This document shows, piece by piece, positions 1-64,000 of a stretch of DNA of 64,000 nucleotides. Both the position numbers and the translations under genes were made by a program. How positions within the stretch are numbered: the stretch's first letter is position 1; every line of letters starts with the position of its first letter. This DNA comes from Haloplanus vescus (GTDB lineage Archaea > Halobacteriota > Halobacteria > Halobacteriales > Haloferacaceae): NCBI RefSeq assembly GCF_900107665.1, contig NZ_FNQT01000001.1:908398-972397 (forward strand). The letters are read 5' to 3'. The notes under the pieces are model-generated. The model was not told the DNA's origin, ran no database searches, and worked only from the letters and a program-made list of their open reading frames with translations.

Positions 1-227
1 GAGAGGGGACGGCGGCGCAGTTCGGCGCCAGCGCGCTCCCGACGGCCCACCTCGGCCTCGTCGTCGGCGCGTACGTCCTCTGGCTAGCCGTCGCGCTCAC
101 CGTCCTCTCGGTCGGGTTGACGCGCGGCCTCGACCGGACGCTCGTCGGGCACCGCGTCGGCGTCGCGCTGTCGCTCGCCACGCTCTGTTACCTCGCGGCG
201 TACGTCGGCGCGGGACTCTTCCTCTGA
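1..227 (+). CDS. TadC-like type II/IV pilus secretion membrane protein, C-terminal end (partial)
   Basis: The gene enters from the left edge; codons are in frame from base 3 and stop at TGA 225-227, giving the last 74 residues. These hold two hydrophobic segments, the first starting LGLVVGAYVLWLAVALTV and the second near LSLATLCYLAAYVGAGLFL, separated by a short basic loop with RGLDR. This pattern fits the C-terminus of archaeal TadC/PilC platform proteins, which anchor the pilus assembly ATPase in the membrane. The assignment leans strongly on the four genes that follow, which in haloarchaea usually sit directly behind tadA-tadC. With so little sequence, another polytopic membrane protein cannot be excluded. 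Confidence 0.6.
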   Translation, partial: EGTAAQFGASALPTAHLGLVVGAYVLWLAVALTVLSVGLTRGLDRTLVGHRVGVALSLATLCYLAAYVGAGLFL

Positions 228-265
228 CCCCGACTTCAAGTAGGGTGACGGGGCCACGCCGGCCC

Positions 266-733
266 ATGCTCGGACCTCCAGTCGACGCGTGGCACGTCTG
301 GCTCGGCCTGTCGCTCGCGGGCGTCGTCCTCGTGGGCGTCGGCGCGACGCTGCCGACGGCGCCGCCGCCCGCCGCAGCGTCGGCCGCCGACACGGTCGAC
401 CGACTAGCGGCGACGGAGCGGTCGGCCACAGCCGAACACCCGCTGGACGCGACGGCGATTCGAATCGGAGCGAGCCGCATCGGCCTGCGAAACGATGCCG
501 GAACGACGCACGCGGCGTTCGCGTTCGGCCCCGTGACACCAGCGACGGGGTCGCAGGCGCTCCGTGCCGTCCTCCGGGGCGCACCGCCGGAGTCGCGGTT
601 CGAAACGGGCGACGCACTCTGCGAGGCCAGCGCCGAGGCCCGCGCGCAGACGCCGCGCTGGCGTCCCGCCGAGGGCCCGCTAATCGTCCGCCACGTCGTC
701 TGGGAGGAGTGTGATGTCACACTCGTCGGCTAG
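266..733 (+). CDS. DUF7283 family protein, pilus-cluster accessory
   Basis: 155 residues. Starts at ATG 266; an in-frame GTG at 245 is less likely because family members begin near the PVDAWHVWLG motif. One N-terminal hydrophobic helix (about residues 8-28, WLGLSLAGVVLVGVGATL) is followed by an Ala-rich linker and a small extracytoplasmic domain with the conserved-looking stretch IRIGASRIGLRNDAGT. The fold and job are unknown. Its place right after a TadC-like gene, and its 20-nt overlap with the next gene, suggest a co-expressed part of a type IV pilus-like complex, perhaps a minor subunit or assembly factor. The family call is from recalled resemblance, the role is inferred. Confidence 0.78.
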   Translation: MLGPPVDAWHVWLGLSLAGVVLVGVGATLPTAPPPAAASAADTVDRLAATERSATAEHPLDATAIRIGASRIGLRNDAGTTHAAFAFGPVTPATGSQALRAVLRGAPPESRFETGDALCEASAEARAQTPRWRPAEGPLIVRHVVWEECDVTLVG

Positions 734-1112
734 GGGACAGGTCGAGCCGACCGCCGCGCTCGTCGTCCTCCTCGCGGTGTGTAGCGCCGTGTCGACGTAC
801 GCGGTCGCACTCGACGGCGCAGGGATGGCAGAACGTCGGAATCTCGCGTCGCCGACGCTCGACCGCGTGACCGACCGACTCGTCACGGGTGGGGTCGCGC
901 ACACGGAGCGACTGGACCGCGCGCAGGACGCGGGACCGAGCGGCTATCGCTGTCGGGTCACGATTGCGGCGGCGGGCGAGCGCTGGAGCGCGGGACCGAC
1001 GCCGCCCAGTCGGCGGAGAGAGGTGGTCGACACGGCGGTCCGTCGGCTCGGCGTTCGGTTGGCTCCGGGACGGGTCCGTCCGGGTCGCGTCCGGGTGGTG
1101 GTGTGGACGTGA
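714..1112 (+). CDS. DUF7285 family protein, pilin-like N-terminus
   Basis: 132 residues from ATG 714, which lies inside the end of the preceding gene. The N-terminus reads SARGQVEPTAALVVLLAVC: a short positive stretch with RGQ, then a Glu and a long hydrophobic helix. This resembles the class III signal peptide of archaeal pilins and pseudopilins (basic residue plus Gly before the cleavage site, then a hydrophobic core). The rest is Arg/Ala/Val-rich with no catalytic motif. It probably is a membrane-anchored pseudopilin-like component of the pilus machine encoded here. Processing by the archaeal prepilin peptidase is inferred and not shown by the sequence alone. Confidence 0.72.
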   Translation: MSHSSARGQVEPTAALVVLLAVCSAVSTYAVALDGAGMAERRNLASPTLDRVTDRLVTGGVAHTERLDRAQDAGPSGYRCRVTIAAAGERWSAGPTPPSRRREVVDTAVRRLGVRLAPGRVRPGRVRVVVWT

Positions 1113-1966
1113 CGAGTACCGTCCTCGACGGCGTGCTCTGTCTCCTCCTCGTTAGCGCCGCGGTGGTGACCGTCACGACGGCGACGCCGCGTGCGCCAGC
1201 GGGCGAGGGGAACGCACCCGCCACGGCTTCGACGCTCGCGACGACGACGGCGTCGGTGAACTACTCTCTCACGCCGAGAACGGAGACGACGAGCGTCGAC
1301 GTGCCGGACGAAGCGAGCGCGTCCGAGCGCACGGCCCACGGGACGCTCGCCGGACTGCTGGCGCGAGCCGCTGTGAGTCGAACGACGGTCGGCGGCGAAC
1401 GCCTGTGGCACGTGGAGGAGGGGTTCGAGCGCGCTGTCGTCCGTGCCGTCCGGGGCGCGATTCGGACCAACCACACCCAAATCACCGCGACGTGGCGTCT
1501 CCATCGCGGCTCGTCGGTGCGTGGCCGAGTTGTAATCGGCGACCCGCCGCCGCGGGGGCGCACGGTCCACGCGGCGACGCTGGAGGCGCCGAGTGGCCTG
1601 CCACCGACGCGAGCCGCTGCCGTGAACGCTGCTCGCGCACGCGGCGCGAACGGGACGGCGGCCGTCGTCGCACGAAGCGTCGTCGACGGCTGGTTCCCAC
1701 CGACCCGAACCCGAATCGCTGCGGGCGAGTCCTCGGCGTCCGCGTCGCTGGTCCGTCACCGCTACCGTCGCGCCGAACAGGTGCTCGGCGTCACGCACTC
1801 GTCCACGCTCGTCGACGGCGGCGTCGACACCGCCAACGACCGACTCGCCACGGCGCTCGCTGGACGGGTCGAACAGGACCTTCGCTCTCGAAACGCATCG
1901 ACGGTCGAGACGGCCGAGACGGTGCGCGTCGGTCACGTGCGAATCGTCGTGAGGACGTGGCCGTGA
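1109..1966 (+). CDS. DUF7284 family protein, pilus-cluster accessory
   Basis: 285 residues from GTG 1109, which forms a GTGA overlap with the stop of the preceding gene; an in-frame GTG at 1103 is the alternative. One N-terminal hydrophobic helix (TVLDGVLCLLLVSAAVVTV) is followed by a Thr/Ala-rich ectodomain carrying NYSLTPR and several N-x-S/T sequons, as expected for a haloarchaeal surface glycoprotein-like domain. No enzyme motif is visible. It overlaps the next gene by four bases, so the four downstream genes are almost certainly translated as a coupled set. Likely an envelope component of the adjacent pilus-like system. Confidence 0.72.
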   Translation: MTSTVLDGVLCLLLVSAAVVTVTTATPRAPAGEGNAPATASTLATTTASVNYSLTPRTETTSVDVPDEASASERTAHGTLAGLLARAAVSRTTVGGERLWHVEEGFERAVVRAVRGAIRTNHTQITATWRLHRGSSVRGRVVIGDPPPRGRTVHAATLEAPSGLPPTRAAAVNAARARGANGTAAVVARSVVDGWFPPTRTRIAAGESSASASLVRHRYRRAEQVLGVTHSSTLVDGGVDTANDRLATALAGRVEQDLRSRNASTVETAETVRVGHVRIVVRTWP

Positions 1967-4900
1967 CTCGCCTCGCCGACGACCGGCGGGCGCGGGTGCC
2001 GTTCGCGCTGGTCGGTGCGCTGTTGCTGGTCGGGGCGGCGACGTTCGGGACGGCGCTCTCGACGCAGGGGCCGTCGCGCATCGACCAAGACGTCGACGTG
2101 GCGATGGAGCGGACAACGGCCGCGACGACGACGGCGTTGCGGTCGGCAGTCGACGACGCAGCGCGCGAGGCGGCCAGCGAGCCGGTGACCGAACCCGCCG
2201 ACACGGCGTACGGACGGCTCCTGAGCCACGACACGCCGTTCCGCGACTCGCTTCGTCTCCGGATCTATCTGGCCGTCGAGGAGGCGTTGGCGTCGACGCA
2301 GTACCGCCGGGGCGACGTGGTCGCCGTCGCGTCGGTGCCGGAAGCGACGACGGTGCCCGAACTCCGGGACGGGATGGCTCGAATCGACGTTCGCGGGGTC
2401 GAGAACGGGACGGCGCTTCGCGTGACCGTCCGGAACCTGACGGTGACCGCTCGGGAGTCAGGACGGGTCGTCGCCCAAGAGCAGCGCACCCGGACGGTGA
2501 CGGTATCGACGCCAGTGCTCGCACTACACGACCGGGCGACGACGTTCGAGACGCGCCTGAATCGCGGCCCGCTCGACGGTCCGGGGCTGGGACGGCGACT
2601 GACCGCGCGTCTCTACCCCGTCGCGTGGACGCGAGGCTGGGGGCAGTACTACGGCGCGCCCATCGCCAACGTCGTCGCGAACCGACACGTCGAGACGTCG
2701 ACGAACGGTGCGGTCCTCGAAACGCAGCGGGCCGTCTTCGGACGGAGCGACCCCGCAGGGAAACGGGCGACCCAGCGTGCGTTCGTCGAACTCGGTGTTC
2801 GAGACTTCACGGCGGCGACGTCTGCAGACAGCGCGTGGGCGGACCGAGTGCTCGCGCGCCCGAATCTGAACCGGAACGCCACGGTCGGGATACCGCGTCG
2901 ACACGAATCGAACGCCTCACCCGACCGGAACGTTTCGGTCGGCGTCGACCCGCTGGCCACACACGCCGCGGCGGGGATGCGAACCGAAGCGCTCCGGTCG
3001 AACCGCTCGCTCAAAGCGGTCTTGCGGGCCGCCTATCGGGTCGAAACGGAGCTTCGAACGGCGCGACGCCAGACACACGACGAGCCACGGCCCGACCCCG
3101 AAGAACCGGGCGAGGAGTGGTCGCTCACCGACGTGAGCGAATCGGCGACGGCGACGGTCGAATCCGGAACTGGCTCGACACCAGCGGTCTACGACGACGA
3201 GCACCGACTCGACGGGTTCGTCCGCGAAGTCACGCTCGAACGCCGAGTGACGTGGCAGTGGAGCCACGAGAACGACACGACGACCACGTCCGCCGAGTGG
3301 ACGGACCGCTACCGAATCGGCGTCACAGTCGTCGGACGATACGCCCCGAACGGCACGGCGCCGGACCGGCCGACGAGTCCCCAATTCGAACGCGGTGGGC
3401 CGCTCGACGGCCCGAACCTCGCGGACGTGGCCGGGAAAGCCGAACGCGTGCTCGTCGAGCGTCGAGGCGGACGGGACGCGGTAGCGACGGCGGCGGCGAC
3501 GGGTGAGTTGAATGCGAGCGGTCGTGTCGTCTACGGTGACCGACCATCGTCGCTTCGACCGTGGACGAACGCGGACCTCGCCACCCTCGCCGAGCGACTC
3601 GACGCAGAGAACGTCTCGGTCGAAGCGGGAGCCCTCGCGACGTACTCGGCGAACCCGCCGAAACGACTCGCTGCGGCCCTTCGCGAGCGTCGGTCGGAAC
3701 TCATCGACGCCCCGGACCGCTACCGCGGGGCCGCCGATAGGGCGCGCGTCGGTGCGCGAGTGGCGCTGATAGACGCGACGATACGCAGGTTGGAGCGGCG
3801 TGCAGCGAGACATAACGCGACGCGACAGCGATTCGACGCGGTGCTCGAAGCGACCGGCGTCGGGTCGGTAGCGACGCTACAGAAAATCCTCGAACGGCGT
3901 GAGACGCCGATGCCGCGGGGGCGGGCGACGATTGCCGGGTCACCGCCGGGCGGCGCCGTCGGCATCGTGCCGCGTGGCTCGCCCTCCTACCTCACCGTGG
4001 CGTCGGTGAGTCACGACCGAGCGACGGGCGTCCCGCCATCCCGCTCGTATCACCCGCTCTCCGCGAAGAACGTCAACCTGTTCGCGACGCCGTACGGCGA
4101 CGCCGCGGACGCGGTGGCGGGAGATGCGTCCAACCGCTCGTCCGGCGTTCGGTTACGGTCGGGGGCGCAGGCCCTGCTCGCGTCGGGGTCGAACGAGTCA
4201 CGTCGCCAGCTCCGAGAATCCGTGGCCGACGGCGTCGGCGTGATTCGGTCGCGTGCGCGGCGAGCCGTCGCGAACGAGACGCGACTCACCCGGTCCGAGG
4301 CGCAGGCGGCGGTCGCAGAGGGAATGGGAGAGTGGGACCGCCCCGCACGCCGGGCGCTGGCGGCGAGCAACGGATCGCTGGCCGAATCCATCGCCGTCGC
4401 CGCCGACGAACGGGCACCGGGGAATGAACCCGGACGCGTCGACCGACTGGAAACGCGTCTCGACGCGACGTTCGCGGCGGCGCGGCGGTCGTCGGCCACG
4501 ACGGTCGACGAGGAGCGAGTCGACGAGACGCTGCGTCGCGTCCAGCAACGACTCGTGACGCGGGCGGCGGAGCGAGGGAGCGCTCGCGTCCGCGAGCGAG
4601 TGAACGAGACGCTGGAGGTCACGCCCGCTGGCCTGCCAGTCGCGCCGGTTCCGGGCTACTGGTACGCGACGGTGAACGTCTGGACCGTCGAGGTCAAGGG
4701 CGCGTACGCTCGCTTCACGCTCCAGACGGACCGCGGAGCGCCGGGGGCGACACCCGAGACGGCGATTCGGTACGTCCGCGACGGCTCCGCGGTCCGGGTC
4801 GACGTGGACGGCGACGGGACGGCCGAACACCTCGGCCGTGACGAGCGCGTCGAGTTCCGGACCGAAACGGTCGTCACGGTAGCCGTACCTCCGTCTCGGA

Positions 4901-5001
4901 GCGGCGTTGGCGACGTGGACGGAAACGCCGACGAACGTTCGGGGACGTGGCCCCAGCCCGGATGCACGTCGTGGTCGGCGGCGTGTAGCGACACAGAGTG
5001 A
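1963..5001 (+). CDS. DUF7286 family protein, large single-span envelope protein
   Basis: 1012 residues from GTG 1963 (GTGA overlap with the gene before). The reading frame is open far upstream, but the overlap and the N-terminal RARVPFALVGALLLVG helix fix the start. After this single hydrophobic helix the protein is almost entirely extracytoplasmic, very rich in Arg/Asp/Thr with many N-x-S/T sequons and long helical-looking stretches. A motif near the C-terminus reads GYWYATVNVWTVEVKGAY, the most ordered-looking part. It is the largest member of the module and may form a scaffold or periplasmic-side collar for the pilus. No known domain is evident. Confidence 0.78.
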   Translation: MTRLADDRRARVPFALVGALLLVGAATFGTALSTQGPSRIDQDVDVAMERTTAATTTALRSAVDDAAREAASEPVTEPADTAYGRLLSHDTPFRDSLRLRIYLAVEEALASTQYRRGDVVAVASVPEATTVPELRDGMARIDVRGVENGTALRVTVRNLTVTARESGRVVAQEQRTRTVTVSTPVLALHDRATTFETRLNRGPLDGPGLGRRLTARLYPVAWTRGWGQYYGAPIANVVANRHVETSTNGAVLETQRAVFGRSDPAGKRATQRAFVELGVRDFTAATSADSAWADRVLARPNLNRNATVGIPRRHESNASPDRNVSVGVDPLATHAAAGMRTEALRSNRSLKAVLRAAYRVETELRTARRQTHDEPRPDPEEPGEEWSLTDVSESATATVESGTGSTPAVYDDEHRLDGFVREVTLERRVTWQWSHENDTTTTSAEWTDRYRIGVTVVGRYAPNGTAPDRPTSPQFERGGPLDGPNLADVAGKAERVLVERRGGRDAVATAAATGELNASGRVVYGDRPSSLRPWTNADLATLAERLDAENVSVEAGALATYSANPPKRLAAALRERRSELIDAPDRYRGAADRARVGARVALIDATIRRLERRAARHNATRQRFDAVLEATGVGSVATLQKILERRETPMPRGRATIAGSPPGGAVGIVPRGSPSYLTVASVSHDRATGVPPSRSYHPLSAKNVNLFATPYGDAADAVAGDASNRSSGVRLRSGAQALLASGSNESRRQLRESVADGVGVIRSRARRAVANETRLTRSEAQAAVAEGMGEWDRPARRALAASNGSLAESIAVAADERAPGNEPGRVDRLETRLDATFAAARRSSATTVDEERVDETLRRVQQRLVTRAAERGSARVRERVNETLEVTPAGLPVAPVPGYWYATVNVWTVEVKGAYARFTLQTDRGAPGATPETAIRYVRDGSAVRVDVDGDGTAEHLGRDERVEFRTETVVTVAVPPSRSGVGDVDGNADERSGTWPQPGCTSWSAACSDTE

Positions 5002-5032
5002 CACTTTTGTCGGCGGGGCGTTGAACCGGCGT

Positions 5033-5458
5033 ATGCTCTACGACGCCGCGGACGAACCGGCGACGCTGACGCCGGCCGAACTCCACGAGGCATACGAGGC
5101 AGAATTACGAGCCGCAATCGAGGGACTGGACGCCGACGCTGTCGCTTCGGAGACGGGGGTGTCGGCGGAGACGATTCGAGCCCTCGCCGCCGGCGAGTCG
5201 CCGTCGCTCACCCTGTCGGAGGCAGCCGCGATTCTCGCGGTGGACGGTCCGGACGCCGACGCCATCGTCCAAGAGGTACGCGACCACCTGCTGATGGGGA
5301 TGACGACCGGCGTCCTCGACGTCGACACCATCGCCTCGAACGTCGACCTCGACCTCTCTGGACAGGAAGTCCAGCAGGCAATCGAGGGGCGAACGCGGAT
5401 GACGCTCGCCGAACTCGCTGCCATCCACAACTACGTCGCGGGGCGGAACGCCCACTGA
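5033..5458 (+). CDS. DUF5791 family protein
   Basis: 141 residues from ATG 5033, starting MLYDAADEP. The protein is acidic, soluble and helical. The region around residues 35-65 (VASETGVSAETIRALAAGE) looks like a helix-turn-helix or Cro-like repeat, followed by SEAAAILAVD; a second related helical unit follows. Families of this kind are annotated only as haloarchaeal conserved proteins. A role in DNA or protein binding is possible, but no partner is evident. It sits 31 nt after the pilus-accessory operon on the same strand and six bases before the next gene, so it may be co-transcribed with either. Confidence 0.75.
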   Translation: MLYDAADEPATLTPAELHEAYEAELRAAIEGLDADAVASETGVSAETIRALAAGESPSLTLSEAAAILAVDGPDADAIVQEVRDHLLMGMTTGVLDVDTIASNVDLDLSGQEVQQAIEGRTRMTLAELAAIHNYVAGRNAH

Positions 5459-5463
5459 TTACC

Positions 5464-6324
5464 GTGCAGGTCGCCATTCTCGGCTGTGGCTACGTGGGCA
5501 TCGAACTCGGGCGCCAGTTGACCGACGCCGGCCACGACGTGGTCGGCGTCCGCCGGTCCGACGCGGGCCTCGAAGCCATCGAAGACGCGGGATTCGACGC
5601 CGTCCGCGCCGACGTGACCGACGCGGCGTCGCTCGACGCCGTCCCGGATGTCGATTGGGTCGTCTACGCCGCCAGCGCGGGTGGTCGCGGGCCGGAGGCG
5701 GCGCGCGCGGCGTACGTCGAGGGGTTGCGGACCGCCGTGGAGACGTTCAGCGAGCGGCCGTCGCCGCCGGACCGCCTCGTCTACACGTCGAGCACGGGCG
5801 TCTACGGCGACCACGACGGTGCGTGGGTTGACGAAGCGACGACGCTGGAGCCAGCGACCGAGCGCCAGCGCGTCCTCGTGGAGGCCGAAGAGATAGCGCT
5901 CGACGGCCCGATAGACGGTACCGTCGTGCGGTTCGGTGGCCTCTACGGTCCGGACCGCTACCGCCTGGACTACTATCTCGACGGCCCGGTGACGGAGGGG
6001 TATCTCAACTCGATTCACCGCGACGATGCCGCCGGCGTCGTCGCGCATCTGCTCACCACGGACCAGGGCCGCGACGACGTGGTGTTGGCCGTCGACGACG
6101 AACCCGTCTCGAAGTGGGCCTTCGCCGACTGGCTGGCCGACGAGTGCGGCGTCGACCGGCCGCCCAAGGAGACGGTCGAAGAGCGTGGCGACGACGCGAG
6201 TCGGCGGGTGCGAGCGAGCAAGCGATGCATCAACGACCGCTTGCACGCGGTCGGATACGACCTCCAGTATCCGACGGTCTGGGCGGGGTATCGCTCCGCA
6301 ATCCACGCGTTCCGGTCGGCGTGA
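5464..6324 (+). CDS. NAD(P)-dependent epimerase/dehydratase (SDR family)
   Basis: 286 residues from GTG 5464. The N-terminus carries the Rossmann dinucleotide-binding motif ILGCGYVGIELGRQL (GxGxxG), and the strand-ending acid region is replaced by VRRSDAG, suggesting NADP preference. Further on, VYTSSTGVYGDHDGAW matches the SDR active-site region, where Ser and the Tyr of GVYG take part, although the usual YxxxK is not obvious. FGGLYGPDR is a typical sugar-epimerase motif. It is therefore an extended or atypical SDR of nucleotide-sugar or related chemistry; the substrate is unknown. It starts five bases after the stop of the DUF5791 gene. Confidence 0.82.
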   Translation: MQVAILGCGYVGIELGRQLTDAGHDVVGVRRSDAGLEAIEDAGFDAVRADVTDAASLDAVPDVDWVVYAASAGGRGPEAARAAYVEGLRTAVETFSERPSPPDRLVYTSSTGVYGDHDGAWVDEATTLEPATERQRVLVEAEEIALDGPIDGTVVRFGGLYGPDRYRLDYYLDGPVTEGYLNSIHRDDAAGVVAHLLTTDQGRDDVVLAVDDEPVSKWAFADWLADECGVDRPPKETVEERGDDASRRVRASKRCINDRLHAVGYDLQYPTVWAGYRSAIHAFRSA

Positions 6325-6365
6325 ATTCCGTCGGGAGCGCGACGACGTAACAGGAGAATACTCTT

Positions 6366-6383
6366 CCGACTCGCCCGAGTCGG
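6366..6383. promoter_or_regulatory. 8-bp inverted repeat just upstream of the DHH gene
   Basis: CCGACTCG and CGAGTCGG are exact reverse complements separated by CC, ending 7 nt before ATG 6391. It could be an operator or a hairpin in the short leader. A match of this size is expected about once by chance in a window this long, so support is weak. Confidence 0.3.
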
Positions 6384-6390
6384 CACGAGT

Positions 6391-7548
6391 ATGTCAGTCG
6401 CCGCCGACGATGTCGTTCGCCGTGCGGTGGCGTTCGCGCAGTCGCATCCGGAGTTGCTGGCGGCGCTCTTGGTCACGCTGGTCGTTCTGGTCGGCGGCGG
6501 CTACGTCATGCATCGGTTGTCGCGGCCGCGCGGTGTCAGGTTCGCGGCGATGCTGGCGGAGTACGACGACGTGTCGGTGCTCACGCATCCGAACCCCGAC
6601 CCGGACGCGATGGCGGCAGCCATGGGCGTCGCCTCGCTGGCCGAGCAGGTGGGGACGGCCGCAACGATTCAGTTTTCGGGCCAGATTCGCCACCAAGAGA
6701 ACCGGGCGTTTCGGAACGTCCTCGAAGCCGAACTGAACCCAATCGAGCGAGCGGAGGATCTGACGTCGCAGACGGTCGTACTCGTCGACCACAACGAGCC
6801 ACGGGGCTTCGCCGGGTCGGAGACGGTTCGCCCCGTCGCCGTCGTCGACCACCACCCCGGCGAGGGACGCGGCGAGGCGTTCACCGACGTTCGGACCAGT
6901 TACGGCGCCTGTTCGAGCGTGATCGCGGAGTATTTCGACGACCTCGACGCGACACCGGTGCCGCCGGAGAACCACGAGAGCGAAATCGACTCGACGTACG
7001 TCGTCCCCTCACGGGTCGCGACGGGACTGTTTTTCGGGATTCTCACCGACACGAACCGACTCACCTCGGGCATCCACGCCGCCGATTTCGACGCGAGTCG
7101 GTTCCTCTCCCCCGGCGTCGACGAGAGCCTCCTCGACCGAATCGCCAACCCGCAGGTGAGCGCGGAGACGCTGGAAATCAAGGCGACCGCCATCCGCGAA
7201 CGCGAGGTAGAGGGCGCCTTCGCCATCAGCAACGTGGGTGCGGTGTCGAACGTGGACGCGATTCCACAGGCGGTCGACGAACTCATCTTGCTCGAAGGCG
7301 TCACCGCGGCCATCGTCTACGGCACCCGAGACGGGATGCTCTATCTCTCGGGGCGGTCCCGCGACGACCGAGTTCACATGGGGCGGGCCATCGAATCGGC
7401 GCTGTCGGACGTGCCGAACGCGAGCGGTGGCGGCCACGCCCGAATGGGCGGGGGACAGGTCCCGATCGACGACGACGACTTCGTCTGGCCGGCCCGGAAA
7501 ACGACACTGACCGACCGCCTCTGGCGGGCGCTCGAAGGCGACCTGTGA
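6391..7548 (+). CDS. Membrane-anchored DHH/DHHA1 phosphoesterase
   Basis: 385 residues from ATG 6391. A hydrophobic helix at about residues 24-44 (ALLVTLVVLVGGGYVM) anchors the protein; the DHH domain follows, with HPNPDPDAMAAAMG (metal site I), VLVDHNE, VVDHHPGEG (the DHH signature) and a DTNRL motif. The C-terminal DHHA1 part ends with GGGHARMGGGQV. DHH-DHHA1 enzymes hydrolyse nucleic-acid ends, pAp/nanoRNA or cyclic dinucleotides such as c-di-AMP. The membrane anchor with no PAS or GGDEF domain makes it a minimal GdpP-like arrangement, but the substrate cannot be read from the sequence. A short palindrome precedes the start codon. Confidence 0.88.
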   Translation: MSVAADDVVRRAVAFAQSHPELLAALLVTLVVLVGGGYVMHRLSRPRGVRFAAMLAEYDDVSVLTHPNPDPDAMAAAMGVASLAEQVGTAATIQFSGQIRHQENRAFRNVLEAELNPIERAEDLTSQTVVLVDHNEPRGFAGSETVRPVAVVDHHPGEGRGEAFTDVRTSYGACSSVIAEYFDDLDATPVPPENHESEIDSTYVVPSRVATGLFFGILTDTNRLTSGIHAADFDASRFLSPGVDESLLDRIANPQVSAETLEIKATAIREREVEGAFAISNVGAVSNVDAIPQAVDELILLEGVTAAIVYGTRDGMLYLSGRSRDDRVHMGRAIESALSDVPNASGGGHARMGGGQVPIDDDDFVWPARKTTLTDRLWRALEGDL

Positions 7549-7597
7549 CCGACTGCGCAATCACTAAGTCGCCGGATGTGGGCGACATGGACGGACG

Positions 7598-8623
7598 ATG
7601 ACGGCGACGAGTGGTCCCACCGACGGGACGCGGCGGATGCCCGTTCTCGGTCGGCTGTACCGATGGGTGCTCCTCGACGGCAATCGCGTCGCCGTCGCGG
7701 GGGCGGGGCTCGTCGGCGGGTTTCTCCTGGTCGGCGTCGTCGGCTCGGTGGTCGCCGGAGAGCCGCTGTCCGCGGCCTTGCGCGACCACAGTCGGACCAC
7801 CGTCCCACTGGTTAGCGCGCTTCTCAGCGGTAACTTCCTCCTGTTTTCCATCGTCGTCTCCGTCAACTCGCTGTTCGTCACGCAGGAGGTGTCCGCGCTC
7901 GACCGAGAGTTCGGGCGCATCCAGAGCGTCGTGGAGTATCGCCGCCGACTCGAAGACATCCTGGACGTCGACCACGTCCCCGCAGAACCGGTGCAGTTCG
8001 TCCGACTGCTCTCCGCCGAGATTCTGACGCGCGCGCAATCAATCGAGGACGACCTGCACGCGACGGAGGTGGACCTGCGGGCGGATTTCGACAGCTACCT
8101 CGACTCGCTCGCGACGGAGACGGGCGAGATGAACGACCAACTGGCGCGGGCGGCGTCGAACGCCGACCTCGTCATCGCGATGATGGACTACAATCACGAC
8201 CGACAAATTCACGACCTGAGACGGCTCCAGTCGAGCCACAGCGACGCCCTTCCCGAGCGAACGAACGAGGCCATCGACGACCTCCTGCAGCTCCTCCAGT
8301 ACGTCGCGACCGGTCGCGCCTACTTCAAGTCGCTCTACATCCGGCAGGAGTTCGCGAACCTCTCCCGGAACCTCGTGTTCACCTCCATCGTGTCCGTGGC
8401 CACGACGGCGTCGTTCCTGCACTTTCTCGAGTCGATTCCGGCGACGAACCTGCTCGTCACGGGCGTCGAAGCCATCGCACTGGCGCCGTTCGTCCTCGTC
8501 GGTAGCTACGTCCTCCGTGTGTCGGCGGTGAGTCGCCGGACGAACGCCGCCGGCCAGTTCGTCGTCAGCGACAGCGTGACGGGCGATATCGAGGGCATCG
8601 CCCCGCCGGACCGCGACGACTGA
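7598..8623 (+). CDS. Uncharacterised four-helix haloarchaeal membrane protein
   Basis: 341 residues from ATG 7598. Two hydrophobic helices lie near the N-terminus (about 30-55, VAVAGAGLVGGFLLVGVVGS, and 68-92, VPLVSALLSGNFLLFSIVV), and two more near the C-terminus (about 255-305). Between them is a long polar helical region of about 150 residues, with heptad-like spacing and motifs such as FGRIQSVVEYRRRLEDIL, likely cytoplasmic and possibly coiled coil. No catalytic residues are recognisable. It starts 49 nt after the DHH gene and may share its transcript. I do not recognise a characterised family. Confidence 0.75.
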   Translation: MTATSGPTDGTRRMPVLGRLYRWVLLDGNRVAVAGAGLVGGFLLVGVVGSVVAGEPLSAALRDHSRTTVPLVSALLSGNFLLFSIVVSVNSLFVTQEVSALDREFGRIQSVVEYRRRLEDILDVDHVPAEPVQFVRLLSAEILTRAQSIEDDLHATEVDLRADFDSYLDSLATETGEMNDQLARAASNADLVIAMMDYNHDRQIHDLRRLQSSHSDALPERTNEAIDDLLQLLQYVATGRAYFKSLYIRQEFANLSRNLVFTSIVSVATTASFLHFLESIPATNLLVTGVEAIALAPFVLVGSYVLRVSAVSRRTNAAGQFVVSDSVTGDIEGIAPPDRDD

Positions 8624-8694
8624 TACTGTCGGCTGTAAGTCAATAGTATGACCCGCATCGCCGATCATATGGGCCCATCGCGCGTAGCGAGCGT

Positions 8695-9783
8695 ATGGCG
8701 ACCACTCGCGGCACGTGGGCGTACCGAGACGAGTTCGGCGACGCCTTCGGGCGGACGTACTTCCGGCGATTCGGCCCCGGCGTGGTGTCGAGCGTCGGCC
8801 TCGGCACCTACCTCGGCGACCCGACCGATACCGTCGACGCCGAGTACGAACGCGCACTCGTCGCGGGGCTGGAAGGTGGCTGCAACGTCGTCGACACCGC
8901 GACCAACTACCGCTGCGGGCGAAGCGAGCGCGTGGTCGGGCGCGCACTGGAGAACGCCGACGTAGACCGGGAGGCCGTCGTCGTCGCCACCAAGGGCGGG
9001 TTCCTCCCCTTCGACGGCGAGCGACCCGACGACCCCGCGCGCTACGTCCGCGAGCGCTTCGTCGAGAACGGCCCCGTCGACCCCGCGGACCTCGTCGCCG
9101 GCTACCACTGCATCGCGCCCGACGCCATCGAAGCGTCGCTCGACCGCTCGCTGGACGCACTCGGCGTCGAAACGGTCGACTGCTACTACGTTCACAACCC
9201 GGAGACGCAGCTTCGAGAGCGGTCACGAGAGGCAGTTTACGACCAACTCGAAGCGACGTTCGAACGCCTCGAGCGCCGCGTGGCCGCGGGCGACATCGGT
9301 CGGTACGGCGTGGCGACGTGGCAGGCGTTTCGCGTCCCGCCGGAAGACGACGCCTACCTCTCGCTGCCGGCGGTGGTCGACCGCGCCCGCGCCGCCGCTG
9401 AGACGGTCGGTCGCGAGGAGACGGGGTTCGAAGTCGTGCAACTCCCCTTCAACGTCCACATGGCCGATGCGTTCAGCGTCGCAGCCCACGAGTTCGAGGG
9501 CGAGCGCCGGTCGGCACTCGCCGTCGCGGATGCACTCGACTTAGACGTCGTCACGAGCGCGAGTCTCGGACAGGGAGAGCTCGTCTCGGGACTTCCGGAG
9601 GCAGTCGACGCCGAACTGACGGGGGAGACGCCCGCCCAACGCGCCATCAACTTCGCGCGGAGCGCGCCCGCCGTCACCTGTGCGCTCGTCGGGTCACACG
9701 ACCCCGCGCACGTCGCGGAAAACATCGCGGCGGGAACGTTCGACCCGATGGGAGCGCGGGCGTTCGACGCCGTCTTCGAGTGA
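8695..9783 (+). CDS. Aldo/keto reductase
   Basis: 362 residues from ATG 8695. The TIM-barrel aldo/keto reductase tetrad is visible: Asp and Tyr in VDTATNYRCGRSERVVG, Lys in ATKGGFLPF and His in YYVHNPETQ. The C-terminal GSHDPAHVAENI stretch fits the NADPH-binding end. These enzymes reduce aldehydes and ketones or oxidise sugars with NADP(H). The substrate is unknown; several similar proteins act on sugar aldehydes. An upstream AT-poor region contains AAGTCAATAGTATG as a possible promoter element. It ends one base before the stop of the convergent zinc-finger microprotein gene. Confidence 0.87.
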   Translation: MATTRGTWAYRDEFGDAFGRTYFRRFGPGVVSSVGLGTYLGDPTDTVDAEYERALVAGLEGGCNVVDTATNYRCGRSERVVGRALENADVDREAVVVATKGGFLPFDGERPDDPARYVRERFVENGPVDPADLVAGYHCIAPDAIEASLDRSLDALGVETVDCYYVHNPETQLRERSREAVYDQLEATFERLERRVAAGDIGRYGVATWQAFRVPPEDDAYLSLPAVVDRARAAAETVGREETGFEVVQLPFNVHMADAFSVAAHEFEGERRSALAVADALDLDVVTSASLGQGELVSGLPEAVDAELTGETPAQRAINFARSAPAVTCALVGSHDPAHVAENIAAGTFDPMGARAFDAVFE

Positions 9784-9784
9784 C

Positions 9785-9955
9785 TCAGTGCAGGTCCTTC
9801 CACTCCCGTCCGCACTCGGGACAGATGCGGAGGGTGAAAATCTCGTCGGGGTCGTCGCGCTTCTTGAGCACCTTCTCACACTCCGCGCAGGTGAGGCGCT
9901 CGTAGGTGTCCTTCTCGAGCTCGCCGTCCCGGAGCCCCTTCCGCGTCGATTTCAT
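9785..9955 (-). CDS. HVO_0758-type zinc finger microprotein
   Basis: 56 residues from ATG at 9955. Two CxxC pairs (C23/C26 in CAEC and C45/C48 in CPEC) are placed to bind one zinc ion in a rubredoxin-like ribbon. The flanks TRKGLRDGELEKDTYERL and GREWKDL match my recollection of the Haloferax volcanii zinc finger microprotein HVO_0758. Such proteins are involved in stress or biofilm phenotypes, but their partners are largely unknown. A TATA-like TTTAAA on the minus strand at about 9978-9983 lies some 26 nt upstream, which predicts a leaderless mRNA. Confidence 0.85.
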   Translation of the reverse strand: MKSTRKGLRDGELEKDTYERLTCAECEKVLKKRDDPDEIFTLRICPECGREWKDLH

Positions 9956-9973
9956 GCAATTGTCTTGGGCGCC

Positions 9974-9985
9974 CTCTTTAAAAAA
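9974..9985 (-). promoter_or_regulatory. TATA box of the zinc finger microprotein gene
   Basis: On the minus strand the run reads TTTTTTAAAGAG; its centre is about 26 nt from ATG 9955, the normal archaeal spacing for a start at or next to the transcription start. Confidence 0.5.
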
Positions 9986-10048
9986 CGGACCGGCCAACTC
10001 GACGATGGACCCGCGGGCTTTTGGTCGCCCCGGCCACAGGGAGAGGTG

Positions 10049-11143
10049 ATGGAGTACGTCCAGGAACGCGTGACGACGCTCCACGACCTGACCGACCCGA
10101 CGCCGGCGGCACCGACCGACCGGGCCGCCGTCGTCGTTCCCATGACCGAACGAGAGTACGGCGGGCTGGCACCGGACCGCGTCCTCTCGGAACTCGAAGC
10201 GCTCGACCCGGGTCACGTCGTCGTTCCGCTCCGGGCCACCGCGGACCGCGTCGACGACTTCTACGACTGGCTCGACGGCTTCGACCTCTCGCTGTCGGTG
10301 CTCTGGTGTAACGGCCCTCGTCTCGAATCGCTCCTCGACGAGCACGGACTCGACGGGGCGGTGGGCAAGGGTCGCGACGTGTGGCTGGGCCTCGGCCAAG
10401 CGCTCGACCGGGAGTACGTCGTCGTCCACGACGCCGACACCAAGAGTTACTCCCGGGCCGACGTGTCGCGCCTGCTCTTCCCCCTCGCCCACGGTTACGA
10501 CTTCGCCAAGGGGTACTACGCGCGCGTCGAGAACGACCGGCTCTACGGCCGGCTGTTCCGCCTGTTTTTCGTCCCGCTGGTACGGGCGCTGAGCGAGGGC
10601 CGCGACGACGCGGCCGTGCTTCGCTATCTGGAGGCGTTTCGCTACGCGCTCGCGGGGGAGTTCGCGGCGACGACCGACCTCGCGGCGACGTTCCGCCCAC
10701 AGCGGTCGTGGGGGCTCGAAGTCGGGACGCTCGGCGACGCCTTCGACCACACCGGCTTCGATGGGAGCGCGCAGGTCGACCTCGGGACGTACGAACACGA
10801 CCACCGCGCGGTGAGCGGACCGACCGGCCTCTCCGACATGAGCGAACACGTCGGCGCTGCGCTCTTTCGCGTCGTCACCGAGGGCGGCATCGACCCCGAC
10901 TACGAGACGCTGCCCGACCGCTATCGGTCGGCCGCGAAGTCGCTCGTCCGCAGTTACGAACTCGATGCGAGATTCAACGGACTGGCGTACGACCGAGCGG
11001 ACGAACTCGACCAAATCGAGACGTACGCGGAAGCCATCGACCCGCCGGGGACCGACCGGCGCCTGCCCGCGTGGGCGGACGCGCCGCTCTCGCCGGGCGA
11101 CGTCGCCGACGCCGCCGCCGAAGACGTGGAGGCGGTGCGATGA
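10049..11143 (+). CDS. Glucosyl-3-phosphoglycerate synthase-like glycosyltransferase (GT81-like)
   Basis: 364 residues from ATG 10049. A GT-A fold is indicated by AVVVPMTERE, then GKGRDVW (residues 106-112) and the metal-binding HDADTKSY (DxD at 128-130). KGYYARVENDRLYGRL and the later GLEVGTLGDAF and AQVDLGTYEHDHR follow the order found in glucosyl-3-phosphoglycerate synthases (GpgS), which join glucose from a nucleotide sugar to 3-phosphoglycerate, the first step to the solute glucosylglycerate. No phosphatase partner is adjacent, so the physiological product is uncertain. The next gene overlaps it by four bases. A TATA-like element at about 10017-10026 predicts a leaderless transcript. Confidence 0.72.
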   Translation: MEYVQERVTTLHDLTDPTPAAPTDRAAVVVPMTEREYGGLAPDRVLSELEALDPGHVVVPLRATADRVDDFYDWLDGFDLSLSVLWCNGPRLESLLDEHGLDGAVGKGRDVWLGLGQALDREYVVVHDADTKSYSRADVSRLLFPLAHGYDFAKGYYARVENDRLYGRLFRLFFVPLVRALSEGRDDAAVLRYLEAFRYALAGEFAATTDLAATFRPQRSWGLEVGTLGDAFDHTGFDGSAQVDLGTYEHDHRAVSGPTGLSDMSEHVGAALFRVVTEGGIDPDYETLPDRYRSAAKSLVRSYELDARFNGLAYDRADELDQIETYAEAIDPPGTDRRLPAWADAPLSPGDVADAAAEDVEAVR

Positions 11144-11622
11144 GCATCCCGTCGTCGACGGGCGACGAACTCGCGGGCGTGGTCGACCTCTTCGGGGCGC
11201 TGACCCGCGACGAACTCGAAAGCGCGCTCGACGAACTCGCGTTCAAGCGCGGGGAGAGCGCAGACGAAGACGCCATCGAGGCCACCGTCGCGGACGCCAT
11301 CGAGGCGTACTACCTCGTCGCCGTCGACGAGGATGACGAATCGCTGCTCGTTCCCGGCCCGGTTGCGTTCCCGACGCTCTCGGACGGGGCGGAGGACCTG
11401 CCACACATCATGGACGTGCCCGACCGCACGGTCGACCGCGAGACACTCGTAGAGGCCGTGGAGCGTCGCCTCCGGGCCGACGCCGCCAGCGCCGTCGACG
11501 ACGGCGACACCGACCGTATCGAACACCTCCTCGACGTGAGCTACGACCTGGAGACGTGGGGCGACACCGACGCCAGCGAGATTCGGGAGCGACTGGACGA
11601 CGCACTCGAGAACCGCAACTGA
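11140..11622 (+). CDS. Conserved haloarchaeal protein (DUF7109-like), coupled to the GpgS-like gene
   Basis: 160 residues from ATG 11140, overlapping the stop of the glycosyltransferase gene (ATGA). Very acidic and predicted all-helical, with repeated stretches such as TRDELESALDELAFKRGE and VERRLRADAASAV. No membrane span, cysteine cluster or catalytic motif is visible. The start region resembles small helix-turn-helix-like haloarchaeal proteins, and the DUF7109 label is from memory and uncertain. Coupled translation suggests that it works with, or regulates, the glycosyltransferase. Confidence 0.68.
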   Translation: MSIPSSTGDELAGVVDLFGALTRDELESALDELAFKRGESADEDAIEATVADAIEAYYLVAVDEDDESLLVPGPVAFPTLSDGAEDLPHIMDVPDRTVDRETLVEAVERRLRADAASAVDDGDTDRIEHLLDVSYDLETWGDTDASEIRERLDDALENRN

Positions 11623-11660
11623 AAGCACCCCTGGGTGCGTAGGCCCGACCACGCCGCACC

Positions 11661-12266
11661 ATGCGCTTAGACCTCGCCGCGCTCGGCCGCCACACGCCAC
11701 GACGCATCGACGACGCGGAGCGTGAAGCGGCGGTCGTCGCCCCCGTCGTCGACCGAGACGGCGACGACGCCCTCCTCTTTACCAAGCGCGCGGACCACCT
11801 CGGCCAGCACCCGGGACAGATGAGCTTCCCCGGCGGCGGGCGCGAACCCAGCGACGCCGACCTGGAGGCGACGGCGCGTCGCGAGGCCGAGGAGGAAATC
11901 GGACTTCGCCGCGACGAAGTCGACATCGTGGGGGAACTCGACGATATTCCCACCGTCAGCGAGTACGCGGTCCGCCCGTTCGTCTCGCGCGTCCCCGACC
12001 GGACGTACGTCCCCGACGAGCGCGAAGTGGCGGAAATCGCCGTCCTCGACGCCGAGGCGCTGACCGACGACTCGAACTACGAGTCCGAGCGCCGCGACCA
12101 CCCCCACTACGGCGAGGTTCGCCTCCACTTCTTTCACGTCGACGGCTACACCGTCTGGGGGGCGACCGGGCGGATGCTCGTCCAGTTGCTCGAACTGACG
12201 ACCGACTGGGAGATGCCGCCGGAGGTCGACCGCGTGGTCGACCCCGACGCCGACTTCCCGACGTGA
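11661..12266 (+). CDS. NUDIX hydrolase, CoA pyrophosphatase type
   Basis: 201 residues from ATG 11661. The NUDIX box is seen as GGGREPSDADLEATARREAE followed by EEIGL, preceded by HPGQMSFPGG, the arrangement of the CoA/dinucleotide pyrophosphatase (NudL/YeaB, UPF0035) subgroup. The Glu residues of REAEEE bind Mg2+. It probably trims CoA or related nucleotides, acting in cofactor turnover or as a housecleaning enzyme. It is the last plus-strand gene before a convergent minus-strand block, with a 21-bp gap to the end of hsp20. Confidence 0.88.
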   Translation: MRLDLAALGRHTPRRIDDAEREAAVVAPVVDRDGDDALLFTKRADHLGQHPGQMSFPGGGREPSDADLEATARREAEEEIGLRRDEVDIVGELDDIPTVSEYAVRPFVSRVPDRTYVPDEREVAEIAVLDAEALTDDSNYESERRDHPHYGEVRLHFFHVDGYTVWGATGRMLVQLLELTTDWEMPPEVDRVVDPDADFPT

Positions 12267-12287
12267 CGGCCCGCGAAACCGAGAGAA

Positions 12288-12713
12288 TTAGGCGTCGTCG
12301 CCGTCTTCGGCCGTGACTTCGACGTCGGTGCCCGTGCCGCGCTTCGGTACCTCGACGCGGAGCGTCCCGTTCTCGCTCAGCGTGGCCGACGCCTCGTCGG
12401 CGTCCACGTCGGCGTCCGGCGGGAGGCGCGCCCGGCCGTCGAGCGAGAGGCCGCGACCCGGGAAGCGCATCTCGAAGCCCTCGCGGTGGTCGCGGAAGCG
12501 GTCGAGACGCACCTGCACCTCGCCCTCGACGTAGCGCACCTGCACGTCACTCTGGGTGACGCCCGGCGCGTCGAAGACGACGAGGTAGGCGTCCTCGGAT
12601 TCGAGGACGTCGTACGGGAGGGGCTTGCGCTCTTGGACCTTGCTGACGCCGCGCCCGACGCGTTCCAGCACCGCGCTCGCGGCCGACTTGCCGAACTCCT
12701 TGAACCCCGTCAT
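12288..12713 (-). CDS. Hsp20/alpha-crystallin small heat shock protein
   Basis: 141 residues from ATG at 12713, which overlaps the stop of the upstream zinc-ribbon gene (ATGA). The alpha-crystallin domain occupies about residues 35-130, with YLVVFDAPGVTQSDVQVRY at its beginning and the typical ATLSENGTLRVEVPK near its end, the position of the conserved GxLxVxVPK motif. ATP-independent holdase chaperones of this family bind unfolding proteins as oligomers. The N-terminus is short. Translational coupling to the DUF7559 zinc ribbon suggests joint expression. Confidence 0.9.
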   Translation of the reverse strand: MTGFKEFGKSAASAVLERVGRGVSKVQERKPLPYDVLESEDAYLVVFDAPGVTQSDVQVRYVEGEVQVRLDRFRDHREGFEMRFPGRGLSLDGRARLPPDADVDADEASATLSENGTLRVEVPKRGTGTDVEVTAEDGDDA

Positions 12714-12868
12714 AGCTCTATCTCTTCGAGGCAGTCCGTCCCCCCACAGAGCGGACAGGAGAGGTCGCTCACCGAGTGGTCGTCGGCGATGTCGTACGTG
12801 TAGTGGTTCTCGAACATGTCGAGCTCGCAGTCGTCGCTGGTACACACGAGTTCCTTCGTCGCGGGCAT
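12710..12868 (-). CDS. DUF7559 family zinc ribbon microprotein
   Basis: 52 residues from ATG at 12868. An in-frame ATG at 12895 would add MPVAALSER, but family members start MPAT. Cysteines C9 and C14 (CTSDDC) and C38, C41, C46 (CPLCGGTDC) form a probable zinc site, between which lies MFENHYTYDIADDHSV. Function is unknown; such acidic microproteins are common in haloarchaea and several affect stress or biofilm formation. The stop codon overlaps the hsp20 start, so the two make one translational unit. Confidence 0.82.
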   Translation of the reverse strand: MPATKELVCTSDDCELDMFENHYTYDIADDHSVSDLSCPLCGGTDCLEEIEL

Positions 12869-12915
12869 ACGCTCGGATAGTGCCGCGACCGGCATAAGTG
12901 GCGTGGAGACGGGGG

Positions 12916-14247
12916 TCAGTCGGCGGGGCGTATCCGCGCCGGAACGCCGCCCACGGGCCGAAGCGTCGGCGTGATTCGCAGGTCGTCGAGGGCGTCTTCG
13001 GCCACCTCGATATCGAACTCGCGGACCAAGCGCGCGAGCGTCAGCGTCGCACCCGAGAGCGCGAAGTTGCGGCCGACACAGGCGTGCGGCCCGGTCGAGA
13101 ACGGGAAGTACGCGGGCGTGTCGGTCGGTGAGCGTCGCTCCCAGCGGTCGGGGTCGAACGTCGTCGGCGCCTCGAAGTGACGCCCGGAGCGCTGAATCGA
13201 CCACTGAGGCATGACGACGGCCGCTCCCTCGGGCACCCGGTAGTCGCCGAGCCGAACCGGCCGACTCGCGCGGCGAAACGTCGCCCACGCGGGCGGGTAG
13301 AGTCGCAACGCCTCACGGTAGACACGCTGGGTGTACGGCAAGGAAGACAGGTCGTCGTGGGTCGGCGAGTCGGAATTGAGGGCGGCCGCCTCGTCGCGCA
13401 CCCGTTCGCGGCACTCGGGGTGCCACGACAGGAGAGCCAGCGTGTAGGTGAGGCTCAGGGCCGTGGTCTCGTGCCCGGCGATGAGGAAGGTCGCCACCTC
13501 GTCTCGAATCTGGTTCGGCGGGTAGTCGACGTCGGGGTCGTCGGCCGCACGGAGGAGCATCGTCACCAAGTTCACATCGTCGTCGCCCTCGGCCAGCAGG
13601 TCCCGCCGTCGGTCAATGATGTCCTCGCTCAGGCCGCGGATGCCCTCAGCAGCCTCGCGGAACTCGGGGGAGATACGGTCGGGGAGCCAGTCGGGTGCGA
13701 CGCTGGTGAGGTCGAACTCGAACTCGGCGCCCGCAGTCTGCATCCACTCGTGGAACTGCGCGGCGCGTTCGGGCCCGATGTCCTCGCCGAGCAACACCTC
13801 GCTGGCGACTCGGACCGTCAGTTGGGTCATGGCGCGGTGGAGGTTGGTCTCGAAGGGGACGCGGTCGGCCCAATCGTCCGCCAGCCCTTCGACTCGGCGA
13901 CCGACCTCGTTCGCGTAGGTCTTGACCTGCCGGCTGTCGAACGCGGGGTTCATGATGCGACGCTGCTGGCGCCAGAGTGGGCCGTCGCTCTGGACGAGGC
14001 CGTTTTCCGCGATGAGCGCCGCCGAGGCTTGGGCGGGGACGCGTCGGAAGTCGTCGGGACGCGATAGGGCGTCGTGGACGAGTTCGGGGTTCGTCACCAC
14101 GACGAGGGGCGCGCGGCCGGGGATGGGGACGGCCGCGCCGTCGGGGTATCTCGCCTGCACTCCCTCGAGGAATCGGAACGTATCGGACCCGAATCGAATC
14201 GCGTTCAGCATACCGGCGTCCGGTGGCTCCGGGAGGGTTCGAGACAT
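12916..14247 (-). CDS. Cytochrome P450
   Basis: 443 residues from ATG at 14247. All P450 hallmarks are present: the I-helix oxygen-activation motif AGHETTALS, the K-helix ExxR as EALRLYPP, and the haem-binding loop FSTGPHACVGRNFA with the axial Cys. There is no N-terminal membrane anchor, so the enzyme is soluble. Haloarchaeal P450s of this type are usually annotated without a known substrate; hydroxylation of carotenoid-like or fatty substrates is a possibility but is not shown. No ferredoxin or reductase gene is next to it. It diverges from the radical SAM gene, with 75 bp between. Confidence 0.92.
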   Translation of the reverse strand: MSRTLPEPPDAGMLNAIRFGSDTFRFLEGVQARYPDGAAVPIPGRAPLVVVTNPELVHDALSRPDDFRRVPAQASAALIAENGLVQSDGPLWRQQRRIMNPAFDSRQVKTYANEVGRRVEGLADDWADRVPFETNLHRAMTQLTVRVASEVLLGEDIGPERAAQFHEWMQTAGAEFEFDLTSVAPDWLPDRISPEFREAAEGIRGLSEDIIDRRRDLLAEGDDDVNLVTMLLRAADDPDVDYPPNQIRDEVATFLIAGHETTALSLTYTLALLSWHPECRERVRDEAAALNSDSPTHDDLSSLPYTQRVYREALRLYPPAWATFRRASRPVRLGDYRVPEGAAVVMPQWSIQRSGRHFEAPTTFDPDRWERRSPTDTPAYFPFSTGPHACVGRNFALSGATLTLARLVREFDIEVAEDALDDLRITPTLRPVGGVPARIRPAD

Positions 14248-14289
14248 GTCGTCACGTGGGACGTGACCGACTTGTACCCTTGGACGAAC

Positions 14290-14300
14290 ACGGTTTTACG
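14290..14300 (+). promoter_or_regulatory. TATA-like element of the radical SAM gene
   Basis: ACGGTTTTACG lies with its centre about 27 nt before ATG 14323, giving a predicted leaderless transcript. It sits in the short divergent region shared with the P450 gene. Confidence 0.45.
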
Positions 14301-14322
14301 CGTCGGACGCGAACGATCGCGC

Positions 14323-16044
14323 ATGACCGACCCCGCCGAACTCACGGTTACGATCGTCGACGGCTACGTCGACGAACCCGCACACTTCGGGGTCCCGCCG
14401 TACGTCTCGACGTACCCCCGCTTCACCGCTGGCGCCCTCGTCGACGCCGGCGTCCCCGAGTCCCACATCGCTTACCACACCATCGACGAACTCCGCGACG
14501 AGCGGTCGAAGTGGGGCGACGTCGCCGACGCCGACCTCCTCGTCTACCTCGGTGGCATGACCGTCCCCGGCAAGTACGTCGGTGGCACTCCCGCCGAACC
14601 GGACGAGGTGCGCGAACTCGCGTGGACCGCCGACGGAACGACGCTCATGGGCGGCCCCGTCCGCTTCGGCGTCGGCGACGAGAACGCGGGCGGCCAGGAG
14701 ATGGAACGCAAGGACCTCGACTACGACTTCGTCGCCAAAGGCGACGTGGAGGCCGCGGCCCACGACCTGGTCGCGAGTGGTCTGGAAGGCTTCGGCGACC
14801 GTATGCGCGATAACGAGGAACTCGACCGCTGGGCGGCGAAAGGCGCGTTCGTCGTCGAGGACCACCCCAACCACCCAGACTACCTCATCGCCGAACTCGA
14901 AACGTCGCGCGGGTGCGCTTACCGATGCTCGTTCTGCACCGAACCCCTCTACGGCAACCCGGCCTTCCGAACCGCCGAATCGGTCGTCCGCGAAGTCGAG
15001 GCGCTCTACGAACGGGGCGTCCGACACTTCCGACTGGGCCGACAGGCGGACATCCTCGCGTTCGGCGGCGACGGCGAGGCCCCGAATCCGGACGCACTCC
15101 GCCGACTCTACGCCGGGATTCGCGAGGTGGCGCCCGACCTGAAGACACTCCACCTCGACAACATGAACCCGGTAACCATCGTCGACTACCCCGAGAAGTC
15201 GCGAGAGGCCATCCGTATCATCGCCGAACACAACACGGCGGGCGACACCGCCGCCTTCGGCCTCGAATCCGCCGACCCCGTCGTCCGCGAGGAGAACAAC
15301 CTCCTCGTCTCCGCCGACGAGTGTCTCGAGGCCGTCCGCGTCGTCAACGAGGAAGCGGGCTGGCGCCCCGGTGACGACCCCTCGGCCGCGCCGACGACGG
15401 GCGAAGCGGCGTCGAACCGCCTGCCCAAGCTCCTCCCGGGCATCAACCTCGTCCACGGCCTCGCGGGAGAGCGCGAGGAGACGTTCGAGCACAACAAGCG
15501 CTTCCTCCAGCAGGTGTACGACGAGGGCCTGATGCTCCGGCGCATCAACATCCGACAGGTGATGGCCTTCGCGGGGACGGAGATGAACGACACCGGCGCC
15601 GACATCGCTCGCGACCACAAGAAGCAGTTCAAGCAGTACAAAAGCGAAGTGCGCGAGGAAATCGACCAGCCGATGCTTCGTCGGGTCGCCCCCCGTGGGA
15701 CCGTCCTGCCGAACGTCCACCTGGAGTACCACGAGGGCGGCAAGACGTTCGGCCGCCAACTCGGCACCTACCCACTCCTCGTCGCCATCCCCGGCGAGTA
15801 CGACCTGGGCACGACACTCGACGTGGCCCTCGTCGACCACGGCTACCGGTCGGTGACGGGCGTCCCGCACCCGCTCGACCTGAACGCGGCGTCGATGGAC
15901 GAACTCGCGGCGCTCCCGGGCGTCGGCCAGTCGACGGCGGGCGATATCGTCGTGAACCGACCCTACGCCTCGCTGGACGAAGTGAACGTCGACGCCGACC
16001 TGTCGGCGTTCGCCGCTGTCGACGCCATCGGCTCGGCGGATTGA
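14323..16044 (+). CDS. Radical SAM protein, COG1031-like, with C-terminal helix-hairpin-helix
   Basis: 573 residues. The frame is open upstream, but ATG 14323 is preceded by a well-placed TATA element and begins the conserved MTDPAELTVTIVDGYVDEP. An N-terminal region of about 180 residues resembles a degenerate cobalamin-binding-type domain. The radical SAM core follows, with C198, C202 and C205 (CAYRCSFC) for the 4Fe-4S cluster. The last 60 residues, LDLNAASMDELAALPGVG and onwards, form a helix-hairpin-helix of the DNA-binding type. The reaction is unknown. No accessory gene for a known radical SAM pathway is adjacent. Confidence 0.85.
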   Translation: MTDPAELTVTIVDGYVDEPAHFGVPPYVSTYPRFTAGALVDAGVPESHIAYHTIDELRDERSKWGDVADADLLVYLGGMTVPGKYVGGTPAEPDEVRELAWTADGTTLMGGPVRFGVGDENAGGQEMERKDLDYDFVAKGDVEAAAHDLVASGLEGFGDRMRDNEELDRWAAKGAFVVEDHPNHPDYLIAELETSRGCAYRCSFCTEPLYGNPAFRTAESVVREVEALYERGVRHFRLGRQADILAFGGDGEAPNPDALRRLYAGIREVAPDLKTLHLDNMNPVTIVDYPEKSREAIRIIAEHNTAGDTAAFGLESADPVVREENNLLVSADECLEAVRVVNEEAGWRPGDDPSAAPTTGEAASNRLPKLLPGINLVHGLAGEREETFEHNKRFLQQVYDEGLMLRRINIRQVMAFAGTEMNDTGADIARDHKKQFKQYKSEVREEIDQPMLRRVAPRGTVLPNVHLEYHEGGKTFGRQLGTYPLLVAIPGEYDLGTTLDVALVDHGYRSVTGVPHPLDLNAASMDELAALPGVGQSTAGDIVVNRPYASLDEVNVDADLSAFAAVDAIGSAD

Positions 16045-16099
16045 CGGCGTGTGCGGGCGAGTCGCCCGCGCCGAGAAACGGTGTCAGAGATAGCGGCAG

Positions 16100-16501
16100 T
16101 CAGAGGTCTTCGTCGATAATCTCGCCAACCGCGAAGTTGGACTTGACTTCCGTGACCTCGATTTTGACGCGCTCGCCGATTTCGGCTCCCGGGACGATGA
16201 TGACGTAGCCACGCTCGACGCGGGCGATGCCGTCGCCCTGTTTGCCGATGTCCTCGATTTCGACGTAGCGAATCTCGCCGGGTTCGACCGGTGGCTGGGG
16301 TTCGGCGGTCGCTGACTCCGTCTCGGTCTCCTCGGTCGTTGACTCCGCCCGCTCACGAGAGATGAGAGCGACGCGATAGGTCTCGTCGGCCTCGACGGAC
16401 CCAGTCTCGATTTCGCGCTGCGGAATCTCGATGACGTACGATCCGTCTTCCGACTGCACTCGCGCGCTGAACAGACACAACAGGTTATCTGAGATCTCCA
16501 T
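16100..16501 (-). CDS. TRAM domain RNA-binding protein
   Basis: 133 residues from ATG at 16501. A second in-frame ATG at 16516 exists, but GGAGGT lies seven bases before 16501 and supports the shorter form. The N-terminal half (LLCLFSARVQSEDGSYVIEI) is a small beta domain; an acidic linker follows; the C-terminal TRAM domain begins near RYVEIEDIGKQGDGIARVE and ends with VKSNFAVGEII. Stand-alone archaeal TRAM proteins act as RNA chaperones with cold-shock-like properties. A minus-strand TATA (CATTTAACG, about 16537-16545) sits about 25 nt before the SD. Confidence 0.88.
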   Translation of the reverse strand: MEISDNLLCLFSARVQSEDGSYVIEIPQREIETGSVEADETYRVALISRERAESTTEETETESATAEPQPPVEPGEIRYVEIEDIGKQGDGIARVERGYVIIVPGAEIGERVKIEVTEVKSNFAVGEIIDEDL

Positions 16502-16546
16502 AGTGTAAACCTCCATGTCAACCTGTGTCGCGACCGTTAAATGAGT
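16502..16546 (-). promoter_or_regulatory. Promoter and Shine-Dalgarno of the TRAM gene
   Basis: On the minus strand CATTTAACG, a likely TATA box, is followed after about 25 nt by GGAGGT and then by ATG at 16501. This gene therefore probably has a short leader with an SD, unlike the many leaderless genes around it. Confidence 0.45.
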
Positions 16547-16595
16547 ACCGACGCAGCGGTCACAGCCCCGAGAACTGTAGCTCCCGGCGTCGCGG

Positions 16596-17261
16596 TCACT
16601 CGTCAGCGCCGAGTGGGGTGCCGTCGGGGCGCTTCTGCCCCTCCGAATCGTGGACCACCACGCCCTCGGCGTCCGTCGGTTCGTAGTTGTCGCGGACGCC
16701 GATAGCCTCCTCGAGTTCGCGAACCGCGCGCTCTTTGAGGGCCGCAGCAAGGTCCTCCGCCTCCTCGCGCGAGATGTCGCGGCCGAGGCCCTCGCACTCG
16801 TGGGCGCGGACCATCCCCGCCTCGTCGACGGCCTCGCCCATGGGCTGGCTCGTCCCGCCGAGCGCGACACTGAACGGATACGTCTCGCAGATGAGCGGGC
16901 GGTCCTCGTGGACGGTACATTTCCCTTGGCCGTCCGCCTCCTCGTAGAAGGTGCAGTCGCCGCAGGCGTCGGTCTGGAGCGCCCACTCGAAGGTCTCTCC
17001 CTCCGTCTCGTCGGCAGAGAGTCCGTAGGGCATCGGTCGCGCCACGTCGCGCCAGTCGTACTCCGTCGTCGCCTGCAGCTCGCGCACCTCGTCCGGGAAC
17101 ACCGTCGCCGTGTGCGGGTCGCTCTCGCCGTCGTCGCCCTCGTTCGCCTTACAGCACGCCCCACAGCGCGTACACTCGAAGCCGATGGATTCGATGCCGT
17201 CGGCGAGGTCGCTCACGTCGAGGGCCCGCGCCCGGTCGAGTTCGGCTTCGAGCGAGTCCAT
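16596..17261 (-). CDS. YkgJ-family cysteine cluster protein (CxxCxxCC)
   Basis: 221 residues from ATG at 17261. The family signature CTRCGACCK (residues about 30-38) and the later CGDCTFYEEADGQGKCTVHE and RPLICETYPF contribute eight conserved cysteines, thought to bind a zinc ion or an Fe-S cluster. Members of this family (UPF0153) have no firm function; some lie near flagellin-modification or metal-handling genes. It is separated from the downstream metallo-hydrolase gene by 37 bp containing a T-run. Confidence is good for the family and low for function. Confidence 0.86.
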   Translation of the reverse strand: MDSLEAELDRARALDVSDLADGIESIGFECTRCGACCKANEGDDGESDPHTATVFPDEVRELQATTEYDWRDVARPMPYGLSADETEGETFEWALQTDACGDCTFYEEADGQGKCTVHEDRPLICETYPFSVALGGTSQPMGEAVDEAGMVRAHECEGLGRDISREEAEDLAAALKERAVRELEEAIGVRDNYEPTDAEGVVVHDSEGQKRPDGTPLGADE

Positions 17262-17281
17262 ACCCCCGCTGGGCGGAGGAA

Positions 17282-17287
17282 CGAAAA
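17282..17287 (-). terminator. T-run terminator after the MBL-fold gene region
   Basis: Six A residues on the plus strand read as TTTTTT on the minus strand, 12 nt beyond (in plus coordinates below) the start of the YkgJ gene and just upstream of it in transcription order after the MBL gene stop is excluded. Archaeal terminators are often simple T-runs; the position between two minus-strand genes makes its use uncertain. Confidence 0.25.
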
Positions 17288-17298
17288 AAGGCCGTCGG

Positions 17299-18081
17299 CT
17301 ACGCCGGGTCGAGGCGTCCCGTCTCGGCGTCGATTCGAATCCGCCCCTCGAGGGCGAGTTTGTCGAGGTGGGCGCGCACCGTCGCCGCCGCGAGCGAACG
17401 CACCCCGGAGAGGTCGCGGTCGTACGCGGCGTCAAGGACGGCGTCGACGGAGGCCGCCCCCTCCCGGACGGCGCGTTCGATGCGGCGCTCACGGTCCAGT
17501 CGGTGGTCGTAGAGACGGCGAATCGTCGCCCGCGGGTCGTCGACGACGGGCCCGTGCCCTGGATACAGGCGCGGCGGGTCGCGGGCGAGCAGACGACGGA
17601 GCGCGACGAGGTAGGCGCGAACGTCGCCTTTGGGGGCCGCGACGGCGACGCTCCCCGTCGCCCGGACGAGGTCACCCGCGAGGATGCCGTCCGGCGTCTC
17701 GATGACCACGTGGTCCGGCGCGTGACCGGGCGTGTCGAGGACCGTCGCCCCCGCTACCCGTTCGCCCTCGGCGAAGGTGCGGTCGGGGGCGACGCCGGTC
17801 GCGGCCTCGAACCGTGCTTCCCGCCCGCGCCGCGCCCAGACGGTCGCGCCCGTCTCGGCCGCGTAAGCCGCGACGCCACCGACGTGGTCCGGGTGCGCGT
17901 GCGTGACGAGGACGTGGTCGACGCTTCCCTCCGCGACGGCGGCGTCAAGGGCGTCGATGCGTCCGGCGGGGTCGACGAGGATGGTTCCCGCGTCGGCCTC
18001 GACGAGATAGGCGTTCGTCGCGCCGCCGGGCGCCGTCGTCTCCGTCGGCACCGAGACGCGTCGGACGGCCCGCCCGCTCAC
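17299..18081 (-). CDS. MBL-fold metallo-hydrolase
   Basis: 260 residues from ATG at 18081. The metallo-beta-lactamase metal motif is VTHAHPDHVGG, followed by the conserved His of GHAPDHVV, the Asp of ILAGDLV and the His of LYPGHGPVV. After about residue 185 a helical C-terminal domain (RRIERAVREGAASVDAVLDA) resembles the LACTB2-like winged-helix extension. This kind of enzyme hydrolyses thioesters, or RNA in the LACTB2 branch. Its start overlaps the stop of the DHQ synthase II gene (ATGA), so it is co-translated with shikimate genes although no direct role there is evident. Confidence 0.88.
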   Translation of the reverse strand: MSGRAVRRVSVPTETTAPGGATNAYLVEADAGTILVDPAGRIDALDAAVAEGSVDHVLVTHAHPDHVGGVAAYAAETGATVWARRGREARFEAATGVAPDRTFAEGERVAGATVLDTPGHAPDHVVIETPDGILAGDLVRATGSVAVAAPKGDVRAYLVALRRLLARDPPRLYPGHGPVVDDPRATIRRLYDHRLDRERRIERAVREGAASVDAVLDAAYDRDLSGVRSLAAATVRAHLDKLALEGRIRIDAETGRLDPA

Positions 18082-19253
18082 TTCTCGATGATGCTCTCTT
18101 CGACCGCCTCGCCGAAGTGCCGAGCCACGTCCTCGTAGTAGACGAGAATCTCGTCGCCGGCTTCGAGGTCGGTGACGGCAGTCCGCCCCTCCTGGGTGTG
18201 GACCTTGATGGTCTCGGCGTTCTGGAGGAGTGTCTCGATGCGGTCGACGCCCTCCTCGGTTTCGACCTCCGCCTGAATCCGGAACATGGGGCGTTTCTCG
18301 ATTTTCACGCGGCCGACGACAGTCTCCCGTGTCGTCCCGTCGGTGTCGACCACCTGCACCTCGTCGCCGCTCTGGAGTTCGGCGAGATACGTCGTGCCGC
18401 CGCCCGGCGAACGAGCGTAGGCGTGGACGGCGCCTGCGTTCACGCGGAAGGGTCGGGAGGCGACGTAGGGCGATTCGGCCGTCTCGGCGTGAACGAAGAA
18501 GAGCCCGCGCGACATCGACCCGACGAGCATCCCCTCGTCGTGTTCCATGAGCGACCCCGTATCGACACAGACGCGGTCGGCCATCCCGGTTCGCTCGACT
18601 TTCGTCACTTCCGCGAACTGCAAGTCGAGGTGTTCGCGGTCGGCGGCGTCGCGCACCTCGCAGGTCTTCCGAATCTCGTCGGGATTACCTGAATCCAGCA
18701 GGACGCCGTCGGCGCCGAGTTCCAGCGTCTCGAAGGCGGTCTGGGCCTCTTCCGCGGTGGTGACGCCCGCGATGAGGTCCGTCTCCTCGCCGATGCGGGC
18801 GATGAGGTTCTCCAGCGGGATGATGGTCCAGTCCTCGCCGACGACGATGGTGTAGTCGGCGTCCTCGGCGGCCGTTTCGGCGAACTCTTCGTAGTCTTCG
18901 TCGAAGATGCGGACGTACGCGCCGTTCGCACGCTCGTCGTCGCGGCGGAGCGTCGACAGGTCGGCAGAGCCGGAGAAATCAGGCGGGAGGTCGACCGTGC
19001 CGTCGCCCTCGCCGTTCTTGCCGACGATGTACGCGTCGGCGGCCGGTTGCTCGGATTCTGCGTCTTCGACGAGATTGGCGTCGGTGCGGAAGGCCGCGAC
19101 GTTCACGTCACCGAGTTCGCGGACCTGTGCCACGTCGGCTTCGTCAACGAGCACCCAGTCGACGCCGGCTTCGAGGCCGGCGGTGATGCGCTCTTTCCGC
19201 GACTCCCAGTCGCCGACGTCCCCGTCGGCCTTCAGCCACACGCTGCGTGTCAT
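18078..19253 (-). CDS. 3-dehydroquinate synthase II (archaeal AroB')
   Basis: 391 residues from ATG at 19253; ten extra codons upstream are rejected because the family begins [10 protein letters not shown]. It is full length for the archaeal DHQ synthase II family (MJ1249 type), with [20 protein letters not shown] at the N-terminus, [17 protein letters not shown] in the middle and [14 protein letters not shown] near residue 270. It performs the NAD-dependent oxidative deamination and cyclisation of ADH to 3-dehydroquinate. ADH synthase lies 51 bp upstream on the same strand, so both steps of the alternative early shikimate route are encoded together. Confidence 0.94.
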
Positions 19254-19304
19254 TGTCTGGAAGTCGGCGGGGCGTGGCTTCAACGTGGCGGATGGTGCCG
19301 GTAG

Positions 19305-20096
19305 CTACGCTTCGAGGAGGCCGCCGCGACGGAGCGCCTCGTCGACGCCCACGTCGTCGTGGAGAATCGCCGCAATGGCGCTCGTGATGGCGCCGGGGTC
19401 GTCGTGCTGGAAGATGGAGCGGCCCATGGAGACGCCGGCGGCGCCGCCGTCCATCGCGCCGCGGACCATCTCCAGCGTCTGGCGGTCGGTGCCGCGACTG
19501 CCGCCGGCGATGACGACGGGCAGGCGCGTCCCCGAGCAGACGGGGTCGAAGCTGTCGCCGTCGCCGCTGTAGCCCGTCTTGACCACGTCGGCGCCGAGTT
19601 CCTCGGCGAGGCGGACGGCGTGAGCGAGCGCTTCGGGGTCGTCTTCCTCGATGTCCGGGCCGCGGGCGTAGGCCATCGCGAGCGTCGGCAGGCCGAGCTC
19701 GGTGGCGCGCTCTGTCACGTCCGCGAGCTGGGTCATCTGCTCCGGTTCGTACTGGGAGCCGACGTTGATGTGGAAGGAGACGGCGTCGGCGCCGGCACGA
19801 AGTGCCGACTCGACCGTGCCCGTGCGTCGCTTGTCGGCCTCGTCCGGGCCGATGTTCGTCGACCCGTTGAGGTGGACGATGAAGCCCGCGTCGTTCTTGT
19901 TGTCGTGGACGCGCGGCGCGACCCCTTTCTGGGTGAGGACGGCGTCCGCGCCGCCGGCCGTCACCGAATCGATGGTTCCCTCGATGTCGACGAGTCCTTT
20001 CACCGGCCCCATCGTTACCCCGTGGTCCATGGGAACGATGAGGAATCGGTCGTTCGTGGAGATGCGCTGAAGGCGTGCGCGTGTTCCCGCATTCAT
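19305..20096 (-). CDS. 2-amino-3,7-dideoxy-D-threo-hept-6-ulosonate synthase (ADH synthase, archaeal AroA')
   Basis: 263 residues from ATG at 20096. This is a class I aldolase of the DhnA/FBA family: [11 protein letters not shown] holds the phosphate-side Asp and His, AYARGP holds the catalytic Tyr143, and VVKTGYSGD holds Schiff-base Lys173. The enzyme makes ADH from aspartate semialdehyde and 6-deoxy-5-ketofructose 1-phosphate. A fructose-bisphosphate aldolase role is possible in the wider family, but the adjacent DHQ synthase II supports aromatic synthesis. A TATA-like sequence overlapping the end of trpA suggests its own leaderless transcript. Confidence 0.92.
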
Positions 20097-20116
20097 GTGT
20101 TACCCTGTACCAGTGG

Positions 20117-20126
20117 CGCTTATGTA
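20117..20126 (-). promoter_or_regulatory. TATA-like element for the ADH synthase gene
   Basis: On the minus strand TACATAAGCG is centred about 26 nt before ATG 20096. It overlaps the trpA stop codon, which would allow aroA' to be expressed separately from trpCBA. Confidence 0.45.
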
Positions 20127-20962
20127 CGTTCCGGATGCGGTTGGTCCGACGCCGCACCTCGGAGCGCACCCTCTTTCAGTTCCCGCGCTTTCGCCTCCAG
20201 TCGACTGGCCACCGTCACGGGCGGGTCGCCGCGCTCGACGCCCTGTTCGACGATATCGACCAGCGCGGAACCAACGATGACCCCGTCGGCACCGGCCTCA
20301 ACGACTCGCTGGGCGTGGTCGCCCGACGAGATACCGAAGCCGACGGCCTTGGGCACGTCCCAGTCGGCGATTCGTTCGAGACTCGTGTCGGTCTGGTCGG
20401 AGAGCGACGTTCGCGCACCTGTCGTCCCGAGACGGGCCTGCACGTAGACGTAGCCCGACACCTGCGACATGATGCGCTCCAGTCGCTCACCCTTCGTCGT
20501 CGGCGCGACGATGAAGACGAGTTCGCAGTCGTACTCGTCACAGGCCTCCCGGAGCGGCTCCGCTTCCTCCGCGGGCAGGTCGGGGACGACGAAGCCCTCG
20601 ATGCCCGCTTCGGCGGCGCGGCGGACGAACGCCGCCGGCCCCCGCTCCTCGCCCTCGCCGAACTGGTAGATGAGGTTGTAGTAGGTCATACAGACCAGCG
20701 GTACGTCCACGTCGAGGTCCTCGACGAACTCGAAGAAGCGCGTGGGCGTCATGCCCGCCTCCAACGCGCGGACGATGGCGCTCTGGATGGTCGGCCCCTC
20801 CGCGATGGGTTCGGAGAAGGGCAGGCCGAGTTCGATGATGTCCGCGCCCCCGCGCTCGAGGGCTTCGACGTACGAGAGCGACGCCTCGTAGTTGGGGTCG
20901 CCAGCGGCGAGATAGGGGACGAAAGCCGGACCGTCGGCGAAGGCCTCGGCAATTCGGCTCAC
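20120..20962 (-). CDS. trpA: Tryptophan synthase alpha subunit
   Basis: 280 residues from GTG at 20962, which overlaps the trpB stop (GTGA). TrpA cleaves indole-3-glycerol phosphate to indole and glyceraldehyde 3-phosphate and passes indole to TrpB. The catalytic Glu is E44 ([10 protein letters not shown]). The second catalytic acid, Asp60 of the enteric enzyme, is here Glu55 in IAEGPTIQ. Phosphate-binding Gly residues lie in [10 protein letters not shown] and GVIVGSAL. Last gene of trpCBA. The C-terminus extends with [13 protein letters not shown] type sequence not needed for the barrel. Confidence 0.95.
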
Positions 20963-22209
20963 TGGAACCCTCCCGTCTCCGCGAAGGTGTCCATCTCCGG
21001 CGCGTCCTCGATATCTCGCTCGTGGGTCTCCTCCAGAACGGTTTCGAGGTCCTTGTCACCGCGCCCGGAGACGTTGAGCAGGACGGTGTCGCCGAGGTCG
21101 GCCTGGGACTCCTCGACGTACGCGACGGCGTGTGCGGACTCCAGCGCAGGGATGACGCCTTCCAACTGCGAGAGGCGGTGGAAGCCCTCGATAGCGCGGT
21201 CGTCGTCGACGTTGGCTGGCGTGACGCGCCCGCTATCGACGAGGTCCGCGAGTTCCGGCCCGACGCCGGCGTAGTCCAGTCCCGCCGAGACGCTGTGAGA
21301 CTCCATTATCTGTCCGTCGCGGTCCTGCAGGACGCGCGTTCGCGACCCGTGGAGGACGCCCTCCGTCCCCGTCGAAAGCGTCGCGGAGTTGGGCGCGACG
21401 CCCGCTTCCTCGTCGACTTCGAGACTGCTCCCGCCGGCTTCGACGGCGTAGAGGTCCACGTCCTCGTCGTCGACGAACTCCGCGAAGACGCCCATCGTGT
21501 TCGACCCGCCGCCCGCGCAGGTGACGACGGCGTCGGGGAGGCCGCCCGTCTTCTCCCGCATCTGTGCGCGCGCCTCTTCCGAAATGACGCGTTGGAAGTC
21601 ACGCACCATCGCCGGGAAGGGGTGGGGGCCGACGACGCTCCCGATGACGTAGTGGGTGTCCTCGACGTTGGCCGCCCAGTCGCGCATCGTCTCGCTGATG
21701 GCCTCTTTCAGCGTGCCGCGCCCGACGGTGACGGGATTCACCTCGGCGTCGTTGAGGCGCATCCGGAACACGTTGGGGCGCTGGCGGTTGATGTCGCGCC
21801 GCCCCATGTACACCTCGCAGGGCATGCCGAGGTGGGCACAGGCCATCGCCGTCGCGGTGCCGTGCTGACCCGCACCCGTCTCCGCGATGATGCGCTCTTT
21901 GCCCATGTACTTCGCGAGCAACACCTGTCCGAGCGCGTTGTTCAACTTGTGAGCGCCGCCGTGGAGGAGGTCCTCGCGCTTAAGGTACACGTCACAGTCG
22001 TAGCGCTCCGAGAGGCGGTCGGCGTGTTGGACGGGTGTCGGGCGCCCGCCGAAATCCGCCAGTCGCTGCCGGAACTCGTCCATGAAGCCGTCTTCGTTGT
22101 TCAGGACGTAGCGCTCGTAGGCGTCCTCCAGTTCCTCGATGGCCGGCATCAAGGCCTCCGGAACGTACTGTCCACCGTACTCGCCGAATTTTCCTGTATC
22201 AGAACTCAT
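20959..22209 (-). CDS. trpB: Tryptophan synthase beta subunit
   Basis: 416 residues from ATG at 22209, which overlaps the trpC stop (ATGA). PLP-binding Lys88 lies in [13 protein letters not shown]; catalytic Glu110 lies in AETGAGQHG; the phosphate loop is [10 protein letters not shown]. It joins indole and serine into tryptophan. Length and motifs match TrpB1, the form that works as a complex with TrpA, and the genes are directly coupled. Confidence 0.97.
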
Positions 22210-22964
22210 GCTGTGGTAAATTGCCGCACGTTGTCGGTCACGTCGCCGTCCATGATCGCACTCCCGATGAGGAGGGCGTCCGCGCCCGCCTCGCGCATCC
22301 GCCGCACGTCTGCCACCGAACCGATACCGCTCTCTGCGATCAGCGTCACGTCCTCGGGGACGTGGGGCGCAATCGACTCGAAGGTGTCGAGGTCGACCTC
22401 CAGTTGCCCGAGGTCGCGGTTGTTGACGCCGATCAGGTCCGCGTCCGCCGCGAGCGCCCGGTCTAACTCCGCACGCGTGTGGACTTCGACCAACGGCTGG
22501 AAGCCCCGGTCTTCGGCGGCCGTCACCAGACCGGGCAGGTCGTCCACGAACCGCGCAATCAACAGGACCAGGTCCGATTCCACGAGGTCGAGTTGCGCCT
22601 CCTCGACGATAAAGTCCTTGCGCAAGACCGGCACGTCGACGGCGTCTCTGACGCGTTCGAGCGCCGCCATCGACCCGCCGAAGTGTTCGGGTTCGGTCAG
22701 AACCGACAGCGCCGCGGCCCCGCCCGATACCATCGCCTGCGCGAGTTCGACGGGGTCGTCGTCGCGTCGCCCCTCGGTCGTGGGGCTGGTCGGTTTCATC
22801 TCCGCGATGACTGGCACCCGACCGTCGGCCTCGGCGTCGGCGAGCGCCGCCGAAAACGACCGTGCGTCGACCGACACGCGCTCGTCGCCGCCCGCGCGCT
22901 CGCGAGCGGCCGAGAGAATCGAGCGCACTGCGGGCGCGAGTTCTTCACCATTAGCGTCCATCAT
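22206..22964 (-). CDS. trpC: Indole-3-glycerol phosphate synthase
   Basis: 252 residues from ATG at 22964 (a second ATG follows directly). Active-site residues are seen in [13 protein letters not shown] (Lys), VLRKDFIV (Lys), GVNNRDL (Asn) and IAESGIGS (Glu, Ser). The enzyme closes the indole ring from CdRP. First gene of trpCBA; the order matches the known haloarchaeal operon, in which trpDFEG is elsewhere. A TATA-like element places the transcription start at the ATG. Confidence 0.96.
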
Positions 22965-22985
22965 TGTACACTAACGAACTGATTT

Positions 22986-22994
22986 GCACATAAG
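22986..22994 (-). promoter_or_regulatory. trpCBA promoter TATA-like element
   Basis: The minus strand reads CTTATGTGC, centred 26 nt upstream of ATG 22964, within a locally AT-rich segment. It predicts a leaderless trpCBA transcript. No attenuator-like peptide or hairpin is visible in this short region. Confidence 0.5.
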
Positions 22995-23035
22995 ACTTGC
23001 GTCCCATTTTTGCGTCGACCGCTCCACCACACTCC

Positions 23036-23482
23036 ATGGAAGGCATCTACGCACGGGCATCGCCGCGACTCGGTCGTGCGGTGCAGATTGGCGTCGTCGC
23101 GGAGCGAGTCATCAGCGTCTCGTTCCCCGACGACCCGCCCGCAGACTCCGAGCCCGACCACCCGATTCTCGACCGTATCTTCGCGTATCTGGACGGTGCC
23201 GAAGACCACTTCGACGACGTGCCGGTCGGTCTCACCGTCCCGACGGACCAACGGGCCGTCCTCGACGCCGTCCGGAACGTCCCCTACGGCGAGACGGTCG
23301 ATGTCGCCCGCGTGGCGCGTCTCGCCGGCCTCGACGACGAGGACCAAGCCGACCTCGACACCGTCCGCGAAGCGCTCCGCGCGAATCCGACGCCGCTGGT
23401 CATCCCCGACCACCGCGTGTCGGGACCGGGCGCCACCCCGGGCGACGTTGCCGAACGGCTTCGCGAGGTCGAGACGCAGTAA
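23036..23482 (+). CDS. MGMT/Ogt-like protein lacking the catalytic cysteine
   Basis: 148 residues from ATG 23036. The C-terminal 80 residues match the DNA-binding and active-site domain of O6-alkylguanine-DNA alkyltransferases: a winged-helix part with VRNVPYGETVDVARVARLAG, then NPTPLVIPDHRVSGPG. In active enzymes the last motif is PCHRV; here Asp125 stands where the alkyl-accepting Cys should be, while His126 and Arg127 remain. Direct alkyl transfer is therefore unlikely. It could act like alkyltransferase-like (ATL) proteins, which bind damage and recruit repair, or have a new use. Divergent from trpC with 71 bp between starts. Confidence 0.8.
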   Translation: MEGIYARASPRLGRAVQIGVVAERVISVSFPDDPPADSEPDHPILDRIFAYLDGAEDHFDDVPVGLTVPTDQRAVLDAVRNVPYGETVDVARVARLAGLDDEDQADLDTVREALRANPTPLVIPDHRVSGPGATPGDVAERLREVETQ

Positions 23483-23496
23483 CTCAGCGCGGACGG

Positions 23497-24237
23497 TCAC
23501 GCGCTGCGCTCGTTGACGACGAACTCCAGAGCGTTCACGAGGTAGTGCGCAACGACTACCGTCAGGAGGCTGTCGGTCACGACGAACGCCGCCGCGAGGA
23601 CGAACCCGAGGAGCCCGGTGACGACGATACCGACCCGGCCCTGCGCGCCGTGTCCGAGGGCGAACGCGACCGACGAACACGCGGCGAGCAGCCACGGCGA
23701 GACGCCGAAGCCGGTGGCGAACGCGCCGACGAGGATGCCCCGAAAGAGCAGTTCTTCGAAGCCGGCGACGAGGGGAAGCGCCACGAACAGCAGCACCGCC
23801 CAGCCGGCGGCCGACTCCGGCGCCAACGCCTCCCGGAGCGCCGCGGTGTCGCCGAACCCGAACCGGTCACCGAGACGCGAGCCGAGCGTGTTCAGGGTGT
23901 GGAGCGCGACACCGACGCCGACGCCCGCGCCCAGCGCCACCGGGTCGACCGCGTCGGCCGAGAGTCCGAGCGCCGCGGCCGGGACGCCGGCGACCCACAG
24001 CCCCGTGACGAGCACCGTGGCGAACAGCCCCTGCGAGACGACGACGTTCGCGAGCAGCGCTGCGGTGGAGGGAGCGCGGTCGCTCGGCGGCGAATCGACG
24101 ACGCGGTCGCTCAGCGTGGGTGGGTAGTCGGCCGTCGATTCCGTGGGCGTGAGCGCGTCCGCGGAGAGACGGGATAAGAGAAGTAACCCGGCGAGGACGA
24201 CGCCGACGAAGCCGGCGAAGGCCGTCCACGCGGGCAT
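23497..24237 (-). CDS. CPBP family intramembrane metalloprotease
   Basis: 246 residues from ATG at 24237. About six or seven hydrophobic segments. The CPBP (Abi/CAAX) motifs are intact: FEELLFRG (EExxxR), FALGHGAQG (FxxxH) and HYLVNALEF (HxxxN). Family members cleave prenylated or other membrane substrates, or act in bacteriocin-type immunity; the substrate here is unknown. It lies convergent to the MGMT-like gene and directly downstream of lonB on the same strand, with 48 bp between. Confidence 0.87.
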   Translation of the reverse strand: MPAWTAFAGFVGVVLAGLLLLSRLSADALTPTESTADYPPTLSDRVVDSPPSDRAPSTAALLANVVVSQGLFATVLVTGLWVAGVPAAALGLSADAVDPVALGAGVGVGVALHTLNTLGSRLGDRFGFGDTAALREALAPESAAGWAVLLFVALPLVAGFEELLFRGILVGAFATGFGVSPWLLAACSSVAFALGHGAQGRVGIVVTGLLGFVLAAAFVVTDSLLTVVVAHYLVNALEFVVNERSA

Positions 24238-24285
24238 TATCGACGGTCGGCGTCCACGAGTCGAGCGTGCACGCCGAGTGCCCCC

Positions 24286-26403
24286 TTACTGCGGGCTGGG
24301 GCTGCTCGGGCCCTGCTGGACGCTCTGGTTCTCGAGTGCCGAGCCAGTGATGGTCTTGAGCCGGTTGACCAGCGAATCCTTCTCGGCCTCGCCTTCGAGG
24401 GCGACGTCGAGGACTTCGCTGATGTGGCTGACCGGGATGATCTCGATCATCTCCTCGTACTCGTCCTCGATCATCACGTCCTGCATGTTGGCCTCAGGGA
24501 TGATGACGCGGTCACATCCCGTCTTGGCGGCGGCCTCTATCTTGTGCGTGACGCCGCCGACTGGGAGCACGTCGCCGCGGACGGAGAGCGACCCGGTCAT
24601 CGCGAGCGACTGGTCGACGCCCACGTCTTCGAGGGCGCTGATGACCGCCGTCGCGACGGTGATGGAGGCGGAGTCGCCGTCGACGCCGCCCTCACCCGCC
24701 TGGACGAACTGGATGTGGATGTCCTTCTGGGTGATGTCCTCGTCGGAGAACTTCTTGATAATCGCCGAGACGTTGGAGACGGCTTCCTGTGCCATCTCCT
24801 TGAGCTGGCCGGTGGCGATGACTTCGCCCGGCCCCTGCGAGGGCGTCACTTCGGCCATCACGGGGAGGACGATACCGGAGTCCTCGCCCATGACCGCGAG
24901 GCCATTGACACGGCCGGGGACGTAGCCCTCGCTGACCTGCAGTTCGTAGTCCTTGCGGCGCTGGATGAAGTCGTCCGCGAGCTGCTGTTCGATGCTTCGG
25001 GACCGACCCTTCGCCTGCAGGACGTGGTCTCGGGTCGTGTACTCGGCGTCCTCGGCGCGAGCGATGTCGCCCGCGACGCGGACGAGGCCGCCGAGGTTCC
25101 GGAGTTCGAGCGTCAGGTGGCCCTTTCGTCCCGCGCGACGACGGGCTTCGAGGATGACCTCCTCGATGGCGTCGTCGGTGAAGTGCGGGAGCCGACCGTC
25201 TTTCTCGACCTCTTGGGCGATGAAGCGGGCGTACTTCCGGCGCATGTCGGGCGTGTCCTCGATGGTGTCGTCCATGTACACCTCGTACCCGTAGCCCTTG
25301 ATACGCGAGCGGAGCGCCGGGTGCATGTTCTCCATGGCGTCGAGGTTCCCCGCTGCAATCATGACGAAGTCACAGGGGACGGGTTCGGTCTGGACCATCG
25401 CGCCCGAGGAGCGCTCGGACTGGCCCGTGATGCCGAACTCGCCCTCCTGAATCGCCGTCATGAGGTGCTGCTGGGAGCGAACGTCGAGCGTGTTGATTTC
25501 GTCGACGAACAGCACGCCCTTGTTGGCCTTGTGGATGGCACCGGGTTCGACCCGGTCGTGCGACGGCGTCTCCATGCCACCGGACTGGAACGGGTCGTGT
25601 CGCACGTCGCCGAGGAGCGCACCAGCGTGCGCGCCCGTAGCGTCCTCGAACGGTGCCGTCTGCTGGTCCGCCGTGTTCACGATGAGGTTCGGAATCATCG
25701 CGTCCGAACCGCGAGAGCCGTAGCGGAAGGCGAGGTAGATGATCCCCGCCGCGAGGATGCCGAGCAGGATGTTCCCCGCGATGATGAGGGAGTAGCCCAG
25801 CACGATGGCGATGATGATCCACATCAAGAAGGAGCGCATCTGGTTGCGCTTGCGGGCCTCCTCCTTGTGGGCCTCGACGATTTGGTCGCCCTTCCCCGAG
25901 GGGACAGTCCGAACCTTGGGTTCGTTGCCGTCGTCGGGGTTGTGATAGACCAGCACGTCCTGAAGTTCCTCCTTCGGGAGGAGTTCGCTCATCGCCTTCG
26001 CGAGCATCGACTTCCCCGTCCCGGGGGAGCCGATCATCATGACGTGCCGGCGCTGTTTGGCCGCCTTCATGACCACGTCGCGGGCGTGTTCCTGTCCGAT
26101 GACCTGGTCGACGAGTCGGTCGGGGACCTGAATCTCCGCAGTCGAGTCTATCTGCAGGCCACCGAGGAGGCCGTCCTCCGCGTCCTCGTCGATTTCGGCA
26201 TCTATCTGGACGTCGCTGCCGAGGTCCTCGATGGACCCCTCGTCCGCACCGTCACCGGCGTCAGGCTCGGGTTCCGGGTCAGACGGGACAGAGACGTCGT
26301 CTTCCCATTCGTCGGCCCCACCACGTTCGTCACGAGGCGAGTCACCGTCGACTCGCTCCGCACCGTCGGGCGGGCGCTCGTCCGTGTTCGTGTCGTCGTT
26401 CAT
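24286..26403 (-). CDS. Membrane-anchored ATP-dependent Lon protease, archaeal LonB
   Basis: 705 residues from ATG at 26403. An acidic 90-residue N-terminal tail precedes the AAA+ module with Walker A GSPGTGKS (125-132). The ATPase domain is interrupted by two hydrophobic helices (about 193-226), the membrane anchor typical of archaeal LonB. Walker B is GVLFVDEIN. The C-terminal protease domain has the Ser-Lys dyad S578 (GDSAS) and K621 (VTHKIE). In haloarchaea LonB is essential and controls lipid and carotenoid enzyme levels such as phytoene synthase. Transcribed singly from a clear TATA element. Confidence 0.96.
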   Translation of the reverse strand: MNDDTNTDERPPDGAERVDGDSPRDERGGADEWEDDVSVPSDPEPEPDAGDGADEGSIEDLGSDVQIDAEIDEDAEDGLLGGLQIDSTAEIQVPDRLVDQVIGQEHARDVVMKAAKQRRHVMMIGSPGTGKSMLAKAMSELLPKEELQDVLVYHNPDDGNEPKVRTVPSGKGDQIVEAHKEEARKRNQMRSFLMWIIIAIVLGYSLIIAGNILLGILAAGIIYLAFRYGSRGSDAMIPNLIVNTADQQTAPFEDATGAHAGALLGDVRHDPFQSGGMETPSHDRVEPGAIHKANKGVLFVDEINTLDVRSQQHLMTAIQEGEFGITGQSERSSGAMVQTEPVPCDFVMIAAGNLDAMENMHPALRSRIKGYGYEVYMDDTIEDTPDMRRKYARFIAQEVEKDGRLPHFTDDAIEEVILEARRRAGRKGHLTLELRNLGGLVRVAGDIARAEDAEYTTRDHVLQAKGRSRSIEQQLADDFIQRRKDYELQVSEGYVPGRVNGLAVMGEDSGIVLPVMAEVTPSQGPGEVIATGQLKEMAQEAVSNVSAIIKKFSDEDITQKDIHIQFVQAGEGGVDGDSASITVATAVISALEDVGVDQSLAMTGSLSVRGDVLPVGGVTHKIEAAAKTGCDRVIIPEANMQDVMIEDEYEEMIEIIPVSHISEVLDVALEGEAEKDSLVNRLKTITGSALENQSVQQGPSSPSPQ

Positions 26404-26441
26404 AGAACGGTATCGTTGGTAGACCTGAAGGGGGCGCGCTT

Positions 26442-26450
26442 GATATACTT
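26442..26450 (-). promoter_or_regulatory. lonB promoter TATA box
   Basis: The minus strand reads AAGTATATC, about 43 nt upstream of ATG 26403; the mRNA should carry a leader of roughly 15-18 nt. Confidence 0.5.
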
Positions 26451-26539
26451 TCTCCCACACAGAATCAGTAGTGAGGCCCAGATTCGACGTTTTGGGGGCG
26501 TTTTCGGCCCGAATTCGAGCGTCGAGGTGTCTCGTCGAA

Positions 26540-26548
26540 TTTATAAAT
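26540..26548 (+). promoter_or_regulatory. TATA box of the NMN adenylyltransferase gene
   Basis: TTTATAAAT, a near-consensus archaeal TATA box, is centred 26-27 nt before ATG 26570 and so indicates a leaderless transcript. It is back-to-back with the lonB promoter. Confidence 0.65.
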
Positions 26549-26569
26549 GACCGCACGCACATCTATACC

Positions 26570-27085
26570 ATGCGGGGGTTTTACATTGGCCGCTTTCAGC
26601 CGTACCACGACGGCCACCACCAGATGGTCAGCGAAATCGTCTCCGAGGTGGACGAACTCGTCCTCGGCATCGGGAGCGCTGGCCACTCTCACGGACGACG
26701 GAACCCGTTCACCGCCGGCGAACGCGTGATGATGGTCACCAAATCTGTCGACGAGTTCGACGTGACGACGTACGTCGTGCCCATCGAGGACCTCGACCGA
26801 AATTCGGTGTGGGTGAGCCACGTCCAGAGCATGACGCCCGCGTTCGACATGGCCTACTCCAACAACCCACTCGTCATCCAACTGTTCGAGGAAGCGGGCG
26901 TCGAAGTGCGCCAGTCACCCATGTTCAACCGCGACGTCCTCGAAGGGACCGAGCTTCGCGAGCGCATGGTCGAGGGCGGCGAGTGGAAGTCGCTGGTCCC
27001 CGAATCCGTCGTCGAGGTTATCGAGGAGATAAACGGCATCGAACGCATCCAGCGCGTGAGCGAAACCGACACCAACGGCGAATGA
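26570..27085 (+). CDS. Nicotinamide-nucleotide adenylyltransferase
   Basis: 171 residues from ATG 26570. The N-terminal nucleotidyltransferase motif is GFYIGRFQPYHDGHH (the GxFxPxHxGH site); the family's second motif appears as NPLVIQLF further on, and NRDVLEGTELRERM corresponds to the ISTxxRxxL region. Length is right for the archaeal NadM type. It makes NAD+ from NMN and ATP. The next gene overlaps it by four bases, so NAD synthesis and SAM hydrolysis genes are translated together. Confidence 0.95.
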   Translation: MRGFYIGRFQPYHDGHHQMVSEIVSEVDELVLGIGSAGHSHGRRNPFTAGERVMMVTKSVDEFDVTTYVVPIEDLDRNSVWVSHVQSMTPAFDMAYSNNPLVIQLFEEAGVEVRQSPMFNRDVLEGTELRERMVEGGEWKSLVPESVVEVIEEINGIERIQRVSETDTNGE

Positions 27086-27831
27086 TAACTCTCGCCTCCG
27101 ACTTCGGAAGCCCCTATCCGGCCGCGATGAAAGGCGTCATCCTCCAGCAGAGCGACGCCCGACTGGTCGACGTGAGCCACGACCTGCCCCGCGGCGCGGT
27201 CCGCGAATCGGCGTTCTGGCTCCGCGAACTCCTCCCGGCCTTTCCCCCGGCGACACACCTCGCCGTCGTCGACCCCGGCGTGGGCACCGACCGGGGTGTC
27301 CTCGTCGCCCGCGCGGGCGAACACGTCTTGGTCGGGCCGGACAACGGCCTACTCGTCCCGGCGGCGCGGCGGTTGGCCGACGACGTGGACTGGTTCCACG
27401 CCGAAACCGACGACCCCAGTTCGAGCACCTTCCACGGCCGCGACGTGTTCGCACCGCTCGCGGCGACGGTCCACGAGACGGACACCCCCTTCGAGGCCCA
27501 CGAGCGGTTGACCCGCATCGACGAACCGGTCGACTGCCGGCTCCCGGAGGCGACCGTCGAAGACGGTCACGCCCGCGGCTGGGTGCTCGCCGTCGACGAC
27601 TTCGGCAACGTCGTCACGAACGTTCCCGGCGACTTCCTCGAAGAGAAAGCGGCGGTCCGCGTCAACGGCGAACGCGTGCCCGTCGGCGAGACGTTCGGCG
27701 CCGTCGACCCCGGCAGTCCGCTGGCCGTCGTCGGCAGTCACGGCTACGTCGAGTGCGACGTCAACGACGGCCGCGGCGACGAGTGGTTCGGTCTCTCGCC
27801 GGGCAACGACGTTCACATCGCCACCGATTGA
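27082..27831 (+). CDS. SAM hydrolase (SAM hydroxide adenosyltransferase, DUF62)
   Basis: 249 residues from ATG 27082 (ATGA-type overlap with the NMN adenylyltransferase). The N-terminus ITLASDFGSPYPAAMKGV carries the conserved Asp, VDPGVGTDRGVL and GPDNGLL are the family SAM-binding motifs, and FHGRDVFAPLAA carries the Arg-Asp-His type active-site residues of the hydroxide-using enzymes. Haloarchaeal homologues split SAM into adenosine and methionine. Halogenase activity is unlikely because the family branch is the hydrolase type. It ends three bases before the stop of the convergent glycosyltransferase gene. Confidence 0.92.
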   Translation: MITLASDFGSPYPAAMKGVILQQSDARLVDVSHDLPRGAVRESAFWLRELLPAFPPATHLAVVDPGVGTDRGVLVARAGEHVLVGPDNGLLVPAARRLADDVDWFHAETDDPSSSTFHGRDVFAPLAATVHETDTPFEAHERLTRIDEPVDCRLPEATVEDGHARGWVLAVDDFGNVVTNVPGDFLEEKAAVRVNGERVPVGETFGAVDPGSPLAVVGSHGYVECDVNDGRGDEWFGLSPGNDVHIATD

Positions 27832-27834
27832 GTC

Positions 27835-28737
27835 TCATCGCCAGTCGTACCGCGCGACGGCACGGTCGGAGCGGTCGGAGACGCCGTGCGGATTCCGGGC
27901 CGCCGAGCGGTCTTTCACGCGAGCGATCAGTCCGTCGGCGGCGCCGCGCGCGATGCCGCTGACGACGGAACGGCCGATGCCGAGCCACTCGGTCGGGTTC
28001 AAGTCCCCGCGGACCACGTCGCCCGCGGCGCTGACGGCGTCGCGAAGCGCCCGCCGACTCGGCCCCGTCGCCGCCGCGGGACGGAGGCCGTAGTTCTTCA
28101 CGAGCCGATAGGTGAGGGCTCGAAACTCGGTGCCGTAGTCGGCGGACGCGTCGCCACCGTCAGCGGAGTACTCGCGGCGGACGCACATCTCGGGGCGCCA
28201 CGCCACCTCGTAGTCGAGGCCGGCGAGGCGGTGGGCGACGTCGCGGTCACCGCCGGTCTCCAGATACTCGTCGAAGCCGTCGAGGGCGTCGAGAACGGTG
28301 TCGCGGAAGGCGACGTTGCCGCCGTTGAAGTGCGTCACGTGGCGAGAGCCGACGCGGCGGTGCTCGGACTCCTCGGTCGTCATCCCGCCTTCGAGCGTGC
28401 GGTGGGTCGGGCCGGTGACGACGGGGGCATCCGTGAGGCCGTCGGTCAAGCCGTCGAGCCACGAGGATTCGACCACGAGGTCGTGACGCAGCATCGCCAC
28501 CACGTCACCGGTCGCGACCGACAGCCCGGCGTTGCGCGCGACGTTCTCAGTGCGGGTCGACACCTCGACCAACACGTCGACGTCGTCTCGGTCGCGAACC
28601 ATCCCGGTAGTGCCGTCCGTCGACGGCCCGTTGACGACCACCACCTCCGCGTCCGGGGCGTGGGCCGCCAACGCGTCGAGCGCGGCCGCGAGTCGGTCAC
28701 GCCCGTTGAGCGTCGGTATCACTACCGAGAGCGACAT
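27835..28737 (-). CDS. Family 2 glycosyltransferase
   Basis: 300 residues from ATG at 28737. The GT-A fold begins SLSVVIPTLNGRDRLAAAL; the metal-binding region is MLRHDLVVESSW, with His-Asp rather than DxD; ETGGDRDVAHRLAGL contains the ED/D-type catalytic-base region. No membrane span is evident except for weak amphipathic segments. It likely adds sugars to a lipid- or surface-linked glycan. The acceptor is unknown. Upstream 103 bp hold its promoter. Confidence 0.86.
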   Translation of the reverse strand: MSLSVVIPTLNGRDRLAAALDALAAHAPDAEVVVVNGPSTDGTTGMVRDRDDVDVLVEVSTRTENVARNAGLSVATGDVVAMLRHDLVVESSWLDGLTDGLTDAPVVTGPTHRTLEGGMTTEESEHRRVGSRHVTHFNGGNVAFRDTVLDALDGFDEYLETGGDRDVAHRLAGLDYEVAWRPEMCVRREYSADGGDASADYGTEFRALTYRLVKNYGLRPAAATGPSRRALRDAVSAAGDVVRGDLNPTEWLGIGRSVVSGIARGAADGLIARVKDRSAARNPHGVSDRSDRAVARYDWR

Positions 28738-28840
28738 ATCCGTCTACACCGACTCGGGGCGTATAACGGTTCCCTCTCGACACATCAGCGCGGCCGCGAG
28801 AACTGTCGTCGGGGGCGTCGCCGCCCCAGTCGGGCCACTA

Positions 28841-29545
28841 TCAGACGCGGGTGTCCCAGTACGACACCGACGCGAGCTGTGTCCCGAGGGGCGTGTCGCC
28901 GATGGCGGTGTCGACTGTTCGGAACGCGTCGGCCAGCCGATTCGGAATCTTTCGGTAGAAACCGTACGGGAGGACGAAGTCGTGCTTGGAGTCGGCCAGC
29001 GTCAGGCCGGCGCCGTCGACGAGGCGGTGGACTTCGTCGCGCCCGTAGAGCCGCGACCCCATGGGTAGGAGCCAGTTGTAGAGCACGCGCGTGCTCCGGT
29101 CGTTGAACGTATCGAAGAAGACCTGGTCTTTGGAGACGCGACACATCTCCGAGAGGAACTTCGCCGGCGTGTCCGCGAGGTGGAAAAACCGCATCGCGAA
29201 GACGGTGTCGAAGTGGTCGTCCGGGAAGGGCAGGCGCGCGGCGTCGCCGCGGAGGAACTCGATGTGGTCGGCGACCCCCGCCGACCGCGCCTTCTTCCGG
29301 CCCTCCTCCAACATCGCGGAGGAGATGTCCAGTCCGACGATGTCGGCGCCGCGTTCGGCCAGCATGACGGTGAATCGGCCCGTGCCACAGGCGATTTCGA
29401 GGACGTTCCGGTCTTCGAGTGGACCGAGCGCTTCCAATACCGCCCGCTTTTCGCGGCGGTCGATGAGACGCCCACCGCGCGAGAATCGCTTGACGTCGTA
29501 CTCTTGGGCAATCTCGTCCGCCTGGTACCACTCCGCTCCTTTCAC
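28841..29545 (-). CDS. Class I SAM-dependent methyltransferase (UbiE/Methyltransf_11 type)
   Basis: 234 residues from ATG at 29545. Motif I is VLEIACGTGRFTVML; the acidic residue for ribose binding is in IVGLDIS; motif IV is DHFDTVFAMRFFHLAD. The N-terminus WYQADEIAQEYDVKRFS resembles small-molecule methyltransferases. The C-terminal region, with YGFYRKIPNRLAD, is a substrate lid. Acceptor unknown; quinone-type or lipid-type methylation is possible. A minus-strand TATA (CGGTTTTAGTC, about 29570-29580) lies about 30 nt upstream. Confidence 0.88.
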   Translation of the reverse strand: MKGAEWYQADEIAQEYDVKRFSRGGRLIDRREKRAVLEALGPLEDRNVLEIACGTGRFTVMLAERGADIVGLDISSAMLEEGRKKARSAGVADHIEFLRGDAARLPFPDDHFDTVFAMRFFHLADTPAKFLSEMCRVSKDQVFFDTFNDRSTRVLYNWLLPMGSRLYGRDEVHRLVDGAGLTLADSKHDFVLPYGFYRKIPNRLADAFRTVDTAIGDTPLGTQLASVSYWDTRV

Positions 29546-29682
29546 GCTACGCGTCTCTCGGGCCGAAGACTAAAACCGTACTGGATGGCGGCGATTGGGA
29601 CGCCAACCTCATTTTGTAATTAATGCCATATAAGGTGTTTCGTGTGTTTTCACGCATATGGAGATAACCTTTACCACTAACG

Positions 29683-29698
29683 ACATGGACGACCATGT
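29683..29698. promoter_or_regulatory. 6-bp inverted repeat abutting the start of the wHTH gene
   Basis: ACATGG and CCATGT are separated by ACGA and end at the base before ATG 29699. It might be an autoregulatory operator, but the short arms make chance occurrence likely. The upstream 120 bp are unusually AT-rich, with CATATAAGG at about 29627-29635 as a possible TATA box. Confidence 0.3.
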
Positions 29699-29971
29699 AT
29701 GAGCACCACCGCAGCAGACTCAGTTGGCGACGACCGACTCACGACCAGCGAATACCGAGAGCGACTCCGCGAGCTGCCGCCGAGCGCGAAACTCGTCGCG
29801 AAGGTGCTCGAAAGTGACTCGCCGCTGTCGCAGGGTCAACTCGCCGAAGAATCGCTGCTTCCCGACCGGACGGTCCGCTACGCGCTGAACCGTCTGGAGG
29901 ACGCCGACATCGTCGGTTCGCGGTACAGCTTCAAGGACGCACGCAAGCAGGTCTACTTCCTGCGAACCTGA
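29699..29971 (+). CDS. Small winged-helix (MarR-like) transcription regulator
   Basis: 90 residues from ATG 29699. One winged helix-turn-helix, about residues 28-88: SAKLVAKVLESDSPLSQGQL, then LLPDRTVRYALNRLEDADIV as the recognition helix region and the wing ending YFLRT. No ligand domain is present. Such one-domain regulators are abundant in haloarchaea; targets are unknown. Its AT-rich upstream region and palindrome suggest controlled expression. It ends just before a T6 run. Confidence 0.88.
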   Translation: MSTTAADSVGDDRLTTSEYRERLRELPPSAKLVAKVLESDSPLSQGQLAEESLLPDRTVRYALNRLEDADIVGSRYSFKDARKQVYFLRT

Positions 29972-29980
29972 ACGGCGCAG

Positions 29981-29986
29981 TTTTTT
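29981..29986 (+). terminator. T6 run after the wHTH gene
   Basis: TTTTTT follows the stop codon by nine bases and directly precedes the stop of the convergent gene. This is a likely simple archaeal terminator for the plus-strand gene. Confidence 0.45.
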
Positions 29987-30371
29987 AGCCGTCGTCTTCG
30001 CGCCGCTCACCCTCGGGTGAGCCCGCACACCACGGACAGAACTCGAGTTCCGAGTCGAGAGTCCGGCCACACGACGGACACGACTCGCCCTCGGGGGTGT
30101 CCATCCCCCGAGCGACGCGATGCGCGTCCACCGTGTTCAACGCGAGGAGGACGCCAACCGGGACGGTCACGCGAAGCGGCAGCGTACTCACCGTCGCCGT
30201 CGCCGGGTTCGCGAAGGACGTGACCAACACGAGCCCAGCACCGAGGACGAGCGAGAACCACGCGACTGCCCGCTTCCACCGTCGGAGGTAGGCGTGGCCC
30301 ACGCCAGCGATGCCGAAGACGGCCCCCACGAGGCTCACGAACACCGCGACGACGACGCGTCGGTTTGTCAT
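29985..30371 (-). CDS. Membrane protein with C-terminal zinc ribbon
   Basis: 128 residues from ATG at 30371. Three hydrophobic segments (about 6-28, VAVFVSLVGAVFGIAGVGHA; 36-55; 64-82) are followed by a zinc ribbon with CPSCGRTLDSELEFCPWC, then an acidic tail. The ribbon would lie in the cytoplasm. Haloarchaea have several such TM-plus-zinc-ribbon proteins of unknown function. Convergent with the wHTH gene. Confidence 0.8.
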   Translation of the reverse strand: MTNRRVVVAVFVSLVGAVFGIAGVGHAYLRRWKRAVAWFSLVLGAGLVLVTSFANPATATVSTLPLRVTVPVGVLLALNTVDAHRVARGMDTPEGESCPSCGRTLDSELEFCPWCAGSPEGERREDDG

Positions 30372-30423
30372 CGTCGACCGCTGGGAGCGCCAGTCGGTTA
30401 TACGCTCGGCTCTCGTACGTCAC

Positions 30424-31110
30424 TCATCGCCCGCCGAGACGCTCGACCAAGTCCGCGAGCGTCGCCAAGTCGTACTGCCCAGGAGCGGTCGCCTCGTCAG
30501 GGTCGACCGGAGCGTAGCCGATTTTCGACCCGTAGAGCGGCGCAACGGCACGGGTGTGCTGGCCCGCTTCGCCCATCGCCATCGTCGCCACGCGGTCGCC
30601 GCGCTCCGTCGCCGCGTGCGTCGCGGACAGCACGCGAAGTGCGTCGTCGCGGTCCGTCGCCGTCACCGCCGCCTTCCCAACGTCGCCGTGGTCCGCGGCA
30701 GCCGCGAGCAGGTCGTCCAGCCGAGAGGCGTGAGGCGTCTCCTCGAAGTCGTGGGCTGACGCGATGACGGAGACGCCGTTCTCGCGGACCGTCTCCGCGA
30801 CCGACGCGCCGACCGAGGTCCGCAGGCTCGCGAGTTCGATATCCACGGCACCGACCGCGTCGTAGTCGCTCGCCGTCGCCAACGCCTCCAGTCGCTCGGC
30901 CTCCGACCCCTCGGCCTCGCCGCCCTCCGCGGGGTCGCGGTTCGTGGCGATGAGCGGTAACTCGCCGTCGTAGTCGTCGAGGGCCACGAGAGGGTCGGCC
31001 GCGAGGTCCAGCCGAAACTCGACGGCGTCGGCGTGGTCGCGCGCCGCCGGTTCGTCGGTGAGGTCGGCCGTCGCCGCCGCGAGGACGAACTCGTCGAACT
31101 CCAACTCCAT
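30424..31110 (-). CDS. aroD: 3-dehydroquinate dehydratase, type I
   Basis: 228 residues from ATG at 31110; an upstream ATG at 31134 adds a non-conserved tail. The class I fold is shown by AVEFRLDLA, catalytic His in IASAHDFEETP and Schiff-base Lys in GDVGKAAVTA, with GEAGQHTRAVAPLYGSKIGY at the C-terminal end. It converts 3-dehydroquinate into 3-dehydroshikimate, the step after the two enzymes at 18078-20096, but is encoded 10 kb away. Four bases separate it from the methyltransferase gene upstream. Confidence 0.94.
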   Translation of the reverse strand: MELEFDEFVLAAATADLTDEPAARDHADAVEFRLDLAADPLVALDDYDGELPLIATNRDPAEGGEAEGSEAERLEALATASDYDAVGAVDIELASLRTSVGASVAETVRENGVSVIASAHDFEETPHASRLDDLLAAAADHGDVGKAAVTATDRDDALRVLSATHAATERGDRVATMAMGEAGQHTRAVAPLYGSKIGYAPVDPDEATAPGQYDLATLADLVERLGGR

Positions 31111-31114
31111 GCCG

Positions 31115-32176
31115 TCACTCGGAGGGGCGGCCACTAAACTCCTCGCCGTCGGCCGGGCGGTGCGTGAGCGCGTAGCGTCTGCCCGCGTCGACCGTCTCGG
31201 ATTCGACGCCCGCGACCACGTACGGGCGAATCCGGCGCTCGTTTTTCGTCACGACCGAGAAGTCGTAGTACTCGGCGTCGTAGCCGCCGTCGCGGTCGGC
31301 CATCGCCTCGCGGTGCCGGTCGAGGCGGTCGGCGACCCGTCGCCGCGAGTCTGCGGGGAGGTCGTCCAGTCGGTCGTCGAGGGCGCCGAACAGGTCGGCG
31401 TCGAGGTCGTACCCCACCGAGTTCCGGGCGGCGTGCATCGCCGCCAGCGCCGTCGTCCCCGTCCCCGTGAAGGGGTCGAGGACGCGGTCACCGCGCACCG
31501 AGAACATCCGCACGAGGCGAAGCGGAATCTCCAGCGGAAAGGCGCCGGAGCGCTCCCGACGCGCGTCGTCCTCGAGAGCCTGTCCCTCGCCGCGCACCTC
31601 CCAGAGGTCGGAGAACCAGCGGTTGCGCTCCTCCCAGAAGAAGGCGCTCTCGTAGCGCCGGTCGTCGCCCGGCGGGAACGACCGGGTGCCGCCCTTCCGG
31701 AACAGGAGGACGTACTCGTGTTCGAGCGTGACGTAGGCGTTCGGCGGGAGCGTGCCCGACCCCAGGAACTTGGTGAGGCTGTTGGTCGGCTTGCGCCAGA
31801 GCACGTCCGGGAGCGGCGTCAGGCCGCGCGAGCGGAGGGCGTCGACGATTCGGGCGTGATTCGGGAACTGCTGGAACTCGCCGCCGATGGAGCGGGTGGC
31901 GTCGCCGACGTTGATACAGGCGATACCACCGGGGGCGAGGGTGCGTTCCACTTCGTCCCAGACGGCGTCCAACTGCGCGTGCATGAGTTCGAAGGCCGCG
32001 TCGCCGTCGCCGGCGTCGAGTGCCGCCCGCACGTCGGAGTCTTGGGCCGCGAAGAGGTCGTCCCAGAGGTCTATCATGGGGTACGGGGGCGACGTGACGA
32101 CGAGATGTACCGATTCGTCGTCGACGGCGTCCATGGCCGCGGCGTCGCCGACGTGCAGGACGTGCTGGGTCCGCAT
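31115..32176 (-). CDS. DNA methyltransferase (SPPY type, beta class), no restriction partner
   Basis: 353 residues from ATG at 32176; the longer open frame is rejected because family members begin at the MRTQHVLHVGDA segment. Motif IV is TSPPYPMID (residues 28-36), placed before motif I, DPFTGTGTT (234-242): the beta order typical of N4-cytosine methyltransferases. WRKPTNSLTKF and EHEYVLLFRKGG are further conserved stretches. No endonuclease gene is nearby. In haloarchaea an orphan m4C methylase (Zim) modifies CTAG, and this is the best candidate role. Target specificity is inferred from the family only. Confidence 0.85.
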   Translation of the reverse strand: MRTQHVLHVGDAAAMDAVDDESVHLVVTSPPYPMIDLWDDLFAAQDSDVRAALDAGDGDAAFELMHAQLDAVWDEVERTLAPGGIACINVGDATRSIGGEFQQFPNHARIVDALRSRGLTPLPDVLWRKPTNSLTKFLGSGTLPPNAYVTLEHEYVLLFRKGGTRSFPPGDDRRYESAFFWEERNRWFSDLWEVRGEGQALEDDARRERSGAFPLEIPLRLVRMFSVRGDRVLDPFTGTGTTALAAMHAARNSVGYDLDADLFGALDDRLDDLPADSRRRVADRLDRHREAMADRDGGYDAEYYDFSVVTKNERRIRPYVVAGVESETVDAGRRYALTHRPADGEEFSGRPSE

Positions 32177-32264
32177 CGCCTGCAGTTCCCCGGCCCCGGC
32201 AGGTATCGGTGTCGGTTCCGGCGCCGGCCACCGCGTTCTTGACCGTCCGCCGCGTGGGGTCGGT

Positions 32265-32990
32265 ATGGAGACTCCGGACCGCATCGTCTCGCTCGCGCCC
32301 GCCGCCACCGTAACGCTCCAAGCGTTGGGCGCCGCGGACCGCCTCGTGGGCGTCACGAGCCACTGTCGGGCGGACCTCGATGCGGCCGTCCTCGGGGGGT
32401 GGCTCGACCCCGACCTCGACCGCCTCACGGACCTCGACCCCGACCTCGTCTGCACCAGCGACGCCCTCCAAGCCGACGTGCGCGACGCCCTCCGCGAACG
32501 CGGCGTCCGCGTCCACCACGTCGATGCCGTGACCCTCTCCGAAGTGCTCGACGGCTTCGCCGAACTCGGCGCCGCCGTGGGACGCCCGGCAGCGGGCGAC
32601 CGACTCGCCGCCCGGAGTCACGAGCGACTGGAGCGAGTTCGAGAACGCGCGACCGACGACCGCCCGACCGTCTACTGCGAGGAGTGGGCCGACCCGCCGA
32701 TGGCGGCCGGCAACTGGGTTCCAGACGTGGTCGAGGCGGCGGGCGGCCACTACCCGTTCGTCGACGCCGGCGAGCGCTCGCGGGCAGTGAGTCAGGCGGC
32801 GGTGGAGGCGGCCGACCCTGACCACGTCGTGTTCCACCTCTGCGGGCGCGGCACGGACGTGGACCCGAGCCAACTCGCCGAGCGCGGGTGGGAGGTCGAC
32901 GCCAGCGTCCACGTCGTCGACGACGCCCTCCTGAACCAGCCGAGTCCGAACCTGCTCGACGGGGCCGAGCGCCTCGCCGACCTGTTTTAA
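32265..32990 (+). CDS. BtuF-like cobalamin-binding periplasmic-type protein without signal peptide
   Basis: 241 residues from ATG 32265. Begins PDRIVSLAPAATVTLQALGA, the start of the class III binding-protein fold; the LVGVTSHC and VCTSDALQADV segments follow BtuF/FhuD-like proteins. There is no signal peptide or lipobox, so the protein should stay in the cytoplasm, a feature of several haloarchaeal members. Known haloarchaeal relatives are annotated as cobalamin-binding proteins. No transporter gene is adjacent. It ends four bases into the convergent aglD gene. Confidence 0.82.
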   Translation: METPDRIVSLAPAATVTLQALGAADRLVGVTSHCRADLDAAVLGGWLDPDLDRLTDLDPDLVCTSDALQADVRDALRERGVRVHHVDAVTLSEVLDGFAELGAAVGRPAAGDRLAARSHERLERVRERATDDRPTVYCEEWADPPMAAGNWVPDVVEAAGGHYPFVDAGERSRAVSQAAVEAADPDHVVFHLCGRGTDVDPSQLAERGWEVDASVHVVDDALLNQPSPNLLDGAERLADLF

Positions 32991-34828
32991 TCCACGTCCG
33001 GGTCCGCGGTGTCCGCGTCGGCGGCGGGCGTCGACCCCGACGCCTCGTCCACCGCACTCGTCAGGGAGACGTTGAGCGCGAGCATCGAGATACCGCCGCC
33101 AGCCACGGTGACGAGATTCTTGACGGCGTGGTCGAGCACCGCGGCGCCGAAGGCGGTCACGCCGCTCACGGGGGTCAGGCCCGCGACGAGGAGGGTAAAG
33201 GCCGCCTCGTACAGGCCGATGCCGCCCGGCGAGAGCGGGAGCACCTTGGCGAGGTTCCCGACGCTCACCGCGAAGAAACTGACCGCAACGAGCGTCGACG
33301 GCGCGAGTGGGACGTCGAACGCGGCGAGGACGAGCGCCGCTGTCACCACGTCGAGCGTCCAGATGGCGAGACTGCTCGCGCCCACGCGGACGAAGGCGCC
33401 GCGGTCGGCGGCGACCGTCTGGACGCCGGAGACAAAGCCCTCCAGAACGCCCGCCACGTAGTCGGCGTAGGAGTCCGAACTCACACGCGTGACGACCCGC
33501 CGAATCAGGTTGTCGTCGCGGCGGGCGCTCACCACGATGGCGGCGACGGCGAGAAGCGCCGCCATCGCGACGCCGACGGCGACGGTGAGTGCGACGCGGG
33601 CGCTCCGCGGGTCGACGCCGGGGACGCCGGCCGAGACGGCGTCGACGACTTGGTCGGTGGCGCCCGTGAGTACGAACCCGATGAACACCGTCCCGCCGAG
33701 GACCGTGATGGTCAGCAGGTCGAAGACGCGCTCGACGGCGAGCGAGGCAAAGCCAGTCGGGTACGGAATGCCGCGGCGGGCCTTGACCACGTACGCGCGG
33801 ACGCCGTCGCCGAGTCGCGCGGGGACGACGAGGTTGCCCGTCTGACTGATGAACACGACGCCGGTGAGGAAGCCGAGGCGTTCGTCGTAGCCGAGTTCGC
33901 CCAAGATATCGCGGTAGCGCGCGCCGCGCAGGGGCCACGAGAGGAGGTAGACGACGGCCGCGAGCGCGACGAACGCGGGGTCGGCGCCCTCGAGCTCTCG
34001 CAGCACCGCTTGCGGGTCGAGATACACCGTCATGAGCGCGAGCGCGACCACCGTCAGGAGGACGCTCGCCGCGATGCTCACCCGGCGGGTGATGCGCGGG
34101 CTGACGGAGAGCTGCCACCACAGCCGGAGAATCTGACTCCCCATCCCGAACACGTCCCGGACCAGGTCGACTTTCGTGTCGCCTTTCGGCTCCCAGTCGA
34201 CGGGGAACTCCTCGACGGTCAGGCCGGCGCGCTGGGCGCGAACCAGCAGTTCGGTGTCCCAGAACCAGTGGTCGTCCTCGATGTCGCGGTGGAGGCGGAC
34301 GAAGGCCTCGCGGCTCATCGCTTTGAACCCGCACTGGTGGTCACAGAGCGACGAGCGCAGGAACAGGCGGACGAGGCCGTTGTACGCCCGGGACGGGACT
34401 CCGCGCTTGGCGGGGCGGTCGGCGACGCGCCCGGGCATCCAGCGCGACCCCGTGGCCACGTCAGCGTCGCCGGAGCGGACGCGCTCGACGAGTTCCTCCA
34501 GGTGACGCATGTCGGTCGCGCGGTCGGTGTCGAAGTAGACGAGGGTGTCGCCGCGGGCGGCGTCGAACGCGCGTTCGAGTGCGCCGCCCCGGCCGAGGCG
34601 TTCGTCGCTGTGGTAGTGTCGAATCCGGTTGTCGTCGGCAGCGAGTCGGTCGGCGATGTCGGGCGTTCGGTCGTCACAGCCGTCCTCCGCGACGATGACT
34701 TCGTACGCGTCCGACGGGAGGAAGGTATCGAGCGTCTGGAGCGTCGTCCGCACCGTCTCCTCGATGGTGGCCTCCTCGTTGTACGCGGGGAGGACGACGC
34801 TCACCTCGACACCGCCGGACGAATCCAT
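32987..34828 (-). CDS. aglD: AglD-type glycosyltransferase with multi-span C-terminal domain
   Basis: 613 residues from ATG at 34828. Residues 1-225 form a GT2 domain: VVLPAYNEEATIEE, AEDGCDDRT and the DTDRATDMRH site (D100, D102, D106). The remaining part has at least seven hydrophobic helices of the LPG synthase/UPF0104 type, with NLAKVLPLSPGGIGLYEAA near the C-terminus. In Haloferax volcanii AglD charges dolichol phosphate with the last mannose of the S-layer N-glycan. Domain order and motifs agree. A role in another glycan is possible. Head-to-head with the DUF21 gene. Confidence 0.9.
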   Translation of the reverse strand: MDSSGGVEVSVVLPAYNEEATIEETVRTTLQTLDTFLPSDAYEVIVAEDGCDDRTPDIADRLAADDNRIRHYHSDERLGRGGALERAFDAARGDTLVYFDTDRATDMRHLEELVERVRSGDADVATGSRWMPGRVADRPAKRGVPSRAYNGLVRLFLRSSLCDHQCGFKAMSREAFVRLHRDIEDDHWFWDTELLVRAQRAGLTVEEFPVDWEPKGDTKVDLVRDVFGMGSQILRLWWQLSVSPRITRRVSIAASVLLTVVALALMTVYLDPQAVLRELEGADPAFVALAAVVYLLSWPLRGARYRDILGELGYDERLGFLTGVVFISQTGNLVVPARLGDGVRAYVVKARRGIPYPTGFASLAVERVFDLLTITVLGGTVFIGFVLTGATDQVVDAVSAGVPGVDPRSARVALTVAVGVAMAALLAVAAIVVSARRDDNLIRRVVTRVSSDSYADYVAGVLEGFVSGVQTVAADRGAFVRVGASSLAIWTLDVVTAALVLAAFDVPLAPSTLVAVSFFAVSVGNLAKVLPLSPGGIGLYEAAFTLLVAGLTPVSGVTAFGAAVLDHAVKNLVTVAGGGISMLALNVSLTSAVDEASGSTPAADADTADPDVD

Positions 34829-34908
34829 TTGCCGAGGATGGTCGGGCCGCGTTCAAGAACTTTCTGTCTGACCGCCCGTTTTTTGCCGCACACGACCCGA
34901 CAGGAGGC

Positions 34909-35442
34909 ATGGTAGACGCCACGATACTGAGTCTGGTCGCAGTGGTCGGCCTACTGATGGCGAGTGCCTTCTTCTCCAGTACGGAAATCGCCGTCTTCTC
35001 GCTGTCGGAGGCGTGGCTCGAGGAGCGCACCGCCGCGAAGGACCCGCGAGCGTCGATACTCGCGGAGCTCCGCGCGGACCCGCATCGCCTCCTCGTGACG
35101 CTGCTGGTCGGCAACAACGTCGTCAACGTCGCCATCTCCAGCATCCTCGCGGTGTTGCTGGCCGAGCGATTCACCGGCGAAGTCGCCGTCGTCCTCACCA
35201 CCGTCGTCGCCAGCAGCGTCGTCCTCGTATTCGGCGAGATACTGCCCAAGGCCTACGGCCTCGGCAACGCCGAGGAGTGGTCGCTCACGACGGCGCGCCC
35301 GGTGTGGGTCGTCGAACGCCTCCTCTTTCCGGTCGTCATCGTCTTCGACTTCGTGACGCGGCGGGTGGGGAGCGTCGTCGGCGGCGACCCGGACATCGAG
35401 GAGCCGTACACGGACACGGCGGGTGGCGAAGGAGCGAAGTGA
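34909..35442 (+). CDS. DUF21/CNNM transmembrane domain protein without CBS domains
   Basis: 177 residues from ATG 34909, with an AGGAGG just upstream. The CNNM domain pattern is clear: MASAFFSSTEIAVFSLSEA, then LVGNNVVNVAISSILAVLL and VLVFGEILPKAYG. In CorB/CorC-type Mg2+ transporters this domain is followed by paired CBS domains, but here the chain ends in a short acidic tail. Either this is a minimal transporter, or the CBS part is supplied by another protein. It is divergent from aglD. Confidence 0.87.
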   Translation: MVDATILSLVAVVGLLMASAFFSSTEIAVFSLSEAWLEERTAAKDPRASILAELRADPHRLLVTLLVGNNVVNVAISSILAVLLAERFTGEVAVVLTTVVASSVVLVFGEILPKAYGLGNAEEWSLTTARPVWVVERLLFPVVIVFDFVTRRVGSVVGGDPDIEEPYTDTAGGEGAK

Positions 35443-35463
35443 GCGGCGCGCCAACGCCGAGCC

Positions 35464-35907
35464 GTGAAAGAGTTCGAGCGCAAGCAACTCCTCGAACGCG
35501 TCAACCGTGAGGGGGCCACGGTCGGCGCCGACATCCCGGAGCGAATCACGGTGCAGGGCGATGAGGTGGACCTCCAGCAGTTCGTCTTCGAAATCAAGCG
35601 CCGCGATACGGTACCCGCGGGCGAGCGCGAACGGGTCGACCAAGCGAAAAAGAACCTCCGGCGCGAGCGCCTCCAGCGCCTCCAGAAAATCGAAGACGAC
35701 GAGGTGAGCTACGCCGAGGGCGAGCGTCTGGTCGAGAGCATCATCGGTATCGACCGGGCGCTCAACGCCCTCGAACAGCTCGGTCCCGCGGACCTCGAAC
35801 GCGAGGCGAAAGCCAAGGAAGCGGCGGACCGCAAGCGCTGGATGAGCTTCCTGAAGAAGGCGCTCGGCCACGAGGACGCCAGCCACAACACGCGGGGGCG
35901 GCTGTGA
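35464..35907 (+). CDS. DUF5788 family protein
   Basis: 147 residues from GTG 35464, starting VKEFERKQLLERVNREGATV. Predicted helical and strongly charged, with LRRERLQRLQKIEDDEVSY and a basic Lys/Arg-rich region. No known fold is recognised. Its stop overlaps the start of the polX gene (GTGA), which suggests a partner of PolX in DNA repair; this is inference from position. Confidence 0.84.
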   Translation: MKEFERKQLLERVNREGATVGADIPERITVQGDEVDLQQFVFEIKRRDTVPAGERERVDQAKKNLRRERLQRLQKIEDDEVSYAEGERLVESIIGIDRALNALEQLGPADLEREAKAKEAADRKRWMSFLKKALGHEDASHNTRGRL

Positions 35908-37652
35908 GCCGCAACGCCGAACTCGCCGACCGCTTCGAGGAGATGGCGGACCTCCTCGAAGCCCAAGACGTGGAGTTCAAACCGCGGAGCTACCGCCGCG
36001 CCGCAGAAAGCATTCGCGAGCATCCGACGCCGATAGAGGACTTGGCGACGGAGGGCGAGTCGGCGGTGAAAGACATCGAGGGCGTCGGCGACGCCATCGC
36101 GTCGAAGGCCGTCGAGTACGTCGAGACGGGAGAAATCGAAGAACTCGACGAACTGCGCGCGGACCTCCCCGTCGACATGGCGGCGCTCACGAGCGTCGAG
36201 GGCGTCGGCCCGAAGACGGTCGGCACGCTCTACGAGGCGCTCGGAATCACGACGCTCGACGAACTCGAAGCCGCGGCGCGCGACGGCGAGATTCAGGCGG
36301 TGTCGGGCTTCGGCCCCAAGACGGAGTCGAACATCCTCGAGAACATCCCCTTCGCCCGACAGGCACAGGAGCGCGAACTCCTCGGCGACGCACGCCCCAT
36401 CGCCGAAGCGGTGCGTAACTACCTGCGAGACGCCGACCCGGTGGCGGAGGTAGCCATCGCGGGGTCGAATCGGCGGTGGCGCGAAACCATCGGCGACGTG
36501 GACGTCCTCGTCGCGAGCGCGGAGGCGGAGGGGGCCGTCGACGCCTTCCTCGACTGGGACGCGGGAGCAGAGCTCATCGAGTCGGGGCCGACGAAAGCCA
36601 GCGTCCGCGCGCGTGGCATGCGCGTAGATTTGCGCGTCGTCGACCCCGCCGAGTTCGGGGCAGCGCTCCAGTATTTCACCGGGAGCAAGGACCACAACGT
36701 CCACCTCCGCAACCTCGCCATCGACCGCGACCTGAAGATGAACGAGTACGGCGTGTTCGACGTGAGCGACGTGGCCGAGGAGACGGAGGGCCAACGCGCC
36801 GGGCGCCGGGTCGGCGGCGAGACGGAAGCGGAGATGTACGACGCCCTCGACCTACCGCTGATTCCCCCAGAACTCCGCGAGGACCGCGGCGAAATCGAGG
36901 CCGCGGCGGCGGGGGAGCTGCCCGACCTCCTCGAACCCGGGTCGCTCCGGGGCGACCTTCACACGCACACCGAGTGGTCGGACGGGAGCCAGTCCATCGA
37001 GTCGATGATAGCGGCAGCGGCCGACCGGGGCGACGACTTCCTCTGTGTCTCCGACCACGCCACCGGCCCGGGGATGGTCGGCGGCGTCGGCCTCGACGAC
37101 GACGAACTCCGCGAGCAGATGGACGCCGTGGCGGAAGCGGCGGCGGACACGGACCTCACCGTCTTCCACGGCGTCGAGGCCAACATCGATGCCGACGGCG
37201 ACCTCTCGGTCGGGGACGACGTACTCGCGGAGTTGGACGTGGTCATCGCGTCGCCCCACAGCGGCCTCGGGGCGGACCGCGACGCCGCGACCGACCGCCT
37301 CGTGGCCGCGGTGGAACACCCCGAGACGGACGTTCTCGGCCATCCCACGGGCCGACTCATCAACGACCGGCCGGGACTCGCGCCCGACCTGGACCGACTC
37401 GCGACGGCCGCCGCCGAGGCCGGCACGGCGCTGGAAGTGAACGCCAACCCGCACCGACTCGACCTGAACGACGAGGGGGTGCGGACCGCCGTGGAAGCGG
37501 GGGCGACGATTACCATCAACACCGACGCCCACAGCGGCGAGGAACTGGCGCTACGGCGCTACGGCGTCCACACGGCGCGGCGTGGGTGGGCCGAAGCGGA
37601 GGACGTACTCAACACGCGGTCGCCCGACGACCTAGCCGCGTGGCTGAGCTGA
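35904..37652 (+). CDS. polX: DNA polymerase/3'-5' exonuclease PolX
   Basis: 582 residues from GTG 35904. N-terminal helix-hairpin-helix 8-kDa-like region (DIEGVGDAIASKAV; SVEGVGPKTVGTLY), nucleotidyltransferase motif GSNRRWRETIGDVDVLV with D198 and D200, and from about residue 345 a PHP domain starting GDLHTHTEWSDGS and continuing CVSDHATG and INTDAHSG. PolX enzymes fill short gaps in base excision repair and have Mn2+-dependent exonuclease activity from the PHP domain. Length is usual for the family. Confidence 0.95.
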   Translation: MSRNAELADRFEEMADLLEAQDVEFKPRSYRRAAESIREHPTPIEDLATEGESAVKDIEGVGDAIASKAVEYVETGEIEELDELRADLPVDMAALTSVEGVGPKTVGTLYEALGITTLDELEAAARDGEIQAVSGFGPKTESNILENIPFARQAQERELLGDARPIAEAVRNYLRDADPVAEVAIAGSNRRWRETIGDVDVLVASAEAEGAVDAFLDWDAGAELIESGPTKASVRARGMRVDLRVVDPAEFGAALQYFTGSKDHNVHLRNLAIDRDLKMNEYGVFDVSDVAEETEGQRAGRRVGGETEAEMYDALDLPLIPPELREDRGEIEAAAAGELPDLLEPGSLRGDLHTHTEWSDGSQSIESMIAAAADRGDDFLCVSDHATGPGMVGGVGLDDDELREQMDAVAEAAADTDLTVFHGVEANIDADGDLSVGDDVLAELDVVIASPHSGLGADRDAATDRLVAAVEHPETDVLGHPTGRLINDRPGLAPDLDRLATAAAEAGTALEVNANPHRLDLNDEGVRTAVEAGATITINTDAHSGEELALRRYGVHTARRGWAEAEDVLNTRSPDDLAAWLS

Positions 37653-38116
37653 TGGCTCGCTTTCTCTGCGACGCGATGCTCGGCAAGCTGGCGCGCTACC
37701 TCAGGATGTGCGGCCACGACACGGCGTACGCCCTCGACCGAGACATCGAGGCCGACGACGCACTCGCACGGCTCGCACGCGAGGAGGACCGCCGACTCGT
37801 CACGCGCGACGCCGACCTCGCGGCGCGGACGGAGGATGCGATTCGACTCTCGGCGACAGACATCGAGGGGCAGTTGTGCGAACTCGATGTCGCGGGGGTT
37901 CGACTCTCGCTCCCCGAGACGCCGCGTCGGTGCGGTCGGTGTAACGGGGCGCTAGCAGCAGTGAGCGAGGAGGCGTCGACGCCGAACGACGTGCCCGACC
38001 CGGCGGCGGCGGCCGTCTGGCGGTGCGAGCGGTGCGGCCAGCACTTCTGGCGGGGGAGTCACTGGGACGACGTGCGGGCGCGTCTCCGCGGGGTGACCGG
38101 CGACCGCAAGGGTTGA
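37652..38116 (+). CDS. Mut7-C RNase domain protein (DUF82) with zinc ribbon
   Basis: 154 residues from ATG 37652, which shares one base with the polX stop. The PIN-like Mut7-C domain begins ARFLCDAMLGKLARYLRMCG with the conserved Asp, continues DRRLVTRDADLAART, and is followed by a zinc ribbon with CGRCNGAL and CERCGQHFWRGSHWD. Mut7-C proteins are thought to be RNases. Coupling to PolX is common in haloarchaea but the joint role is unknown. Confidence 0.9.
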   Translation: MARFLCDAMLGKLARYLRMCGHDTAYALDRDIEADDALARLAREEDRRLVTRDADLAARTEDAIRLSATDIEGQLCELDVAGVRLSLPETPRRCGRCNGALAAVSEEASTPNDVPDPAAAAVWRCERCGQHFWRGSHWDDVRARLRGVTGDRKG

Positions 38117-38142
38117 GCGTCAGGAGTGCGACGACTCGGTCG

Positions 38143-38733
38143 ATGCGCGAGTGTCGATACTGCGGCGAGACGTTCGACGACGAGGGAGCCCACGACGACC
38201 ACCTCAAGGCGGAACACGCCGACGAACTGGGCCCGATAGACCGGCGACGGCTCTCCGTCGACGACGACGAGGGCAGGGTCAGTCTCCGCATGGTCGCACT
38301 CGGCGTCGTCGTCCTCCTCGCGGGCGTCGTGGTGGTGTACGCGACGCTCATGGGGAGCGAGGGAGCGAGTCGGCCGATCGAACCGACCGACGTCGGGGCG
38401 GTCCACTACCACGGAACGATCAACGTGACCATCGGGAACCAGTCCGTCGACTTCAGCCAGCAGCGGTTCCAGTACGAATCTACGAACGTCGACGCCTTCC
38501 ACTTCGAAGGCGGTGACGGGTCGGAGTGGCACGTCCACGCCCGAAGCGTCACGCTCCAGTGGGCGATGGCGACTATCGGACTGGAAGTGACCGACGAGAC
38601 GGTGACTGCCGACGGCGAAACCTACGGCGACGACCCGGACGAGACGGCCATCGTCGAGGTGAACGGGTCACCGGTCGAACCCTCGACGTACATCCTGCAA
38701 GAAGGCGACCACATCCGCATCGTCGCGCGTTAG
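38143..38733 (+). CDS. Membrane-tethered C2H2 zinc finger protein with His-rich outer domain
   Basis: 196 residues from ATG 38143. Residues 4-25 form a C2H2 zinc finger with C4, C7, H20 and H25 (spacing Cx2C-x12-Hx4H). A hydrophobic helix (about 51-70, VALGVVVLLAGVVVVYATLM) then leads to an outer domain with VHYHGTINV, WHVHARSV (H88, H90, H120, H130, H132) and a C-terminal VEVNGSPVEPSTYILQEGD stretch that resembles a beta-grasp fold. The finger should face the cytoplasm. Function unknown. The gene ends four bases into the convergent DUF7139 gene. Confidence 0.8.
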   Translation: MRECRYCGETFDDEGAHDDHLKAEHADELGPIDRRRLSVDDDEGRVSLRMVALGVVVLLAGVVVVYATLMGSEGASRPIEPTDVGAVHYHGTINVTIGNQSVDFSQQRFQYESTNVDAFHFEGGDGSEWHVHARSVTLQWAMATIGLEVTDETVTADGETYGDDPDETAIVEVNGSPVEPSTYILQEGDHIRIVAR

Positions 38734-39626
38734 CGCCCGTTCCAGTCCTCGCAGGCGTCCATGTCGGCCATGACGCCGTCGTGGTGACCACAGTAGGGCT
38801 GGATGCCGCGTTCGGTGCGGACGTATTCGAAGTGCTCGCAGTTGCCGCAGTAGCGGTCCGCGGCGTCGGTGGACGCACTCGTCGCCGACGTGGATTTCCA
38901 CACTTCGTCGTCGGAGTCGGTCGAAGGCGAGGGGGGCGTCGTGGTGTCGCCACCAGCGGAGGATTGAGACGACGAGACGGACGCGACTTCGTGAACGATT
39001 TCGTCGTTGGAGCCGCCGTCGCTGACCTGCGTGCTGACGGTGCCGGTCGGCCCGGACGTGGTGCCGCCGAGGCCGACGCTCCCCATGGACTTCGAGCGGT
39101 CGACTTCGACCACCTTCGTCTCACCCTGTCGTGTCACTTCCATCGTGACGGTGCCGCCCGGGTCGTTTCGCGTCTTGAAGTTGGCGATGCCGACGAACAG
39201 ACACCAGAAGGTGGTGAGCGCGCCGAGGAAGTAGACGCTGACGGTGGGGAGGGTCAGGTCGACCATGCCGGGAGCACAGTTGGCGCCCGACCACCGGCAC
39301 GGGTAGGCGTGCGCGAAGAGGGCGACGCCGAGGACGGCGACGCTGGCGCCGATGCCCGCGGCGGCACGCGTCGAACGCTCGGCGGGCAAGACGGCCGAGA
39401 TGCCGAGGAAGACAGCGGGCACGCCGAGTCCGGCGAGGATGCCGCCGTACTCGCGCACCTCAAACAGCGTGGTGCCACCCCCGAGCAGTACGTCGGTCGT
39501 CGCGACGACGATGCCGGCGACGACGAGGACGATACCCACGACGAACAGCGCCGCGCCTGCGTAGATCTGCCGGAGACTCGGACCGTTCCTGTCGTCTCCG
39601 TGGTAGACCTCCCCGAGACTGGTCAT
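38730..39626 (-). CDS. DUF7139 domain membrane protein
   Basis: 298 residues from ATG at 39626. Four hydrophobic segments in the first 150 residues (IYAGAALFVVGIVLVVAGIV; GILAGLGVPAVFLGISAVL; SVAVLGVALFAHAY; VYFLGALTTFWCLFVGIANF) precede a Gly/Ser/Thr-rich linker and a C-terminal Cys region with YCGNCEHFEY, PYCGHHDG and DACEDWNGR, a probable metal site. Haloarchaeal family of unknown function. Confidence 0.83.
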   Translation of the reverse strand: MTSLGEVYHGDDRNGPSLRQIYAGAALFVVGIVLVVAGIVVATTDVLLGGGTTLFEVREYGGILAGLGVPAVFLGISAVLPAERSTRAAAGIGASVAVLGVALFAHAYPCRWSGANCAPGMVDLTLPTVSVYFLGALTTFWCLFVGIANFKTRNDPGGTVTMEVTRQGETKVVEVDRSKSMGSVGLGGTTSGPTGTVSTQVSDGGSNDEIVHEVASVSSSQSSAGGDTTTPPSPSTDSDDEVWKSTSATSASTDAADRYCGNCEHFEYVRTERGIQPYCGHHDGVMADMDACEDWNGR

Positions 39627-39749
39627 AGTCGGTGATACAGCAGCCCGACACAAAACCCTACGTCAGACGGGCGTGTGACGGCTCGCGACCGGAATCGACG
39701 ATTCGACGGGTCCGAAGCCATTAACTCGCGGGGCACAGTAGCGACGCGC

Positions 39750-40040
39750 ATGAGTGAGGATACGGACGAAGAGGCGGAACCCGCGGTCGAACTCGGCGAG
39801 GGCGAACCCGTCGAGGGGGCGCCCCTCGCGCGGGTGGCGTCGCGACTCACCTGGCCCCAAGAGGCGAGTCGAGTCCGGGACAAGGAAGGCGACGCGACGG
39901 TGCGGACGCCCGACGGCCCCCGCACGCTCGACTCGATTCTCGACGACGTCGACGAGACGTACTTCGATACGCGACAGACGTTCCTGTCGACGGTCCGGTC
40001 GGTAATCGGAACCGGCCCCGTCCCCGTCGCCGACGAGTAG
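39750..40040 (+). CDS. Small haloarchaeal protein (DUF5789-like)
   Basis: 96 residues from ATG 39750. Acidic N-terminus, then the conserved-looking GAPLARVASRLTWPQEASRV and TPDGPRTLDSILDDVDETYF. Many haloarchaeal genomes encode short paralogues with this pattern of a basic helix followed by an acidic DUF5789-type helix; my family assignment is from memory and tentative. No catalytic motif. A longer in-frame start at 39675 is unlikely because the extension is non-acidic. Possible TATA-like CCATTAAC about 30 nt upstream. Confidence 0.72.
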   Translation: MSEDTDEEAEPAVELGEGEPVEGAPLARVASRLTWPQEASRVRDKEGDATVRTPDGPRTLDSILDDVDETYFDTRQTFLSTVRSVIGTGPVPVADE

Positions 40041-40092
40041 ACGTGCCCGTCGTGACCGGGCATCGTACAGGACGGACGACGATACACCGGGA

Positions 40093-40779
40093 ATGACACG
40101 CGAGGACTCCTACGAGGTGCGCGTCGTGCGACCCTCGTGGGTCCGGGCGTCGCTCCTTCTCGGCGCCGGCCTCGCCGTCGTGTGGTCGCTCTGGACCGTC
40201 CCGCCAGCGCGTCTCGACGCCCGCCTCGTCCGCGACGTGGTGGTCTTCATCGCGGCGCCGAGCCTGCTCGCGTTCGCCTACGGCCGGGGTCTGGGCTGGC
40301 GAGTCGACCGGCGCACCCTCCGCAACACCGTCGCTCTCGCCGCGTTCGTCGTCCCCTTCTACGTCGTCGGGTCGTCGTTGCCCACGATTCGGGCGTACTA
40401 CCCGATGTGGGAGACGGGGACGGCGCTCGCCGCCTTCCTCCCGCACGCAGTCGCGCAGTTCGTCGTCGCGGCCGCCGCCGAGACGTACTACCGGGGGTTG
40501 CTCTGCGTGGGCGTGCGCGAGATGGGCTTCAAGAGCGTCTTCATCAGCCCCGTCGTCTACGCACTCCATCACGTCCACAAGCCGCCGGTCGAACTCCTGT
40601 TGGCGGCGCCGACGGACGTCCTCTTCGGCGCCGTCGACTACCGGAGCGAGTCGGTGCTTCCCTCGGTCGTCGCCCACGGTATCGGCCTCGCCCTCCTCGA
40701 CTGGCTGGTGTTACATCCGCCTCTCGTCCCGACGGCGACGGTGATGCGGGCGCTCTCGTGGCTCCCCATTCCGCTGTAA
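40093..40779 (+). CDS. CPBP-like membrane protein with incomplete metalloprotease motif
   Basis: 228 residues from ATG 40093. About six hydrophobic segments. CPBP-type motifs are partly kept: AETYYRGLL corresponds to EExxxR with the first Glu replaced by Ala, YALHHVHK corresponds to FxxxH, and VAHGIGLALLD to the last His motif. Compare the intact motif in the other CPBP gene at 23497. It may be an inactive relative or use the remaining residues. Substrate unknown; single gene on the plus strand. Confidence 0.8.
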   Translation: MTREDSYEVRVVRPSWVRASLLLGAGLAVVWSLWTVPPARLDARLVRDVVVFIAAPSLLAFAYGRGLGWRVDRRTLRNTVALAAFVVPFYVVGSSLPTIRAYYPMWETGTALAAFLPHAVAQFVVAAAAETYYRGLLCVGVREMGFKSVFISPVVYALHHVHKPPVELLLAAPTDVLFGAVDYRSESVLPSVVAHGIGLALLDWLVLHPPLVPTATVMRALSWLPIPL

Positions 40780-40821
40780 TTTCGCTGTGGGTTTATGTCG
40801 GTGAGCGGCGTCTGTCGACAT

Positions 40822-41250
40822 ATGGCAACCTTCGAACACGTCCTGGTACCGGTCGACGGGAGCGAGGCGGCGCGGCGGGCGGCAGAACACGCAATCGACC
40901 TCGTGTCCGATACCGGCGGGCGCGTGACGGCGCTGTACGTCATCGATATGGGCGACGCCGACTACGTGGCGGTGCCGAGCGACATCGCCGAGACGAAAAA
41001 GCGCATCCGAAAGAAAGGCGAAGAGCTCACGGCCGAAATCGAGGAGCTGGCGGCCGCCGAGGGCGTCGACTGCGAGACGGCCGTCGTCACGGGCATCGCC
41101 GACGAGGCCATCGTCGCGTACGCCGAAGACAACGACGTGGACCTCATCGCGATGGGCAAACACGGCAAGCGCGACCCGGACAAACCACTCGTCGGCAACA
41201 CGGCCCGCCGCGTCGTCCAAGAGTCGTCGGTCCCCGTCCACACGGTCTGA
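40822..41250 (+). CDS. Universal stress protein (UspA fold)
   Basis: 142 residues from ATG 40822; upstream in-frame start at 40795 is rejected because the UspA fold begins TFEHVLVPVDGS. C-terminal nucleotide-binding region is MGKHGKRDPDKPLVGNTARR, where the ATP loop GxxGx9G is followed by Asn rather than Ser/Thr. The KKRIRKKGEELTAEIEELA helix is typical. Single-domain Usp proteins bind ATP or AMP and modulate stress survival. Stand-alone gene. Confidence 0.9.
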   Translation: MATFEHVLVPVDGSEAARRAAEHAIDLVSDTGGRVTALYVIDMGDADYVAVPSDIAETKKRIRKKGEELTAEIEELAAAEGVDCETAVVTGIADEAIVAYAEDNDVDLIAMGKHGKRDPDKPLVGNTARRVVQESSVPVHTV

Positions 41251-41298
41251 GAGTCGTGACTCACGACGAGTTATCCGGGAGCGTCACGTAGTCGGGGT

Positions 41299-41739
41299 AT
41301 GGCACTCCCCATCAACCCGACAGTCGTCGAGAGCACGGACATCGGTGAACAGCGCGCGACGCTGGAGATGGACCACGAGGCGGCCGTCGAACACGTCCGC
41401 GAGACGTTCGAAGCCGCCGGCTTCGGCGTCCCCGTCGAGTTCTCGCCGTCCGACCTGCTCAACGAGAAACTCGACGCGGGCCGCGACCCCTACTACGTGC
41501 TCGGGGCGTGCAACCCCGAGATGGCCGACCGCGTCCTCGACGCCAGCGGCGGCCGACTCGGCGCGCTCATGCCCTGTAACGTCGTCATCTGGGAGGAAGA
41601 GCCGGGCGTCCAGACCGTCTATCACGTCAGCATCATGCGCATCGGGCGACTGCTGGGACTCGCGCCCGACGACGACGAGATGGCGGCCATCATCGCCGAG
41701 ACGGGGACGATGGTCGACGCCGCCTACGAGGCACTCTAG
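41299..41739 (+). CDS. DUF302 domain protein
   Basis: 146 residues from ATG 41299. The DUF302 domain (a small alpha/beta fold of unknown role) covers HEAAVEHVRETFEAAGFGVPVEF, NEKLDAGRDPYYVLGACNPEMA and GALMPCNVVIWEEE. DUF302 proteins occur as single chains or fused to transporters and are sometimes linked to metal resistance. Nothing nearby points to a substrate. It overlaps the last four bases of the convergent nreA gene. Confidence 0.9.
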   Translation: MALPINPTVVESTDIGEQRATLEMDHEAAVEHVRETFEAAGFGVPVEFSPSDLLNEKLDAGRDPYYVLGACNPEMADRVLDASGGRLGALMPCNVVIWEEEPGVQTVYHVSIMRIGRLLGLAPDDDEMAAIIAETGTMVDAAYEAL

Positions 41740-42986
41740 AAGTCCGAGAGGGTGGTCTGGAGGCCGGCGACCATCGCGGACTTGCGGCGGAGCGCCCCCA
41801 TCGACGTGGGGAGGTAGTCGACGACGCCCCGGACGGCGTCGGCGAGCGTCTCGGCCGTGGCGTGTTCGCCCTCGAAGGCGTGTCTGATTCCCTCGCGGAC
41901 CTGCCAGACGCCGGCCGGCCCCCAGTAGTCGTCCGAGACGTGCCGGAGGACGAGACACTTCGCTTGCCGCCCCCTGTCTTCGAGGTGTTCGAGGACGGCG
42001 AGGCGGGCGGCGTGATAGGCGCCGGCCGTCTCCTCGACGTAGCCCGTCCGCCCCTCGTAGCCCTCGCGGTCGGCGGCGAGCCACATCCCCGCCTCGGGGT
42101 CGGGGTTCCAGACGCTGCCAGGCGCTTTCAGTTCGACGAGTTCGTACTCCCACTGACCGGGGGCGAGAATCACCCAGTAGGCGTTGCCGAGGAACTCGTT
42201 GCGGTGTATCTCCACCTCGTTCACGCTCTGGGCGTCACGGAGCGAGCCACGGAGGTACTGGCCCACGGTGTCGTCGACGGCGGTGATGGACCACCGCGTG
42301 GGGACGAGCCGGCGGTTTTCGCGCTGACCCAGCGCCCCCGCCGAGAGGATGGTGTTCACGTCGTAGACGTCGAAGCCTCGCCGATAGAGGTAGTTGATGG
42401 CGCCCTCGGCGTTCCAGTCGTCGTCTTCGAGCGTCTTCTTCACCGGGCGCGGGACGTGCGGGTTCTCGCCGAGCGTCGCCGACCGAGCGCTGGCGCTGGG
42501 GCCGGTGGGCGTCGAAACGCCGTCGGCGTCGAACTCGACCGTCGGGTCGCCGTCGAGGCCGATTTCCACGTCGACCGGGCGGTCCGCGATGGCGACTTCC
42601 CGCCCGACCCCGACGAAGCCGTCCCACGTGTCGTGGACGTCGACTGGCGAGGAGCGCCGGGAGTTGAGGAGACTGGTCCGGCGGCGGAACACCTCGTCCA
42701 AATCGACGCCCTCCTCGTACCACTCGCCGCTGGTGGCGAAGCGGGCGGCGTCGCCCTCGTTGCCGACGGGCGAGAGGATGCCCGTGGAGACGTTGGGGTA
42801 GTTCGAGCGACCGACGAAGATGGAGGGCGAGACGCTGCCGACGACGGAGTTGCCGGAGACAGTCTGTTCGACGCGGTCGGCGACCGATTCGACGTGGTCG
42901 AGGATTTCGTAGGATTTCTCCTGTGCGAGGCGCCGTCGCTCGGCGCGTTCGTTGGCCTCGATATCGACGAACTCGTCGAGGCGCAT
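41736..42986 (-). CDS. nreA: DNA repair protein NreA with PCNA-interacting C-terminus
   Basis: 416 residues from ATG at 42986. Archaeal NreA family: NSVVGSVSPSIFVGRSNYPN near the N-terminus, ENPHVPRPVKKTLEDDDWNA, LYRRGFDVYDVNTILSAGAL in the middle and PAGVWQVREGIRHAFE near the end. The final seven residues QTTLSDF fit a PIP box (Q410, L413, F416) for PCNA binding. In Haloferax volcanii nreA loss gives mitomycin C sensitivity. Its biochemical activity is not known. Confidence 0.93.
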   Translation of the reverse strand: MRLDEFVDIEANERAERRRLAQEKSYEILDHVESVADRVEQTVSGNSVVGSVSPSIFVGRSNYPNVSTGILSPVGNEGDAARFATSGEWYEEGVDLDEVFRRRTSLLNSRRSSPVDVHDTWDGFVGVGREVAIADRPVDVEIGLDGDPTVEFDADGVSTPTGPSASARSATLGENPHVPRPVKKTLEDDDWNAEGAINYLYRRGFDVYDVNTILSAGALGQRENRRLVPTRWSITAVDDTVGQYLRGSLRDAQSVNEVEIHRNEFLGNAYWVILAPGQWEYELVELKAPGSVWNPDPEAGMWLAADREGYEGRTGYVEETAGAYHAARLAVLEHLEDRGRQAKCLVLRHVSDDYWGPAGVWQVREGIRHAFEGEHATAETLADAVRGVVDYLPTSMGALRRKSAMVAGLQTTLSDF

Positions 42987-43016
42987 ACCGGGGCTACCGG
43001 ACGAGGCGGCTTGAAC

Positions 43017-43982
43017 CTAACTGTGGATGCCCATCGCCTCGATTTGTTCCTGATACCGATTGCGGATGGTGACTTCGGTCACCTGCGCCACGTCGGCCAC
43101 CTCGCGCTGGGTCTTCTTCTCGTTACAGAGCAGCGAGGCCGCGTAGATGGCCGCGGCGGCGTAGCCGGTCGGCGACTTCCCCGAGAGCAGGCCCTTCTCC
43201 GCCGTCTCCTCGATGATTTCGTTGGCCTTCGACTGCACCTCCTCGCTCAGCTCGAGTTCCGAACAGAAGCGGGGGACGTACTTCTTGGGGTCGACCGGCT
43301 TCATCTCCAGGCCGAGTTCCTGTGAGATGTAGCGGTAGGTGCGACCGATTTCCTTGCGTTCGACCCGAGATACCTCGGAAATCTCTTCGAGCGAGCGGGG
43401 AATGCCCTCCTTCCGACAGGCCGCGTAGAGCGCGGCGGTGGCGACGCCCTCGATGGAGCGCCCGCGAATCAGGTCCTCGTTGAGCGCGCGCCGATAGATG
43501 ACGGAAGCCACCTCCCGGACGGAGCGCGGCACGCCCAGCGCGGAGGCCATCCGGTCGATTTCGGAGAGTGCGAACTGTAGGTTGCGCTCGCCCGCGTCCT
43601 TGGTTCGAATCCGCTCCTGCCACTTGCGCAGGCGGTGCATCTGCGAGCGCTTGCGCGAAGAAATCGAGCGCCCGTAGGCGTCCTTGTCCTTCCAGTCGAT
43701 GGTCGTCGTCAGCCCCTTGTCGTGCATCGTCTGGGTGGTCGGGGCCCCCACCCGCGATTTCTCCTGTCGTTCCTTGTGGTTGAACGCCCGCCACTCCGGA
43801 CCTGGGTCGATTTGCTCCTCTTCGATGATGAGTCCGGTTTCTTCGTGAATCAGTTCGCCGTCGGCCGTTCTGACGAGGTCTTCTGGGTCGAGATCGTCGA
43901 GATCAACGTCGTCGTCGGTTTCCTGCTCGTCCTCGCCCTGCCATCGCGTCCGGTCGTCTCGCTGGCGGGTGGGCCGTGTCAT
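43017..43982 (-). CDS. Transcription factor B (TFIIB) lacking zinc-ribbon cysteines
   Basis: 321 residues from ATG at 43982 (an upstream ATG at 44012 is possible). The two cyclin-fold repeats are complete: [58 protein letters not shown] and a C-terminal recognition region. The B-finger/linker region [13 protein letters not shown] is intact. At the ribbon, however, the canonical CPEC/CEDCG becomes DPED (32-35) and HEETG (46-50), so zinc cannot be bound in the normal way. It still should recruit polymerase, perhaps with altered interaction. A minus-strand TTTTAAGT at about 44013-44020 may be its TATA box. Confidence 0.93.
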
Positions 43983-44083
43983 CGCGTTTTTATAGTCGTA
44001 TTTCGCTGTCACTTAAAACCTCGGCCGGGCCCGCACGCGTGCGGAACGAATACCCCTTTAGTCGGTACCGCGAAGCCCCGGCA

Positions 44084-44677
44084 ATGCCGACTATCGAGAG
44101 TGATCCCGCGACGGCGAGACGACGGTTGGAAGACGCCGGCGTCGACGTCGAAACGGGCAACACGGACCACGAACGCTGGCGGGCGGAACGGGGCGACGCC
44201 GTCGCGGTGGCCTACGACGACAAAGTGGTCGTTCAGGGTGCGCGCCCGACGGACCTGACGGCGCTGCTGTCCGACGCGGGCGGCCGTGCCCACGTCTACT
44301 TCGACGGCGCGAGCCGCGGCAATCCCGGCCCGGGCGCCGTCGGGTGGGTCATCGTCTCCGGCGACGGCATCGTCGACGAGGGCAACGACACCATCGGCCG
44401 GACGACGAACAACCGCGCGGAGTACGAGGCCCTGATTCAAGCGGTCGAGGCCGCTCGGGACCACGGCTTCGACGAGATAGACGTCCGCGGCGACTCGGAG
44501 TTGATCGTCCGGCAGGTGCGCGGCGAGTGGAACACGAACGACCCCGACCTCCGAGAGCGTCGAGTCCGCGTTCGGGAGTTACTCGAAGCGTTCGACCGCT
44601 GGTCGCTGGAGCACGTACCGCGAGAGATAAACGACCGCGCCGACGAACTGGCAAACGAGGCACTCGACGATGTCTGA
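44084..44677 (+). CDS. rnhA: Ribonuclease HI with N-terminal extension
   Basis: 197 residues from ATG 44084. About 65 residues of haloarchaeal N-terminal extension precede the RNase H fold with catalytic acids in VYFDGASRGNPGPG (Asp), NNRAEYEALI (Glu), VRGDSELIVRQ (Asp) and RADELANEAL (Asp). It degrades RNA in RNA:DNA hybrids and can have double-stranded RNA activity. The downstream gene overlaps by eight bases. CCCCTTTAG about 25-30 nt upstream may be a weak TATA box. Confidence 0.94.
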   Translation: MPTIESDPATARRRLEDAGVDVETGNTDHERWRAERGDAVAVAYDDKVVVQGARPTDLTALLSDAGGRAHVYFDGASRGNPGPGAVGWVIVSGDGIVDEGNDTIGRTTNNRAEYEALIQAVEAARDHGFDEIDVRGDSELIVRQVRGEWNTNDPDLRERRVRVRELLEAFDRWSLEHVPREINDRADELANEALDDV

Positions 44678-45233
44678 CCTGCCACGCGAAGTCGTGACGA
44701 CTGCGGAGCGCCTGACACGGCTCGCCCGCCGTGCGGTGGACGAACAGGAAGCGGCGGCGTACGAACGCGACCGCGACGAACGACTCGCCGAATACGGTTT
44801 CACCGCGCGCATTCGCGAGAGCGACGACACGCTCGTCCTCCACCCGTCGTCGTGGCTGGAAGACGGGACGGTCCAGATGGACCGGATCGAGGATACCGAC
44901 CGCGCGGTCGAGGTGTCGCTCTCGGGGAGCGGTGACCCCGAATCGTGGGACACGGTCGAGGAACACAACGCCGCGGTAGTCGACCGCGTCGAGGAGCGGG
45001 CCGGCGAGATTCACGCCGAGAACGCCCGCGTGTTCGCCGACTTCATGGGCAACCACTACGCGCGCCAGATGGAGACGGCGACGGCAGAGGAACTGGAGGA
45101 GTTCCTTCGCGAGTACTATCCGCGGAACGCGTGGCCGAGCGACGAACAACAAGCGGTGGTGACGCAGTCGCTCGAATACGTGTTCGACGTGACAGAAACG
45201 GCGATGCCCGAAGTTACTGCTGTGCGTCGATAA
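44670..45233 (+). CDS. DUF7108 family protein (rnhA operon protein)
   Basis: 187 residues from ATG 44670, overlapping the rnhA end. Helical and acidic; no membrane span. Motifs include RLTRLARRAVDEQEAAAYER near the start and FADFMGNHYARQMETATAEE, LEEFLREYYPRNAWPSDEQ further on. Long known only as the protein encoded with RNase HI in haloarchaea. It probably works with RnhA or in nucleic-acid metabolism (inference). Its end overlaps the convergent PadR gene by 20 bp. Confidence 0.87.
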   Translation: MSDLPREVVTTAERLTRLARRAVDEQEAAAYERDRDERLAEYGFTARIRESDDTLVLHPSSWLEDGTVQMDRIEDTDRAVEVSLSGSGDPESWDTVEEHNAAVVDRVEERAGEIHAENARVFADFMGNHYARQMETATAEELEEFLREYYPRNAWPSDEQQAVVTQSLEYVFDVTETAMPEVTAVRR

Positions 45234-45573
45234 GTTCGCGAACCGACTCGGCCCGGTCGTCGTCGGTGACGAACTTCGAGAGCTCCCAGTTCAGACGGTT
45301 GAGAACGGCGTCGCGGCCGTCCTCGGTCAGGGCGTACTGGTTGGTTCGCTTGTCGAGTTCGCTCTTCTCGACCAGTCCCATCTCGACGAGGTCGTCGAGG
45401 TTGGGGTACAGACGCCCGTGGTTGACTTCGGTGTCGTAGTACGATTCGAGCTGTCGTTTGATCGCCAGTCCGTACATCGCCTCCTCCGAGAGGATGACGA
45501 GGATGTTGTGCTGGAACGCGGTGAGGTCGCGAACGATGCCGGGCTCGTTGGTTACTGCTTGTGCCTCTGACAT
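45214..45573 (-). CDS. PadR family transcription regulator
   Basis: 119 residues from ATG at 45573; upstream ATGs give a non-conserved extension. A PadR winged helix: LTAFQHNILVILSEEAMYGL, IKRQLESYYDTEVNHGRLYP, then LDDLVEMGLVEKSELDKRTN and a C-terminal helix for dimerisation. Haloarchaeal PadR proteins act as small repressors; the target is unknown. It overlaps convergent DUF7108 by 20 bp and is preceded by a clear TATA element. Confidence 0.9.
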   Translation of the reverse strand: MSEAQAVTNEPGIVRDLTAFQHNILVILSEEAMYGLAIKRQLESYYDTEVNHGRLYPNLDDLVEMGLVEKSELDKRTNQYALTEDGRDAVLNRLNWELSKFVTDDDRAESVRELIDAQQ

Positions 45574-45887
45574 ACAGAGAAACATGTCACGGGGATATTT
45601 AACCCTTCTCAACTCTACCGTCTGCGAGCGTCTCAATGCCCCTGAATGGAGAATTCGACGTTATCAATTGAAGACATATCGCTCATCGTACCAATCGTTC
45701 GTCACGCAGGTCGACGACTGCCCGGTCGTCAACGTGACTCGGCGCGTGCCCGGAACGGGGCGGCCGATACGGGGTGCCGGCCGCTCGAAGTAGTCACATA
45801 TTCTCGGCCGTGGCTGTTCATGTACCTTTTCATTCGTGTTGCTCCGAACCCGAAAGGACTATTGTCCGCTTCTGCCGTCGTGTTCGT
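45574..45887. other. 314-bp intergenic region with promoters for PadR and pyrophosphatase
   Basis: The left part carries a minus-strand TATA (GTTAAATATCC, 45593-45603) 26 nt before the PadR start, so that transcript should be leaderless. The right part has GACTATTG near 45857-45864, about 27 nt before the pyrophosphatase ATG. A locally AT-rich patch lies at about 45640-45690. I find no convincing gene here: open frames either run into ppa or lack haloarchaeal codon use. Confidence 0.5.
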
Positions 45888-46421
45888 ATGGTGAACCTGT
45901 GGCGAGACCTCGAACCCGGCCCGAACCCGCCCGAGACGATTAACGCGGTCGTCGAGTGTCTGAAAGGCGAGCGCAACAAGTACGAGTACGACAAAGACGT
46001 GCCCGGTGTCGTCCTCGACCGCGTCCTCCACAGCAACGTCCACTACCCGTACGACTACGGGTTCATCCCGCAGTCGTACTACGACGACGAGGACCCCTTC
46101 GACGTGATGGTGCTCGTCGAAGACCAGACGTTCCCGGGATGCATCGTCGAGGCCCGCCCCGTCGCCCTGATGAAGATGGACGACGACGGCGAGCAGGACG
46201 ACAAAGTCATCGCGGTGCCGACCGAGGACCCGCGCTTCGACCACATCGAGGACCTCGAAGACATCCCCCAGCAGACCCTCGACGAAATCGACGAGTTCTT
46301 CGCGACCTACAAGAACCTCGAGGAAGGCAAGGAAGTCGAGACGCAGGGCTGGGAGGACAAGGCCGCGGCGAAAGACGCCATCGAACACGCCCTCGACCTC
46401 TACGACGAGCAGTTCGCCTGA
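45888..46421 (+). CDS. ppa: Inorganic pyrophosphatase, family I
   Basis: 177 residues from ATG 45888. Soluble family I enzyme: KGERNKYEYDKD, YPYDYGFIPQSYYDDEDPFD (the acidic active site), VMVLVEDQTFPG, DKVIAVPTEDPRF and the helix AAAKDAIEHALD at the end. Hydrolyses pyrophosphate with Mg2+, pulling polymerase and ligase reactions forward. Followed by CCCCTTTTTG at about 46448-46457, a possible T-rich terminator ahead of the rhomboid gene. Confidence 0.97.
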   Translation: MVNLWRDLEPGPNPPETINAVVECLKGERNKYEYDKDVPGVVLDRVLHSNVHYPYDYGFIPQSYYDDEDPFDVMVLVEDQTFPGCIVEARPVALMKMDDDGEQDDKVIAVPTEDPRFDHIEDLEDIPQQTLDEIDEFFATYKNLEEGKEVETQGWEDKAAAKDAIEHALDLYDEQFA

Positions 46422-46450
46422 GGCGTCGCCCACACCCGACGAACGCACCC

Positions 46451-46455
46451 CTTTT
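46451..46455 (+). terminator. T5 run after ppa
   Basis: TTTTT lies about 30 nt after the ppa stop and 28 nt before the rhomboid start. It may terminate ppa or serve as part of the next gene's promoter; both uses are possible. Confidence 0.3.
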
Positions 46456-46482
46456 TGTCGCCCCCACCGTTAGTGGCCGATA

Positions 46483-47421
46483 ATGGCTCAGTGCGACGAG
46501 TGCGGCAGACACGAGAATCTGCCGTATCAGTGTCGGCGCTGCGGCGGGACGTTCTGTTCCGAACACCGATTGCCGGAGAACCACGACTGCCCCGGGTTGA
46601 ACGAGTGGGACGACCCCGAGGGCGTGTTCGATAGCGGGTTCGACGACAGCGTAGAGACCACGGGCGGGAGTGGCGGCGTCGCCGACCGGGTGAAGTCGGC
46701 GACCGACCTCGGCGGCGCCTTCGCCTACGTCCGAGGCAACGTCGCCTACCTGTTTCTCGGCCTCATGTGGGTCACCTTCGCCCTCCAGTACCTCGTCCGG
46801 GGACTGGCCGGACCGGAGGCGATGCAGACGCTGTTCGTCCTGCGCTCCGACCACCTCACCTACGTCTGGACGTGGGTCACCTCCGTGTTCGCCCACGGGA
46901 GCCTCGTCCACATCGCCGGCAACAGTATCGTGCTGTACTTCTTCGGACCGCTCGTGGAGCAGTACACGGATTCGAAGCGCTTCGCCGCGCTCTTCCTGAT
47001 TAGCGGCGTCCTCGCGGGTCTCGGGTTCGCCTTCGCGAGCATCGCCCTCGGAACCGGTGCCGTCTCGGTCGTCGGCGCCAGCGGCGCCATCTTCGCCGTC
47101 CTCGGCGTCCTGACCGTCCTTAACCCCAAGCTCCGCATCTACCTCTACTTCATCATCCCCATCCCGCTGTGGCTGTTCACCGCCGGGTTCGCGCTCATCT
47201 CCGTGCTCTTCTTCCTCCAGCCCCAGACCGCGTCGTCTGTCGGGCAGGGGAACGTGGCCCACCTCGCACACCTCATCGGACTGGTGATCGGACTGGCCTA
47301 CGGGAAGCGAATCAAGCAACCCCGCAGGGTACCGGACCGGTTGTCGTTCGGTGGCGGCGGTCCAGGTGGTCCGGGTGGGCCCGGCGGCCCAGGTGGCCCG
47401 GGCGGCCCCGGTCGGCGGTGA
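46483..47421 (+). CDS. Rhomboid intramembrane serine protease with N-terminal AN1-like zinc finger
   Basis: 312 residues from ATG 46483. Residues 4-36 carry an AN1-type finger (CDECGRHENLPYQCRRCGG, FCSEHRLPENHDC). A linker leads to six or seven membrane helices with the rhomboid dyad in GASGAIFAVLGV (Ser) and AHLAHLIGLVIGL (His), and the HGSLVHIAGN loop. The chain ends in a GGP-repeat tail of about 25 residues. Haloarchaeal rhomboids influence protein glycosylation and motility; the natural substrate here is unknown. It overlaps the next gene by four bases. Confidence 0.92.
   Translation: MAQCDECGRHENLPYQCRRCGGTFCSEHRLPENHDCPGLNEWDDPEGVFDSGFDDSVETTGGSGGVADRVKSATDLGGAFAYVRGNVAYLFLGLMWVTFALQYLVRGLAGPEAMQTLFVLRSDHLTYVWTWVTSVFAHGSLVHIAGNSIVLYFFGPLVEQYTDSKRFAALFLISGVLAGLGFAFASIALGTGAVSVVGASGAIFAVLGVLTVLNPKLRIYLYFIIPIPLWLFTAGFALISVLFFLQPQTASSVGQGNVAHLAHLIGLVIGLAYGKRIKQPRRVPDRLSFGGGGPGGPGGPGGPGGPGGPGRR
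47344..47413 (+). repeat. GGP-coding tandem repeat in the rhomboid C-terminus
   Basis: Degenerate repeats of GGTGGTCCGGG/GGCGGCCCAGG-like units encode about seven Gly-Gly-Pro steps. Low complexity coding DNA, prone to length change by slippage. Confidence 0.7.
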
Positions 47422-48188
47422 GTCCCGTGGACCCCGTTCGCCCCGCATTCGTCCCCGACCCCGAGCAGTCCCGCGAGGAGATGAAAGCGCTCCAGCGAGA
47501 GGTGGCCGCGGCCGCGACGTTCGCGGACGAGGTTCCCTTCCGTCCGGCCGACGTGACCGTCTCCGGCGAGGCGTCGCTCACCGGCGAGCGCCCGGTCGTC
47601 GCGGGCGTCGACCAAGCGTTTCTCGACGACCGAGCAGTCAGCGCCATCGTCTGCCTTCGCGGCGGCGAGGTGGTCGAACGGGCGAGCGCCGTGACCGACC
47701 TCTCGATACCATATATTCCCGGCCTGCTCTCCTTCCGGGAGGGCGGGCCCATCCTCGACGCGTTCGCGTCGCTGGAGACCGACCCCGATTTGGTCGTCTT
47801 CGACGGGAGCGGTCGGATTCACTTCCGACAGGCAGGACTGGCGACGCACATGGGCGTCGTCCTCGACGTGCCGAGCGTCGGCGTGGCGAAGAACCTCCTC
47901 TGTGGCCGAATCGAGGCAGAAGTGGACGGCCGCCCCGAGGGTTGGCGCGCACCCGTCCGCGCCGACGACCGGGTCGACGCGCCCGAGGGGACGGTCCTCG
48001 GCCACGCCTACCAGTCCCGGCAGTACGAGTCGAATCCAGTCATCAATCCGCTGTATATCAGCCCGGGGCACCGCGTGAGCGCCGAGACGACGGTCGAACT
48101 CGTGTCGAACCTGTGTGCGGGCTACAAGCTGCCGGAGCCGACGCGGCTGGCCGATTCCGACGCCGACGAGCGGAAGGCCGAGGTGTGA
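47418..48188 (+). CDS. nfi: Endonuclease V
   Basis: 256 residues if GTG 47418 (GTGA overlap with the rhomboid gene) is used; GTG 47427 is an alternative giving 253. Core motifs are VVAGVDQAFLDDRAVSAI, SIPYIPGLLSFREGGPIL, FDGSGRIHFRQAGLATHMGV and SVGVAKNLLCG, followed by SPGHRVSAETT. Asp residues in these segments bind Mg2+. The enzyme nicks DNA near deoxyinosine. It is placed with the rhomboid gene, probably as a shared transcript only. Confidence 0.94.
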   Translation: MSPVDPVRPAFVPDPEQSREEMKALQREVAAAATFADEVPFRPADVTVSGEASLTGERPVVAGVDQAFLDDRAVSAIVCLRGGEVVERASAVTDLSIPYIPGLLSFREGGPILDAFASLETDPDLVVFDGSGRIHFRQAGLATHMGVVLDVPSVGVAKNLLCGRIEAEVDGRPEGWRAPVRADDRVDAPEGTVLGHAYQSRQYESNPVINPLYISPGHRVSAETTVELVSNLCAGYKLPEPTRLADSDADERKAEV

Positions 48189-48202
48189 GGGGGCTTCGGA
48201 CG

Positions 48203-48209
48203 TTTTAAG
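48203..48209 (+). promoter_or_regulatory. TATA-like element of proS
   Basis: TTTTAAG is centred about 30 nt before ATG 48236, so proS should have its own promoter with a very short leader or none. Confidence 0.4.
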
Positions 48210-48235
48210 CCGTATCTCGCTCGTAGCACCCGGTA

Positions 48236-49711
48236 ATGAGCGACGACCAAGAACTCGGCATCACCGAGTCGAAAGAACACAGCACGGGCGAGTGGTACGC
48301 CGAAGTCGTCCAGAAGGCCGGCCTCGCGAACTACGGGCCCGACGGCATGAGTGGATTCATCGTCACGCGCCCGCGTGGCTACGCGCTCTGGGAAGCCGTC
48401 CAGAACGCCCTCGACAGCCGATTCAAGGCGACGGGCGTCCAGAACGCGTACTTCCCGATGCTCATCCCCGAGTCGTATCTCGAACGCGAGAAGGACGTGG
48501 TCGAGGGGTTCGACCCCGAGGTGGCGTGGGTCACCCACGGCGGCTACGAGGAGCTGGAGGAGCGACTCGCTGTCCGCCCGACCAGCGAGAGTATCATCGC
48601 GCCCTACATGAGCCAGTGGGTGCGGAGCCACCGCGACCTGCCCCTGCGCGTCAACCAGTGGTGTAGCGTGGTCCGGTGGGAAGCGACGGAGACGAAGCCC
48701 TTCTTCCGAACCAAGGAGTTCCTGTGGCAGGAGGGTCACACCGCGCACGCGAGCGAGGAGGAAGCGTGGTCGGAGACGACGACCCGTCTCGACCAGTACG
48801 AGGAGGTGTACGAGGACGTCCTCGCCATCCCCGTCCTGCGGGGCAAGAAGCCCGAACACGACAAGTTCCCCGGCGCCGATACGACGACGACCGTCGAAGC
48901 GCTGATGCCCGACGGCAAGTCGGTTCAGGGAGCGACGAGTCACTACCTCGGGCAGAGCTTCGCGGACGCCTTCGACATCACCTACACGGACGAAGACGAG
49001 GAAGAGCGCGTGGCCCACACCACCTCGTGGGGGCTGTCGTGGCGGGCGCTCGGTGCGCTCATCATGACTCACAGCGACGACCAGGGACTCGTCCTCCCGC
49101 CGACGGTCGCTCCCGAACAGGTCGTCATCGTCCCCATCTGGCAGGAGGAGACCAAAGAGGACGTCCTGGAGTATGCCGAAGAGATGGCCGACGACCTGCG
49201 CGGGGCGGGCGTCCGCGTCGAACTCGACGACCGAGACGAGCGCAATCCCGGCTTCAAGTTCAACGAGTGGGAGCTGAAGGGTGTCCCTCTCCGAATCGAA
49301 GTCGGGCCGAACGAAGTCGAAGAGGAGTCGGCGACGCTCGTTCACCGACCCGACGGCGAATCGTTGAGCGCCGACCGCGAGGGCCTGGTCGACACCGTGC
49401 AGGACCACCTCGACACCGTCTACGCGAAACTCTACGCGTCGGCCGAAGAGACGCTGTCGGGGAGCGTCCGCGAGGCGACGGACCGCGCGGACATCCTCGG
49501 CACCATCGGCCAACACGGCGGCTACGTGAAGGCACCGTGGTGTGGCGACGAAGACTGCGAAGCGGAGATCAAAGACCAGATGGCCGCCGAAATCGTCCTC
49601 GTTCCCTTCGAGGGGTCCGAGAGCGACACCGAACCGATTCACGAGGGCGAGACGTGCGCCCTCTGTGACGACGAGGCGGTCGAGACGGCCTTCTTCGCCC
49701 AGTCGTACTGA
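48236..49711 (+). CDS. proS: Prolyl-tRNA synthetase
   Basis: 491 residues from ATG 48236. Archaeal/eukaryotic-type class II synthetase, with ITESKEHSTGEWYAEVVQKA at the N-terminus, RPTSESIIAPYMSQWV (motif 2 region), KPFFRTKEFLWQEGHTAHA and HTTSWGLSWRALGALIMTHS (motif 3 region). The C-terminal zinc-binding extension has APWCGDEDCEAEIKDQ and ETCALCDDEAVE and ends with the conserved Tyr. Attaches proline to tRNA-Pro. The bacterial editing insertion is absent, as expected. Confidence 0.97.
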   Translation: MSDDQELGITESKEHSTGEWYAEVVQKAGLANYGPDGMSGFIVTRPRGYALWEAVQNALDSRFKATGVQNAYFPMLIPESYLEREKDVVEGFDPEVAWVTHGGYEELEERLAVRPTSESIIAPYMSQWVRSHRDLPLRVNQWCSVVRWEATETKPFFRTKEFLWQEGHTAHASEEEAWSETTTRLDQYEEVYEDVLAIPVLRGKKPEHDKFPGADTTTTVEALMPDGKSVQGATSHYLGQSFADAFDITYTDEDEEERVAHTTSWGLSWRALGALIMTHSDDQGLVLPPTVAPEQVVIVPIWQEETKEDVLEYAEEMADDLRGAGVRVELDDRDERNPGFKFNEWELKGVPLRIEVGPNEVEEESATLVHRPDGESLSADREGLVDTVQDHLDTVYAKLYASAEETLSGSVREATDRADILGTIGQHGGYVKAPWCGDEDCEAEIKDQMAAEIVLVPFEGSESDTEPIHEGETCALCDDEAVETAFFAQSY

Positions 49712-49856
49712 CCCCGCAAACCGGCGGAATTAATCATTATACAAGTTCGCTAAGGTGATGCAGTGTATTAGTATGATATATATTACCTTGTATGTGGTTA
49801 GGGAAGCCATACGGTAACAGGGACAGGCTGATAAGTGGGAACATAGAAGGGGGGGT
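49712..49856 (+). promoter_or_regulatory. AT-rich gltB upstream region with promoter and SD
   Basis: 145 bp, strikingly AT-rich for this chromosome: AATTAATCATTATACAAG at 49729-49746 and GATATATATTA at 49775-49785. The second is a good TATA candidate and would give a leader of about 50 nt ending in the purine-rich AGAAGGGGGGG, an SD-like run just before ATG 49857. The two AT tracts may include operator sites for nitrogen control, but no regulator can be named. Confidence 0.5.
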
Positions 49857-52800
49857 ATGACCAAGCCGCGGAGAGACGCCCACGCCGATCAGGAGGGGCT
49901 GGCTGACCCCACAGACGACCGATCGAACTGCGGTGTAGGCGTCGTTCTCGACCTCGACGGCGGCGACTCCCACGAGACGGTCGCCGACGGCATCGAACTG
50001 CTCATCAACCTCGAACATCGGGGCACGACGGGCGCCGAAGAGGCGACCGGTGACGGCGCCGGCATCATGATTCAGCGGCCGGACGAGTTCTTCGAGGCCG
50101 CTGTCGACGCCGACCTCCCCGAGACGTACGCGGTCGGCTCGGTGTTCATGCCCCAGGACGGGGCTGCCCGACAGGGTCTGATGACCATCTTCGAGCGGAC
50201 GCTGGCGGAACACGACCTTGACGTGTTCCACTGGCGGGACGTACCGACCGACAACCACGAACTCGGGCAGACGGCGCTGGACTCCGAACCGGACGTCTAC
50301 CAGCCGTTCGTTCGCCCGGCGACCGACATGGACGACGAGGCGTTCGACCGCGCGCTCTACGTCGCACGCCGCGCCGTCGAAAACGCCATCGAGGAGATGG
50401 AATCGGCGGGCGCCGAACGGTTCTACATCTGCTCGCTCGACCGCGAGACGCTCGTCTACAAGGGTCTCCTCAAGGCGACGCAGCTGCGGACGTACTACCC
50501 TGACCTCGTCGACGAACGCGTGAAGTCGACGCTCGTGCTCGTCCACGCCCGCTTCTCGACGAACACGCTCGGCGCGTGGCATCTCGCACACCCCTATCGG
50601 AACATCATCCACAACGGCGAGTTCAACACCATCCGGGGCAACATCAACTGGATGCGCGCCCGGGAGACGGACCTCGAACACCCGGACTTCGGCGACGACA
50701 TCGACACGCTGAAGCCCATCATCAACGACCCGAACCAGAGCGACACCGCGTCCGTCGACAACGCGCTCGAACTGCTGATGCAGGGCGGGCGCGACCTGCC
50801 GCACGCACTCCGCATGCTCATCCCCGAGGCGTTCCGCAAGGACGACGAGATGAGCCAGGAGCGCAAGGACTTCTACGACTACCACGCGAGCCTCGTCGAA
50901 CCGTGGGACGGGCCGGCGCTCGTCGTCGGCACCGACGGTGACCGCGTCGCCGCCGCCCTCGACCGCAACGGACTCCGCCCCTGCCGGTACGACGTGACCG
51001 ACGACGGCCGCTTCATCATGGCCAGCGAGGCCGGCGCGCTCGACGTCGACCCCTCGAACATCGAGGAGCGCCACCGCCTCCAGCCCGGTCAGTTGCTCGT
51101 CGCGGACCCCGAACGCGGCGAAGTCGTCCCCGACGAGGAAGTGTTCGCCGACCTCACCGACGAGAAGTACGGCGAGTGGATCGAGCAAGAGCAACGCCAC
51201 CTCGACGACGAGGCCGAGACGGACTACGAGCCACGCGGCGAGGTGGAGTCGCTGCGCGCCCAGCAGGCCGCCTTCGGCTACACCTACGACCAGCTCGAAC
51301 ACCTCGTCGAACCGATGGCCGAAGACGGGAAAGACCCCGTCGGCTCGATGGGTGACGACGCGCCGCTGTCGGTCCTCTCCGACTTCAACCGACCGCTGTT
51401 CACCTACTTCAAGCAGCTGTTCGCGCAGGTGTCGAACCCGCCAATCGACTACATCCGCGAAGAGCTGGTGACGAGTCTGGAATCGCGGCTTGGCCCTCAG
51501 CGCAACCTCCTCGACGAGACGCCGGAACACGCCCGGCAGCTCGTCGTCGACTCGCCCGTCCTGACCGACGGGCAGATGGCGGACATCAAAGACCTCGACG
51601 GCGAGTTCGAGTCGGCCGTCGTCGACATGACCTACGAGAAGGGGACGGACCTCGACACCGCCGTCGAACACCTGCGACGCGACGCCCGTGAGGCCATCGA
51701 GGCCGGCGCGGACATCGTCGTTCTCTCGGACCGCAACACCAGCCCGGAGCGAGTTCCCATCCCGAGTCTGCTGGCGATGGGTGGCGTCCACCACGCGCTG
51801 GTCCGAAACGGCCTCCGCAACCACGCCGGACTGGTCATCGAATCGGGCGACCCGCGCGAGGTACACCACCTCGCGACGCTCGTCGGCTACGGCGCCGACG
51901 CGGTCAACCCCTACCTCGCGTACCAGAGCATCAGCGATGTCGTCGCCGGACCGGACGGCGCCGACGAGGACAAGGCCATCTCGAACTACAAGAAGGCCCT
52001 CGAAGACGGCCTCCTGAAGACGATGGCGAAGATGGGAATCTCCACCGTGGAGAGCTACCAAGGCGCCCAAATCTTCGAGGCGGTCGGCCTCTCCTCTGAC
52101 TTCGTCGCGGAATACTTCGAAGGGACGGAGATTCGGACGGAAGGTATCGGCATCCCGCAGCTCGAAGACGACCTGCTGACGCGCCACGCCGTCGCCTACG
52201 GCGCCGACCCCGAACTCGAACGGCAGGGCGAGTACGAACACCGTTCGAACGGGATGCACCACCAGTGGAACCCGAAGACGGTCGGCACGCTACAGCAGGC
52301 GGTCCGCTCCGGGAGTTACGACAAGTATACCGAGTTCGCGGAACTCATCAACAACCAGCAGGGCGAAGGGAACCTGCAGACGCTCCGCGGCCTACTGGAG
52401 TTCGACAGCGACCGCGATTCCGTCCCGCTGGACGAGGTTGAGCCGGTCCACGAAATCGTCGAGCGATTCTCGACGGCGGCCATGTCGCTCGGGTCGCTCT
52501 CGCCGGAGGCACACGAGACTAACTCCATCGCGATGAACCGCATCGGCGGCAAGTCAAACACCGGCGAAGGCGGCGAACCGCCGGAGCGCTTCGACACCGA
52601 GAAGGAGTGCACCGTCAAGCAGGTCGCCTCCGGTCGCTTCGGCGTCACGTCGAACTACCTCTCCTCCGCCGAGGAGATTCAAATCAAGATGGCACAGGGG
52701 TCCAAGCCCGGCGAAGGCGGACACCTCCCGGGCAAGAAGGTCAACGAGATGATCGCCCACGTCCGGTACTCCACGCCGGGCGTCGGCCTCATCTCGCCGC

Positions 52801-54395
52801 CGCCGCTCCACGACATCTACTCCATCGAGGACCTCAAGCAGCTCATCCACGACCTGAAGACGGCCAACCCCGAGGCCGACATCAACGTGAAGCTCGTCGC
52901 CGAGGCGGGCATCGGGACCATCGCGGCCGGCGTCGCGAAGGCGAACGCCGACGTGGTCCACATCTCGGGTCACTCCGGCGGGACCGGCGCCTCGCCCAAG
53001 ACGTCCATCAAGAACGCGGGACTGCCGTGGGAGCTCGGCGTCGCCGAGGCCAACCAGATGCTCCGCGCGACGGGGCTGCGTGACCGCATCCGCATCTCCG
53101 CCGACGGCGGCCTGATGACGGGTCGCGACGTGGCCGTCGCGGCGCTGCTCGGCGCCGAGGAGTACATCTTCGGCACCTCCAGCCTCATCACCTCTGGCTG
53201 TGTGATGGCCCGCATCTGTCACACCAACAACTGCCCGACTGGGGTCGCGACGCAGGACGAGGAACTGCGCGACCGCTTCTCGGGTCAGCCCGAACACGTC
53301 ATCAACTACATGGTGTTCCTCGCGCAGGAACTGCGCGAGATCATGGCCGACCTCGGCTTCCGCTCCGTCGACGAGATGATCGGTCGTCCGGGCGTCCTCG
53401 AACAGGCCGAGACCGACCATCCGAAGGCCAAACACCTCGACCTGTCGGCCATCATCGCGGAACCCGAGGGTGGCGAGCGCTACAAGGTCCGTGACCAGAA
53501 GCACGCGGACATCGGCGAGCACATCGACCACGACCTCATCGCCGACGCGTCGGACGCCATCGAGGAGGGCGAACCGACCCACCTGCGCTACGACATCTCG
53601 AATCAGGACCGCGCCGTCGGCGCCATGCTCTCGAACCGCATCTCCCGTCGCTACGGCGAGAGCGGCCTGCCGGAGGACACCATCTCCTGTTCCTTCGACG
53701 GCATCGCGGGGCAGAGCTTCGGCGCCTTCCTCGCCAACGGCGTCCGGATGGAACTCGTCGGCGCCGCCAACGACTACGTCGGCAAGGGGCTGTCCGGTGG
53801 GAAAGTCATCGTCCGAACGCCCGAGTCGGCGGCCTACGAACCCGAGGAGAACATCCTCGTCGGCAACGTCTGTCTGTACGGCGCCACGCGAGGCGAACTG
53901 TACGTCAACGGACTGGCCGGCGAGCGCTTCGGCGTCCGCAACAGTGGCGTGAAAGCCGTCGTCGAGGGCGTCGGCGACCACGGCTGTGAGTACATGACCG
54001 GCGGCGTCGTCGCCGTCCTCGGCGAGACGGGACGGAACTTCGCGGCCGGGATGTCCGGCGGCGTGGCGTACGTCTACGACCCCGACGGCGACTTCGAGTC
54101 CCGCGTCAACAAGGGCATGGTGACCATCCACCACGACCTCGAAGACTCGGACGAGGCGATGCTCCGCCGACTCGTCGAGAACCACGCGGAGTACACCGAC
54201 AGCGACCGCGCGGCAGCGCTCCTCGAAGACTGGGGCTCCGAAGTGCGGAACTTCACGAAGGTCATGCCCGACGCCTACGCGTCGGTCATCGCCGAGGAGA
54301 GTCGCGAAGACGTGCGCGACGAACTCCCCGAACCGGCCACGCCCGCGGGCGGTAGCGAGGCCGACACGGGCACGGTCCAGACCAGCGACGACTGA
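49857..54395 (+). CDS. gltB: Glutamate synthase large subunit
   Basis: 1512 residues from ATG 49857. A propeptide of 24 residues precedes the Ntn nucleophile Cys25 (NCGVGVV). The amidotransferase domain includes EHRGTTGAEEATGDGAGIM and HARFSTNT; the central domain follows; the FMN-binding synthase domain has SGHSGGTGASPKTSI and the 3Fe-4S cysteines in CVMARICHTNNCPTG. The C-terminal GXGXG domain starts near DRAVGAMLSNRIS. It transfers amide nitrogen from glutamine to 2-oxoglutarate. No gltD lies next to it, so the electron donor is probably ferredoxin or an unlinked subunit. Confidence 0.96.
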   Translation: MTKPRRDAHADQEGLADPTDDRSNCGVGVVLDLDGGDSHETVADGIELLINLEHRGTTGAEEATGDGAGIMIQRPDEFFEAAVDADLPETYAVGSVFMPQDGAARQGLMTIFERTLAEHDLDVFHWRDVPTDNHELGQTALDSEPDVYQPFVRPATDMDDEAFDRALYVARRAVENAIEEMESAGAERFYICSLDRETLVYKGLLKATQLRTYYPDLVDERVKSTLVLVHARFSTNTLGAWHLAHPYRNIIHNGEFNTIRGNINWMRARETDLEHPDFGDDIDTLKPIINDPNQSDTASVDNALELLMQGGRDLPHALRMLIPEAFRKDDEMSQERKDFYDYHASLVEPWDGPALVVGTDGDRVAAALDRNGLRPCRYDVTDDGRFIMASEAGALDVDPSNIEERHRLQPGQLLVADPERGEVVPDEEVFADLTDEKYGEWIEQEQRHLDDEAETDYEPRGEVESLRAQQAAFGYTYDQLEHLVEPMAEDGKDPVGSMGDDAPLSVLSDFNRPLFTYFKQLFAQVSNPPIDYIREELVTSLESRLGPQRNLLDETPEHARQLVVDSPVLTDGQMADIKDLDGEFESAVVDMTYEKGTDLDTAVEHLRRDAREAIEAGADIVVLSDRNTSPERVPIPSLLAMGGVHHALVRNGLRNHAGLVIESGDPREVHHLATLVGYGADAVNPYLAYQSISDVVAGPDGADEDKAISNYKKALEDGLLKTMAKMGISTVESYQGAQIFEAVGLSSDFVAEYFEGTEIRTEGIGIPQLEDDLLTRHAVAYGADPELERQGEYEHRSNGMHHQWNPKTVGTLQQAVRSGSYDKYTEFAELINNQQGEGNLQTLRGLLEFDSDRDSVPLDEVEPVHEIVERFSTAAMSLGSLSPEAHETNSIAMNRIGGKSNTGEGGEPPERFDTEKECTVKQVASGRFGVTSNYLSSAEEIQIKMAQGSKPGEGGHLPGKKVNEMIAHVRYSTPGVGLISPPPLHDIYSIEDLKQLIHDLKTANPEADINVKLVAEAGIGTIAAGVAKANADVVHISGHSGGTGASPKTSIKNAGLPWELGVAEANQMLRATGLRDRIRISADGGLMTGRDVAVAALLGAEEYIFGTSSLITSGCVMARICHTNNCPTGVATQDEELRDRFSGQPEHVINYMVFLAQELREIMADLGFRSVDEMIGRPGVLEQAETDHPKAKHLDLSAIIAEPEGGERYKVRDQKHADIGEHIDHDLIADASDAIEEGEPTHLRYDISNQDRAVGAMLSNRISRRYGESGLPEDTISCSFDGIAGQSFGAFLANGVRMELVGAANDYVGKGLSGGKVIVRTPESAAYEPEENILVGNVCLYGATRGELYVNGLAGERFGVRNSGVKAVVEGVGDHGCEYMTGGVVAVLGETGRNFAAGMSGGVAYVYDPDGDFESRVNKGMVTIHHDLEDSDEAMLRRLVENHAEYTDSDRAAALLEDWGSEVRNFTKVMPDAYASVIAEESREDVRDELPEPATPAGGSEADTGTVQTSDD

Positions 54396-54488
54396 GCGGG
54401 TAGGCCCTCGTGTCGCCGCTCATCTGGCGACACACCAAGCGGTCACGATATTCTCTACGCTCTCGAAAAATCGGGGCGACCGGCGGCG

Positions 54489-55175
54489 TTACGCGTCGTC
54501 TCGGGCGTCGATGCCCGGCACTTCGTCCGTGAGCCACTCGCGAAACCACTTCACGCGCTTGACTCGTTGGTGTGCGACGCTCTCGGCGGCGTCGCTCTCC
54601 ACGCGACTCGCGGCGTCGCGTCCGCGTTCGAGGACGCGGTCAATCATCTCGCCGGCGTCCATGTGGGTCCGGGACTCGTAGCCCATCCGGAGTAGCATCA
54701 ACACGGCGCCGTTGGCGCCCACCTTGTCGAGGATGTCGGCCTCGATGAGACACTGCGTCTCCAGCGACACGTCGGCGAGCGGTCCTTGGTAGGAGTGCTC
54801 GCGGACCGACTGCGTCACCTGGTCGACGAACGACTGGGGGTAGTCGCCGCGGGTGGTGAGATACTCGCGGGCGACGCGGGCGCCCTCGTCGGCGTGGCGC
54901 TCCTGTTCGGCTTCGAGTTTGGCGATGTCGTGAAACAGCGCCGCGACGCGAACCACGTCCACATCGGCGCCCTCGCGTCGCGCGATGTCGGCCGCCAGCT
55001 CGACGACGTTCAGGGTGTGGTTGAAGCGGTATTCGGCGCTGTGCCAGGGGTACCAGCGCATCCGCCCGCCGTCGTCTTCGTTCTCGACGCTCGCTGCGAG
55101 ATAATCCGCGACGAAGTCCTTCATCGCCTCGAACGCCTCGTCGGAGACGGCAGATTCCTTTATTTCAACGCCCAC
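54489..55175 (-). CDS. HD domain phosphohydrolase
   Basis: 228 residues from GTG at 55175, preceded by GGAGGTGGGAGC. HD motif: RFNHTLNVVELAADIAR, then ALFHDIAKLEAEQERHADEG and later VREHSYQGPL and IEADILDKVGANG. Metal-binding His and Asp residues are in place, so phosphohydrolase activity on a nucleotide or RNA is expected, substrate unknown. The length matches small HD proteins of the uncharacterised archaeal type. A TTTTTTC on the minus strand upstream may end the preceding transcript. Confidence 0.9.
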   Translation of the reverse strand: MGVEIKESAVSDEAFEAMKDFVADYLAASVENEDDGGRMRWYPWHSAEYRFNHTLNVVELAADIARREGADVDVVRVAALFHDIAKLEAEQERHADEGARVAREYLTTRGDYPQSFVDQVTQSVREHSYQGPLADVSLETQCLIEADILDKVGANGAVLMLLRMGYESRTHMDAGEMIDRVLERGRDAASRVESDAAESVAHQRVKRVKWFREWLTDEVPGIDARDDA

Positions 55176-55294
55176 GCTCCCACCTCCGTTGCGTTCGGGT
55201 TGCTTTCATTGTCGAAAAAAGGAGTGTTCGACTATTAGGCGTTACGACAGTCAGACGACCGGAATCGGGCCGTCGACAGACGACGCGTCGCCGA

Positions 55295-55480
55295 CTACCG
55301 GTCGTGAACGACGAGCGCCGCGAGCGCCACACACGGGACGAGCGCTGCGATGGGGTGAACGAGGGCCGCGAGCGGCACGGTCGACAGGACGAGCGCGAAC
55401 GGCCCACGCTCAAGGCGAGTCGCGAGGCGCTCACACCGCGGGCGAGTGACGGGCGTCGACGGACGGACGAGGGAACACAT
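55295..55480 (-). CDS. Small hydrophobic protein (tentative)
   Basis: 61 residues from ATG at 55480 to TAG. An Arg-rich N-terminus, then ERGPFALVLSTVPLAALVHP and IAALVPCVALAALVVHDR, two short hydrophobic stretches. Third codon positions are mostly G or C, as in real genes of this genome. No homologue is recognised and SD or TATA support is weak. If real, it is divergent from the GbsR-like gene, with the 26-bp palindrome between. Confidence 0.4.
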   Translation of the reverse strand: MCSLVRPSTPVTRPRCERLATRLERGPFALVLSTVPLAALVHPIAALVPCVALAALVVHDR

Positions 55481-55556
55481 GGCTGGGGACGGGAATCAGG
55501 GCACCGACGAGACGGGTGGAGGGCCGAAGCGGGTCGTCGGGCGAGCCGTTCGTTTC

Positions 55557-55582
55557 GTTTGTTCGGCTCGTACCGAACAAAC
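55557..55582. promoter_or_regulatory. 26-bp perfect inverted repeat, probable operator
   Basis: GTTTGTTCGG and CCGAACAAAC are exact reverse complements with a 6-nt spacer CTCGTA. It lies eight bases before the TATA-like CAATTTAATG of the GbsR-like gene, at the BRE side. Arms of 10 bp are much longer than expected by chance at this position. Best read as the binding site of a dimeric regulator, possibly the GbsR-like protein itself. Confidence 0.65.
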
Positions 55583-55657
55583 ATACCAAACAATTTAATG
55601 ATTACGGTCCATCGGAGTCAGACGTGAACGCACGGCGGATCGACACAGGAGGAGACG

Positions 55658-56161
55658 ATGACTGACGCTGACGCGGCGGCAGTCAGAGAGACCGTCATCG
55701 AATCGATGGAGCAGTCGGCGGAGATGTACGGACTGAGTCGGAGCGCCGGGCGCGTGTACGGCGTCCTCTACTTCGCGGCGGAACCGCTGTCCATTCCGGA
55801 GCTGGTCGAGCGGACGGGCTACGCGAAATCGACCATCAGCAACGTGACGCGGCGCCTCACGCGAATCGGCCTCCTCCGGCGGCGCTCATCCGGCGGCGGC
55901 GGTCGGCGCGTCCAGTTCGAACCCGAACCGAACCTCTGGTTCGTCGTCCAAGACGTGTGCCAACAGCACGTCGCCCGAGAAGTCGGGTCGACGCGGCGAA
56001 CGCTCGACCGGGCGCTGACACGTCTCGACGAGGACGACGAGGCGTACGAGCGAATCGCAGAGCTCGCAACCACCTACGAGGAGTTGGAGACGTTACTCGA
56101 CCTCGCGACCGACCACACTATCGGCGAACTCATCGACGCCATCGAAGCCTACGAGTCGTAA
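55658..56161 (+). CDS. GbsR/MarR family transcription regulator
   Basis: 167 residues from ATG 55658, with the SD GGAGGAG. Winged helix-turn-helix at about residues 25-95: YGLSRSAGRVYGVLYFAAEP, LSIPELVERTGYAKSTISNV (recognition helix) and the Gly-rich wing RRRSSGGGGRRVQF. A C-terminal helical half mediates dimerisation. GbsR-type regulators control compatible-solute (choline/glycine betaine) genes in bacteria; here no such gene is adjacent. The palindrome upstream suggests autoregulation. Confidence 0.88.
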   Translation: MTDADAAAVRETVIESMEQSAEMYGLSRSAGRVYGVLYFAAEPLSIPELVERTGYAKSTISNVTRRLTRIGLLRRRSSGGGGRRVQFEPEPNLWFVVQDVCQQHVAREVGSTRRTLDRALTRLDEDDEAYERIAELATTYEELETLLDLATDHTIGELIDAIEAYES

Positions 56162-56167
56162 CGGTCG

Positions 56168-56719
56168 TCACCACGAGACGGTGTAGACGCAGGCGTCGTC
56201 GCCGTCGCGTCGACACCGGTCGCCGCGTTCCTCGACGAAGACGAACGATTCGACCGGCGCGTACCGTCGCGCGACGGCGCGAATCAGGCCCCGGTCGAAC
56301 GGACAGGGGTACGGCGTTCGACACGTCACGGTCCCCGTCTGCTCGCCGGTCGACTCGAAGCGGTAGTGGCCGATGTCGCCGCCGCGGTGGTTGCGCTGGT
56401 ACGCCTCGTCGATGGACCGCAGGCCCGCTTCGACGGACTCGATGCCCGTCGGCCACTCGGCCACGTCCGGAATCTGCTCGCCGAGACGGTCCAGAATGTG
56501 TGGCTCCAGTTCGTCGGCGATGACCGCGAAGGAGTCCAACCACGCCTGCTGGGAGTACCATCTGTCGGCAGACGGCTCGTCGATGCCGTTGGCCGCGAGC
56601 GCGTCGGCCGCCGTCTCGCGATACGACGCCGAGAAACGCGAGAGTGCGTCGTCGGCGACGGCGAGTATCGTCCGGCCATGGACCTCGACGCTCTCGTCGA
56701 AGGCCTCGTAGGATGCCAT
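56168..56719 (-). CDS. Uncharacterised soluble protein with C-terminal Cys motif
   Basis: 183 residues from ATG at 56719. An N-terminal helical half, beginning YEAFDESVEVHGRTILAVAD, is followed by an alpha/beta end with TVTCRTPYPCPFDRGLIRAV and EERGDRCRRDGDDACVYTVSW. The ending, an acidic turn followed by C-x(n)-C and a beta strand, resembles V4R or haem-NO-binding-like domains, but this is only a loose similarity. Four cysteines could bind metal. No partner gene. Ends six bases after the GbsR-like stop. Confidence 0.7.
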   Translation of the reverse strand: MASYEAFDESVEVHGRTILAVADDALSRFSASYRETAADALAANGIDEPSADRWYSQQAWLDSFAVIADELEPHILDRLGEQIPDVAEWPTGIESVEAGLRSIDEAYQRNHRGGDIGHYRFESTGEQTGTVTCRTPYPCPFDRGLIRAVARRYAPVESFVFVEERGDRCRRDGDDACVYTVSW

Positions 56720-56758
56720 CGTGCGTGATGTGTGGTGGACGATGAAATAACTGGTGAG

Positions 56759-57145
56759 TCAGGCCCCGAGGATTCGCCACAGGACCACCGAGAGCGCCGC
56801 AGCGACGGTGTTGACGAGGAGGTCGGCCGTCTCGAACGCGCGGTAGGCGAGCGTCGACTGGACGAGTTCGATGCCCGCCCCGTACGCCGTCGCGAGCGCG
56901 AACCCCGCGCCGAGGGCCACCCAATCCGGGCGACCGTCACCTCGGAGCGCGTTCGCGACGAGAACCGCGAGCGTGGCGTACGCGACGGCGTGAAGCCAGC
57001 CCGTCGCAGAGACGAGGCCGGAAGCCCCCGGGAGCGTGCTCGCCGCCCCAGACGGGCGGACGACCGACGCGGCGAAGACGAGTGCCGCCACCGCGACGAC
57101 GAGCGCCCAGCGGACGGTGCCCGACGAGACGCGAAGCTCGGTCAT
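56759..57145 (-). CDS. VanZ-like membrane protein
   Basis: 128 residues from ATG at 57145. Four hydrophobic segments, typical of the VanZ family: VRWALVVAVAALVFAASVV, WLHAVAYATLAVLVANAL, WVALGAGFALATAYGAGIELVQ and VNTVAAALSVVLWRIL. The motif GIELVQSTLAYRAFETADLLVN corresponds to the VanZ-type conserved Glu/Arg region. Function in archaea unknown. Single gene between the Cys-motif protein and DUF4112. Confidence 0.83.
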   Translation of the reverse strand: MTELRVSSGTVRWALVVAVAALVFAASVVRPSGAASTLPGASGLVSATGWLHAVAYATLAVLVANALRGDGRPDWVALGAGFALATAYGAGIELVQSTLAYRAFETADLLVNTVAAALSVVLWRILGA

Positions 57146-57192
57146 ACGTCGGCCACGACGCCCGCGGAGAAAACGTGCGGGGTCCGCGCAGT

Positions 57193-57570
57193 TCAGTCGC
57201 CGCCGTCAAGCCCGAGGTCCGCGAGAGCGAGGGCGACGTTCCGCGTGTTGGCCCGCCACGCGGCGTCGAAGAGGTCGCCGACGAGCGGAACCGACCCCGC
57301 GACGACGTCGAGGGCGATGTTCGCGAGCATCCGCACCAGTGTGCGGTTCGAGACGCCGAGACGCGCCGATTCGAGGACGATGTACAGCGAGAGGCACCCA
57401 CTCGCCACGTCGCCGACGACGGGGAGGAGGCCGAGAATGGGGTCGAGGCCGACGCGGAAGGACGTCCCCGGAATCCGGACGCTCTCGTCGAGGACGTGCG
57501 CCACGAATCGCATCCGCCTGACCGCAGGTCGGGCGACAGCGGGCGACAGGTCAGCGGGGGTGTCGTCCAT
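57193..57570 (-). CDS. DUF4112 domain protein
   Basis: 125 residues from ATG at 57570 (ATG 57585 gives five more). DUF4112 signature: VLDESVRIPGTSFRVGLDPI, LGLLPVVGDVASGCLSLYIV and later DVVAGSVPLVGDLFDAAWRA. One or two hydrophobic helices lie around the Gly-Pro-rich turns, so it is probably membrane-associated. The family is widespread and uncharacterised. Divergent from the NUDIX gene. Confidence 0.87.
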   Translation of the reverse strand: MDDTPADLSPAVARPAVRRMRFVAHVLDESVRIPGTSFRVGLDPILGLLPVVGDVASGCLSLYIVLESARLGVSNRTLVRMLANIALDVVAGSVPLVGDLFDAAWRANTRNVALALADLGLDGGD

Positions 57571-57662
57571 GCGCCTCGAACGCACTCCGGATAGATAACG
57601 TCCCGGCCGAACCGAGCGTCCGGCCGTGGACTTATACGTACGCGGCGAGTTGTCCGTGTGCC

Positions 57663-58127
57663 GTGGTAACGAACAACGTGACGTACGTCGAGAAAGCGTG
57701 CGCCTACATCACCAGAGGCGACGGGTCGGTGTTGGTGTTCGACGGACCGGGACACGAGGCGGTCCAGATTCCGAAAGGGACCGTCGAGACGGGCGAGAAC
57801 CCGCGGGACGCCCTCTATCGCGAAGTCGTCGAGGAGAGCGGATTGACGACGTTCGAGGGCGTCGACCACCTCGTCACCGACGTGTGGACACGCCGTGAGT
57901 CGCCGCCGAAACGGTACGTCAGAAATTTCTATCACGTCCGCGTCCACGAACCGCGCGACGCGTGGACCCACGTCGTCACAGGGACGGGTGCCGAACGCGG
58001 TGCCGAGTTCGAGTTCTCGTGGCTCGACGTGCCGGCGGACACCCCCTTCGCCCTCGCCCTCGACGACTATCTCCACATGCTGGGCGGCGTCGAGACCGGC
58101 CAGTCACGGGGCGCGACGGCGGACTGA
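57663..58127 (+). CDS. NUDIX hydrolase
   Basis: 154 residues from GTG 57663. A standard NUDIX box: GTVETGENPRDALYREVVEE followed by SGL, with the Glu residues for Mg2+ in place. VFDGPGHEAVQIPKG leads into the box. The C-terminal part is ARG/Tyr-rich with FSWLDVPADTPF. The substrate, a nucleoside diphosphate linked to another group, cannot be named. Distinct from the CoA-type NUDIX enzyme at 11661. Confidence 0.9.
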   Translation: MVTNNVTYVEKACAYITRGDGSVLVFDGPGHEAVQIPKGTVETGENPRDALYREVVEESGLTTFEGVDHLVTDVWTRRESPPKRYVRNFYHVRVHEPRDAWTHVVTGTGAERGAEFEFSWLDVPADTPFALALDDYLHMLGGVETGQSRGATAD

Positions 58128-58206
58128 GAACGCCGCTATCGACCGGGCGAGAGGGGAACGCCATCGATGATGGAGTTTAACTGGTTGCTAGCCCTACGAC
58201 GGTCAG

Positions 58207-58977
58207 ATGCCCGAGCCGCCCGACTCGTTGGCTGCGTTCATCGAGCGTGGGGAGGTGCGCGACCGGTCGCTCGCCGTCGTCAACCGGACGCGCCCCCAGC
58301 CGATTCAGGACATGCTCGAAGAGACGTTCGGCCACGCGTCGGTCGGCATCACCGAACTTGACGTTCCGGATGCCGAGGACGACGCCGTGGTACTGCTGGA
58401 GGACGACGACGTCGTCGCCTCCTCGCCGCTGTCGGCGCTCGAAAACGAGGTGCTGATGGTCAACTCCGACCTCTACATCACGGGGACGAAATCGCTCGGC
58501 GACGTATCTCTCCCCGACGTGCTTGCGGAGCTGGAGGAGACGCGCTTTCGCGTGCGCGGGTACCCCGTATCGAATTCCGAAAAGCTGCCGCTCATCCTCA
58601 TCTCGCGGTACATCGAACAGTTGGCGTGGAACCACAAATCGGGCCGTCTCCGGTCGTCGTTCCAGCGACTCTCCAGACTCAACGACGAACGCGGCACGCG
58701 GAACGTATATCGACAGCTCGGCGAGACGGCGGTCAACGTCCACGTCTACGGTGTCCCGGACTGGATTCCGCCACAGTCGTTCCCCGGCGTCATCCACGCG
58801 GGCTACGACGGCGAGTTCCGGTCGTCGTGGTTCGTCGTCCACGACCCCGAAGACGACGACGCCCGTCCCGCCGCACTCGTCGCCGAACGCGTCGCCGAGA
58901 ACGAATGGGACGCGCTCTGGACGTTCCGACCGGAGCGCGTCAAGGCGGTCAATCGGTACATCGAACGGTCGCTGTGA
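58207..58977 (+). CDS. DICT sensory domain protein
   Basis: 256 residues from ATG 58207. DICT domain (sensory, found with diguanylate cyclases and two-component proteins): LAVVNRTRPQPIQDMLEETF, VVLLEDDDVVASSPLSALE, LPLILISRYIEQLAWNHKSG (middle) and VHVYGVPDWIPP, WFVVHDPEDDD. In haloarchaea it stands alone, with no output domain. It may bind a light- or redox-linked ligand. A TATA-like AGTTTAACT about 29 nt upstream indicates a leaderless or nearly leaderless mRNA. Confidence 0.86.
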   Translation: MPEPPDSLAAFIERGEVRDRSLAVVNRTRPQPIQDMLEETFGHASVGITELDVPDAEDDAVVLLEDDDVVASSPLSALENEVLMVNSDLYITGTKSLGDVSLPDVLAELEETRFRVRGYPVSNSEKLPLILISRYIEQLAWNHKSGRLRSSFQRLSRLNDERGTRNVYRQLGETAVNVHVYGVPDWIPPQSFPGVIHAGYDGEFRSSWFVVHDPEDDDARPAALVAERVAENEWDALWTFRPERVKAVNRYIERSL

Positions 58978-59019
58978 GCGAAGCGAGAGACCAATAGGGA
59001 CCGAGTCCGTACGGCCGCC

Positions 59020-59400
59020 ATGGAACCGACGTTAGTCTTCGACGACGACTGCGGGTTCTGTACGTGGTGGGCAGACCAACTCGAACGCCGGACCGACCTC
59101 CGTCTCGTCGGCTTCTCCGAACTCACGCCGACGCTTCGGGAGCGACTGCCCGACGAGTACGAGGACTGCGCACACCTCGTGACCGACGACGACGTGTACT
59201 CCTGTGGCGCCGCCGCCGAACAGGCGTTCCTCCGAACCGACATCGGAAGCGACGCCCGCCCCGTCGTGACGTTCCTCCGCGCGTTCGAGGATTACGAGCG
59301 TCTTCGCGAGGAGGCGTACCGCTGGGTCGCCGACCGGCGAGGGACGTTCGGACAAATCGTCTCGAAGACGCCACCGGCGCGGGACGGGTCGGGAGACTAG
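59020..59400 (+). CDS. DCC family thiol-disulfide oxidoreductase
   Basis: 126 residues from ATG 59020. The family motif is DDDCGFCTWW (C11 and C14) at the N-terminus, the thioredoxin-like CxxC. Continues with LERRTDLRLVGFSEL and the acidic LVTDDDVYSCGAAA. DUF393/DCC proteins are thought to be redox enzymes; some lie next to sterol-like or lipid genes. Its physiological partner is not evident. The tRNA-Gln gene lies 63 bp downstream on the other strand. Confidence 0.9.
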   Translation: MEPTLVFDDDCGFCTWWADQLERRTDLRLVGFSELTPTLRERLPDEYEDCAHLVTDDDVYSCGAAAEQAFLRTDIGSDARPVVTFLRAFEDYERLREEAYRWVADRRGTFGQIVSKTPPARDGSGD

Positions 59401-59463
59401 TCGGTCGAGCGAAGCAGGTGGCGGGGGTTGGCTGCGACAGCTAGAAGTGTCAGAGATATTAAA

Positions 59464-59536
59464 TAGTCCCGGGCGGATTCGAACCGCCGTCCTGGGCTCC
59501 AAAGGCCCAGATGATTGGCCACTACACCACGGGACT
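59464..59536 (-). tRNA. tRNA-Gln (anticodon UUG)
   Basis: 73 nt on the minus strand. Acceptor stem AGTCCCG/CGGGACT with discriminator A; D arm with GGTGTAGTGGCCAATC; anticodon arm TGGGC-CTTTGGA-GCCCA with loop bases 34-36 TTG; T arm GGCGGTTCGAATCCGCC. CCA is not encoded. No intron. In archaea this tRNA is charged with Glu and amidated by GatDE. A TATA-like GTATAAAT (plus strand) lies about 50 nt before its 5' end. Confidence 0.97.
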
Positions 59537-59585
59537 ACGCGTCGGTCGCCCCTCGTGGGGACAGATTGTCTTCGGCGGTGGCGGC

Positions 59586-59593
59586 GTATAAAT
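59586..59593 (-). promoter_or_regulatory. TATA box of tRNA-Gln
   Basis: Minus-strand ATTTATAC is about 50-57 nt upstream of the mature tRNA 5' end, leaving a leader of roughly 25 nt to be trimmed by RNase P. Confidence 0.5.
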
Positions 59594-59606
59594 CCAGTCG
59601 TTCCGA

Positions 59607-60041
59607 TTAGTCGGCCGGGTTTTCGCACTCGACTTCGAGTTCTCGGCAGGCATCGGATTCGGCGTCGAAGCAGTCCGGGCAGTTCGGATTGCGGTTGATG
59701 ATGGTGTCGAGACGCTCGGCCACGGTGTCGTCGATGACGGCTTCGAGTTCGCGCGCCTCGCCGCGGAAGTCGTCGACGTCGAGGACGTTGGCGAGGAAGC
59801 GCTCGATGATGCAGTACGTCTGGATGGCGTCGCGGGCGCGGACGATGCCCTCGTCGGTGAGCGTGACGCCCTTGTACTTCTCGTGTTCCGCGAACCCGCG
59901 GTCTTCGAGTTTGCCGATCATTTCGTTGGCGCTCGCTGGACTCACGTCGAGCATATCTGCGAGTGCCCCGGTCGCTGCCGGACCGTCTTCCATCTCCTGA
60001 ATCAGGTAGATCGCCTTGAGGTACTGGTCTGCCGTGTTCAT
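59607..60041 (-). CDS. DtxR/SirR-type metal-dependent regulator with Cys-rich C-terminus
   Basis: 144 residues from ATG at 60041. N-terminal winged helix: NTADQYLKAIYLIQEMEDGP, LADMLDVSPASANEMIGKLE, then the dimerisation domain with the metal-binding C77-x2-E80 (YCIIERFL). The last 25 residues hold four cysteines (C121, C124, C132, C139) in NPNCPDCFDAESDACRELEV, absent from classical DtxR. There is no SH3 (FeoA) domain. It probably senses iron or manganese and regulates the adjacent ferritin-like and Suf genes (inference). Confidence 0.87.
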   Translation of the reverse strand: MNTADQYLKAIYLIQEMEDGPAATGALADMLDVSPASANEMIGKLEDRGFAEHEKYKGVTLTDEGIVRARDAIQTYCIIERFLANVLDVDDFRGEARELEAVIDDTVAERLDTIINRNPNCPDCFDAESDACRELEVECENPAD

Positions 60042-60532
60042 TCCCGGGTCTCCATAACCTTCGTCACTTCTTCGACGCCCGCTGCTTCCTCCTCGCGAAT
60101 CGACCGCAGCGTCTCGAGGAGGCGCTCGCGGTCGACCGAGAAGCGCGCGTCGCTGGCCTCGATTGCCGCCACGAGGTCGTCGTAGAACTTGTACGCCGTC
60201 TCTTCGTTACAGAGCTGGTCGTAGAGGACGCCGTCGAAGTCCTCGGGTTTCGTCTGGGCGTACTGCGCCTCGACGAGCGTTTCGATGTCCTCGAACGGGA
60301 TGCTCTCCGCGTCGAGGTCGTCGATGAGTGCCTCCAGTCGCTCACGGTGTGTCGCCGACTCCTCGGCGGCGTCGGCAAGCAAGTCCTCGATGTCGGGGTC
60401 GCTCGCCGACTCCGGTTCGAGTGATTGGTAGTGGTGATGGGCTCGCGCCTCGACGACCTCTTCGAGGACGATGCCGATCTGGAGGAGGCGCGCGAGTTGG
60501 TGGTCGGTCCCAACCCGTTGGCTGACGCTCAC
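60038..60532 (-). CDS. Ferritin-like (rubrerythrin family) protein
   Basis: 164 residues from GTG at 60532, chosen because GGAGGTG lies nine bases upstream; GTG 60544 gives four more residues. The four-helix bundle carries LLQIGIVLEEVVEARAHHHY and AAEESATHRERLEALIDDLD, then FDGVLYDQLCNEETAYKFYD, with the Glu and His residues for a di-iron site (EExxEAxxHH and EESATHRE). No rubredoxin domain. Likely an iron or peroxide handling protein. It overlaps the DtxR-like gene by four bases. Confidence 0.85.
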   Translation of the reverse strand: MSVSQRVGTDHQLARLLQIGIVLEEVVEARAHHHYQSLEPESASDPDIEDLLADAAEESATHRERLEALIDDLDAESIPFEDIETLVEAQYAQTKPEDFDGVLYDQLCNEETAYKFYDDLVAAIEASDARFSVDRERLLETLRSIREEEAAGVEEVTKVMETRE

Positions 60533-60663
60533 GGTGATTGACACCTCCGTCCGAGACGTGTGGCCGAGACAGTCATACTCTGCAATCGGAGCGAGGGGAA
60601 CTTAAGCCGTTCCCTGTGGCCGCTCCAACTGGCGGTCTCGCACCCGAAAGCGGGGCGAGCGAG

Positions 60664-61878
60664 CTATTCGCGGAGTCGTGCCGCGATCAGCGATTCGAGG
60701 TCCTCGCGCAGTTCGTCGACCTCTATCTCCTCGAGGACGGGGACGAAGAAGCCCTCGACGAGCATGTTGCGGGCGTCGCGCTCGGAGATGGTTCGGGAAG
60801 TCAGGTAGAACAGGTCTTCCTGGTCGACCTGCCCGACCGTCGCCGAGTGTGACGCTTCGGTGTCGTGGTTGTTGATGATGAGCTTCGGCGACGCGTCAGC
60901 CTCGCTGTCGTCGCTCAGCATCAGCGTGTTCTCGCGCTGGTAGGAGTTGGTGTCCCACGCGTCGCGTCCCACGTCCTGAACCCCCTCGTACACCGAGCGG
61001 GCCGTGTCGTCGAGGACGCCGCGGGTGACGAGGTCGGCCGTCGTGTGTTCGGCCTTGTGCCAGACGCGAGCGTTCAGGTCGAAGTGCTGGTCGTTGTGCC
61101 CGAAGAAGGCACCGACGATCTGACTCTCGGAGCTGTCGCCGTTGAGTTCCGTCTCGATGTCCGAGCGAGTCAGTCGGGACCCAATGTTCCCCTCGATCCA
61201 GTTGATGGTCGAGTAGACGCCCGCGTCACCGCGTTTCAGCGTGACGTTGTACGTCTCCTCGTCGAGCGTCTGGAGCGAGCCGTACTGGACGTAGCTGTTC
61301 TCGCCGGCGTCGACTTCGACGAGGTTGCTGTAGTAGCGCTCGCCCTCGACGTCGGCGTCGCCCGAGTCGATGCGCTCGAGAATCGTCACCGACGACGAGT
61401 CCTCGGTGACGACGAGCGTGTGACTGAACAGCGACCGGGAGTTCATGTCCGTCCGGACGGTCACGTCCTCGGCGTCGACACCCTCGGGGACGTAGATGAA
61501 CGTGCCCGTCGTGAACAGCGCGACCGACAGCGCGGTCAGGTAGTTCGTCTCCGGGTCGATGACGGAGCCGAACTTGGCCTCCATCAGCTTCGGATGCTCC
61601 TCGACCGCTTCCGCGAAGGAGAGCACTTCGACGCCCTCGTCCGTGACGCGTTCGGTCGAGTCGGACTGCGTGAGCGGGTCGGCCAGTTCGTCGAAATCGA
61701 GCTGGTCGAGATCCGTCCACCGGCGGCCGGGCGTCTGGATGACGTCCGGCATCTCCAGACGGTCCATCGCCTTGAGCGCCTTGAGCCGCGTCTCACGGAG
61801 CCAATCCGGTTCGTCGCGGCTGTTGGCAATCTCGTGGACCGTCGCTTCCGACAGGTCGGCAGGTATCTGCGCGCTCAT
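60664..61878 (-). CDS. sufD: Fe-S cluster assembly protein SufD
   Basis: 404 residues from ATG at 61878. Right-handed beta-helix SufBD fold: YVPEGVDAEDVTVRTDMNSR, LFSHTLVVTEDSSSVTILER and the conserved AFFGHNDQHFDLNARVWHK. The C-terminal helices include HSATVGQVDQEDLFYLTSRT and ISERDARNMLVEGFF. With SufB and SufC it forms the scaffold that receives sulfur and releases clusters. sufB is two bases upstream. Confidence 0.95.
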   Translation of the reverse strand: MSAQIPADLSEATVHEIANSRDEPDWLRETRLKALKAMDRLEMPDVIQTPGRRWTDLDQLDFDELADPLTQSDSTERVTDEGVEVLSFAEAVEEHPKLMEAKFGSVIDPETNYLTALSVALFTTGTFIYVPEGVDAEDVTVRTDMNSRSLFSHTLVVTEDSSSVTILERIDSGDADVEGERYYSNLVEVDAGENSYVQYGSLQTLDEETYNVTLKRGDAGVYSTINWIEGNIGSRLTRSDIETELNGDSSESQIVGAFFGHNDQHFDLNARVWHKAEHTTADLVTRGVLDDTARSVYEGVQDVGRDAWDTNSYQRENTLMLSDDSEADASPKLIINNHDTEASHSATVGQVDQEDLFYLTSRTISERDARNMLVEGFFVPVLEEIEVDELREDLESLIAARLRE

Positions 61879-61880
61879 GA

Positions 61881-63311
61881 TTATCCGAGACTCCCCTCCA
61901 TCTCGAGTTCGACGAGACGGTTGAGTTCGACCGCGTACTCGATGGGCAGTTCCTCCGTGATCGGCTCGATGAAGCCGGAGACGATCATCTGCTTGGCGTC
62001 GTCGTCGTCGAGACCACGCGACTGGAGGTAGAAGACGTCCTCGTCGCCGATCTTGCCGACGGTCGCCTCGTGAGCCACGTCGACCGTGGACTCGTTGATC
62101 TCCATGTACGGCATGGTGTCCGACGTACTCTCGTTGTCGAACATCAGCGCGTCACACTCGACGGAGGTCGAGGAGTTGGACGCACCGTCCGCGATGTGGA
62201 CCAGTCCTCTGTAATTGGTGCGGCCGCCGTCTTTGGCGACAGACTTGGACTCGATGGTGGACTTCGTGTCCGGTGCGTTGTGATAGACCTTCGCGCCGGT
62301 GTCGATGTCCTGACCCTCGCCAGCGAAGGCGATGGTGATGTGGTTGTCGCTCGCGCCGCGACCCTTGAGAATCGTCGCGGGGTAGAGCATCGTCGCCTTC
62401 GACCCCATCGACCCCGAAATCCACTCCATGCGCCCGTCGGATTCGACGAGTGCGCGCTTCGTGTTGAGGTTGTAGGTGTTCTTCGACCAGTTCTGCACGG
62501 TGGAGTACTGGACGTGTGCGCCCTCGTCGACGAACACTTCGACGCCGCCGGAGTGGAGGTTGAACGCCGAGTACTTCGGGGCGGAACAGCCCTCGATGTA
62601 GTGTACCTCGGAGTTCTCCTCGGCGATGATGAGCGTATGCTCGAACTGGCCCATCCCCTCGGAGTTCATCCGGAAGTAGGCCTGCACGGGCATATCGACG
62701 GTGGTGTCCTCGGGGACGTAGACGAACGACCCGCCAGACCAGATGGCACCGTGGAGCGCCGCGAACTTGTTGTCGCTCGGGGGCACGCACTTCGTCATGA
62801 AGTGCTCGCGGACGATGTCCTCGTGCTCGCGAAGGGCCTCGTCCATGTTGCAGAAGATGACGCCTTTGTCCTCCCAGCGCTCCTGCATGTTCTGGTAGAC
62901 GACTTCCGACTCGTACTGGGCGCCGACGCCCGAGAGGGCGTTCTTCTCGGCTTCCGGAATACCCAGTTTGTCGAAGGTGTCTTTGATGTTGTCGGGAAGG
63001 TCCGTCCAGTCGTCGACGCTCTCGCGCGTCTCGACGTCAGGTCGGATGTACGGAACGATTTCGTCGACGTCGACTTCGGAGAGGTCGGGCTGGCCGGGCC
63101 AGTCCGTCGGCATCGGCATCTCCTGGAACTGTTCCAGCGCCCGAAGCCGCCGCTTCAGCATCCACTCGGGTTCGCCCTTGTCTTCCGAGATGACGCGAAT
63201 CGTCTCCTCGGTGAGGCCCTTCTCGGCCTGGAAGGAAGACCGCTCTTCCTTCTTGAATTCGAAGCGGGCTTCGGTATCTGTCTCTTTGAGGTGATCTTGA
63301 TCTGAACTCAT
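61881..63311 (-). CDS. sufB: Fe-S cluster assembly protein SufB
   Basis: 476 residues from ATG at 63311. MSSDQDHLKETDTEARFEFK leads into the SufB N-terminal domain; the beta-helix core has GGSFVYVPEDTTVDMPVQAY, IEGCSAPKYSAFNLHSGGVE (with the conserved Cys) and AIS-like turns; the C-terminal EATVGKIGDEDVFYLQSRGL matches. SufB is the main cluster scaffold. Together sufC-sufB-sufD are in order, with SufS/SufU not in view. Confidence 0.97.
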   Translation of the reverse strand: MSSDQDHLKETDTEARFEFKKEERSSFQAEKGLTEETIRVISEDKGEPEWMLKRRLRALEQFQEMPMPTDWPGQPDLSEVDVDEIVPYIRPDVETRESVDDWTDLPDNIKDTFDKLGIPEAEKNALSGVGAQYESEVVYQNMQERWEDKGVIFCNMDEALREHEDIVREHFMTKCVPPSDNKFAALHGAIWSGGSFVYVPEDTTVDMPVQAYFRMNSEGMGQFEHTLIIAEENSEVHYIEGCSAPKYSAFNLHSGGVEVFVDEGAHVQYSTVQNWSKNTYNLNTKRALVESDGRMEWISGSMGSKATMLYPATILKGRGASDNHITIAFAGEGQDIDTGAKVYHNAPDTKSTIESKSVAKDGGRTNYRGLVHIADGASNSSTSVECDALMFDNESTSDTMPYMEINESTVDVAHEATVGKIGDEDVFYLQSRGLDDDDAKQMIVSGFIEPITEELPIEYAVELNRLVELEMEGSLG

Positions 63312-63337
63312 AGTATGGTGTTGTGGCTGCAGCCGTA

Positions 63338-64000
63338 TTACGCTGTCTCGTAGGCCTGCTCGCGGACCCAGTCGTACCCTTCGTCCTCGAGCTTCTGAGC
63401 CAGCTCCGCGCCGCCGCTCTCAGCGATCTGGCCGTCGAGCATCACGTGGACGTGATCGGGCTCGACGTAGTCGAGGATGCGCTGATAGTGCGTGATCTGG
63501 AGGACGCCCGTGCCCTGCTGGTCACGGAGCGCGTTGATACCCTCAGAGACGTCCTGCAGGCGGTCGATGTCCAGCCCGGAGTCGATTTCGTCGAGCACCG
63601 CGACGCACGGCTCGAGGATGGCTGCCTGCAGTACCTCGTTTTGCTTCTTCTCGCCGCCGGAGAAGCCGGCGTTGAGGTAGCGCTGTGCGAACTTCTCGTC
63701 CATGTCCAGCAGCTCCATCTTCTCCTTCAACAGCTGCTGGAACTCGGCGACGCCGATTTCACCGTCGTCGGCCTCGCCCTCCATCGGGGAGGTGTCGTAG
63801 CCCGCGTCCTCTTCGTCGGCGTCGGCCTCGTCCTCGTCTTCGAAGAGCTCCTCGCGCTCCTCCGTCTTGGCGTTGAGCGCCTGTCGGAGGAAGTTCGTCA
63901 TCGTAACGCCCTCGATTTCGGCCGGATACTGGAAGCCGAGGAAGATGCCGAGGGCCGCACGCTCGTTCGGTTCGAGGTCGAGCAAGTCCCACTCGCGCTT
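63338..64000 (-). CDS. sufC: Fe-S cluster assembly ATPase SufC, C-terminal part (partial)
   Basis: 221 residues up to the right edge; the N-terminus with Walker A is outside the window. Visible are NERAALGIFLGFQYPAEIEG, the ABC signature NAGFSGGEKKQNEV, Walker B AVLDEIDSGLD and the switch His in LQITHYQRIL. Between them lies an acidic stretch of about 30 residues starting EELFEDEDEADADEED that is absent from bacterial SufC. SufC powers cluster transfer by SufBD. It is 26 bp upstream of sufB. Confidence 0.96.
   Translation of the reverse strand, partial: KREWDLLDLEPNERAALGIFLGFQYPAEIEGVTMTNFLRQALNAKTEEREELFEDEDEADADEEDAGYDTSPMEGEADDGEIGVAEFQQLLKEKMELLDMDEKFAQRYLNAGFSGGEKKQNEVLQAAILEPCVAVLDEIDSGLDIDRLQDVSEGINALRDQQGTGVLQITHYQRILDYVEPDHVHVMLDGQIAESGGAELAQKLEDEGYDWVREQAYETA

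Follow-up and report, generated by a model that had tools for sequence, protein, structure and literature searches.

An MGMT-fold protein of Halobacteria with aspartate in place of the alkyl-acceptor cysteine

Results and Discussion

A small protein of Haloplanus vescus belongs to the MGMT kind but carries Asp where the alkyl-acceptor Cys is expected, and its orthologues occur in almost all Halobacteria. We suggest, with somewhat more confidence than doubt, that it represents a Halobacteria-wide pseudo-alkyltransferase that is now a non-catalytic binding protein. Within the MGMT kind, the Asp family is a variant that differs from the ATL proteins, and we have found no published account of it.

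Sequence and predicted fold

The window analysed is a stretch of 64,000 nucleotides of the H. vescus genome (contig NZ_FNQT01000001.1), and the features discussed here are listed in Table 1. The gene begins with ATG, and its product matches PF01035 with 39.4 bits, above the Pfam cut-off of 27, and scores 29.3 bits against NCBIfam ogt (TIGR00589), under the cut-off of 46.4. In the motif IPDHRV, His126 and Arg127 are retained beside Asp125. Thus, the description in an earlier note on this DNA, of an MGMT-like protein with Asp at the acceptor site, is borne out. A second PF01035 protein was not found in the source genome (2.78 Mb, 10 contigs, 99.8% complete). Comparison with relatives puts the window within Haloplanus or close to it, and the Haloplanus ruber protein is identical to that from another genome of the genus.

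Table 1. Features of the window referred to in the text.
Feature	Position	Strand	Basis
MGMT-fold protein, Asp replacing the alkyl-acceptor Cys, 148 aa	23036..23482	+	ORF; PF01035; AlphaFold2 pLDDT 97.3
Asp125 codon GAC, alkyl-acceptor position in IPDHRV	23408..23410	+	Orthologue column counts
Val90 codon GTC, at the base-flipping Tyr position	23303..23305	+	Tyr in 0/163 main-radiation orthologues
GTAC-type boxes, about 10 bp apart, abutting the trpC start, TGTACACTAACGAACTGATTTGCACATAAG	22965..22994	.	trpC promoter
trpC, indole-3-glycerol phosphate synthase, divergent neighbour	22206..22964	-	Pfam PF00218
Rce1-like (CPBP) membrane protein, downstream neighbour	23497..24237	-	Pfam PF02517
LonB protease	24286..26562	-	Pfam PF05362 + PF20436

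An AlphaFold2 model built from an alignment of 72 orthologues (pLDDT 97.3, pTM 0.89) predicts a complete two-domain MGMT fold, N-terminal domain included. Among solved structures, the model is matched best, and along its entire length, by OGTs of archaea and bacteria: 4zyd from Sulfolobus (Z 17.6, rmsd 2.2, 138 residues aligned) and 4wxd from M. tuberculosis (Z 17.5, 136 residues aligned). With the MGMT/OGT/AGT proteins, the Asp protein shares the two-domain fold, the PF01035 match, and the active-site Asn hinge, His, Arg, and Glu. However, it is 22-24% identical to these two structures, it is without the acceptor Cys, the flipping Tyr, and the Lys, its active-site loop is shortened, and it has a new Arg143 and an acidic HTH.

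Conservation in Halobacteria

Of 391 Halobacteria genomes searched with the Asp protein as the query, 390 contain an orthologue. The sole genome without a match, G340, is 88% complete, and a repeat search of it was also negative. The remainder of the phylum gave weak matches only (best E 2.7e-10), and the eight of these that were inspected are all of the canonical PCHR kind. In-frame stops interrupt one orthologue (L164, from G317), which is a rare damaged copy, and one genome, G370, gives two separate matches to the Asp protein.

Loci were sampled from the Halobacteria genomes together with five named records, giving five early-branching loci (L166, L167, L168, L232, and L234) and, from the main radiation, 163 loci that encode 161 distinct proteins. 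The duplicates L001, L201, L231, and L233 were removed before counting, while the truncated L164 and L165 were retained. Over the same nine genomes of the genus, the median dN/dS of the Asp gene is 0.19, compared with 0.22 for the neighbouring trpC. Judging from this ratio and from the conserved Asn/His/Arg/Glu core described below, the Asp gene is functional and under purifying selection.

Besides the Asp family, a strong PF01035 match (E below 1e-15) is present in 140 of the 391 genomes, a count that leaves out the four early-branching genomes. About 247 of the 391, the source genome among them, have no strong canonical MGMT beside the Asp protein. Genomes that have a canonical MGMT and genomes that lack one alike retain the protein, so it does more than stand in for that enzyme or help it.

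Changes at the active site

The earlier note held that suicide transfer of alkyl groups is lost here, and that Cys in orthologues would point to a local mutation or sequence error. The acceptor position is Asp in 153 of the 163 main-radiation loci, so that the residue is indeed conserved among haloarchaeal orthologues, and the other ten carry Ser (4), Thr (4), Ala (1), or Gly (1). Cys is found in none of the 163, which agrees with the loss of the suicide acceptor, and occurs only in two of the five early-branching loci, the other three of which have Ser. The Asp is thus not absolute. The PCHR motif is present in 40 of the 41 canonical MGMT loci that we fetched, and the extracted stretch of the exception, L011, missed the motif. 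Among the Asp loci, GDHR replaces PDHR in L078, L085, L147, L206, and L217, and L127 has the variant PDHC.

The acceptor is not the only residue to have changed. Position 90, that of the base-flipping Tyr, is Val in 124 of the 163 loci, Leu in 25, Ile in 6, Ala in 3, Thr in 2, and Phe, Arg, or Cys in one each, and is never Tyr. By contrast, the Tyr is kept in all five early-branching loci and in 17 of 17 aligned canonical MGMTs. Lys at position 139, in the C-terminal helix, shows the same division, with 0/163 in the main radiation and 5/5 in the early-branching loci. Position 143 is Arg in 158 of the 163 and Leu in 5/5 early-branching loci, and this Arg143 sits one helical turn ahead of the nearly invariant Glu146. 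The aromatic/glycine active-site loop is shortened in the main radiation and kept in the early-branching loci. As regards covariation of the two positions, Arg143 mostly remains where Asp125 is replaced by Ser, Thr, or Ala; both changes fall on one stem. Against these changes, the core of Asn117 (163/163), His126 (163/163), Arg127 (162/163), and Glu146 (162/163) is almost invariant in the main radiation.

The position aligned with the Arg finger is variable, with Arg in 26 of the 163 main-radiation loci. We rejected loss of the finger as a hallmark of the Asp family, because it is missing as well from the early-branching members and from 10/10 aligned haloarchaeal canonical MGMTs, while it is present in 7/7 MGMTs of other classes. 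The ten haloarchaeal canonical MGMTs have Val or Ile at this position.

The HTH stretch (residues 86-117) has a mean net charge of -5.3 in the 163 main-radiation loci and -6.0 in the five early-branching loci. Canonical MGMTs average -1.4 in the 10 from haloarchaea and +2.1 in the 7 from other classes. With such an acidic face, the HTH of the Asp protein probably does not read DNA in the manner of MGMT. However, acidity alone is no proof that DNA binding has been lost, since net charge is a bulk measure, the proteome is acidic, and the early-branching members with Cys and Tyr are equally acidic.

Ancestry

A quick maximum-likelihood tree was made of 137 family rows and 17 canonical sequences; it predates the last loci added, and several canonical MGMT branches are long and unsurely placed. 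The family, including its early-branching members, forms one clade (SH-aLRT 97), and nested inside it is the main radiation (SH-aLRT 97), with three early-branching members outside. Two members with Ser diverge first within the main radiation. The canonical haloarchaeal MGMTs belong to the same superfamily as the Asp protein, but they keep PCHRV, Tyr, and Lys and fall in a separate clade of this tree.

The early-branching orthologues have the same N-terminal signature as the Asp family, and the three in the tree belong to the same clade, but they differ from it in having Cys or Ser and in keeping the Tyr, the Lys, and the loop. The presence of LonB and the nucleotidyltransferase gene near the L168 locus supports orthology. 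At the two loci examined upstream, L166 (3974-5061) and L168 (3953-5046), the Cys-type family gene lies directly after a TBP gene on the same strand; the TBP gene overlaps it in L166, and a gap of 35 bp separates the two in L168. Because the early-branching loci carry Cys or Ser and keep the flipping Tyr, the Asp protein is, on sequence grounds, a descendant of a Cys-type MGMT.

Possible functions

What does the protein do now? Because the acceptor is gone, it would be unable to accept alkyl groups in the known way, and because the Tyr and the loop are lost, the known way of holding a flipped O6-alkylguanine would be closed to it as well. The sequences show an origin from an ancestral Cys-type MGMT, still visible in the early-branching lineages. 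When the main radiation arose, Asp took the place of the acceptor Cys on its stem, and Val or Leu that of the flipping Tyr. The same stem saw the loss of the aromatic/glycine active-site loop and of the Lys that lies behind this loop, and the fixation of the new Arg143, one turn of helix before Glu146. The predicted two-domain fold and the Asn117-His126-Arg127-Glu146 core were retained under purifying selection. The present role may be that of an adaptor or regulator that touches a protein or a small ligand, and the contact surface may be formed by the conserved N-terminal domain and a putative remodelled polar pocket with Asp125 and Arg143. Strong conservation in the absence of the known chemistry is most simply explained by a non-catalytic binding role, although we are less sure of this adaptor or regulator role than of the loss of the known chemistry.

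The earlier note had suggested that the protein might flag damaged DNA like the ATL proteins. It would then bind O6-alkylguanine without repairing it and recruit nucleotide excision repair. Three observations would fit, namely that the acceptor Cys is replaced as it is in ATLs, that the PF01035 domain comes with an HTH, and that the source genome has no other PF01035 protein. ATLs, such as Atl1 of S. pombe (3gva/3gx4) and the V. parahaemolyticus protein (2kif), likewise have a non-Cys MGMT-type C-terminal domain, but ATL structures match our model at residues 67-148 only, with Z of 5.7 to 6.4. According to the available part of PMC10779285, ATLs lack the N-terminal domain, have mostly Trp in place of the Cys, and conserve both the flipping Tyr and the Arg finger. 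The Asp protein is the opposite with respect to the domain and the Tyr, and the finger position is variable; Trp is found at the acceptor position in none of the 163 main-radiation loci. Furthermore, the Asp protein has an acidic HTH and has lost the active-site loop. Thus, the suggestion was not borne out, and with this domain content, Tyr, loop, and HTH charge we have rejected a lesion flag as the leading view and consider it unlikely.

The trp operon

The earlier note had also raised a regulatory role and pointed to the divergence of the gene from the trp operon. The gap between trpC and the Asp gene is 71 bp, and trpC is followed by trpB, trpA, and a gene for a DeoC-family aldolase; Pfam matches bear out the identity of the trp genes and, on the other side, of the Rce1-like, LonB, and nucleotidyltransferase genes. 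The divergent arrangement is real, with trpC within 450 bp of the Asp gene at 125 of the 163 main-radiation loci; the linkage is absent from 5/5 early-branching loci. However, it singles out nothing. On the other flank, LonB and the nucleotidyltransferase gene form a block that is conserved too: in a control set of 30 genomes from different families, trpC lies within 450 bp of the Asp gene in 25, the nucleotidyltransferase gene lies within 10 kb of the Asp gene in 23, and LonB is no more than 1.5 kb away from the nucleotidyltransferase gene in all 30. Since this flank is about as conserved, the trp link is not exceptional.

The GTAC-type boxes, which we take to resemble the TRP box of TrpY, also follow trpC. 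Of 25 possible points, 104 of the 106 sequences of the shared spacer (one a duplicate) reach at least 20 and the remaining two reach 17; as these spacers also supplied the consensus, the high scores arise partly by construction. Boxes are also found at trpC in all 17 main-radiation genomes in which it lies apart from the Asp gene, with scores of 18 to 23 of 25; these genomes were outside the consensus, and the best of 200 shuffles per stretch scores 14 to 18. No boxes were found at trpC in the three early-branching genomes searched (11 to 13 of 25), nor was a box found upstream of the Asp gene at 28 loci not tightly linked to trpC, where the best raw score is 14 of 25. trpC itself is still present in 31 of 31 checked genomes lacking tight linkage. 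The strict box pattern occurs once in the source genome, at trpC. Because the boxes stay with trpC when the two genes are apart, they belong, as far as their positions in the genomes tell, to the trpC promoter and not to the Asp gene. Across the main radiation they lie over the trpC start and promoter and are a likely trp operator.

Could the Asp protein be the regulator that reads these boxes? It would then bind them through its MGMT fold and repress trpCBA, taking the part played by TrpY in Methanothermobacter. There, the promoters of trpY and of the trp operon overlap in the stretch between them, and TrpY acts on boxes within these promoters (available text of PMC6737238). The precedent and the divergent arrangement would suit this proposal, as would the conserved boxes, which border on trpC where the two genes are linked and are also found at it in the unlinked main-radiation genomes. 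In addition, the boxes, the linkage, and the loss of the Cys fall on the same stem, with the early-branching genomes lacking boxes (3/3) and linkage (5/5). Nevertheless, this co-occurrence amounts to a single event on one stem, and the boxes do not accompany the Asp gene at the 28 loci where it is apart from trpC, which argues against autoregulation of the TrpY type. The comparable conservation of the other flank and the acidic HTH also count against it. Other candidates exist as well: TrpY homologues occur in haloarchaea (PMC6737238, available text), and in Halobacterium, which induces its trpCBA operon when aromatic amino acids are lacking, LrpA2 has been proposed as a regulator of aromatic amino acid synthesis (PMC4162585, available text). 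Repression of trpCBA by the Asp protein is therefore quite doubtful in our estimation. We are very doubtful of the fuller scenario, in which the fold was exapted on the main-radiation stem, losing repair and base flipping, gaining a charged ligand pocket (Asp125 and Arg143), and coming to control trp through the boxes. If it were true, the MGMT fold would have been exapted as a transcription regulator of the divergent trp operon.

Residual catalysis and gene decay

MGMT catalysis uses a His-Glu-Asn network, and its retention could signal residual chemistry in the Asp protein. The carboxylate of Asp125, together with His126 and Glu146, would then activate water for a multi-turnover hydrolysis of an alkyl or other group. 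Asp, His, and Glu do lie in the former catalytic network, and the His and Glu are almost invariant; however, canonical MGMTs conserve these two to the same degree, and the role of both residues may be structural. Furthermore, ten of the 163 otherwise intact orthologues do without the Asp, having Ser, Thr, Ala, or Gly instead, and the family has lost the substrate-holding Tyr and loop. We regard an active Asp enzyme as highly improbable. To a local mutation, a sequencing error, or a decaying gene we give next to no credence, since the broken copy in G317 and the two separate matches in G370 are outweighed by the orthologue survey, with its conserved Asp, a dN/dS of about 0.19, and presence in all Halobacteria genomes but one.

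Implications

Literature searches, which covered texts other than supplements, found no published description of the Asp protein. A search with the tags HVO_0785 to HVO_0787, presumably those of the H. volcanii locus as guessed from neighbouring tags, also gave no matches. It is not described in the available text of PMC7776575, PMC3287961, PMC8305020, PMC10117719, PMC2816208, PMC7216122, or PMC7690668.

Nearly every haloarchaeon thus has a member of a DNA-repair family that very probably cannot perform the repair reaction, so claims about O6-methylguanine repair in haloarchaea that are based on annotation need checking. The Asp protein is probably no longer a repair enzyme and has been retained for another job. 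The Asp family would be a third outcome of the MGMT fold, next to AGT and ATL, and the early-branching lineages, as living intermediates, make its loss of function traceable.
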